A stretch of DNA of 32,554 bases from Peptococcaceae bacterium BRH_c23 (lineage in GTDB: Bacteria; Bacillota_B; Desulfitobacteriia; Desulfitobacteriales; Desulfitobacteriaceae). Positions 1-32,554 of this stretch are shown in pieces. Position numbers and translations under genes: made by a program. A model generated the notes under the pieces. That model was given only the letters and a program-made list of their open reading frames with translations, searched no databases and was not told the DNA's origin. The number at the start of each line of letters is the position of its first letter. The first letter of the stretch is position 1. Location of the stretch: NCBI GenBank assembly GCA_000961805.1, contig LADV01000196.1, forward strand, positions 1-32,554, read 5' to 3'.

Positions 1-1085
1 AGCTTATCTGTATACATGTCTTCTTCTGCCTTATTAAAAACATCTTCAATGCTTTCCCCCTGATTTGTTAAAGTAGCAACACCAATAGCCATACTTAAGG
101 GTATGGGTTCAGGAGGGCATAACGCTAAAGCTGCTCTAACACGGGTAGCAATCTCTTTTGCATTACCGTTACTTGTACTGGGTAGAATCACTAAAAATTC
201 ATCGCCACCCCAACGTACTACGAGATCATCTTTTCGGCAAATAGATGCCAAGAGATTGGCTACTTTTTTGATTAATTCATCCCCTTGTTTATGCCCAAGT
301 GTATCATTGATCAGCTTCAGACCGTTTACATCACATAAAATAATTGCTAAAGGTATTTGTTCGGAATTATTAACAAGATGTTGAATTATATCCTCGTAAA
401 AATCCCGATTATAAACACCTGTTAATTTATCGTGAATATTAAAGTATTTTATGTGTTGTTCATCTTGCTTATAACTTTCATTAGTTTGTTTAATGTATAG
501 CATCAAAAACCCTATAGCCAAGGAAAGTGCCACGACTTGGTAGGCAAAGTAAATAATAAATTTGATTTTTCCATCTAGAAATGTCAAGCTTAACGGACCA
601 AAGTTGGTGCTCAATAAAATAAATGACCACCCTAAGCAATATTGTATAGAGCCCCTTGTGCTACTCTTAAGAAGAAGAATTCCAGCCCAAAATCGTATTA
701 CTCCTACAAAGAAAAGAGTAGCAATAATTGATAGAACTTGAACATGGAGGATAAATAGCCCAATAATAATGTTCAAGATAAAAACTAACCCACCACTGAT
801 TAACCATTTAGGTGGTTTCATATTTACATGCAGGAGGGTTCCTTTGAAAATACACAAATTAGATATTATGTAAAAAAGCCCATTAACGTAGAGTAAATAG
901 TCATTATTGTAAGAGGAAACCTCAATTATGTACCTGAAGAAATTTGATATGAAACTCATGAACCACCCAATGGTTAACCACCCAATATATTGACTACGAT
1001 CCAAGAAATAAATGAAAATATAGAAAGTAAATATAACAATAATTGCTCCTAAAGAAGCTGACATTACTAACTCTGCACCAAACAT
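1..1085 (-). CDS. Membrane-bound diguanylate cyclase (GGDEF protein), 3' end outside window
   Basis: This gene probably makes cyclic di-GMP at the membrane. The first ~195 residues are a run of hydrophobic segments, about seven, forming an integral membrane sensor region that I cannot assign to a named family. A GGDEF domain begins near residue 217 with the typical HDKLTGVYNR entry. The catalytic signature RWGGDEF lies near residue 290, and an RKDD sequence five residues before it fits the product-inhibition I-site (RxxD). The ATG start at 1083-1085 is the first in frame. The reading frame is open to the window edge, so the C-terminus is missing. The family is clear; the signal sensed is unknown. 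Confidence 0.85.
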   Translation of the reverse strand, partial: MFGAELVMSASLGAIIVIFTFYIFIYFLDRSQYIGWLTIGWFMSFISNFFRYIIEVSSYNNDYLLYVNGLFYIISNLCIFKGTLLHVNMKPPKWLISGGLVFILNIIIGLFILHVQVLSIIATLFFVGVIRFWAGILLLKSSTRGSIQYCLGWSFILLSTNFGPLSLTFLDGKIKFIIYFAYQVVALSLAIGFLMLYIKQTNESYKQDEQHIKYFNIHDKLTGVYNRDFYEDIIQHLVNNSEQIPLAIILCDVNGLKLINDTLGHKQGDELIKKVANLLASICRKDDLVVRWGGDEFLVILPSTSNGNAKEIATRVRAALALCPPEPIPLSMAIGVATLTNQGESIEDVFNKAEEDMYTDK

Positions 1086-1121
1086 AAAAGCACCTCAAAA
1101 ATCCCTATATACTATTGTCAA

Positions 1122-1505
1122 TTAATTCTCCACTGCCTTTTGATTATTTCCTTCAATAATTTCTTTGAGCATTTTTTTGCTTAATTTCCCTAATACCAAT
1201 TCATATGACATATCTATCATTTGTTTTAAAATATCATCCGGCACATCACCCTCTAAATACAAAGAGTTCCAGTGTTCTTTATTCATGTAATAGCCCGCAA
1301 CGATATGTTTATATTGTTCTCGCAAGGATCGCGTAAACAATGGATCGCATTTCAAGGTAATAATTGCTTTTTTTTCTTTATCTCCACCTTGCATGGCAAA
1401 CATTTTTCCACCTATTAGGTATCTTGTTGCGTCCCATTCTACCTTAAAATCTTTTTGTGTTCCTTTTTTAGAAAGACAATACTCATCAAGCCATTCATAT
1501 TTCAT
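1122..1505 (-). CDS. MmcQ/YjbR-family small protein
   Basis: A 127-residue protein of the YjbR/MmcQ type, a small alpha/beta fold related to the CyaY-like fold and often annotated as DNA-binding without a defined reaction. The family pattern is visible as an N-terminal helix, a middle region with KMFAM and the basic TLKCDP stretch, the HWNSLYL segment, and a helical C-terminus (LVLGKLSKKM). The length matches the family norm of ~115-130 residues. The ATG is preceded by AAGGAG at good spacing. It stands alone between the diguanylate cyclase and the sulfur operon, and no functional link is evident. Confidence 0.75.
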   Translation of the reverse strand: MKYEWLDEYCLSKKGTQKDFKVEWDATRYLIGGKMFAMQGGDKEKKAIITLKCDPLFTRSLREQYKHIVAGYYMNKEHWNSLYLEGDVPDDILKQMIDMSYELVLGKLSKKMLKEIIEGNNQKAVEN

Positions 1506-1732
1506 TAGAAATCACTCCTTCTGTATTCAACGAGGACAGCTATTTAATAATTTCGCCAGACAACTTACATATCCTTCATTTGATGCCAATATTAACCCAG
1601 ACCCATTATCCCGAGGTATCTTCTATCTTCTTGCATAATTCGCACTAATCTTTACGTGATAATGATGTGCCTGATACCCCTCTATTTTGAGAATCATGTA
1701 GACATTGGAGTCCGAGCGGTGCTAGCCCAAAC

Positions 1733-1757
1733 AAAAAAGCCTCCAATCCTGGAGGCT
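1733..1757 (-). terminator. Rho-independent terminator of the persulfide-reductase operon
   Basis: On the minus strand AGCCTCC and GGAGGCT form a 7-bp stem around a 6-nt loop, followed directly by a T run. It lies about 40 nt after the stop of the CoA-disulfide reductase/rhodanese gene. Confidence 0.85.
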
Positions 1758-1793
1758 CTCAAAAGCTTAATGACCATTCTAAGTTGGAACTAA

Positions 1794-3575
1794 TTACTCA
1801 GAACAAATTCCACAATCACTATGACTCTTCTGATAGTCACTGATCTCTTTTCCCGCGTCACCCTTCACAACCTGGGTATCGGGATCGACTATTTGTTTTT
1901 CTAGCGTCTCTGCAGGAGCAACACATGCGGGTTTCAAAGGAGACATGAGACAAGATTTATAGCCGCCAGTAAGGTTTCTAACCTTAAATCCTTTTTGGCT
2001 TAAGATTCTAGACGCTACATATCCTCTCAGTCCAATTTGGCAATAGTCCAAGATCTCTTTACTTTTATCAAGTTCACCCAATCTTGCTCTCAGGCTATCG
2101 ACTGGGATGTTGAGCGCTCCCTCAAGATGCCCCCCCTTATATTCCGTTTCTGTGCGGACATCTAATAAGATGGTGTTTTTCCGATCATGCTCCATGAACT
2201 GCTCAATCGATATGTCATCTACTCTGCCAGCTAGGACATTCTCTGCTACAAAACCAGCCATATTGACGGGATCTTTGGCTGATGAATAAGGTGGCGCGTA
2301 ACAAAGCTCCAACTCGGTCAAATCTGTAACGCTTCCCCCCAGCCTTATGACCGTTGCAATGACATCAATTCTCTTATCTACGCCATCATTCCCAACGCCC
2401 TGCGCTCCTAAGATTTTGCCCTCTTCGTTAAAGATGAGTTTCAAGGTCATCATGAAGCCTCCCGGATAATACGAAGCATGTGACGCTGGATGAACGGTAA
2501 TTGTCTTATAAGGGATCTTGAGTCGTTTTAAGGTCCTCTCATTATTGCCTGTACTAGCCGCCGTTAGCCCGAAAACTTTGAGAATCGAAGTGCCTTGAGT
2601 TCCCTTATAAGTACTCCTCAGACCTACAATATTATTTGCTGCTATTCGGCCTTGTTTATTGGCAGGCCCTGCAAGAGGAATGGCAGTAGCTTGCTTGTTA
2701 ACAAAATCAACGACTTCAATGGCATCCCCGACGGCATAGACATTGTCTGCATTGGTCAATAAGTATTCATTGACTAAGATATGCCCTTTGGACCCGAGCT
2801 TAATTCCACTATCCTTTAGAAAGCCAGTATCCGGGATGACCCCTATAGCTAAAATCACGAGATCGGCAGTCAATGTTTTGCCACTATTGAGGGTTATTTC
2901 TACACCGTTTTCCTGATCCTTAAATGACTTAACCCCATCATTTAAGATGAGTTTCACTTCATGGTCCGCAAGTTCTTTTTCCACGGCTCCGACAACATCC
3001 GAGTCGAAAGGTGCTAAGACATGAGGTGCAGCTTCGACTATAGTCACGTCAAGCCCGCGATGTTTTAGATTTTCTGCCATTTCCACCCCGACAAAGCCAC
3101 CGCCAATGACGGCAGCACTTTTGGTGCCCGCTTTATCTATATAAGCCTTGATTTTATCTGTGTCTGGAATATTTCTTAACGTTAAGATTCTCTGACTATC
3201 GATACCCTCAATCGGTGGTTTAATCGCTTTTGCTCCAGGAGATAAAACAAGATAATCATACGTTTCTTCATAGATTTCGTTCTTCTTGTGCTTAATCGTC
3301 GCTACTTTTTTATGGGTATCTATACCAATCACTTCGCTATTAATTCTTACATCAATGTTAAATCGACTCTTCATACTTTCTGGAGTCTGGACTATGAGCC
3401 TCTCTCTTTCTTTGATGGTCCCCCCAAGGTAGTAAGGCAAACCGCAATTGGCAAAGGAGATATACTCATCCCTTTCAAACATGATAATCTCGACTGTTTC
3501 ATCCAGTCTTCTCAGTCTGGCAGCAGCGGATGCCCCACCAGCCACACCACCAATAATCAACACCTTTTTACTCAC
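1794..3575 (-). CDS. CoA-disulfide / NADH-dependent persulfide reductase with C-terminal rhodanese domain
   Basis: A cytoplasmic FAD enzyme of the CoADR-RHD (Npsr) family, which reduces CoA-persulfide, polysulfide or CoA-disulfide with NAD(P)H. An N-terminal FAD-binding motif (IIGGVAGGASAA) is followed by the single active-site Cys of this family in SFANCGLPYY (Cys44). The NAD-binding motif IGGGFVGVEMAE is central, and the CoA-type dimerisation domain ends near residue 440. The rhodanese domain starts near residue 455 (ILLDVRTETEY) with its catalytic Cys in DYCQIGLRGY near residue 512. The protein is longer than typical ~550-residue relatives because of a ~40-residue tail ending in a CxxC pair (DCGIC). 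The start is GTG behind GGGGAGG. It is the last gene of an operon headed by the FmdB gene, whose promoter carries a CstR-like operator, which supports sulfane-sulfur metabolism. Confidence 0.9.
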   Translation of the reverse strand: MSKKVLIIGGVAGGASAAARLRRLDETVEIIMFERDEYISFANCGLPYYLGGTIKERERLIVQTPESMKSRFNIDVRINSEVIGIDTHKKVATIKHKKNEIYEETYDYLVLSPGAKAIKPPIEGIDSQRILTLRNIPDTDKIKAYIDKAGTKSAAVIGGGFVGVEMAENLKHRGLDVTIVEAAPHVLAPFDSDVVGAVEKELADHEVKLILNDGVKSFKDQENGVEITLNSGKTLTADLVILAIGVIPDTGFLKDSGIKLGSKGHILVNEYLLTNADNVYAVGDAIEVVDFVNKQATAIPLAGPANKQGRIAANNIVGLRSTYKGTQGTSILKVFGLTAASTGNNERTLKRLKIPYKTITVHPASHASYYPGGFMMTLKLIFNEEGKILGAQGVGNDGVDKRIDVIATVIRLGGSVTDLTELELCYAPPYSSAKDPVNMAGFVAENVLAGRVDDISIEQFMEHDRKNTILLDVRTETEYKGGHLEGALNIPVDSLRARLGELDKSKEILDYCQIGLRGYVASRILSQKGFKVRNLTGGYKSCLMSPLKPACVAPAETLEKQIVDPDTQVVKGDAGKEISDYQKSHSDCGICSE

Positions 3576-3751
3576 AGTGTGTCCTCCCCAATTATCTGAT
3601 TTGGTTAATCATTATATTTTTAGCCGCTAAACAAGTTCGGCTGTCCCATTGCACCCGTCTATTCTTGAATCAGAAGAAAAGCATTCGACTAATATTACGG
3701 GAAATCATTTTCAAAAATAGTACCGTAAAGTGAAGTGTACACTCTTTATTA

Positions 3752-3967
3752 TTAGGCTGGAGTAAGTAAGCCTAGTAAGCGCTCTCTTTCCTCTTCCAAA
3801 TCCTCTCGTTCGGCGACCATCTTTGGTTGCACAGAATGAAAGGGCCAGCGTGCTTTTAAGTCAGTTAACTTTTTCTCCACATCGTTAAGCAGGAGCATAA
3901 GCTCCTGCTTATCTATAGTCTGTTCGATAGTCTGTTCTTTTTCGATCCGTTGTTCTTTCTCATCCAT
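3752..3967 (-). CDS. Small coiled-coil protein of unknown function
   Basis: A 71-residue, highly charged protein predicted to form a helical hairpin: a Glu/Gln/Lys-rich first helix, a short turn around RWPFHSVQP, and a second helix AEREDLEEERERLLGLL. No cysteines or known domain are visible. Its start overlaps the end of the ferredoxin gene by 8 nt, so the two are probably translationally coupled. It resembles the 72-residue protein at 15455-15670 in length, hairpin layout and the turn preceding a Glu/Leu-rich helix. Both genes sit behind CstR-like operators, so a shared accessory role in the sulfur response is possible but unproven. Confidence 0.65.
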   Translation of the reverse strand: MDEKEQRIEKEQTIEQTIDKQELMLLLNDVEKKLTDLKARWPFHSVQPKMVAEREDLEEERERLLGLLTPA

Positions 3968-4160
3968 TCGATTTCCTCTCCTCTGACATGGTAAATGTTA
4001 TAGCGCCATGCATACATGCTTCCATGCAGCTTTCACATTCAATACAAAGCTTAGGATCCACGACTGCCAGATGTGAAAGCATCGAAATCGCTTGAACAGG
4101 GCAAGCATTAACACAACGTTTGCACCCCCGACATAGCTTTTCTAAGATGAACGCAGACAT
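3960..4160 (-). CDS. Dicluster 4Fe-4S ferredoxin
   Basis: A 66-residue ferredoxin with two complete [4Fe-4S] motifs: CRGCKRCVNACPV and CIECESCMEACMHG. The start chosen is the ATG of MSAFILEK (4158-4160), which aligns with the usual ferredoxin N-terminus; ATGs at 4176-4178 and 4188-4190 would add 5 or 10 residues. It lies between the FmdB zinc-ribbon gene and the coiled-coil gene in the operon ending with the persulfide reductase, so it may carry electrons in sulfur metabolism. The partner is not identifiable from sequence. Confidence 0.85.
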   Translation of the reverse strand: MSAFILEKLCRGCKRCVNACPVQAISMLSHLAVVDPKLCIECESCMEACMHGAITFTMSEERKSNG

Positions 4161-4214
4161 TACTCCAACTCCCCTCATCAAGAGAAACACACGGTTTCTC
4201 GCTTAGCAGCCAGC

Positions 4215-4418
4215 TCAGCCAAAGCGGCGAGGAGCCGATTTGGCGGTCCCTGAGGATCCTCGATCTCCACTTGTACCCAAGACATTAACCGTTGTAAACC
4301 GCTGCTTGATTTGGTCACTCCCACAAATTGGGCAACTCTGCTGATCTTTTTGACTCATCGTACAAAAAACAGAAAATTTATGTTCGCACGATTGACACAC
4401 TAAATCGTAACTTGGCAT
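4215..4418 (-). CDS. FmdB-family zinc-ribbon regulatory protein
   Basis: A 67-residue protein of the FmdB/CxxC_CxxC_SSSS family. The N-terminal MPSYDLVCQSC start is characteristic, and two CxxC knuckles (CQSC and CPIC) should bind one zinc. The Gly/Ser-rich tail is also typical. The biochemical role of the family is unknown. It is the first gene of the sulfur operon; its promoter and a CsoR/CstR-like operator lie in the 110 bp upstream. Confidence 0.8.
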   Translation of the reverse strand: MPSYDLVCQSCEHKFSVFCTMSQKDQQSCPICGSDQIKQRFTTVNVLGTSGDRGSSGTAKSAPRRFG

Positions 4419-4471
4419 TGAGATTACCCCCTCTATTAATAAACTTATCGCAGATCAATGTTAATCCCTGT

Positions 4472-4526
4472 ATACCCCGGAAGGGTATTATATGTTAAAT
4501 ATATTCATCTCTAACTAATTTGTCAA
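4472..4526 (-). promoter_or_regulatory. Promoter with CstR-like operator for the fmdB-ferredoxin-persulfide reductase operon
   Basis: On the minus strand TTGACA (4521-4526) and TATATT (4498-4503) are separated by exactly 17 nt. Nine nt further downstream lies the near-palindrome ATACCCCGGAAGGGTAT (top strand, 4472-4488). C-tract/G-tract palindromes flanked by AT are the type of site bound by CsoR-family tetramers, including the persulfide sensor CstR. A repressor there would cover the transcription start. Two CstR-like genes occur in this window. Confidence 0.7.
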
Positions 4527-4686
4527 CCACTTTTAAACAATATTTACTAATTTCAAATTATTTATGCAACCTGCAAGTACCTTTCCATGCAGTACGGAGG
4601 TTTCTGAGTTCGTTCTTTTGAGCGATGCAAGGCCATATAGCAAGGTTGTTTATCTTAGGTGACTATTCATCCTGTAGCAATTAGAT

Positions 4687-4727
4687 AAAGAAGCAGACGT
4701 GGATCAACGACCCACGTCTGCTTCTTT
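4687..4727 (-). terminator. Strong hairpin terminator after the molybdopterin reductase gene
   Basis: A perfect 16-bp stem (4687-4702 with 4712-4727) and 9-nt loop lie 9 nt downstream of the catalytic subunit stop. Both ends of the stem are A/T-rich and give a short T run on the minus strand, so it should end the reductase operon. The remaining ~170 bases between it and the neighbouring promoter show no gene. Confidence 0.85.
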
Positions 4728-4735
4728 AATCATAT

Positions 4736-7700
4736 TTATACTTTTTGTAAATTAACCCAAGTATCATAAAATGAAGCACTACCACCAATCGGTTCGCTTA
4801 AAGGGGTGCCCCTCAGATTATCATCCAAGCGAAGAATTGGGTTGATATGGATTCCTTTCGCTCTCCTTGGATCCCCTTTAATCACCATCCCATCGACCAC
4901 TACATCACTAGAACCGTAAGCCCAATGTCCATAACCCGTCGAAACAGCGACTACTCCGGGGCGTATCCCTTCCATTACTTTAATATCCCCTTCAACATAA
5001 CGTTGTTGTCCATTCCCTAAATCTTGAACCCCTTCAGGGTTACTTTTTGACTTGACTCGAACCTTGTCTCCATTTTTCAATCCAAGTCGTTCAGCGTCGT
5101 GCCGACTTATTTGGACAAAGTTTTGAGACTGAAGTCCTACTTGCGACCAATAATTACCAGAGGTCCTTGATTGAGTCACAAACACTTCTTTGTGGGTAAT
5201 CAGCTTAAGGTCTCCTTCTGCCTCAATCTTTTTACCCATCGAATCCTGAATTTCCTGATAGACAGCATGACCTTCAAAATACTTTCCACTGATTGCATGT
5301 CTGCTCACAGCTACTTCCTCGATATAGAAGCGTTTTAGACCTCCCAACAAATAGCGTTGCTGAGATCCGACATAAGCTTTGTCGATACTTTCAAAGCGAC
5401 CCCCTCGATTCAGGACGTAAACCACCTTGCCCCATTCCGTAGGTTTTAATGCCTTTTGCCACGCTTGTTCATCATACACCGCAGGTGATAAATGCCGTCG
5501 AGCTTTTCTAAATAGCTCCAGTTCCTTATCATCCGCATCGGGGACCGTATCTCCCTCTTTATCTCCATAGGCAATATTGGCCACAAGCTTAAGATAAAAA
5601 TCCTCAGGTCGCTTAAGCGGTAATCCCGCACCGAACGCGTCGTCCCCAAATCCCGGAAGATTAAGCTTCCTAGCTATAGCGATCATCAAGGTTTCCAGGG
5701 ATAGCGGCAACTTTTCTCCCTCAATTTCCACCGTGTCTGTCAAAGCTGGAATGACAGGTTGACGTATCGACGTCGCCTTAACGCGCAATTGGTTTGGGCC
5801 TTGCCCAGTCGTCCAACGTTCAAGATAGGTTATGTCTGGGAAAATATAGTCGGCATACATACTGGTTTCCCCAATAACGATATCCGCTGCTATCAAAAGT
5901 GGTACTTTAGCTGGATCTAGAAGCGTTCGTAATTGGTGAGCTCCGCCAGGAACGGAATACATCGGAGTATGACTTGAAAGAAGAACTGCCTTAATCGGAT
6001 AGGGGTAACCATCGGCAATGGACGGCCATGTTTCCTGGGCCACGTTTCCGCTAAAAGGGTACCAAGGTCGTTTAGCTGGGTATCCGGCAAAAAGCGTGGA
6101 CTCTTCATATTGCCAAGTTTCCCGGGTAATAGGAACCCCGAAAGCTGATAGTTTTCCAGGGTGTAATTTACTCATGTCATAAGGTTTATTCGGTTTAGCA
6201 CCTTTAAAATCCCACCCGCCTGCTGGTTTGGTTAATCCACCCTTCCAATCAGGATTCCCGATCAAATAGTTTAAAGCGATTAACGCTTGGCAATTATACC
6301 ATCCGTTCGTATGCTTTACCGGGCCACGATAAAACTCCACCGCTGCTTTCTTACCATGGGCAGTAAATTCGCGGGCTACCCCGACAATATCTTCGTACTT
6401 TATACCTGTTATTTCAGCATATTCCTCGAGACTCCGCTTAAAGGCCTCTTCTCTTAACAACTGAAGGGACGTCTTAAGGGGAATTTCTTGATAAACCGTT
6501 TCAACCAACAGATCTCCTTCAACAGGGTTTACCGTGTCGTTTGGATCAGCAGCAATAAAGTTCCCACTACGATAGACCACAAATTGGTCCTTAGTTCCTA
6601 AACCCACTTCGTCAGCCCGAAGAAACTTGCCTGGCCGTCCGTCGACTATTTTGACAAGATAACTGGCATCACTCCATGACGTTTCGCCATCTGCTTTTGC
6701 AGCTGCAGAGTTGGCGTTTTCCAAGTATTTTTGATCATAGCGATTATTTTCTAATATCCAACGGACCATCGCCAGGCCCAAGGCAGCATCCGTTCCTGGC
6801 TTAAGAGGCAGCCATTTCCAGGCTTTACCCGCTACCTTCGTAAAGCGTGGATCCGCGACTGCTAATTTTAAGCGACCACTTACCAAACCGTCCGTGATCG
6901 GTTCGGTCATCTGAACTGGACCATAATTCGCCTCAAAAGAGATCGTCCCTACAACGAGTGCGAACTCAATATTTGCCCAATCAGGGCGAGGAGCCTTCAC
7001 ACCGCCTGCCCATTTTCCTTCCTTGAAGTCCATGGTAGAGCGTGTCCAGGCTTTATTACTGGTCTGACCGCAGATCGAGGTTTTTTCGATCCAGTTAACA
7101 CTACCCATGGCATTGTTCACAAACCGTTTTGTAAATTCAATACGACCATTATGAATACGACCTACTTGAAAGAGAAACTGATTATTTTTCGGCCCCAGAT
7201 CCGGATGATCCGGGTCGATCAACACATCAAGGTTTTCTTGATGCTTCTCTTGAAATTGAGCGACTGTCATCTTCTTTTTTCGGATTTCAACAACATCTGT
7301 CGCCATATCCTTAGCCACTTTAGCATCCTTCAAAACGGCAATGTCTTTGAGCCCCGTAACCTCTTGGTCTTCCCCAAGTTCTTTGAAGATTTGTCCTCCA
7401 TTAACAATTTCGTCCACAGCCTGTTCAAACGGAATCACTTTCCATTCGCCAGCTCCCCTGGCTCCAGAACGTTTTAAGACTTTTCGCAATCGATAAGGGT
7501 CGTAGACGTGTTGTATTCCAGCTTGACCTTTAGGGCAGACCTTACCATCAATTCGAGTCGCATCTTGAGGGGATAAACTATAGGGTAGGTTTGGTATCAT
7601 GCTTGTCGCGCTATAAGGATTTCCATCAATCTTTACTAAGGTACCCTCATAGATCTTAGCCTTAATCGAGCAAGCCACTGTACACTGTAAACAACAGGTA

Positions 7701-7882
7701 TAAATAATGTTTTCCTCATTGGCTAGTGCGTAGGTTTCATTCCCTGACTCAGTTTCGGCATGAGCAATTCCAATCTTACCGAAAACTCCAGCTTGAGTCG
7801 CTAAAATACTGGTACCTCCAATAAAGGCAGTACTCTTTATAAAATCACGCCTTGTGAGTTGTCCCTTTGGGGTTGATTCCAT
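4736..7882 (-). CDS. Tat-exported molybdopterin oxidoreductase catalytic subunit, TtrA-like
   Basis: A 1048-residue catalytic subunit of a DMSO-reductase-superfamily respiratory reductase, acting outside the cytoplasmic membrane. Residues 1-42 are a twin-arginine signal (LTRRDFIK then a hydrophobic stretch to AHA). A [4Fe-4S] motif follows: C64-x2-C67-x3-C71 and C116. A likely Mo ligand is the Cys in TSICGQTSNKAW near residue 272. The C-terminal molydopterin-binding domain contains VFVTQSRTSGNYWSQVG. Length, signature and the B-C-A order with an adjacent PhnD-type sensor resemble tetrathionate reductase (TtrA, ~1020 residues). Selenate (Srd), polysulfide or other oxyanion reductases share this architecture, so the substrate is inferred only. 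The start overlaps the NrfD gene by 38 nt behind GGAGGAG. Confidence 0.85.
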   Translation of the reverse strand: MESTPKGQLTRRDFIKSTAFIGGTSILATQAGVFGKIGIAHAETESGNETYALANEENIIYTCCLQCTVACSIKAKIYEGTLVKIDGNPYSATSMIPNLPYSLSPQDATRIDGKVCPKGQAGIQHVYDPYRLRKVLKRSGARGAGEWKVIPFEQAVDEIVNGGQIFKELGEDQEVTGLKDIAVLKDAKVAKDMATDVVEIRKKKMTVAQFQEKHQENLDVLIDPDHPDLGPKNNQFLFQVGRIHNGRIEFTKRFVNNAMGSVNWIEKTSICGQTSNKAWTRSTMDFKEGKWAGGVKAPRPDWANIEFALVVGTISFEANYGPVQMTEPITDGLVSGRLKLAVADPRFTKVAGKAWKWLPLKPGTDAALGLAMVRWILENNRYDQKYLENANSAAAKADGETSWSDASYLVKIVDGRPGKFLRADEVGLGTKDQFVVYRSGNFIAADPNDTVNPVEGDLLVETVYQEIPLKTSLQLLREEAFKRSLEEYAEITGIKYEDIVGVAREFTAHGKKAAVEFYRGPVKHTNGWYNCQALIALNYLIGNPDWKGGLTKPAGGWDFKGAKPNKPYDMSKLHPGKLSAFGVPITRETWQYEESTLFAGYPAKRPWYPFSGNVAQETWPSIADGYPYPIKAVLLSSHTPMYSVPGGAHQLRTLLDPAKVPLLIAADIVIGETSMYADYIFPDITYLERWTTGQGPNQLRVKATSIRQPVIPALTDTVEIEGEKLPLSLETLMIAIARKLNLPGFGDDAFGAGLPLKRPEDFYLKLVANIAYGDKEGDTVPDADDKELELFRKARRHLSPAVYDEQAWQKALKPTEWGKVVYVLNRGGRFESIDKAYVGSQQRYLLGGLKRFYIEEVAVSRHAISGKYFEGHAVYQEIQDSMGKKIEAEGDLKLITHKEVFVTQSRTSGNYWSQVGLQSQNFVQISRHDAERLGLKNGDKVRVKSKSNPEGVQDLGNGQQRYVEGDIKVMEGIRPGVVAVSTGYGHWAYGSSDVVVDGMVIKGDPRRAKGIHINPILRLDDNLRGTPLSEPIGGSASFYDTWVNLQKV

Positions 7883-9149
7883 AATCGTTGCTCCTCCTTC
7901 CTTGATTCGGATGGTTATTACGCTCTAAAATCGGGAGCCACTCCCAAGCCACACTAAACATTAAAATCACAAAAGCAATGATTCCCACGGAACTGAAAAT
8001 CTCATTGGTGCTTGGAAAATAGCTATACAATAGGCGGGAATCGACAAAGGCTTTGTCTAGCCCATGCAGCGGCGGAGTGATGTAAGCTGGCATAACTAAA
8101 TTAATCCTTACAGCAATAATCCCCAGCACAGTGGATAAACCTGCCAACCCTTGCAGCCTATAGTCACCGTCTGTTTTACGAGCAAGGAAAATTAACAGGA
8201 TAGGGATAACAACTGCCAACCCAATCTGGCCTATCCAGAAAACCAATCCGTATGACCCTGTCAGTATCTCCTTTAATGAATGCACATCGTCAGGAATTCC
8301 ACCATATAGACCAATTAAAAATTCTGCTGCAACTAAGAGTAGATCGATCCCGATAAATAAAACCAGCAGATTCGTGAGTGACGCTATAACATTCGGCTTA
8401 TCCTTATCTTGCTTACCGAAGAAAGCATATAGGAAAGTAATCAGTGCAGCCCCAGAAACAAGTGCGGAAACGATAAAAATAATGGGGATAATGGCACTGT
8501 TCAAAGCAGGCTTGGCAATCTGTACTGCAAAGATCGAACCAGTTCCTCCGTGCACAGCGATAGCCATAGGAACCCCAAGAATACCTAGAATTCTGACCCA
8601 GCGCCCTGCGAACTGGGATTGCTTAACCCGTCCCTCGGGGTTTGCTACAGTCCTATATCCCATCGAGAAGATACGACCTAGTTTCCCACGCATTCCTGTT
8701 TCGTTGGTAGCCATTAAGGAAAGATCATCTCTCATTACGAGCCACAACTCTCCTAGCACCAGCATGATATATAAGAGGTAAAAATGAATTTCCCACTCCA
8801 AAACTGACGTGAAATTACGATGAACTAGAGTATACCAGAACCGCTCGGGATGTCCCAAGTCGATAAGGACAAACATTAGACCTCCTACCAAAGAAAACAA
8901 AGCACTTAAGAGTGAAAGTCGCCCAATTTTCTCCAACGCGTGCATTTTAAATACATAAATCATGGTCGATAACAAAAAAGAGCCTGCGGACAATCCAATG
9001 AAGAAAATGTAAAAGACCACCCATAAACCCCAGCTAAAACTACTGGTCAAATTAGTGACTAACATCCCATTCATCAGCCTCTGTCCTATGAACCAAAAAC
9101 CAATCCCGGTTAGAATAAGCAAGAGTATATAATACAGACGCTTCTGCAT
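7845..9149 (-). CDS. nrfD: NrfD/PsrC-family quinol-oxidising membrane anchor, TtrC-like
   Basis: A 434-residue polytopic membrane protein with about nine to ten hydrophobic helices, of the NrfD/PsrC family. These subunits oxidise menaquinol in the membrane and pass electrons to an FeS partner. The family pattern is visible in WGLWVVFYIFFIGLSAGSF, the LIDLGHPERFWY segment and the EWEIHFYLL motif. It sits between the FeS subunit (21 nt upstream) and the catalytic subunit (overlapping), so the three form one operon and complex. It is longer than enterobacterial TtrC (~340 residues), in keeping with extra C-terminal helices. Confidence 0.88.
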   Translation of the reverse strand: MQKRLYYILLLILTGIGFWFIGQRLMNGMLVTNLTSSFSWGLWVVFYIFFIGLSAGSFLLSTMIYVFKMHALEKIGRLSLLSALFSLVGGLMFVLIDLGHPERFWYTLVHRNFTSVLEWEIHFYLLYIMLVLGELWLVMRDDLSLMATNETGMRGKLGRIFSMGYRTVANPEGRVKQSQFAGRWVRILGILGVPMAIAVHGGTGSIFAVQIAKPALNSAIIPIIFIVSALVSGAALITFLYAFFGKQDKDKPNVIASLTNLLVLFIGIDLLLVAAEFLIGLYGGIPDDVHSLKEILTGSYGLVFWIGQIGLAVVIPILLIFLARKTDGDYRLQGLAGLSTVLGIIAVRINLVMPAYITPPLHGLDKAFVDSRLLYSYFPSTNEIFSSVGIIAFVILMFSVAWEWLPILERNNHPNQGRRSNDYGINPKGTTHKA

Positions 9150-9170
9150 AAGTTTCCCTCCTTCCTTTCA

Positions 9171-10061
9171 CTAAATTAGATAAAATACGTTGGGTTCAGT
9201 TCCTAGTTCCTCTTTAAGACGCATCAGATTGGAACTCCCAATCAGTTCAAATACTAAGCTCTCTGGATCACTCTTGTCACCAAAATAGGTAGCTCGTCCC
9301 ATGCAGGTGGTTACGCACATAGGCAGCATCCCTGCATTGAGGCGATGTAAACAAAAGTGACACTTTCGTGTGTTATTGATCGGAGATTGCTTCTTTTGCC
9401 GTTCTCGTTTATCTCCGTACTCAAACGATGGTACTAATTCATATTTCTCGATATTTGGCGTTCCTTGAGTATGATACTCTCCCCAGTCAAAGGTCCGTGC
9501 TCCATAAGGACAGGCGGATATGCAGTAACGACAGCCAATGCATTTATCGTAATCAATCACCACTATGCCATCTTCTCGTTTATAAGTAGCCGCAACAGGA
9601 CATACCTTTGTACAAGGAGAATTGGTACAGTGCATACACGGACGCGGTAAAAAACGCCTAGCTAAATGAGGGTAGGAGCCAAACTCTTCCTCGATTACTG
9701 GACGATATACGACACCCGGTGGAAGTTTATTTTCTGCGATACAACCTACGGTACAGGAAAAGCACCCTACACACTTGCGAGTATCAATCACCATCGCCCA
9801 TTTCCTCTCGGCAACAGGTTTTTCAAGGGCCTTGTATAGTTCTCTGTGCATTCTATAAATGAGTTGATCCTGAGGAATCTGCTTTGCTAATGGCTCTAAG
9901 GTCGTCGTTTGTTGTTGTTCATTTCCTGGTTTTGCAAGCGCTTTTCCTGCTGATACTACAGCTATTCCCGCAGTCAAACCCAAGGTTGCCTTAACCATAT
10001 TACGAATTGCTTCGCGACGTGGAACTTTTTGCGGTGCATCATCTTCGATTATTTTTGACAT
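9171..10061 (-). CDS. Four-cluster ferredoxin-type electron-transfer subunit, TtrB-like
   Basis: The electron-transfer subunit between the NrfD anchor and the molybdoenzyme. Near the N-terminus PRREAIRN plus a hydrophobic stretch ending in ALAKP looks like a Tat signal, so the protein is probably exported. Four cysteine clusters are visible in order: [40 protein letters not shown], and [20 protein letters not shown]. This is the DmsB/PhsB/TtrB pattern. The start is taken at MSKIIEDD because GGAGG lies 8 nt before it; an ATG nine codons earlier lacks such a site. It is the first gene of the reductase operon. Confidence 0.88.
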
Positions 10062-10100
10062 ATTGTTAACCTCCTTCACCTTGATCACTCTGTAATGCCA

Positions 10101-10143
10101 AGTATACCTAATCGTTCTTCTTTACACATGAGGAAATCCCCTC
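10101..10143 (-). promoter_or_regulatory. Probable activator-dependent promoter of the reductase operon
   Basis: On the minus strand a -10-like TATACT (10101-10106) lacks a recognisable -35 at 17-nt spacing. Just upstream, at about -40 to -53, lies GAGGGGATTTCCTC (10130-10143). A second copy of the GGGGATTTCCCC core occurs in the hairpin at 10151-10190. A weak promoter with palindromes at this distance suggests activation by the adjacent NarL-type response regulator; this is inference. Confidence 0.4.
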
Positions 10144-10150
10144 AATTTAA

Positions 10151-10190
10151 AACGGTCTGGTATAGGGGAAATCCCCTATACCAGACCGTT
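10151..10190 (-). terminator. Long perfect hairpin overlapping the end of the response regulator gene
   Basis: AACGGTCTGGTATAGGGG (10151-10168) is the exact reverse complement of 10173-10190, giving an 18-bp stem around AAAT. The stem includes the last four codons and stop of the response regulator and is followed on the minus strand by TTTTAAATT. It probably terminates the regulatory operon before the reductase operon. Its GGGGATTTCCCC core recurs nearby, so it may also be an operator. Confidence 0.7.
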
Positions 10191-10820
10191 ATCCTTAGCG
10201 TAGCGTACTAATTTTGATCGGCTGTTTATGCCCAACTTGTCATGAATCCGTGTCTTATGATTCTCAACCGTCTTAATACTAATATTTAGCTTTTTAGCTA
10301 TTTCCATATTGGAATACCCTAAGGCTATAAGTTGCAATAGTTCGGTTTCTCGAGTTGTAAGTTCGAACTTCTTCATTTCAGCGTATCTTTCTGGCTTAAG
10401 AGCACGTGTTACCAAATATTTCTGGAAGCTCGTATCTACATAGAATTCACCCCGGTGAACGGCCCTAATCGCACTTAGAAGTTCTACGTCAGCTACGCGT
10501 TTTAGGACAAACCCGTTTCCCCCTGCGGCCAATACCTTATCCAAGTATATAGAGTCCTCATGCATTGTTAGGACCAACACTCGCTGGTCAGGCTTTATAT
10601 CCTTAATCATTTTCATCGCTTGAATTCCATCGATCCCTGGTAAATTCAAATCCATAATAACTAAATCGGGAGCGTATTGGAATGTAAGTTCAATGGCCTC
10701 TTCGCCATTGGATGCTTCTCCAACGACCTCGATTTCTCCACTATCTTCCAGCACCAGACGTAAGCCTTTGCGGATTACCTGATGATCATCCACTAAAAGG
10801 ACAGATATTTTCTGCATCAA
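10176..10820 (-). CDS. NarL/FixJ-type response regulator (TtrR-like)
   Basis: A 214-residue two-component response regulator. The receiver domain shows the acidic pair in LLVDDH, the phosphoacceptor Asp in VIMDLNLPG near residue 56, the switch Thr in VLTMHE, and the Lys in FVLKR. The C-terminal LuxR-type helix-turn-helix carries LTTRETELLQLIALGYSNMEIAKKLNISIKTVENHKTRI in pieces typical of the family. It overlaps the histidine kinase gene by 35 nt. With the kinase and PhnD-like lipoprotein upstream and the reductase operon downstream, it most likely activates the reductase operon. Confidence 0.88.
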   Translation of the reverse strand: MMQKISVLLVDDHQVIRKGLRLVLEDSGEIEVVGEASNGEEAIELTFQYAPDLVIMDLNLPGIDGIQAMKMIKDIKPDQRVLVLTMHEDSIYLDKVLAAGGNGFVLKRVADVELLSAIRAVHRGEFYVDTSFQKYLVTRALKPERYAEMKKFELTTRETELLQLIALGYSNMEIAKKLNISIKTVENHKTRIHDKLGINSRSKLVRYAKDNGLV

Positions 10821-12246
10821 CGCGCAACCCTTCCGGAACTTTCACATAAATGGTCGTCCCTTGACCAAGAGCAGACTCAATCTGGAAACTCCCTCCTAAA
10901 ACTACCACTCGTTCCTGAATTCCAAACAGCCCGAATTTCCTATTGGCAACCCTTTGTGCTAATACTTCGGGCACATTAAATCCTTTGCCGTTATCTTCAA
11001 TAGTAAGGTTAACCTCACCTAAATTATAAGTTAGAACTATGCTCACCTGTTTCGCTTGGGCATGACGAGCAATATTAGTTAACGCTTCTTGAACAATCCG
11101 ATACAATGAACTAGCAACCTCGCCTGTAAGTGTACCAAAATCATCATCTATTTCCAAATCCATATTAATTCCATACCGCTCTTCAAACTCTTGGGCATAT
11201 CGTTTTACAGCTTGCCCCAATTCTCCTTCTTCTAATACACTAGGCCTAAGAACAATGATTAGGCGTCTTATTCCATCAAACGTTTGATCTAAAAGATTCC
11301 GTACTTCTATCAAACGAACTTTTGCTTCCTCAAGAGTTGGTGCCTTCTCGGTATATTTCAAACCGAGGCGAAGAGATGCTAAAGACTGGCTTGTTTCATC
11401 ATGAAGCTCCCTCGCCAGATGACTTCGTTCCTCTTCTTGAACTTGCATCAACTTTTTTGCAAGCCCCTGCCTCATATTACTTAATTCTTTGATCTCTAAA
11501 GCAGATTTTTCCATTGATTCGATCATAAGGTTAAACGCCTGGGTCAATTGCCCTCCCTCGTCTTGGATCGACCATTCAGGTATCCGATAACTTAAATCAC
11601 CCGAGGCGTAAACTTTCGTAGCCTCAAACATTCTTCGATAAGGAGTTGACAAAAGGTGTGCTAGGAGATACGCCAAAACTAACCCTAAAAACATAAATAA
11701 CAAGGTAGCGAGAGCAAGGCTGATTAGCATCTTAGATTTTGCTTGAGTAATCCCCTGTACAGACATACCGATACGAACCGTCCCTAACTTACCGTCTGAT
11801 ATGGGCAGGGCTATATCGCGAACAAGCCCTTCTTCGGTATGAATAACATTGACATGATAAGCTTCACTGGGTTTTACCTGGTTAGCGTTTAATAGCCCAT
11901 AGGGCAGGGCATTCCCAAAGGTATCGACTAAAACCGTTTCGTCTGCATCAATTATAAAAATATAACGGATATTTTCGTTACTCTCGCGAGCATCCCGAAT
12001 TAAAGTATAAAGCTTAAATAGATCCCCACGATAAATGTACTCTGGACTTCGGTCCGTAATATATTTTCCAGTGGCAATCCCCTGAGCGTCAAGCTGTTGA
12101 TTCATAAAAGGGCTAATACTCCGCTCAGTTTGGATGAGGACGGTAACCGACAATAATAGCAGCAAACTTACAACTAGCCCAATAATTTTAGAGCGTAAAC
12201 TGATTCCTAAAAACGACCTCGCTAATCTCATAACCCACAGTCTCAA
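10786..12246 (-). CDS. HisKA_3-type membrane sensor histidine kinase (TtrS-like kinase half)
   Basis: A 486-residue kinase. An N-terminal transmembrane helix (near residues 20-40) precedes a ~130-residue extracytoplasmic sensor region, a second helix (LLFMFLGLVLAYLLAHLL), a HAMP domain and a short coiled coil. The phosphoacceptor His is in RELHDETSQ, the HisKA_3 pattern. The ATPase domain has the N box (EALTNIARHA), DNGKGF and a G2-type GLFGIQERV. The start appears to be TTG at 12244-12246, seven nt after the PhnD-like gene ends, with GGAGAG upstream. The extracytoplasmic part is too small to be the PhnD-like sensor of TtrS, which here is a separate lipoprotein gene. Confidence 0.88.
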   Translation of the reverse strand: MRLWVMRLARSFLGISLRSKIIGLVVSLLLLLSVTVLIQTERSISPFMNQQLDAQGIATGKYITDRSPEYIYRGDLFKLYTLIRDARESNENIRYIFIIDADETVLVDTFGNALPYGLLNANQVKPSEAYHVNVIHTEEGLVRDIALPISDGKLGTVRIGMSVQGITQAKSKMLISLALATLLFMFLGLVLAYLLAHLLSTPYRRMFEATKVYASGDLSYRIPEWSIQDEGGQLTQAFNLMIESMEKSALEIKELSNMRQGLAKKLMQVQEEERSHLARELHDETSQSLASLRLGLKYTEKAPTLEEAKVRLIEVRNLLDQTFDGIRRLIIVLRPSVLEEGELGQAVKRYAQEFEERYGINMDLEIDDDFGTLTGEVASSLYRIVQEALTNIARHAQAKQVSIVLTYNLGEVNLTIEDNGKGFNVPEVLAQRVANRKFGLFGIQERVVVLGGSFQIESALGQGTTIYVKVPEGLRVDAENICPFSG

Positions 12247-12252
12247 CTAGAC

Positions 12253-13167
12253 TCACTCTCCAATCAGCTTAACTAGTTCTCTGACAGAGTCGTAGAGACT
12301 GTCTTCCAGCAAGTTAAACTGGTCGTATCCGGCAACTTGTAAAGCTTCTAGCCCATCTTCGTCTTGATGCATAGTTAGAAATGCCTTCTGTATCGCTAAA
12401 AATGACTGCTCATCTAGCCTTGGGCTAGCTACAACAGGATTGTTCGCATAGTCTGGAGATGTATCAATTATCCGGATAGAATCTATTAATTGAGGAGATT
12501 TTGCAAAAGCTGCTGCCAAAGTATAATTATCCACCGCAGCTGCATCAACTAACCGGTCCTTAACAGCTGCAATCGAATTGCTATGGCCATAGGTGTAAAT
12601 GTAACTTTTAAAAAAGTTTAGGCCTCCCTGATCTTTGACCTTGCTCAAGGCATATAAGGATCCTGAGGTTGATTGAGTATCCACAAAGGCAAAACTATGG
12701 CCCTTTAACTGAGTCCAGTTCCTTATTCCACTACCGGTATCGGCAATAATCACAGACTGGTAGTACGGTGACCCATTTGTAATAGGGACTGCCACTAGAC
12801 GCTCTCCAAATTTCTCATGCCCAATAACATACGACGATGAACAAACAAAGGCAATATCTACTTTTCCTTCTTGGATTAAATCATCAACTTCTTTATAGCT
12901 TTTCCTCTGTACCAACTCGACTGGTCGATTTATCTTTTCTGATATATATTGGGTCAAAACTTGATATCGAGCAATACTTTGGCTTGGAGACAACCCCACA
13001 GCCAAAGCCACGCGCAAGCTCTCCTGAGCCGATTTTGAGGGACTATCCAGTGGCTGTAGGTTCGAAAGAGTTACATGTTGTTGTGGATCAGCCTTACTAC
13101 ATCCGTTCAAGATCACAATGGCAAGTATCACTGTGCATAATAAAACTATACGAGACAGCATCTTCAT
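12253..13167 (-). CDS. PhnD-like periplasmic-binding lipoprotein, likely ligand sensor for the adjacent kinase
   Basis: A 304-residue lipoprotein: the N-terminal hydrophobic helix ends in the lipobox ILNGC, so Cys23 should be lipidated and the protein anchored outside the membrane. The rest is a type-2 periplasmic binding fold of the PhnD/phosphonate family (RVALAVGLSPSQ, PVELVQRKSYKEVDDLIQEG, VDIAFVCSSSYV, FAFVDTQSTSG, VVASPRLDE). In enterobacterial TtrS this domain is fused to the kinase; here it is separate, immediately upstream of the kinase and response regulator. A three-component signalling unit sensing the substrate of the reductase is the likely role. ATG is preceded by AGGAG. Confidence 0.82.
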   Translation of the reverse strand: MKMLSRIVLLCTVILAIVILNGCSKADPQQHVTLSNLQPLDSPSKSAQESLRVALAVGLSPSQSIARYQVLTQYISEKINRPVELVQRKSYKEVDDLIQEGKVDIAFVCSSSYVIGHEKFGERLVAVPITNGSPYYQSVIIADTGSGIRNWTQLKGHSFAFVDTQSTSGSLYALSKVKDQGGLNFFKSYIYTYGHSNSIAAVKDRLVDAAAVDNYTLAAAFAKSPQLIDSIRIIDTSPDYANNPVVASPRLDEQSFLAIQKAFLTMHQDEDGLEALQVAGYDQFNLLEDSLYDSVRELVKLIGE

Positions 13168-13210
13168 GAATAAACCACTCCTATTGTTTCAACTTACCAC
13201 CAATTAATAA

Positions 13211-13290
13211 ATCATACTTTAACGTACTATTAAACGCAACGCTTATATTCGAATTGGTCCTAACTATCACTTTGTACATCTTAAGATGTA
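13211..13290 (-). promoter_or_regulatory. Candidate promoter and 16-bp palindrome upstream of the sensor operon
   Basis: Minus-strand TTGCGT (13234-13239) and TATGAT (13211-13216) have 17-nt spacing, 44 nt before the lipoprotein ATG. Upstream is the perfect palindrome TACATCTTAAGATGTA (13275-13290), about 36 bp from the -35, a position suited to an activator or repressor. The protein that would bind it is unknown. Confidence 0.45.
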
Positions 13291-13488
13291 TACCGCCTCA
13301 TTATAATTGTTTATTACCAGGAGGGGAAGTCAAAACCTGGCTGGAAAATAATAACAGAAGCAATCCCTGCCCTATCGATTTTTAGTTGAATGATTCTCAG
13401 TGCCCTTTGCTTATAACTCAGTAGCACGGACTCTATGCAACCTAACCTTTACGCAGATGATGCAGATTTTTAGGGGAAAAGCTAACAA

Positions 13489-13536
13489 ATAAAACATTCC
13501 TAACTTATTGTTTCCAAGAAGTTAGGAATGTTTTAT
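13489..13536. terminator. Bidirectional hairpin terminator
   Basis: An exact 18-bp inverted repeat (13489-13506 with 13519-13536) around a 12-nt loop, with A/T runs at both outer ends, so it can work on either strand. On the minus strand it lies ~60 nt downstream of the CstR-like operator at 13593-13609, with no gene between. The stretch 13291-13488 shows no gene. Confidence 0.8.
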
Positions 13537-13566
13537 CGATAAAGAAGTACAACCTTGCTGAAAGAT

Positions 13567-14174
13567 TCACAAGCTGATCAAGTTGTTGACATATACCCTC
13601 AGGGGGTAGGGCCGAATCATATATACCCAAATATTTACTAGGTCAATACTTCTTTTCGATGCATTCATGAACTTCGTCGGATGGTCAAATCGGGCAATCT
13701 TCGCCGGGCGAGTCAGCATGCATCCGTAATAGGGAGCAATCTTCAAACCCTTTAAAGGTTTTTTCACTTTAGCAGCCACTTTGTCAAGCCCAATCCGATC
13801 CACCAATAGTTCCAAGATGTTTAACACGTGGACCGTATTTTTGTAATTCATCTCGATAGCCTGTTGGACTTTCTTGGAAGTTTCTTTACTTTCGGCACAC
13901 TCGATCTCAGCCGTGCGCAAATGATTGAAACATGCGGCACAGGGAGCCATCACTTCTTTCAGACCAGCCTTCTCCGCTTGAGCTAAGTTTCTAGCCGGTA
14001 AGGCCAAGGCCAAGAGATGATCCACCTGATGAGCAGGGGTTGACCCACAGCAGTTCCAATCTGGAATCTCTTCCAATTGAACATCTAACGCTTTTAAACT
14101 TCACGAGTTGAGGATTCATAGTTCTTAGCGGTTGAATGGAGGGAACACCCTGGAAAGTAGCCCGTTTTCATCAT
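13567..14174 (-). pseudogene. Heterodisulfide reductase subunit B (HdrB) remnant: frameshifted and C-terminally truncated
   Basis: HdrB normally carries two CCG (cysteine-rich) domains that bind non-cubane [4Fe-4S] clusters. Here translation from ATG 14172-14174, behind GGAGGG and overlapping the hdrC stop, gives MMKTGYFPGCSLHSTAKNYE, the expected N-terminus, then stops after ~25 codons. The frame resumes one base off with KALDVQLEEIPDWNCCGST; one extra T in the TTT-AAAA run (TTTTAAAA) would join them. The first CCG domain is intact (WNCCG ... APCAACFNH), and the second begins (YYGCML) but is lost after ARFDHPT. The rest is unrelated sequence that contains a CstR-like promoter. No hdrA follows. 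The gene is probably non-functional; the frameshift alone could be a sequencing error, the truncation could not. Confidence 0.8.
13593..13646 (-). promoter_or_regulatory. Orphan promoter with CstR-like operator
   Basis: Minus-strand TTGACC (13641-13646) and TATATG (13618-13623) with 17-nt spacing, then 8 nt further the C/G-tract palindrome read on top as ATACCCTCAGGGGGTAG (13593-13609). Layout is the same as the promoter at 4472-4526. It lies inside the aberrant 3' end of hdrB and has no gene behind it before the hairpin at 13489-13536. Confidence 0.6.
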
Positions 14175-14599
14175 GCCTGCCCTCCTTGCATTTTCTGTAC
14201 ATTGTCAAAGATTTTAGCTACAGCGGCCTGTCCGTGAATCTTACGTGGTAAGATGTCACCGATTCCCATAATACCCTTTAAGAACATCGGCGGACCGATC
14301 GGAATCAGAGCTGCCACATCCCGGACCAGTTCTCCTTGGGAAAGCATATTCTTGACCATGAGACCGACTTCATGCATCCGCCCGATATTCCGAACTTCTC
14401 CCAGGAAAATCTTATTCATCTTAGGAATTTTCGTTTCGTTTGATGTATACCCTTCTTCTTTGGCCATCGCCCGCAGGGTATTCATCACTTCGTAAAGTTC
14501 GAAACCCGCAGGACAATTGGCACCGCACGTTCCGCACTGGATACACATTTGAATCGATTTGCTTGGCAGAATTTGATCTTTCATGCCATAGACGATCAT
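14171..14599 (-). CDS. HdrC-like iron-sulfur protein with a single cluster motif, probably degraded
   Basis: A 142-residue HdrC-type protein. HdrC subunits carry two [4Fe-4S] motifs and pass electrons to HdrB. Only one motif is present (CIQCGTCGANCPAG), directly followed by FELYEVMNTLRAMAKEEG, which in the family follows the second motif. This suggests an in-frame loss of the region between the two motifs, or loss of the first one. The C-terminal part (KIPKMNKIFLGEVRNIGRM) looks normal. The ATG at 14597-14599 has no clear ribosome binding site and an in-frame stop lies 12 nt upstream. It is followed by the broken hdrB (4-nt overlap). Probably a relic. Confidence 0.65.
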   Translation of the reverse strand: MIVYGMKDQILPSKSIQMCIQCGTCGANCPAGFELYEVMNTLRAMAKEEGYTSNETKIPKMNKIFLGEVRNIGRMHEVGLMVKNMLSQGELVRDVAALIPIGPPMFLKGIMGIGDILPRKIHGQAAVAKIFDNVQKMQGGQA

Positions 14600-14661
14600 T
14601 TCTAAAATTTAGGACGAAATTCTGAAACCAATTTCCCACAATAAGAACACTCTAACACCAA

Positions 14662-14719
14662 ATACCCCCCCCGGTTGGGATTATATTTTAAGGATAGCAT
14701 CTAATCTATTGCAGATCAA
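14662..14719 (-). promoter_or_regulatory. Promoter with CstR-like operator upstream of hdrC
   Basis: Minus-strand TTGATC (14714-14719) and TATCCT (14691-14696) with 17-nt spacing; 9 nt downstream is the imperfect C/G-tract palindrome ATACCCCCCCCGGTTGGGAT (top, 14662-14681). Position matches the other CstR-like sites. Confidence 0.55.
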
Positions 14720-14774
14720 TAAGTAAAATAATAATAATTTCACTTTCTCATCTTACAATTTATTTATATAAAAT

Positions 14775-14807
14775 GCCGTCATCCTTATTGAAAGGATAAC
14801 GGCATGA
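14775..14807 (-). terminator. Terminator of the first CstR-like gene
   Basis: ATGCCGTCATCCTT and AAGGATAACGGCAT pair almost perfectly (one bulge/mismatch) with T-rich sequence following on the minus strand, ~60 nt after the regulator stop. Confidence 0.75.
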
Positions 14808-14868
14808 GAGCATAGTTTCTGATAGTTTATTAATCGAATAGAATTACGCTTATTGTATATTATTATAT

Positions 14869-15150
14869 TCACTGATTGAGTTTCATTAATGTAGCTATGG
14901 CTCTATTTAGCACAGTCTCGAGGTCCTCCCCCTCTTCAATCGCATCGGCCATACACGTTTTTGCATAGCGTTGCGCGACAATTACCGATACCTTATGCAC
15001 AGCTGAACGGATAGCGACGAGTTGTAAGAATATTTCCTCACATTTCTTTTCTTCCTCCATCATTCGTTCTACCGCCGAAATATGACCACGCACTGTTTTA
15101 AGTCGAGTAATGATACTTTTTGTTTCTTCTGGGTCTACATTTTTTGACAA
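14869..15150 (-). CDS. CsoR-family repressor with CstR-like (persulfide-sensing) cysteine pair
   Basis: An all-helical CsoR/RcnR/FrmR-family regulator of 93 residues. Conserved features are RLKTVRGHISAVERM and EIFLQLVAIRSAVHKV. Cys37 and Cys66 are 29 residues apart, like Cys36/Cys65 of CsoR and Cys31/Cys60 of CstR. The CsoR copper-ligand His between them is Tyr62 here (AQRYAKTC). Two cysteines without that His is the CstR pattern, which senses persulfide/polysulfide by Cys-Cys polysulfide bridging. The start is taken as TTG (15148-15150) behind GGAAGAG rather than an ATG six codons earlier, because the paralogue at 20456 has the same arrangement. The operator at 15311-15331 lies upstream. Confidence 0.8.
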   Translation of the reverse strand: MSKNVDPEETKSIITRLKTVRGHISAVERMMEEEKKCEEIFLQLVAIRSAVHKVSVIVAQRYAKTCMADAIEEGEDLETVLNRAIATLMKLNQ

Positions 15151-15277
15151 GGTCTCTCTTCCTTTCATATTCGTATTTTTTCTTGTATCTGATCGGAGGG
15201 CATCAATATTATTTTAAGTTAACACTTCATAGCACTTTGATGACTTTGATAAGATATTCACTTGGTAATAAAGCTTA

Positions 15278-15331
15278 TTGATTACCTTTATTAAGAGGGT
15301 TATAATTGAGATACCCTCTCCAGAGGGGGGT
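15278..15331 (+). promoter_or_regulatory. Strong promoter with CstR-like operator between divergent genes
   Basis: Top-strand TTGATT (15278-15283) and TATAAT (15301-15306) at 17-nt spacing, followed after 4 nt by ATACCCTCTCCAGAGGGGGGT (15311-15331), a C-tract/G-tract palindrome. It drives the plus-strand coiled-coil gene and could also influence the divergent regulator gene, giving autoregulation. Confidence 0.7.
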
Positions 15332-15454
15332 GGATGTTACCTTTAGCATACAACTTAACATTATATTGGTCAAGAAGGTAACCTTAGAAAAAGAATGTCA
15401 TTAAATGGCTTCTTATATTTAATTAATCAATAACTAGTGAAGGGATATACGTTG

Positions 15455-15670
15455 ATGGAAGATTTGTCGATATTACGTAATGAGGATTTGACGAGACGCT
15501 TACAAACTTTGTCTGAGGAACTGGAAGAGTTGGAAGAGGAACAAAGTTTTGTGCTAAAGCAGACTGGGATTCACCTCCCCGGTCGCACTGTTAAACGCTA
15601 TGAATTCCAAATACAGTTGTTAAAGGAATCCATAACAGAGTTACAAGCGGAAATAGAGCGTCGCAAATAA
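15455..15670 (+). CDS. Small coiled-coil protein of unknown function
   Basis: A 71-residue soluble protein predicted as a helical hairpin: a Leu/Glu heptad-like first helix (RRLQTLSEELEELEEEQSFVLKQ), a turn IHLPGRTV, and a second helix to the C-terminus (LKESITELQAEIERRK). No cysteine or known domain. ATG at 15455 is preferred; a GTG six codons earlier overlaps the AAGGG ribosome binding site. It resembles the coiled-coil gene at 3752-3967 in layout and also sits behind a CstR-like operator. A strong terminator follows, so it is transcribed alone. Confidence 0.65.
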   Translation: MEDLSILRNEDLTRRLQTLSEELEELEEEQSFVLKQTGIHLPGRTVKRYEFQIQLLKESITELQAEIERRK

Positions 15671-15678
15671 TACAAAAT

Positions 15679-15716
15679 AAGGCCCTTGCTTAATTTTAAC
15701 TTTAAGCAAGGGCCTT
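15679..15716. terminator. Strong bidirectional terminator between convergent genes
   Basis: AAGGCCCTTGCTTAA (15679-15693) pairs perfectly with 15702-15716 around an 8-nt loop. It separates the plus-strand coiled-coil gene from the end of the minus-strand Mrp gene. Confidence 0.88.
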
Positions 15717-15749
15717 TAGAATAACCATACAAACCCCAAAAGGTTTAAC

Positions 15750-16604
15750 TTAGGCTAGATTTTTGTTACTATTCGTTTTTATCTGTTCAGCTAACATGTT
15801 TGCGATCTGATCAAAGTCTGGCGATTGATAATCTTCAATCTTGCCAGCATCTGACAACGCAGATAAAGCTGGATCAAGCGGCAGTGCTCCCAAGAAAGGA
15901 ATAGAATTACGCTTAGCTTCTTCCTCACCTTGTGGTTTTCCAAAGACTTCTATCTGCTTACTACAATCAGGACACTGCACATAAGCCATATTTTCTATCA
16001 ATCCATAAATTGGCGGTTCATAATTCCTGACCATTTTAATCGCTTTGCGCACTACCATATTCGCTAAGGCTTGCGGACTTGTCACCATCACTACCCCATT
16101 GATCGGCAACGATTGGAATATCGTGATAGCGACATCCCCTGTACCAGGAGGCATATCGATTAATAGATAATCCAATTCTCCCCAAATTACGTCCTTCCAA
16201 AATTGATTGACGACTTGAGTGATCAGCGGTCCACGTAAGATCACGGGATCATCTTCGTTTTCAATCATAAGATTGAGAGACATGACTTTAATACCACCAC
16301 GACTTGTTGGTGCAATAATACCACCTTGGCTCGCTCCTGCCCTTTCCTTAATGCCAAATATTTTTGGGATACTTGGGCCAGTTATGTCCGAGTCCAAAAT
16401 TCCGACTTTATAGCCTTGGCGCATAAGGCTTACTGCTAACATGCCAGTTACAGAGGATTTACCTACTCCCCCTTTACCGCTCATGACTGCTATTACTTTC
16501 TTAACATGGCTTACTTTTTGAGCCTTAGTCAATTGGGGTTCACTAGAACAACTCTCAGTATTACACGACCCTGCTGCTGCACAACTATTGCACGACTCGC
16601 TCAC
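15750..16604 (-). CDS. Mrp/NBP35-family P-loop ATPase, iron-sulfur carrier
   Basis: A 284-residue ParA-like ATPase of the Mrp/ApbC family, which carries and transfers Fe-S clusters in the cytoplasm. The deviant Walker A is VMSGKGGVGKSS; Walker B-like LDSDITGPS and LLIDMPPGTGD are present, and CPDC near the C-terminus is the bridging-cluster CxxC. The N-terminus is Cys-rich (CNSCAAAGSCNTESC), a possible additional cluster site seen in clostridial members. Start is GTG at 16602-16604, six nt after GGGAGG; the in-frame ATG at 16619 overlaps that ribosome binding site. It is the last gene in a cluster with two NifX-like proteins and DUF134. Confidence 0.87.
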   Translation of the reverse strand: MSESCNSCAAAGSCNTESCSSEPQLTKAQKVSHVKKVIAVMSGKGGVGKSSVTGMLAVSLMRQGYKVGILDSDITGPSIPKIFGIKERAGASQGGIIAPTSRGGIKVMSLNLMIENEDDPVILRGPLITQVVNQFWKDVIWGELDYLLIDMPPGTGDVAITIFQSLPINGVVMVTSPQALANMVVRKAIKMVRNYEPPIYGLIENMAYVQCPDCSKQIEVFGKPQGEEEAKRNSIPFLGALPLDPALSALSDAGKIEDYQSPDFDQIANMLAEQIKTNSNKNLA

Positions 16605-16701
16605 GATGGTTCCTCCCATTCAATTTAACATTTTTTACCACCTAAGGGTTAATAATCCAAATTCATCTTACTCCTCAGATTCTTTCTTTGTCAAGTTTGG
16701 C

Positions 16702-17079
16702 TCAATGATGATGTTCGTGATTATGCCCATCACCGTGATCATGTTGACAAATAGATCCAGTACTCACTATTTTTCCTTGAGCATAAGACTTTGCGACGTC
16801 AGTCACGTTTCCTGAGGCGCCCGATACAACCTCAAGACCAACCGCATTAAGACCATTAATCATGCCACCGCCAATACCGCCACAAACAAGCACCTCTACG
16901 CCTTTACTCTTGAACATATTCGCAAGTCCTGCATGCTGATGTTGAAGACCCGCAGCACTAAGGGCTTCGACAAAACGCGCTTCATTGCCTTCAATTTCAA
17001 ACACTGTAAATCCTGAAGCTCTTCCAAAATGGGGATCGAGAACTTCACCGTTTGTTGGGATTGCAATCTTTTTTGACAT
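16702..17079 (-). CDS. NifX/NafY-like (dinitrogenase iron-molybdenum cofactor biosynthesis domain) protein with His-rich tail
   Basis: A 125-residue NifB/NifX-domain protein; this fold binds metal-sulfur cofactors or their precursors. The MSKKIAIPTNGEVLDPHFGRA start and VEVLVCGGIGGGMINGL are typical. The C-terminus ends in a His/Asp-rich tail (HDHGDGHNHEHHH), a likely metal site. ATG follows AGGAGG at good spacing. No nitrogenase genes are nearby; in anaerobes these proteins accompany Mrp ATPases and DUF134, as here, so a general metallocluster role is more likely. Confidence 0.85.
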   Translation of the reverse strand: MSKKIAIPTNGEVLDPHFGRASGFTVFEIEGNEARFVEALSAAGLQHQHAGLANMFKSKGVEVLVCGGIGGGMINGLNAVGLEVVSGASGNVTDVAKSYAQGKIVSTGSICQHDHGDGHNHEHHH

Positions 17080-17188
17080 TATGGACCCTCCTAAATTATA
17101 AAAATTAACGTCTCTTGGACAGTCTGAGCTGGCCAAGATGAACGCTTGACCTCAGTTTCAAGTCGGTTTTCAATGCTTAAGCTTCAAC

Positions 17189-17530
17189 TTAAGTAAACTC
17201 AACTAAATTACCCTCTTTCCAGGCCACGATAGCCTCCCTAGGGGTCATGGTTTGGGGTGCTGAATAGGTCGAAATATTAACAGCTCGAGTTATCTTCAAA
17301 GCATTTTGACCTAATTTACAGGCTATAATTAGTTCGACGTGTTCGCTAGCCATGTATTCTGCAACGACAATACCAGCACCATCGGTCCCTATTAAGGAAG
17401 GATTATTTCTATACACAGCAGTACCTTGTGGATCTTCCGAGTCGCAAAAAAGAAAATAAGGGCTACATCCAAATCGCTCACACATCAACTTATCTAGATC
17501 ACGCCCCTGAGCAGGAATCGCTATACGCAA
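17189..17530 (-). CDS. NifX/NafY-like protein
   Basis: A 113-residue member of the same NifX-like fold (MRIAIPAQGRDLDKLMCERFGCSPYFLF; ELIIACKLGQNALKIT). It differs from its neighbour in having two Cys near the N-terminus (MCERFGC) and no His tail. The start is TTG (17528-17530) behind AAGGGGG; no in-frame ATG is near. It is second in the DUF134-NifX-NifX-Mrp cluster. Confidence 0.82.
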   Translation of the reverse strand: MRIAIPAQGRDLDKLMCERFGCSPYFLFCDSEDPQGTAVYRNNPSLIGTDGAGIVVAEYMASEHVELIIACKLGQNALKITRAVNISTYSAPQTMTPREAIVAWKEGNLVEFT

Positions 17531-17567
17531 TATAATCCCCCTTTTCCTTAAACATGATCAAACTATT

Positions 17568-18057
17568 TTAGGAATTTCCTCCACAACAACCACCTTTGCC
17601 CTGCTCAGCTTGATGACCACCACTACATGTCTGCTTACTCCCTTTGTCAAGCTTCATTTTTTTCATACTCCCACACTTGGGACATGCAATTTCATAGCCG
17701 TGTTTTCCACCTACAGTGCACGGTTCAGCCTCCCAGACTTGTCCGCAACCGAGACATTCAAACACCCGGTTTTTGACCATGTAGTTTCCTCCCCGAATAA
17801 TTATCGGTCGTCCTTCTACTAAAGCCGTAGCAATTTTCGCCCTAGCTCCTCCTAAGATTCGCTGAAAGGTAGCTCTTGAAACCCCCATAGATGCAGCACA
17901 CTCAACCTGATCTAAACCCACTTTGTCTTTAAGACGGATGGCCTCTAATTCTTCAAGCTGGACTATGACTTCCGGCCAACGTGATTGGCCCTGAGGAATA
18001 AATGTTTGACATACTATTCCTTCATCGATATGGCCACAACAACGCCGTCTTGACATC
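17568..18057 (-). CDS. DUF134-family DNA-binding protein with Cys-rich C-terminal extension
   Basis: A 162-residue protein whose N-terminal ~100 residues are a DUF134 domain with a sigma-like helix-turn-helix (LDQVECAASMGVSRATFQRIL). The motif MSRRRCCGH at the start is typical. The C-terminal half has zinc-ribbon-like pairs (CLGC, CPKC) and ends in a Cys/Gly-rich tail (GKGGCCGG). It is probably a regulator of the NifX/Mrp cluster that follows. ATG at 18055-18057 is chosen because AAGGGG lies 8 nt before it; the promoter at 18091-18119 lies upstream, which excludes a longer start. Confidence 0.82.
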
Positions 18058-18090
18058 GCATCAACCCCTTTTGAGCATATGCCCAATTTG

Positions 18091-18119
18091 ATTATATTCC
18101 TCTTATCGAGATAAATCAA
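18091..18119 (-). promoter_or_regulatory. Consensus promoter of the DUF134-NifX-Mrp cluster
   Basis: Minus-strand TTGATT (18114-18119) and TATAAT (18091-18096) with exactly 17-nt spacing, ~35 nt before the DUF134 ATG. Confidence 0.75.
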
Positions 18120-18392
18120 TTGGAAACTAACCTAGTTACTGGCAATTACTAAAATAATTATATAAAGACCTAGCCTACGGAAGATAGGGCTTTATAAGAG
18201 AGAATCCTTTGTGAATTAATCATTATGCTCAGTGAATATCTACGCCTTCTATCCCCCTTAAGATGTTGATGAACAGTCGACACAAAAAAATGACATAGTT
18301 GGTTCGAACTTTTGTCAAACTTATGCCATAATTGCTCTCCATAATAAAGCCATAAGCTATAAATAAACGAAATGAAAAGGAGCGTGTATTTT

Positions 18393-18481
18393 ATGAAAAC
18401 TTCAAAAAACCCATTGCAGTTGCCACAATAGTTGGAAGTTTAGGAGTGGCTGGAGTCGCCTATGCTGACATTAGTTGTTAG
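18393..18481 (+). pseudogene. Frameshifted short ORF encoding a signal-peptide-like peptide
   Basis: ATG at 18393 has a good AGGAG site but the frame stops after 12 codons. One extra A in the A6 run (18404-18409 area) would give a 29-residue peptide: MKTSKKPIAVATIVGSLGV followed by AGVAYADISC and stop at 18479-18481. It resembles a signal peptide with a VAYA-like cleavage site, and its end overlaps the ribosome binding site of the SHOCT gene. Either a sequencing slip, a broken gene, or slippage at the A run. The rest of 18120-18392 shows no gene. Confidence 0.45.
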
Positions 18482-18492
18482 GAGGGATATGG

Positions 18493-18825
18493 ATGAGGTA
18501 TGGTCACAATATTGGCACCAATCTTCTTTATTCACCGTTCTTTACGATAGGAGTCCTTCTTATAGCTATTACTATTTTCTTCTTGGTATTTATGCAACCA
18601 AAAAAAAATAAATCTGAACATAACCGAATCTCCGATATTTTAAATCAAAGATACGCAAAAAACGAAATAGATGACGATAAATACTATGAAGTTAAGTCCC
18701 TTTTAGAAGACGAAGATTCTAATAGTTCAGCGATTATGCTACTCAAGGAGAAATATGCCTTAGGAAACATAAGTACGGTTGAGTTTATAAAAATGCGTAA
18801 CATTATTAAGACTAGACAAACTTAG
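18493..18825 (+). CDS. Membrane protein with SHOCT-like repeats
   Basis: A 110-residue protein with one transmembrane helix (FFTIGVLLIAITIFFLVFM) and a cytoplasmic tail containing two SHOCT-like short motifs: ILNQRYAKNEIDDDKYYEVKS and LLKEKYALGNISTVEFIKMR. SHOCT motifs are common at C-termini of membrane or oligomerising proteins and have no known activity. ATG at 18493 follows GGAGGG; the in-frame TTG at 18475 is less likely. It lies 54 nt before the polyferredoxin gene and is probably co-transcribed. Confidence 0.7.
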   Translation: MRYGHNIGTNLLYSPFFTIGVLLIAITIFFLVFMQPKKNKSEHNRISDILNQRYAKNEIDDDKYYEVKSLLEDEDSNSSAIMLLKEKYALGNISTVEFIKMRNIIKTRQT

Positions 18826-18879
18826 CATCATTTCTTTATTTAAACTATATTAAAAATACAGCAATAGGAGTGGCATTAA

Positions 18880-20229
18880 TTGAAGAATAATAAGCAAGTA
18901 AAGTATCTGAGATGGGGTCTATTGGCATTATTCGTTGTGCTTATTAGTACATCGGCATATCTCCATCAAGTCTTAGGAGCAACAAAGGCACCTTCAATCC
19001 ATGCATTATGTCCTTTCGGAGGACTTGAGAGCCTTTACCAGGTATTCACAACTGGGAGCTTTGTCAGTAAAATATTTACAGGAACAATGACCTTGTTTGT
19101 AATCACTCTAGTTGTTGCTATCCTTTTCAGACGTTCTTTCTGTGGGTTGATTTGTCCATTTGGAGCGATTCAAGAATTCTTTGCAAAACTAGGTCAGAAG
19201 ATTTTCAAGCGCAAGATGGTTGTACCTTCTAAGCTTGATCAGGCTCTGAGATATTTAAAATACGTTGTGTTAGCTGTTACAGTATTTTATGCTTGGAAAA
19301 CTGCCGGACTTTGGATGGCTCCCTACGATCCTTGGTCTGCATATGCTCATCTTCCGGAAGGCTTGGAGAGTGTGTGGGCTGAATCGGCAGTAGGGTTGAT
19401 TATTCTAGTCGTAACGGTTCTTGGTTCCTTGATCTATGACAGATTTTTTTGCAAATATCTTTGTCCAGTAGGGGCACTTTACGGAATGGTAGGTAAAACC
19501 AGCCCTTTTAAAGTGGTTAGGAACGAAAGTTTATGTATTGATTGCGGAATATGCAATAAAGTCTGTCCGATGAGCCTTGATGTCCAGCACGGTTTGAAAG
19601 TCACATCCCCGGAGTGCATGAATTGTCAGACCTGTGTTTTAAACTGCCCTACCGCAGGCGCTCTTGATAACCAGTTCTCCAATAAGATAATTAAACCTTT
19701 TACTGTGATCATTCTGGTGCTGGTGCTGTTCTTTGGCTCAATATTTGCTGCACAGGCTACTGGAATCTTTGAACTAACCGCAGCCCCACTAAAAGTAGGA
19801 GAATTCATTAATTATGATGAAGTTAAAGGGTATATGAGCATCAAGGAAGCAGCGGAATCAACCCAAACTGACCTTACGGAGTTTTACATTAAATTTGAGA
19901 TTCCGGAAAACGTTCCTGCAGAAACAAAAATGAAAGAAATTTCTCAAGTCGCTCTAGGCTATGATTTTGATAAAGTTAAAGAATCCTTAACTTTGACAAC
20001 GGATCAAGCTGACCTTATATTGAGCGAACCCCAAACTAAGGTCGATCTAGAGGGTATAAAAGGCTCTATGACGATAAGTGATGCGGCAAAAACCGTAAAG
20101 CTTGATATCGAAGAGTTTTATCGGATTTTTAAGCTCCCTGAAAACATACCTTCCAACACCTATATGAAGGATATCGTAAACGCAGTCCCCGGATATGACT
20201 ATCATGAAATTATAGGTTCACTGAAGTAA
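18880..20229 (+). CDS. NapH/CcoG-like membrane polyferredoxin with duplicated C-terminal domain
   Basis: A 449-residue membrane electron-transfer protein. About five hydrophobic helices carry CPFG, CGLICPFGAI and CKYLCPVGAL motifs on their cytoplasmic ends, as in NapH-type proteins. Two [4Fe-4S] motifs follow: CIDCGICNKVCPM and CMNCQTCVLNCPT, then another helix. The C-terminal third holds two ~58-residue repeats (about 314-371 and 392-449), each of the pattern G-x-M-[ST]-I-x-[ED]-A-[AK] ... L-x-EFY-x-x-F-x-[IL]-P-E-N-[VI]-P-x-x-T-x-MK-[ED]-I. I do not recognise this domain. Start is TTG behind AGGAG, with no ATG nearby. Confidence 0.82.
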   Translation: MKNNKQVKYLRWGLLALFVVLISTSAYLHQVLGATKAPSIHALCPFGGLESLYQVFTTGSFVSKIFTGTMTLFVITLVVAILFRRSFCGLICPFGAIQEFFAKLGQKIFKRKMVVPSKLDQALRYLKYVVLAVTVFYAWKTAGLWMAPYDPWSAYAHLPEGLESVWAESAVGLIILVVTVLGSLIYDRFFCKYLCPVGALYGMVGKTSPFKVVRNESLCIDCGICNKVCPMSLDVQHGLKVTSPECMNCQTCVLNCPTAGALDNQFSNKIIKPFTVIILVLVLFFGSIFAAQATGIFELTAAPLKVGEFINYDEVKGYMSIKEAAESTQTDLTEFYIKFEIPENVPAETKMKEISQVALGYDFDKVKESLTLTTDQADLILSEPQTKVDLEGIKGSMTISDAAKTVKLDIEEFYRIFKLPENIPSNTYMKDIVNAVPGYDYHEIIGSLK

Positions 20230-20269
20230 AAATAAAACTATTCGTCACCCGGAACTGAATAATGCAAAA

Positions 20270-20302
20270 AGCCCTTATCAAACTTGAAGTTTGGTAAGGG
20301 CT
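20270..20302. terminator. Bidirectional terminator between convergent genes
   Basis: AGCCCTTA ... TAAGGGCT inverted repeat with an internal CAAACTT/AAGTTTG extension. A T run follows on the minus strand and T-rich sequence on the plus strand. It lies between the polyferredoxin and the second CstR-like gene. The stretch 20318-20372 is T-rich low-complexity sequence. Confidence 0.75.
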
Positions 20303-20455
20303 CCTACTTTGTGTCTGTTTTTTTCTGTTTTGATTTGTTCAACTTTGTTTTATTCTGCTTTGTTTTGCGCAAAAAGTACTACTAACAGGCAACAACCTCA
20401 TGCTTAAATGATTACCTGTCCGATGATCTATTTATGTTTGGATTGCAGGCCTAGA

Positions 20456-20734
20456 TTATTGATTAAGTTTCATGAGAGTTTCAATCGCGTTGTTCAGAAC
20501 CTCTTGGCGATCCTCGCCAGAGTCAATCGCCTCTAGAAGACAGGAACTAGCATAACGTTGTGCTATAATGACTGAAGTTTTATGCACAGCGGAACGGATA
20601 GCAACGAGTTGTAATAAGATTTCCTCACAACTCTTCTCCTCCTCTATCATGCGTTCTACTCCTGCAATGTGACCACGAACTGTTTTAAGTCGAGTCAAAA
20701 TCCGTTTAACCTCTTCCGCGTCAACCTCTTTCAA
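20456..20734 (-). CDS. Second CsoR-family repressor with CstR-like cysteine pair
   Basis: A 92-residue paralogue of the regulator at 14869, about two-thirds identical. Cys36 and Cys65 occupy exactly the CsoR ligand positions, but residue 61, His in CsoR, is Tyr (AQRYASSC). That favours persulfide over copper sensing. TTG at 20732-20734, preceded by GGGAG, gives MKEVDAEEVKRI, aligned with its paralogue. It is last in a run of housekeeping genes. No clear C-tract/G-tract operator is visible directly upstream, unlike the first copy. Confidence 0.78.
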   Translation of the reverse strand: MKEVDAEEVKRILTRLKTVRGHIAGVERMIEEEKSCEEILLQLVAIRSAVHKTSVIIAQRYASSCLLEAIDSGEDRQEVLNNAIETLMKLNQ

Positions 20735-20843
20735 AAGAGCTATCTCCCATCTCATTATGATTCATACTATCCCGCTTACCCATGGTGATTACTCCAGTTT
20801 TCAATAATTGGCTTAATCAATGGGATGCTACTCTAGAGTTAAC

Positions 20844-21443
20844 TTAGTTACGGTAAAGTTTAATATATTTTTGGTAACTATTCAAGACACGTCCGACATA
20901 ATCCCTTGTTTCTTGAAAAGGAATGTCTTGGATTTGGATATTTTTAGGGTCAATTTGACCGGAGCTAATCCATTCTTTGACATGTCCTCTTCCACCGTTA
21001 TAAGCTGCGATTACCAACCGTCTGTCATTAGAAAACTCTTTTTGCAAGCTAGAGAGGTACCAAGTTCCATATTGTATATTCTTCTCCGGTTGGAGTAAAT
21101 CCTTACTAGAAAATGATTTATCTCCTATGGTTACAGCGATCGATTGTGCTGTGCTGGGCATTAATTGCATCAAGCCAATAGCCCCTTTGTGAGATTCAGA
21201 TTGCGGCAAAAACTTGCTTTCTTCCCGAATTACTGCGATAACCAGTAAAGGGTCTACTCCATATTGTGCGGCATAGTTTTCAATTACGGCTCGATGAGGA
21301 TAAGGATAGATAATCTTCTGCAAGCTGGGAATCTGAGTTATACAATAACCCACAAGGACGGCAAGAAATATGAATAAACTTAGGTTTTTGTGTGATCGCT
21401 TAAAACTTATATTTCCTTTTATCCGTCCCATCCCCTCTCTCAT
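20844..21443 (-). CDS. Soluble lytic murein transglycosylase (SLT domain)
   Basis: A 199-residue peptidoglycan lyase that cleaves MurNAc-GlcNAc bonds with formation of 1,6-anhydro ends. An N-terminal hydrophobic anchor (LSLFIFLAVLVGYCITQI) exports it. The SLT domain shows the catalytic Glu in REESKF, then GLMQLMPSTA and AYNGG motifs. It lies 48 nt after coaE in the same direction. No strong ribosome binding site precedes the first ATG; the second, at codon 5, is equally possible. Confidence 0.88.
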   Translation of the reverse strand: MREGMGRIKGNISFKRSHKNLSLFIFLAVLVGYCITQIPSLQKIIYPYPHRAVIENYAAQYGVDPLLVIAVIREESKFLPQSESHKGAIGLMQLMPSTAQSIAVTIGDKSFSSKDLLQPEKNIQYGTWYLSSLQKEFSNDRRLVIAAYNGGRGHVKEWISSGQIDPKNIQIQDIPFQETRDYVGRVLNSYQKYIKLYRN

Positions 21444-21491
21444 AAAGCGCTGTGCTATTTAATCTATTAGCAGGGGGTCAATGATTATGAT

Positions 21492-22097
21492 TCATCGAGC
21501 CAGTTGATTAATTATTCTTTTCCATGCTTCTTCAAGTTGATTAACAGTTTGCAAATGATTACCAGAGTTATCAATCACCACGTCTGCTCGCTGTCGCTTA
21601 TCATCTAACGACCCTTGCGCAGCAATTCGTGCTTCGACCTCACTAAGGTTTAGCTTGTCCCGCGCAAGAAGACGAAGAATCTGAAGATCCCGTGGTATCC
21701 ACACTACCCATACCTCATCCACAAACTTTTCAAACCCTGCCTCAAAGAGTAAAGGTACATCCCACACACAAACTTTTGTTCTGCTATTCAGAAGGACGGC
21801 TTCTTCCGCCTTCATGCATTCAACCACGCGAGGATGCACGATGCGCTCAAGGCGCTTTCGTGCATCTTCATCATTAAAAATCTGCAGACCTAGTTTGGAA
21901 CGAATGATTTGCCCCTTTTCATCGAGGATTTCCGTCCCGAAATCACGAACTATTTTTGAAATCACCAACGAGTCGGACTGTAACAGGCTATGCACGGTTT
22001 TATCAGCGTCAAGCACGGGGACTCCCTGTTTTTCAAACCACTGGGCTACCGTTGATTTACCACTTCCGATCCCACCCGTTAAACCGATAGTAAACAT
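21492..22097 (-). CDS. coaE: Dephospho-CoA kinase
   Basis: Catalyses the last step of coenzyme A synthesis, phosphorylating the 3'-hydroxyl of dephospho-CoA. The 201-residue length fits. The P-loop is GLTGGIGSGKST at the N-terminus, followed by VLDADKTVHSLL, a CoaE hallmark; RLERIVHPRV and DVPLLFEAG are also typical. It lies 13 nt after ytaF in an operon-like run with the transglycosylase gene. Start ATG is preceded by GAGG. Confidence 0.95.
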   Translation of the reverse strand: MFTIGLTGGIGSGKSTVAQWFEKQGVPVLDADKTVHSLLQSDSLVISKIVRDFGTEILDEKGQIIRSKLGLQIFNDEDARKRLERIVHPRVVECMKAEEAVLLNSRTKVCVWDVPLLFEAGFEKFVDEVWVVWIPRDLQILRLLARDKLNLSEVEARIAAQGSLDDKRQRADVVIDNSGNHLQTVNQLEEAWKRIINQLAR

Positions 22098-22110
22098 TAG
22101 TTACCTCACT

Positions 22111-22770
22111 TTAAATTAATTTACTGAGTCCAACCAAGATTAATACAATACCCGGTAAGTACTCGGCCTTGTTTGTCCAGTATTCCGGAACCTTGCCCGC
22201 CATTAGTTGCCCTATACGCAACATCACAATGAGAGTTAAGGCCGCGATTCCAATGATCCAGAAGGTCATACCCGCCATTGCTGCACCAATCCCACTGGCA
22301 AAAGCGTCCACTGCCAAGGCACATCCCAGTAAGACACTCTCTCGCAGACTTATCACCCCAGAACGATCGACATCCGCAATATCCGGCGTTTTAAGCACCT
22401 GAATCACTAAGCCAAAAAATCGTAATTGGAATCGGAAAACGGGCTCCAAAACGGGATTGGGGTGGACTACAGCCAACGCCGGTACTGCTTCTGGAAGGAC
22501 CTCCTCTTTACGGTTCCAGATCGCTTTACCTAATTGAAAAATACCCAAGGATAGTAAAATTGAAGCTCCTAATAAACGCACCGGAATTAACCTAAGCCAT
22601 AATGATACCCAACCTCCAAAGAGCATGGATATCCCCATAGCCATTACTGTACACATTGCAATAGCAATAAGAGAATTGACGGGTATGCGAATACGACGTA
22701 ACCCATACGCTAATCCAACCCCAAACCCATCCAAACTTAAAGCTAATGCCATAAGCATAGCTATTCCCAT
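22111..22770 (-). CDS. ytaF: Sporulation membrane protein YtaF (MntP-related)
   Basis: A 219-residue membrane protein with about six helices, related to the MntP manganese exporter fold; YtaF is conserved in spore formers and lies beside coaE in many of them. Visible features: ALSLDGFGVGLAYGLRR at the N-terminus and the equivalent LAVDAFASGIGAAMAG in the second half, giving an internal repeat of the Asp-containing helix. ATG at 22768-22770 follows GGAGG, so the upstream ATG is rejected. It precedes coaE by 13 nt. Confidence 0.87.
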   Translation of the reverse strand: MGIAMLMALALSLDGFGVGLAYGLRRIRIPVNSLIAIAMCTVMAMGISMLFGGWVSLWLRLIPVRLLGASILLSLGIFQLGKAIWNRKEEVLPEAVPALAVVHPNPVLEPVFRFQLRFFGLVIQVLKTPDIADVDRSGVISLRESVLLGCALAVDAFASGIGAAMAGMTFWIIGIAALTLIVMLRIGQLMAGKVPEYWTNKAEYLPGIVLILVGLSKLI

Positions 22771-22831
22771 ATGTATCCCTCCACCTTGCGACTTCAGGAT
22801 AATATATGGGTTCAAAGGCTATTTGGTGAAA

Positions 22832-24679
22832 TCAATCATTTCCAGTAATCCATTCTTCTAAAGCACGATCTCGGCGTTGCCTAACCTGTTCGCACTCTTC
22901 ATGAAGTCTCATAGCCAATTCATAATTTGTATCTGCTAAGGTCAGTTCTGATTCTAAGCGGAGGAGGGTTTCTTCCAACTCTTCGATTTCGGTTTCGAGT
23001 TGCTTCATCCGCTTTTTTTCTCGAGCTAAATTGCGGCTTTCCTGTAGATCCTGAGCATTAGATTGCAGCTTCGAACCTCGTTCGATGGGGGCAAGGACTA
23101 TTTCTTCTTGTTGTTTATATTCCTTGAACCCAGTGTAATCTCCTTCAAAAAGCGACAGGCCCTGAGGGGTGAGTTCTGCAATCTTATTTACCACTTTATC
23201 CAAAAAATAGCGATCATGGGAAACTACTAACACGGTTCCTTCATACTCTTGAAGGGCTTCTTCCAGCACTCCACGGGTTTCAGCATCTAAGTGATTCGTT
23301 GGTTCATCGAGCAAGAGCAAGTTTCCTTGCTCCAAAAAAAGTTTACATAAAGCTAAACGGCTCTTTTCTCCCCCGCTCAGCACAGATATCAGTTTAAAGA
23401 CATCATCTTTTCTAAAACCATATCTAGCCAGTAGATTTCGAATCTCCGGGTCCCTTAATTTTGAAGCGTTCCGGATCTCATCCATCACCGTCCCCGCAGT
23501 ACCCAGATTCTCATGTTCCTGAGAGTAATAAGCAATCTTTACATTGGCTCCTAAACGGATGGTTCCCTTATAAGGAGCCTGATCGAGAATCGCCTTAAGG
23601 ATCGTAGTTTTTCCAACGCCATTTTTGCCCAGTAAGGCTACTCGGTCTCCACGACGCAAATCTACTTGGACGTTTGAAAAAAGAGGTCGAGTTCCGAAGG
23701 CAATCGAAAGATCTTCTATTAAAAGGACTCGATCCCCACTTCGCCCTCCACTTCCCAGTGAAATAGAAAGACCATGATCTATCTTAGCAACCTGAATCGG
23801 CTTGAGTTTCTGGAGCTGGCTTTCTCGCCCACGCGCCTGCTTGGAATTGACTCCCGCCTTATTTCTGCGGACATACTCCTCTAGTTTAGCGATTCTATTC
23901 GCTAAGCGCTCAGCTTCCCGGCTAAGAGTTTTAGCTTCTAAAACTTTCAATAATTCGTATTCCGAATAGTTCCCTGTATACCCTTTTAACCCACCATTTT
24001 CTAAACAGAACACTCGCGTCACGATGCGATCTAAAAAGTATCGGTCGTGAGAAACAATCAGCAGGGCCCCAGCATAATCTCTCAAGTACCCTTCGAGCCA
24101 CTCCATGGCAGCGATATCCAAGTGGTTTGTTGGCTCATCTAAAATTAGGATTTCGGGCGCTCGAAGCAAAAGCTTACATAAAGCCAACCGTGTCTTCTGG
24201 CCTCCACTTAACCTAGCAACTTGAGAGTTCATCTCTGCATCAAGTCCTAGACCAGCCAGGATTCTCCTGACTAAGGCTTCTAAAGCATAGCCTCCCTGGC
24301 GTTCAAACGATTCGGTCAAAGTTGCATATTGCTCCATGACTTTCTCACTGGGCGTCGAAGCCATCTTTTCTTCTAATTCACGCAGTTGCTCCTGCATTTG
24401 CAATAAATCTACTCGTTCTTGGATCACACACTCAAAGACATTCCCCTCATCCTCCACAATAGGAGTTTGGGGTAAGTACCCGTAAGAACCGAGAATTTGA
24501 ACTTCTCCCTCTTCTAAACGCACATCCCCTAAACAAGCCCGAATCAGGGTTGTTTTACCCGCCCCATTCGGTCCAACCAAGGCAGCCTTTTCTCCATTTT
24601 CCAAAGCAAAACTAATCCGCCGAAAAAGCGGTTCACCTGATATATCGACGCCGCAATCACGGCAAAATAAAACACTCAT
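22832..24679 (-). CDS. ABC-F family ATPase (duplicated ATP-binding cassettes)
   Basis: A 615-residue soluble protein with two ABC domains and no membrane segments, the ABC-F layout; such proteins act on ribosomes. First cassette: GPNGAGKTT, signature LSGGQKTRL, Walker B LILDEPTNHLD. Second: GKNGVGKTT, LSGGEKSRL, LLLDEPTNHLD. The interdomain linker is basic and helical, and the C-terminus is a coiled coil (KKRMKQLETEIEELEETLLRLE). Start at MSVLFCRDCG (24677-24679); the longer in-frame extension has a weak, unlike-family sequence. It lies upstream of ytaF. Whether it gives antibiotic protection cannot be judged from sequence alone. Confidence 0.92.
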   Translation of the reverse strand: MSVLFCRDCGVDISGEPLFRRISFALENGEKAALVGPNGAGKTTLIRACLGDVRLEEGEVQILGSYGYLPQTPIVEDEGNVFECVIQERVDLLQMQEQLRELEEKMASTPSEKVMEQYATLTESFERQGGYALEALVRRILAGLGLDAEMNSQVARLSGGQKTRLALCKLLLRAPEILILDEPTNHLDIAAMEWLEGYLRDYAGALLIVSHDRYFLDRIVTRVFCLENGGLKGYTGNYSEYELLKVLEAKTLSREAERLANRIAKLEEYVRRNKAGVNSKQARGRESQLQKLKPIQVAKIDHGLSISLGSGGRSGDRVLLIEDLSIAFGTRPLFSNVQVDLRRGDRVALLGKNGVGKTTILKAILDQAPYKGTIRLGANVKIAYYSQEHENLGTAGTVMDEIRNASKLRDPEIRNLLARYGFRKDDVFKLISVLSGGEKSRLALCKLFLEQGNLLLLDEPTNHLDAETRGVLEEALQEYEGTVLVVSHDRYFLDKVVNKIAELTPQGLSLFEGDYTGFKEYKQQEEIVLAPIERGSKLQSNAQDLQESRNLAREKKRMKQLETEIEELEETLLRLESELTLADTNYELAMRLHEECEQVRQRRDRALEEWITGND

Positions 24680-24840
24680 ACTTCTAGATAGCCCCTTTAT
24701 TATTCTCGGGTGTAAACTATTACAAATATAACAATGTAACCAACCATTTCTTTCGAATTTACTATACCATAGACACACGGGAAATATCTACTTTTACCAT
24801 GACAATTCGACCATCTTCAAACTCTAAAAGGGCCGGCTGG

Positions 24841-24969
24841 TTATATCTCAGGGGAAACTAAGGTTACTAGTACAATTTCCGGTCTATTATAAAACCTTAT
24901 TGGTAAAACGCTTTCTCCTAAACCGCCATTTATAATCATATTCGTAGATCTGAAAGTAAATTGACCGTA
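24841..24969 (-). pseudogene. C-terminal remnant of a metallophosphoesterase (YkuE/YaeI-like)
   Basis: Immediately after the amj stop the minus strand encodes LYGQFTFRSTNMIINGGLGE then SVLPIRFYNRPEIVLVTL and a stop at 24841-24843. This matches the ending of YkuE-type metallophosphoesterases (NGGLGTS-x-PIR-x-NRPEI). The catalytic N-terminal ~85% is absent and an in-frame stop precedes it. It marks a deletion between amj and a lost gene. The remaining 24680-24840 shows no gene. Confidence 0.65.
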
Positions 24970-24978
24970 AAGTCGTCA

Positions 24979-25776
24979 CTACAAGTAAAAAGAAGCAATT
25001 AGCCGAGCTGCGGGTAAGAATAGTACCTGACCTAACAAAGTACCAACTACCTTTGAAGTAATAAGCAACACCACTAGAGCCTTAACATCGCCATAGGGTC
25101 TCTTTCCTCTTAAAGCCTGGTCAGTTATCATAGCTGCCTTTGGATCAATGAGGAGCGTTAGTAAAATAGCCGCAATCCCATTGATCATTCCTGATGAGGC
25201 AACAACCGCAAGTCTATGCTCCACTGAAACCAACGTTGCCGCATAACTTGCTGAAAGAACGCCGATCGTATATATTCCTGTGACTAATGCATTTAAAATA
25301 AGCAATCGCTTTGGGATTTCTCGATACCTTAATCTTTCCAACATTGTCTTGGATGGTTTTGTAACACTTTTTACGATTCGTTTAATATTATTTATCTGTA
25401 AGGCCTCAACCACAAGAGATGGGACAGAACCTGTTACTTCTAGGCGGTTTACTGCTTTCTCAAAAACCTTAAGAAATGATGGAATTAAAAGTACACCTAA
25501 TAGAGTTCCAATCGTTGCAGCAAAAATCACCTTACGCATATCCATTATTGGATTTAAACCGTGACTAATACTTATTCCTATAATACCTGCAATCAATGGA
25601 GCTTGTAAGGTATTTGCAGTACGTGAAACAAGTGCGATGAGATTAAATAAAGAAAAGGATAATGCAACTTGCCCACTCTTAACAGAGTTTAGCCTCACAG
25701 AATATGCAAGAGTATCGACAAGGTGGATTATAGACGTTAGAATAATCAATTCAACCAACGTTCTTTCCACTGACAC
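24979..25776 (-). CDS. amj: Lipid II flippase, Amj family
   Basis: A 265-residue polytopic membrane protein of the Amj (DUF2837) family, an alternative to MurJ that flips lipid II for peptidoglycan synthesis. The N-terminal IIHLVDTLAYSVRLNSVK and FSLFNLIALVSRTANTLQAPL are diagnostic. About six helices are visible. The start is uncertain: GTG at 25774-25776 or 25768-25770 fits GGAGAAAGG upstream; an ATG twelve codons earlier is less like the family. It stands at the left edge of the attC-bearing region, behind a terminator. Confidence 0.85.
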   Translation of the reverse strand: MSVERTLVELIILTSIIHLVDTLAYSVRLNSVKSGQVALSFSLFNLIALVSRTANTLQAPLIAGIIGISISHGLNPIMDMRKVIFAATIGTLLGVLLIPSFLKVFEKAVNRLEVTGSVPSLVVEALQINNIKRIVKSVTKPSKTMLERLRYREIPKRLLILNALVTGIYTIGVLSASYAATLVSVEHRLAVVASSGMINGIAAILLTLLIDPKAAMITDQALRGKRPYGDVKALVVLLITSKVVGTLLGQVLFLPAARLIASFYL

Positions 25777-25881
25777 GCCATCCTTTCTCCGACATAACGA
25801 TTTGGTCGTCAAGGTAGAGTCACCTGTTACCCGGCCCCCCGAGTATTCTCTTTGATCGCGTCCTCATATTATAACTACAAA

Positions 25882-25911
25882 GAAAATCCGCACATGAACG
25901 TGCGGCTTTTC
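25882..25911 (-). terminator. Hairpin terminator at the end of the cassette region
   Basis: GAAAATCCGCAC pairs with GTGCGG-c-TTTTC around ATGAAC; on the minus strand it is followed by TTTTCTTT. It lies just beyond attC-like site 1 and would insulate amj from the cassettes. Confidence 0.6.
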
Positions 25912-25922
25912 ACGTACGGTTT

Positions 25923-26001
25923 CGTATAACGTCCCGAAGGTTTGCGACGCATCCCAACCACTTTCATCTTTACTAAAGTGATGCAAATACTCTGTTATAC
26001 G
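25923..26001 (-). repeat. attC-like recombination site 1
   Basis: A 79-bp imperfect palindrome. The ends CGTATAAC and GTTATACG are exact reverse complements and have the R''/R' form ending in AAC and starting with GTT. Inside, TTTGC pairs with GCAAA and CACTTT with AAAGTG around a loop. Sites 1 and 4 share long identical pieces (GACGCATCCCAACCAC, ATCTTTAC, AAAGTG). It begins 36 nt after the stop of the DUF3795 gene, the usual place of attC in a cassette. Confidence 0.7.
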
Positions 26002-26036
26002 TCGTTTGGCGGAGAACATCTAAAAGATAATGTTTG

Positions 26037-26465
26037 TTAAAGATTTTGCTCAGTTGGCGATTTTCTATACTCACTTCCACATTTAAGGCAACTATCCTTA
26101 TGAACACTGAGCACTTCACCACAATTATTACATTTCCACTTTTCATTTTCAATATTAATAAATTGAAGCACTCCGTATTTGTTAATGTACTTGAGATTTT
26201 GTATTAAACTTAAATGGTATTTTTTAATATACCTCTTATCAAAACCTTTTAATCTAGTGCAAGGGAATTTATGACATTCATAGCAATATCTAAACTCTGA
26301 TTTGTCATGTTCATCGCAAAACTTAATTCTGCATTTACTGCAATGTGCAGGTTTATTCGTTCCGGTACTCAGACAACTACAACAATTATTTTTTTCTCTT
26401 AAATATACAAAGCAAACACCACAGTTTATTCCACATGGGGCAATTAGCTTTTCGGTGAATTTCAA
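26037..26465 (-). CDS. DUF3795-family cysteine-rich protein
   Basis: A 142-residue Cys-rich protein. The N-terminal APCGINCGVC and the following CxxC pairs (CCSC, CSKC, CYECHKFPC) match DUF3795, a probable metal-binding family of unknown function. The C-terminus has an extra zinc-ribbon-like part (CNNCGEVL ... CLKCGSEYR). The start is TTG (26463-26465) with AGGGG upstream. It is the cassette gene in front of attC-like site 1; a related partial gene occurs at 32334. Confidence 0.75.
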   Translation of the reverse strand: MKFTEKLIAPCGINCGVCFVYLREKNNCCSCLSTGTNKPAHCSKCRIKFCDEHDKSEFRYCYECHKFPCTRLKGFDKRYIKKYHLSLIQNLKYINKYGVLQFINIENEKWKCNNCGEVLSVHKDSCLKCGSEYRKSPTEQNL

Positions 26466-26559
26466 AACATTATCCCCTCACTCCCACAGTAAGAATAATT
26501 AGCCATGCAATCAAAAACTGCAATCTCACAATAACACACCGACCATATAAATTGCGCAC

Positions 26560-27498
26560 CTACTCCGTCTTAAAACCCCTTTGCATACCCAGAGCATTCT
26601 CTAAAGCTGCCTTTAAGCTTGGAAACCTATATTCAAAATCAGTACTGAGAATTATTTTCGGCATAGCTCGTTGTCCATGTAATAACATTTCCGCCATTTG
26701 ACCTAATGCTATCTTTAATACTATCTCTGGAACTGGTAACCATGATGGTCTATTTAGGACTTTGCCTAGTATCTTGCTGAAATCTCTCATTCTTACTGGA
26801 TTTGGAGCAACAGCATTTATTGAACCAGCTAGCTCCTGATGTTCGATTAGAAACCTTATCATACTCGTTAAATCTTGGATATGTATCCAGGAGAGCCATT
26901 GATTGCCCTTACCTAATGGGCCCCCTAAGTAAAATTTAAATGGTAATGCCATTCTGTTTAGTGCACCTTCATTCCCTAAAACTACGCCAATTCGAATAGT
27001 TATTACTCTTGTTGAATCAACTTGAACCTTGTAAGCTTCATTTTCCCAATCTCGGCAGACTTGTGCTAGGAAATCCTGTCCTTCTTCTTCAGACTCAGTT
27101 ATCTCTTCGTCCTCACGGAAGCCATAATATCCAACTGCTGAAGCATTAATTAGAACTTTTGGCTGAATAGTACCACTATTAATGGCATCAACAATTGTAC
27201 CCGTTATTCTAATCCTACTTGATATAATTTCTTCTTTTACTGAATTGGTCCAGCGACGATTACCGATTGACTCACCCGATAAGTTAATTACTACGTCAAT
27301 TTGCAGATTAAAAATCGAAGATAGAGGGGAAATATTGTCCCATTCTATTACCTTAATTTTATTTCCCAATCGACTGGCGGTTTTTTGAGGATTTCTCGTT
27401 ACCACATATACCTGATACCCATTCGCAAGTAATTCCTCAGTAAGGTTTCTTCCGACAAAACCTGTCCCACCAAAAATCATAACCTTCATTATTTCCAT
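26560..27498 (-). CDS. SDR-family NAD-dependent epimerase (TIGR01777/YfcH-like)
   Basis: A 312-residue extended short-chain dehydrogenase of the TIGR01777 family. The Rossmann motif GGTGFVGRNLTEEL is near the N-terminus, followed by VVINLSGESIGNRRW, which is diagnostic, and LINASAVGYYG with the catalytic Tyr region. SWIHIQDL and NAVAPNPV are also family-specific. Substrate unknown. ATG at 27496-27498 follows GGAGG at short spacing. It lies within the cassette region; no attC-like site is visible after it. Confidence 0.87.
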   Translation of the reverse strand: MEIMKVMIFGGTGFVGRNLTEELLANGYQVYVVTRNPQKTASRLGNKIKVIEWDNISPLSSIFNLQIDVVINLSGESIGNRRWTNSVKEEIISSRIRITGTIVDAINSGTIQPKVLINASAVGYYGFREDEEITESEEEGQDFLAQVCRDWENEAYKVQVDSTRVITIRIGVVLGNEGALNRMALPFKFYLGGPLGKGNQWLSWIHIQDLTSMIRFLIEHQELAGSINAVAPNPVRMRDFSKILGKVLNRPSWLPVPEIVLKIALGQMAEMLLHGQRAMPKIILSTDFEYRFPSLKAALENALGMQRGFKTE

Positions 27499-27537
27499 AT
27501 ACGCCTCCCCAAACATTATTTAACGACCTAGATGTCT

Positions 27538-27555
27538 CATAACGTTCTGGGCATT
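27538..27555 (-). repeat. Possible half attC site
   Basis: CATAACGTTCTGGGCATT shares ATAACGTTCTGGGCATT with the left arm of attC-like site 5, directly after the stop of the membrane protein gene. No matching opposite arm follows, so it would be a truncated or decayed site. Confidence 0.4.
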
Positions 27556-27911
27556 TATACAATAATATTATATTTAGAAAGTAAAAACCTTACTACCTTG
27601 ATAAAAATTAATAACGTCACAAGCCACCATACTAGTATTAGAAGATAATAACTGAAATCCCCTGAAAAACCATTTTCGTTGGCACTTAATAACCAATAAT
27701 CTTTTTCGTAGTACCAGGTTCCTTGATGTCGTGCGATATTGACTGCATTCTCTTCCCCCATGCTCCAAGTATTTTTTATAGTAGGATAAGTCTTAGCCAC
27801 TAAACTGTAGGTTGGCTCGCCTAACCCTACAACTACTCCTGTAAACATCTTTACCACCGTTAGCAATACATATATTATCGAAAAAAGAATAGTACGTAAC
27901 TTTTTGCGCAT
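27555..27911 (-). CDS. Small membrane protein of unknown function
   Basis: A 118-residue protein with an N-terminal transmembrane helix (TILFSIIYVLLTVVKMFTGVV) and a C-terminal one (LLILVWWLVTLLIFIKVV), with a ~50-residue loop rich in Tyr/Trp between them. No family recognised. ATG is preceded by AAGGAG. Its stop codon touches the half attC site, as expected for a cassette gene. It follows the acetyltransferase gene by ~60 nt. Confidence 0.65.
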   Translation of the reverse strand: MRKKLRTILFSIIYVLLTVVKMFTGVVVGLGEPTYSLVAKTYPTIKNTWSMGEENAVNIARHQGTWYYEKDYWLLSANENGFSGDFSYYLLILVWWLVTLLIFIKVVRFLLSKYNIIV

Positions 27912-27972
27912 TTTAGTTTCTCCTTAAACTCATCCGAAAGAACTAGTCATTCTTCACCGCTGTACCCCTTCC

Positions 27973-28512
27973 TCATAGCCATTCCCGAGAAAGAATTCCG
28001 TATACTACATCATCAACGTAATGGTCATAAAGCCACTCAGCTTCCCTGATGATTCCCTCTTTAACAAAACCTAACCGTTCAGGTATTGCTCTGCTTCTGG
28101 TATTTCCCTCTGCACATCTCACTTCAACCCTATTAAGCTTTAGCTCTCTAAAAGCATAGTCTACAAAAGCTTTACAGGCCTTCGTCATAACCCCGTTTCC
28201 CTGATAAGTCGCGCCAAGCCAATATCCGATGCTCACTGATTTATTAGACCAATTCATTCCATAGAAACCTATAACGCCTGCAATACTTCCTTTGTACCAA
28301 ATTCCAGCCTGAAACCCGTTATTTGAGGAAAACTGCTTTTTCGTCATTTCGATAAAAGCTTTGGTGTCTTCAACGCTCTTCGATCCATCAACCCATGGAA
28401 GCCATTCCTTAAGGTATGGCCGACATGAATCGGTCAATTCAGACAATTGATCCGCATGTATGGTATCTAACAGTTTTAATACTACCTCATTATCAACCAC
28501 AAATTCAAACAT
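27973..28512 (-). CDS. GNAT acetyltransferase, RimJ/RimL (YdaF-like) type
   Basis: A 179-residue N-acetyltransferase resembling ribosomal-protein/serine acetyltransferases. Visible GNAT elements: IGYWLGATYQGNGVMTKACKA with the acetyl-CoA loop (Q-x-x-G-x-G/V), and ERLGFVKEGIIREAE, diagnostic for the RimL group. Start chosen at MFEFVV (28510-28512) with AGGA upstream; the longer frame would run into attC-like site 2. It is the first gene after that site in the minus direction. Confidence 0.85.
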   Translation of the reverse strand: MFEFVVDNEVVLKLLDTIHADQLSELTDSCRPYLKEWLPWVDGSKSVEDTKAFIEMTKKQFSSNNGFQAGIWYKGSIAGVIGFYGMNWSNKSVSIGYWLGATYQGNGVMTKACKAFVDYAFRELKLNRVEVRCAEGNTRSRAIPERLGFVKEGIIREAEWLYDHYVDDVVYGILSREWL

Positions 28513-28544
28513 GTTCCGTCCTACCTTTTCGTTCCGCAGACTTT

Positions 28545-28623
28545 CAGATAACGCCTCGCGTATTCCCAAAGTCTGCTTACTACTTACATATTCTCTCAGA
28601 TTACGGGAATACGCTGTTATCCG
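28545..28623 (-). repeat. attC-like recombination site 2
   Basis: A 79-bp palindrome with outer boxes CAGATAAC and GTTATCCG, and a perfect inner 10-bp arm GCGTATTCCC (28558-28567) with GGGAATACGC (28605-28614), leaving a ~37-nt loop. The base layout (box, 3-5 nt spacer, inner arm, loop, inner arm, T, box) is the same as in sites 3 and 5 although the inner sequence differs. It starts 33 nt after the DinB stop. Confidence 0.72.
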
Positions 28624-28655
28624 ATGCTACGGCAAAGAACATCTATACAAATTAC

Positions 28656-29108
28656 TTAAACGTCAGATGTACCAAAGATTTGCCTTAGATGATGATCTAT
28701 ATGTCGCAAGTAATCTAGAACTAGCTCTGATAGAGTAATGGATTTATTATCACCTATATCACACAGGTACAATAGTTTCTCTTCTGGAATCTTCGTTATG
28801 ACTCTAACAATATGTCTATTTAAAGTTGTCCAAAAGTCAACAATCTCGTCAGTTGGTATACCTTGATAGTCCTGAATCAATACCCAGTTGTTTTGGTTAT
28901 AAGGAACTACTATAAAGGGTTGCCTATCAAACTGGATTTTAATAAACCTATGATAATTGTTGGTGGCGGAATCGCATAAATGTCCTAATATCTCCTTTTT
29001 GGACCATTTACTTACTAACTGTGCTGAAAATTCCTGTTCTGAAAACTGTTGGACTCTTTTGGGGACTGCTTGAATTAAGTAGTTTAGCCTTTCGATAATT
29101 TCTCTCAT
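28656..29108 (-). CDS. DinB-superfamily protein
   Basis: A 150-residue four-helix protein of the DinB/YfiT-like superfamily, often metal-dependent enzymes for thiol-adduct chemistry (bacillithiol or similar). The family His residues are visible in KKEILGHLCDSATNNYHRF and in DYLRHIDHHLRQI, spaced as for a three-His metal site. The start is ATG at 29106-29108; an ATG seven codons earlier is possible. It precedes attC-like site 2 directly, as a cassette gene would. Confidence 0.78.
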   Translation of the reverse strand: MREIIERLNYLIQAVPKRVQQFSEQEFSAQLVSKWSKKEILGHLCDSATNNYHRFIKIQFDRQPFIVVPYNQNNWVLIQDYQGIPTDEIVDFWTTLNRHIVRVITKIPEEKLLYLCDIGDNKSITLSELVLDYLRHIDHHLRQIFGTSDV

Positions 29109-29324
29109 TTCCTCACTCACTCCTTGCATATAAATATACTTCCCAGAGGCTGGCTAGGTAATCGTACAATCTCAACCTCAAAAGCACCTTAAATTAATAA
29201 TACTACTTCCGAATTTAGTCTTTCATACATCTTTAGAAAAAGAGGTAACTAATACCTTAATGACGAAATCTTGGTCAAATTATCCAATTTAGGAGAGTGA
29301 GGAAAGTGACTGCTACAAAACTAA

Positions 29325-29639
29325 ATGATTCTCAAAGTAGAGTTCAATCGTCTTGAAATAGCTCCTAACAATGGATTAACCGTAACGAGACTTGATCCTA
29401 GTAATGTCATGCTTCTACACGAACGTGTCGAACAGCCGTTTATCAACTGGACCTGGGTTTATTACTTGGAAAAAAAAATCGATAATGAAAGAACTAGATT
29501 AATTATCCGGACCCGAATTGAAAGCGATAACACTTCACTAGGTGCTCTTATTGGTACCTATGTGATCATGGAACCCGGAGCCTTTATCATGGAAAGAAAA
29601 ATGCTTAAAGGTTTTAAAGCTAGGGCAGAGACCAATTAA
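29325..29639 (+). pseudogene. Truncated SRPBCC (polyketide-cyclase-like) protein
   Basis: The 104-residue frame matches only the C-terminal part of SRPBCC proteins (INWTWVYYLEKKIDNERTRLI, then GTYVIMEPGAFIMERKMLKG). A plausible original start, GTG at 29306 with AGGAGAG, leads into a different frame (TATKLNDSQSR) that stops quickly. About 80 residues of the N-terminal half are missing. It is the only plus-strand gene relic in the cassette region. The adjoining 29130-29305 shows nothing else. Confidence 0.6.
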
Positions 29640-29709
29640 AAAGACATTCTTAATAATTGTATATAATTTGCTAGGATAATGGGTAGGTACCCAATCTCAA
29701 GATATATAT

Positions 29710-30344
29710 CTATTTGTGTAAAACATAATATATTGATCTGAATATCTTTGGATTTTTCTTATACTCAACTATTTCATTAATTTCTTTTTGGAATAATGAG
29801 TTATTATCTATTTGTTTTATTGCCTTTTCTAGATAGTAGTAATAATCATTCCACCACACATTTTCATTTAACTCAAACGAGTTTATTAATTCCAAATTGC
29901 ATCTTTCGAATATGATTCTCTTTTCTGTATCATTATTTAATTCATCATGAATTATTATATAGCCATTATTTTTTAAGTACTTAATAAGGATAGCCAAGCC
30001 CTTTTCAAAACCAATCACATTTAATAAACCTTCGGCTAAAACTATATCGAATTTCTTATCAAATAGATCATTATTAAAACCGAAGCATGAATTATTCGAA
30101 TCCTATCTGAATAGTTCAATTTCTTTACTTTTTCCTTTAACCAAAACAAAGATGAATTATCGGGATCAACGGCATAAATCTTACCATTGCAAACTTCCAT
30201 CAAGAGTGTTGGCACTCCGGTACCGCATCCCATGTCTAATAATTGTGGATTATCGATTTTCGGAATTATAGAAAACGCTTTAATTGTATATTTATTTAAG
30301 TTTTTTCTGCAGTTATCTCTTATTTCAAAAGTATTTAGATCCAT
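29710..30344 (-). pseudogene. SAM-dependent methyltransferase split by one frameshift
   Basis: The first frame (30344 to ~30085) carries the methyltransferase motif LLDMGCGTGVPTLLM and the acidic loop YAVDPDN. The frame then runs out, while the next frame continues the fold with FNNDLFDKKFDIVLAEGLLN and IKYLKNNGYIIIHDELNND. A single missing base in the GCTTCGGTTTT region joins them into a ~211-residue class I methyltransferase. Either a recent mutation or a sequencing error. Substrate unknown. Confidence 0.72.
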
Positions 30345-30428
30345 AAAAAAGATACTTCCTTTTCACTGTCACGGACAGGTGTATGATTGAGTTGATAATA
30401 CTTAGATATTCAATGAATCTTCCCCAAT

Positions 30429-30551
30429 TCATACTAACAAATTCACTTTAGTATTCGAGTAATTCCGATACAGTTTTAAACGATTAAAAAAACCAGTAAG
30501 CTCTTCTTCAAATATTTCACTCCATTTATACTTGAATAGCCAATTGCACAT
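30429..30551 (-). CDS. Short ORF beginning inside attC-like site 3
   Basis: A 40-codon ORF whose ATG lies in the GTTATGTG end box of site 3. It reads MCNWLFKYKWSEIFEEELTG and continues FFNRLKLYRNYSNTKVNLLV. The amphipathic, basic/aromatic composition looks protein-like, but I recognise no family and see no ribosome binding site beyond the box. It might be the tail of a lost cassette gene. The stretch 30345-30428 holds nothing else visible. Confidence 0.3.
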   Translation of the reverse strand: MCNWLFKYKWSEIFEEELTGFFNRLKLYRNYSNTKVNLLV

Positions 30552-30624
30552 AACGTCCCGAGGGTTTGTGACGCGTCATAACCTCTTCCTTCTATGCAAA
30601 GTGTAGCAAACCCTCTGTTATACG
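30549..30624 (-). repeat. attC-like recombination site 3
   Basis: A 76-bp palindrome: outer boxes CACATAAC and GTTATACG, and a perfect 9-bp inner arm GAGGGTTTG (30560-30568) with CAAACCCTC (30607-30615). Read on the minus strand its first box CGTATAAC supplies the last Val codon and the TAA stop of the AAC(3) gene. Its GTTATACG box is complementary to the CGTATAAC box of site 4. Confidence 0.78.
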
Positions 30625-31427
30625 ATGGGGCGGGTTATCCATTCTAAAGCAAAATCAACTGCCTCCTTTTGACTAAATAACTTGGTATTTGCCGAACCAA
30701 TAATTCCATTAGTAACCTTATTCCCAGTTAGTTTGAAGTCTTGACCTATTTGTTTAAACTTTTCAGTTTCGAATTCGATATCCTTATATGTCGTCCACAC
30801 ACGCTTTCCATTGACAATGATAGGGCCAGCTGCCTCACACACGTTTCTTTTGTTTGACCTATACTCTGCCAAGTGAAATGATGTATTGTTGCTAAAACCT
30901 ACCCCTAATAACAATACACTACTATCTAAATCATATAAGTGACTCAACGGTGATTGCTCGCCCATTGGAAAGTCCAAAGGTTGATTGGAAACAATATAGT
31001 TCGCATGATTCCCCCAAGCTGCAAATGAAGATGACGGATGTGAACTTCGTACGGCATCAGGCCACTTTCTAAATACTTCCGGAATTACTCCCATTCCTCT
31101 ACATGGAGTAATTTGGGGATCAAAAGCCGGCATAGTATCCCTAATTATAGTGCACCAGTCTTCAGGAACTGGGGGATTACCCCACAAGGTTGGATCGGAA
31201 TAATCGCCTGAATGAGTGGGCATGACTATAGTTCCTAACGGGGTAATTACGTCAACTAAGGCCTGAATTACAGTCACTGCGCCACCATTTACCCAACCAA
31301 GGGAACTCAAAGATGAATGAACTATTACTGTCATTCCTTTTTCCAAGCCAAGTCTCTCAAAGTCTGTAGCGATACTTTGTCGTGTCCGAGGATGATTGGT
31401 ATTCTCAATAATACTTGCTTCTCTCAA
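30618..31427 (-). CDS. AAC(3)-family aminoglycoside N-acetyltransferase (YokD-like)
   Basis: A 269-residue member of the AAC(3) fold, which transfers acetyl from acetyl-CoA to the 3-amino group of aminoglycosides or to related amines. Family motifs: VIVHSSLSSLGWVNGGAVTV, GTIVMPTHSGDYSDP, HPSSSFAAWG, SPLSHLYDLDSSVLLLGVGF and the catalytic-region NNTSFHLAEY. Start is TTG at 31425-31427 with AAAGGAG; the longer frame runs through site 4. Its stop codon lies inside attC-like site 3. Many Firmicutes carry chromosomal YokD-like members without proven resistance activity, so the antibiotic role is not established. Confidence 0.87.
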   Translation of the reverse strand: MREASIIENTNHPRTRQSIATDFERLGLEKGMTVIVHSSLSSLGWVNGGAVTVIQALVDVITPLGTIVMPTHSGDYSDPTLWGNPPVPEDWCTIIRDTMPAFDPQITPCRGMGVIPEVFRKWPDAVRSSHPSSSFAAWGNHANYIVSNQPLDFPMGEQSPLSHLYDLDSSVLLLGVGFSNNTSFHLAEYRSNKRNVCEAAGPIIVNGKRVWTTYKDIEFETEKFKQIGQDFKLTGNKVTNGIIGSANTKLFSQKEAVDFALEWITRPIV

Positions 31428-31460
31428 TCTACTTCCAACTCCTTTCTGACCTAGCCCTGT

Positions 31461-31536
31461 CGTATAACGTCCAGTGGTTTGAACGCATCCCAACCACATT
31501 TATCTTTACAAAGTGTTGCAAACCCTCTGTTATCTG
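31461..31536 (-). repeat. attC-like recombination site 4
   Basis: A 76-bp palindrome: outer boxes CGTATAAC and GTTATCTG, inner GGTTTG (31476-31481) with CAAACC (31519-31524), a middle ACATTT/AAAGTGT region. Long identities with site 1. Its GTTATCTG box is complementary to the CAGATAAC box of site 5, and its CGTATAAC box to the GTTATACG box of site 3. Confidence 0.76.
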
Positions 31537-31587
31537 CTGTGTGGGGCCACAAAGAATACTAATACAATCGTTCTCCCGCGCAACTAA

Positions 31588-32082
31588 CTAAGTGTGTAAA
31601 TCCTTAAGACATTGAAGCAACCCATACATTGATTGAATAGTCGCATCTGCCAAAGGAGTTCCGGAGACCAAGTTCCTTTGATACAGTATCGTCTTCATCC
31701 CAGTCATTTTTGCTGGAACAATATCCTTTTCATAATCATTTCCGACCATTACACATTGTACCGGCCTAACTGCAATTCTATCCACGATCTCTTGAAAAAA
31801 CTTTGGACTTGGTTTTTTATAACCGAGTTCCTTTGAAGTGTATAGAAAATCAAAATAGCCCCTAAGCTCAACCCTTTCAAGTGCTTGAGCCATAAGCATT
31901 GCATCTGAATCCCCCGCATTTGAAGCCATACAGATGGAAAAGCGTCTATGAATTTCTGGCAACGATTCCGCAATACCTTCCGTGACTTCTACCTGAGGCC
32001 AAAATACCATTGGTCCTCTGAATTGAGGAAAATCACGCATCACAGTGTCACCCCAATCAAAAATCACTACCCGTTCATGCAT
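31588..32082 (-). CDS. HAD-superfamily phosphatase
   Basis: A 164-residue haloacid-dehalogenase-type hydrolase. Motif I is IFDWGDTVM (D-x-x-D-T with nucleophile Asp8), motif II is MASNAGDSD, motif III is the Lys in ELGYKKPSP, and motif IV is VMVGNDYEKDIVPAK. No cap domain insertion is apparent. Substrate unknown. ATG preceded by GGAGGG at 11 nt. It stops 52 nt before attC-like site 4 and begins 51 nt after site 5, so it forms a complete single-gene cassette. Confidence 0.85.
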   Translation of the reverse strand: MHERVVIFDWGDTVMRDFPQFRGPMVFWPQVEVTEGIAESLPEIHRRFSICMASNAGDSDAMLMAQALERVELRGYFDFLYTSKELGYKKPSPKFFQEIVDRIAVRPVQCVMVGNDYEKDIVPAKMTGMKTILYQRNLVSGTPLADATIQSMYGLLQCLKDLHT

Positions 32083-32132
32083 AGATCAACAATCCCTCCG
32101 AATAAACTTTCAAGCGTTCTCCCTTCGCATTG

Positions 32133-32207
32133 CAGATAACGTTCTGGGCATTCACGAAGCGACATACTACCGCATCTTGGCCAGTTTCGTGAATGAGGTG
32201 TTAGACG
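32133..32207 (-). repeat. attC-like recombination site 5
   Basis: A 75-bp palindrome: outer boxes CAGATAAC and GTTAGACG, and a perfect 10-bp inner arm CATTCACGAA (32149-32158) with TTCGTGAATG (32186-32195). GTTAGACG matches the classical GTTRRRY attC box. The stretch to 32333 shows a weak GGACG/CGTCC hairpin and no gene. Confidence 0.76.
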
Positions 32208-32333
32208 GCGGGCCATGCCACAAGATTCAGAGACGACCATGGACGGGAGTCCCTTAAACGTCCCCCTCGAACTGTATTAATGCATTAAACACGAAAACTG
32301 CGAAACAACTTTTTAATTATGTATCATGAAATC

Positions 32334-32554
32334 TCACTTTATATATGGAGTTTTGCAAACTACACAAATCAATTTATGTACACAAACAATATTCCCATAT
32401 TCTTTGTAAGTCCATCTAATTTCCTCATTCTGTAAAAATGCATCCATACCATATTGCTTAATGTGATCAAGGATTTCAAGCATACTCATGAGATATTTAG
32501 TTCGATATCGTTTATCCAACTGTTTTAGCCTTTGGCAAGGGAATTTGTCGCATT
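32334..32554 (-). CDS. DUF3795-family protein, 5' end outside window
   Basis: The reading frame is open to the window edge, starting with CDKFPCQRLKQLDKRYRTKY, and ends at 32334. It aligns with the C-terminal half of the DUF3795 gene at 26037 (CHKFPCTRLKGFDKRYIKKY; then a helical stretch and CVHKLICVVCK). It lacks the second zinc-ribbon pair of that paralogue. It would be the cassette gene in front of attC-like site 5, though 126 nt separate them. Confidence 0.7.
   Translation of the reverse strand, partial: CDKFPCQRLKQLDKRYRTKYLMSMLEILDHIKQYGMDAFLQNEEIRWTYKEYGNIVCVHKLICVVCKTPYIK

Follow-up and report, generated by a model that had tools for sequence, protein, structure and literature searches.

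A one-directional cassette array with attC-like sites in a Desulfosporosinus-like chromosome (Bacillota)

The window, that is, the whole stretch of 32,554 nucleotides analysed here, carries five imperfect palindromes on its minus strand. Are these palindromes recombination sites of a gene-cassette array and, if so, what kind of integrase would move the cassettes? Integrons are held to be rare in Firmicutes; besides a few CALIN, IntegronFinder 2.0 gives a single complete integron there, in Limnochorda pilosa (PMC9024848). A preliminary description read the region as an integron-like cassette array of CALIN type in a Gram-positive genome, and the present analysis supports this. The window carries attC-like sites that belong to a cassette array running in one direction, next to an ABC-F gene, in a Desulfosporosinus-like (Bacillota) chromosome. 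Together with the integrase of relatives, these sites form a type unlike canonical IntI integrons, which is not visible from the window alone.

Sites and genes of the window

A covariance model (R1) that drew on 29 sites from other genomes and on no window sequence was run over the whole window with filters off. All five palindromes were recovered at the places claimed for them, all on the minus strand. Besides these five, the only match at E < 0.1 in the whole window was site 3 on the opposite strand. The sites and the genes around them are as follows.

22832 to 24778, minus strand: ABC-F ATPase, chromosomal anchor for synteny
24979 to 25812, minus strand: Amj gene (Pfam Amj, E 2.8e-96), a chromosomal neighbour or an old cassette
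25921 to 26003, minus strand: attC-like site 1 (R1, 64.7 bits), the last found ahead of Amj and ABC-F
26037 to 26465, minus strand: DUF3795 protein (Pfam), ahead of site 1
26560 to 27516, minus strand: SDR/epimerase with DUF1731; homologues near ABC-F in loci L003, L005, L007 and L017
27534 to 27576, minus strand: possible decayed R' half of another attC, sharing a 17-nt identity with the R' half of site 5
27555 to 27911, minus strand: 118-aa ORF with zero Pfam matches
27973 to 28569, minus strand: GNAT acetyltransferase gene (Pfam) beyond site 2; listed TTG start inside the site
28543 to 28625, minus strand: attC-like site 2 (R1, 75.1 bits, E 1.7e-18)
28656 to 29129, minus strand: DinB-like gene ahead of site 2, under the Pfam cut-off
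30545 to 30626, minus strand: attC-like site 3 (R1, 68.2 bits)
30618 to 31499, minus strand: cassette gene for a predicted Antibiotic_NAT family protein (PF02522; Pfam); listed start inside site 4
31459 to 31538, minus strand: attC-like site 4 (R1, 49.0 bits)
31588 to 32082, minus strand: HAD-like hydrolase, cassette gene (Pfam)
32131 to 32209, minus strand: attC-like site 5 (R1, 27.1 bits, E 3.2e-5), with boxes R'' GTCTAAC ... R' GTTATCTGC

Sequence comparison bears out the proposed kinship of sites 1, 3 and 4; sites 2 and 5 keep the common layout with different inner arms, as had been described. The distance from gene stop to site, given earlier as 0-130 nt, largely stands, running from 8 nt inside site 3 to about 125 nt away at site 5. 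Several ORFs, rather than one cassette each, occupy the 2-kb interval separating sites 3 and 2 and the 2.5-kb interval separating sites 2 and 1. The degenerate half-site at 27534 to 27576 was overlooked in the preliminary description; R1 gives it just 9.4 bits (E 2.6). A methyltransferase reading frame in the window is split. Homologues of Amj and of the DinB-like gene lie near ABC-F at loci L027 and L009, respectively, and the possibility that gene content at the array locus is invariant among relatives fell away, since it varies among species.

A CALIN is defined by two or more attC spaced by less than 4 kb, with integrase absent nearby. Here five attC-like sites lie within 6.3 kb, and none of 20 window proteins scanned, a subset of the window ORFs, matches Phage_integrase. 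The only Rfam match, V_AS7, is under its gathering score and far from the region; thus the palindromes are explained by no described RNA. CALINs are usually read as canonical attC moved by a canonical, I2-bearing IntI elsewhere in the genome. A class-1 model (R2) was made from seven poorly aligned class-1 attC sites and does not decide membership. R2 recovered site 5 weakly (18.4 bits, E 0.17), which agrees with the usual reading, but none of sites 1-4; conversely, R1 recovered zero class-1 attC. The covariance check proposed in the preliminary description thus succeeds with the Desulfosporosinus-site model (five of five) and largely fails with the rough class-1 model. Class-1 plasmid cassettes were taken as the yardstick because zero arrays of class-type attC were found beside the canonical IntI of Verrucomicrobia-side genomes.

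Site structure and cassette boundaries

The outer arm of the attC-like sites is 18 nt long and includes a conserved A/C mismatch; the sites also show a one-sided 3-4-nt bulge and R''/R' boxes that end in AAC and begin with GTT, respectively. The bulge counts leave out 35 of 203 sites that lacked a helix score of 5. The inner helix of site 5 shows a 4-nt asymmetry. Because of the bulges, a covariance model is needed for detection. A stiff pattern scan with boxes and ungapped arms found, of the five, only site 2, plus two other candidates, compared to 2.05 matches per shuffled window, and a first regular expression over the loci gave chance matches only. The folded structure is conserved: in an alignment fitted to the model, the inner helices show 382 double-changed cells, whereas shuffling gave a mean of 140 (0 of 500 shuffles). 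The source sites of R1 were chosen by the pattern TAACAGAG...GACGTTA, so the pattern letters are fixed by choice in that model.

A typical cassette starts with GTTAnnnnnnAnnnnnnn and closes with its attC. The outer arm of this attC is reverse-complementary to the cassette's own start except at position 11, where an A/C mismatch is found in 108 of 124 arm pairs. Hence cassettes were joined at the GTTA of R' or immediately beside it. The R' of one site pairs with the R'' of the next, as in integrons: the mean over 93 pairs is 4.32/6, whereas three controls gave 2.80, 2.99 and 2.82 (0 of 2000 permutations). This count excludes 26 of 162 sites, whose boxes were unclear. Arms carrying the A/C at a level of at least 12/14 number 37 in 12 array loci (those with any, of 18), compared to 1 in 1.8 million strand-bases of control DNA (52 loci) and 0 in 0.77 million shuffled bases.

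Sequence-related palindromes between genes, some of them single on their contigs, could also be MITEs, REP-like elements or terminator hairpins with no role in recombination. We consider this hardly credible. The sites form one-strand arrays with a median spacing of 869 bp, which disposes of the scattered MITEs that the preliminary description had named as an alternative, and in relatives the arrays are headed by an integrase and an attI-like site. Moreover, the downstream flank of a site is complementary to the next site and not to the site itself (2.80/6, as random). For the site family, boundary pairing and arm counts contradict such elements.

In the window, arm pairing is seen in two of the four neighbouring pairs (5-4 and 4-3), and not in 3-2 and 2-1. 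The paired arms are as follows.

30617 to 30634, minus strand: outer arm of site 3, R'' side, pairing with 31451 to 31468
31451 to 31468, minus strand: the NAT cassette's start arm, which complements the site 3 outer arm
31529 to 31546, minus strand: outer arm of site 4, R'' side, pairing with 32123 to 32140
32123 to 32140, minus strand: the HAD cassette's start arm (GTTATCTGCA...), which complements the site 4 outer arm

The HAD start arm matches the outer arm of site 4 at 10/14 positions plus the A/C mismatch, and the NAT start arm matches that of site 3 at 11/14 plus A/C, a level at which 10 shuffles gave a mean of 0.0 such pairs. That these linked pairs reach only 10 and 11 of 14 counts against the explanation preferred here. 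A search for partners of the window's unmatched arms gave only background-level matches (12-13 of 18). With its decayed arms, one degenerate-looking site and split methyltransferase frame, the window array is old. The region very probably represents the distal stretch of a sedentary, chromosomal cassette array of the integron type.

Integrase loci in relatives

The complete layout in relatives consists of a tyrosine recombinase, an attI-like site and then cassettes, all on the same strand. Of 26 loci, 18 have an attI-like arm no more than 330 nt from the integrase end, 15 of these at +75 to +149. Where at least 1.3 kb of sequence past the integrase was available, same-strand attC or arms follow downstream at 23 of 27 loci. 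Zero sites were found at the other four (L190, L254, L325 and L327), where downstream DNA was sufficient. The integrase genes of L190 and L254 have an internal stop. The same layout occurs downstream of HARP-type integrases elsewhere in the phylum, at 12 of 14 testable loci. Judged from these sequences, the sites are attC-like and the order runs from integrase through attI-like site to cassettes on one strand.

The integrase differs from canonical IntI. The IntI additional domain (patch, I2 helix; an insertion of about 41 columns) is present in nine of nine IntI and in none of 22 HARP-type rows; 13 other alignment rows also lack it. Four HARP-type integrases score 207-217 bits with TIGR02249, under its cut-off of 265 bits. 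The tyrosine recombinase catalytic residues R218, K243, H308, R311, H334 and Y343 are invariant across 44 proteins. In a tree of 44 rows, the nine IntI fall on one side of a branch with support of 100/99, and the HARP type (83/92, not starred) groups with groups B and C (99/96), outside the IntI clade. The NCBIfam model NF040815, "site-specific tyrosine recombinase/integron integrase", scores three of four tested HARP-type integrases above its cut-off. Its match covers only the recombinase part, from residue 93-95 of the full-length proteins, and excludes the HARP-like domain.

This N-terminal domain may share the HARP/DRD fold (SMARCAL1 HARP, XPB N-terminus, T4 UvsW N-terminus), with fold matches of intermediate score, and for HARP there is also a weak sequence match. 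The HARP profile (PF07443) finds only 19 of 44 members at E up to 1, with a best E of 3.9e-6. At E 0.5 it detects none in a set of 10 recombinases that were of other kinds or truncated, a set that includes one shortened HARP-type gene. A PDB sequence search with the domain gave a best match no better than E 0.038. Known HARP/DRD domains are found on helicase-type proteins acting on branched DNA, whereas here the domain is carried by a tyrosine recombinase.

These loci also bear on the reading of the sites as canonical attC served by a distant IntI. Canonical IntI does occur in two of 398 genomes of the phylum. However, none of the 24 genomes of the Desulfosporosinus group has an IntI above the TIGR02249 cut-off and 21 of them have R1 sites, and an integrase without the patch stands at the array head with an attI-like site. 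Combined with the failure of R1 on class-1 attC and of R2 on sites 1-4, this makes the canonical reading improbable. The cassettes might instead be moved by tyrosine recombinases of groups B and C, some of which lie in an IS91-like context, and a few B/C genes do share stretches with attC (L172, L174, L175 and L199), but most other B/C stretches of 4-15 kb are without attC while the HARP type has them in 23 of 27 loci; we regard this, too, as quite improbable. Two divergent intI-attC pairs (G016:C223 and G018:C163) seemed classic, but their genes turned out to be group C recombinases without the HARP-like domain and were dropped as integrase candidates.

R1 sites were also found in 55 of 82 genomes of the class. 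The number of candidates scored per genome was limited (150 in the Desulfosporosinus-group survey, 55 in the class survey and 11 in another), so site counts are lower bounds; one palindrome may be counted on both strands. The single-contig genome G034 contains 31 plus-strand sites over 36 kb. The longest ORF lies on the cassette strand in 97 of 122 cassettes and on the other strand in 20, and five have none. An identical cassette (100%) is present twice within one genome in two genomes, and in four cassette pairs compared the cassettes are more alike than the ABC-F genes of the same genomes, by 1.2 to 12.9 points.

Proposed mechanism and significance

Collectively, the region is very probably an integron-type cassette array, in which relatives possess an integrase without the IntI-specific insertion and with a HARP-like N-terminal domain, an attI-like site, and cassettes on one strand. 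As for the mechanism, cassettes would be excised and inserted as circles via attC folded into single-strand hairpins. Polarity may be set by the one-sided bulge and the A/C mismatch, as extrahelical bases do in canonical attC, and the HARP-like domain may read branched DNA in place of the I2 helix. Taken jointly, we lean towards these steps with modest confidence.

A real cassette system could also act on double-strand DNA at Xer-like short core sites, the palindrome having another role, such as that of a terminator or roadblock; this alternative bears on the mechanism alone. The integrase lacks I2, a helix held to enable use of folded single-strand attC and to be absent from other proteins (PMC7790495). 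Xer-type relatives work on duplex DNA. On the other side, the inner palindrome pairing is conserved with compensatory change, and the bulge and mismatch lend strand polarity. The outer arms, furthermore, are complementary within one cassette only and therefore face each other in the excised circle. Duplex recombination is thus possible but rather doubtful, and hairpin recombination is preferred.

Like sedentary chromosomal integrons, the arrays have tandem cassettes that all point the same way, usually contain a single short gene and are highly varied in content, palindromic attC with the boundary at R', and an attI-like site adjoining the integrase gene. They differ from them in the integrase domains described above, in the symmetric spacer there in place of the one-sided bulge, in arm length (6-8 nt in three class-1 pairs), and in that the integrase lies on the cassette strand with attI downstream. 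The window resembles a CALIN, but the integrase is present in relatives and the class-1 attC model barely detects its sites. In archaeal integrons, attI lies directly downstream of intI as here, but archaeal IntI have the additional domain (PMC9668308). An earlier description of this integron type was not found in the open-access literature.

It is plausible, on balance, that these arrays represent a separate integron class in anaerobic Bacillota, with hairpin attC and a recombinase that never had I2, for which the HARP-like domain, mismatch and bulge would substitute. In that case, either hairpin-cassette capture had two origins or the first integrons had no I2. Should the integrase prove to recombine hairpins, integron origin and the need for I2 become directly testable. 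Many Bacillota genomes hold complete integron-type layouts with large arrays and an integrase without I2, and tools requiring an IntI-specific domain or class-1-like attC would miss them. With 97 of 129 cassette proteins being singletons among themselves, the arrays point to a reservoir of unknown cassettes.

Genes and attC-like sites of the window

The ABC-F protein encoded in the window is 85–90% identical to those at the best Desulfosporosinus loci, from which we infer that the window comes from the chromosome of a Desulfosporosinus-like Bacillota. To the right of ABC-F lie Amj and then the array, whose genes are, in order from Amj, DUF3795, SDR/epimerase, a 118-aa ORF, GNAT, DinB-like, a 104-aa ORF (+), a split methyltransferase (two ORFs), Antibiotic_NAT-family and HAD hydrolase.

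3382-3550 (+): match to Rfam V_AS7
22832-24778: ABC-F gene
26037-26465: DUF3795 protein
27534: half-site
29710-30344 (-): methyltransferase-like gene, broken into two ORFs in different frames
32334-32552 (-): partial ORF at the right window edge

By eye, the partial ORF resembles the DUF3795 protein and is possibly a second copy of this cassette type. The V_AS7 match (55.7 bits, E-value 4e-8) falls short of the gathering score (90), lies antisense within a pyridine-nucleotide-disulphide oxidoreductase gene and is probably to conserved coding sequence.

The first site search was a pattern scan of 24 Desulfosporosinus genomes, with the reversed pattern as control. It gave 31 matches in 11 of the genomes, about five of them judged by eye to be chance, and the reversed pattern gave six. 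A covariance model, R1, was built from an alignment of 29 sites with the window sites left out, and recovered the five window sites, all of them minus-strand. Matches to R1 were present in at least 21 of the 24 Desulfosporosinus genomes (E-value 0.01), in at least 55 of 82 genomes from the class of G003 (1e-4) and in at least 28 of 398 genomes sampled from its phylum (1e-6), both groups following GTDB. R1 also detects attC-like sites of about 136–140 nt in other genomes of the phylum (L320, L317, G293, G410, G431 and G471), so site length differs between lineages.

A clear inner-arm helix was found in 168 of 203 sites; in these 168, the spacer on the R' side is longer by 4 nt in 130 and by 3 nt in 29. 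The same crude spacer scan, applied to class-1 integron sites, gave an offset of 0 in three of seven and no consistent offset in the rest. The inner helices covary, with 382 double changes versus 140 in shuffles (0 of 500 shuffles), in an alignment fitted to the model.

Cassette-boundary signature

The boundary of an integron cassette lies within the outer box R', so the flank of a site is expected to match the outer arm of the next site and not its own. Across 93 neighbouring site pairs, the six outer bases match at a mean of 4.32/6, compared with 2.80 within the same site, 2.99 in reverse order and 2.82 for random pairs; none of 2000 permutations reached the observed value. In a larger set of loci, comprising 124 pairs, the match extends to position 18, whereas it covers only 6–8 nt in three pairs of class-1 cassettes. 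Position 11 almost never matches (0.04), the cassette start having A and the outer arm C in 108 of the 124 pairs. In about 30 of the pairs, the arms match poorly or not at all (1 to 6 of 14).

In the window, the arms match at 10/14 positions from site 5 to site 4 and at 11/14 from site 4 to site 3, both with the A/C mismatch, and no arm match was found between sites 3 and 2 or 2 and 1. Judged from these arms, the boundary signature is present but worn. Intervals 3-2 and 2-1 each contain several genes, which fits the loss of attC sites; a possible remnant of one is the half-site at 27534.

Integrase, attI-like site and proposed mechanism

The IntI profile TIGR02249 had no match above cut-off in 24 genomes; the recombinase adjoining the arrays is of another type, with a HARP-like N-terminal domain. 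Among class-set loci of this HARP-type integrase whose downstream DNA extends for 1.3 kb or more, 11 of 13 carry attC on the same strand (L122, L123, L173, L241, L242, L243, L245, L246, L247, L252 and L253); L190 and L254 have none. Six further class-set genes, at contig ends, lie outside this count. At an E-value of 1e-75, the HARP-type gene occurs in 23 of the 398 phylum genomes. These gave 18 new loci; 12 of the 14 with at least 2.6 kb downstream have same-strand A/C arms, L325 and L327 have none despite that length, and none were found at the four with less than 0.9 kb. The background of the arm detector was one pair in 1.8 million strand-bases of control loci and zero in shuffles.

A start arm, counted at 11/14 positions or better, lies within 330 nt of the integrase end in 18 of 26 loci, and its position is +75 to +149 in 15 of these. 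A short inverted repeat often directly precedes its GTT, e.g., CCGCAA-n5-TGCGG or ACGAA-n-TTCGT. On sequence grounds, this is the attI-like site. In a simpler 10-base test, 2 of 88 mismatched-locus controls scored at least 9, and two true loci scored only 3 and 5. Our search of the open-access literature found no paper on Desulfosporosinus integrons and no description of an integron integrase lacking the additional domain together with attC arrays.

Other recombinase genes were also observed. Canonical IntI occurs above cut-off in two phylum genomes, G420:C1 and G241:C122 (482, 382 and 375 bits). Near-identical sequence interrupts tyrosine recombinase genes in L173, L174 and L192, each time at the codons for the conserved LRH motif, and looks like an element targeting recombinase genes; recombinase-in-trio elements offer a comparison. 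The cut gene of L174 is followed by several recombinase-like ORFs on the opposite strand. The HARP-type integrase of L122 (2196-2783, -) is also cut at LRH. The interrupting sequence resembles CGACATATCGTGCAAAGG, a common cassette start seen in L127 and L242, and may be a cassette that entered a secondary site. In L175 (9632-10324, -), the end of a group C recombinase is followed in frame by a zinc-ribbon protein that by eye is like those of IS91-type elements, which suggests that the recombinases of groups B and C partner with such elements.

What can be said most safely about the mechanism is that circular cassettes are joined at GTTA, beside the attI-like site, by a site-specific recombinase. 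The attC would recombine as a folded single strand, to judge by the paired and covarying palindrome, the outer arms that match only within one cassette and the fixed asymmetries; a duplex mechanism is less likely but plausible. PMC7790495 describes I2 as the element reading the extrahelical bases. I2 is absent here, so folded single-strand recombination would need another reader, and the HARP-like domain stands out as the candidate.

Array size and possible cassette exchange

G034 (single contig, 5.86 Mb) has 31 plus-strand sites in the 36 kb downstream of the integrase after removal of overlaps, and G055 has 11 sites in 7.5 kb after its integrase. A 591-bp cassette is present twice in the G055 array with 100% identity, and a 621-bp cassette, again 100% identical, is common to both arrays of G025, which in L247 face each other on opposite strands.

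Cassettes were compared in a set of 141 drawn from 21 genomes plus the window (22 labels). Homologues in other genomes exist for 25 of the 141, and 97 of 129 cassette proteins compared among themselves are singletons. No other cassette of the set is homologous to any of the three window cassettes with sites at both ends. ABC-F loci that, like the window's, have same-direction attC differ in gene content (L003, L005, L007, L009, L013, L014, L017 and L027). In four cassette pairs selected for high identity, cassette versus ABC-F identities in the same genomes are 97.4 vs 96.2, 92.9 vs 85.8, 89.4 vs 76.5 and 87.0 vs 83.2%. That these cassettes are more alike than ABC-F fits recent movement between lineages.
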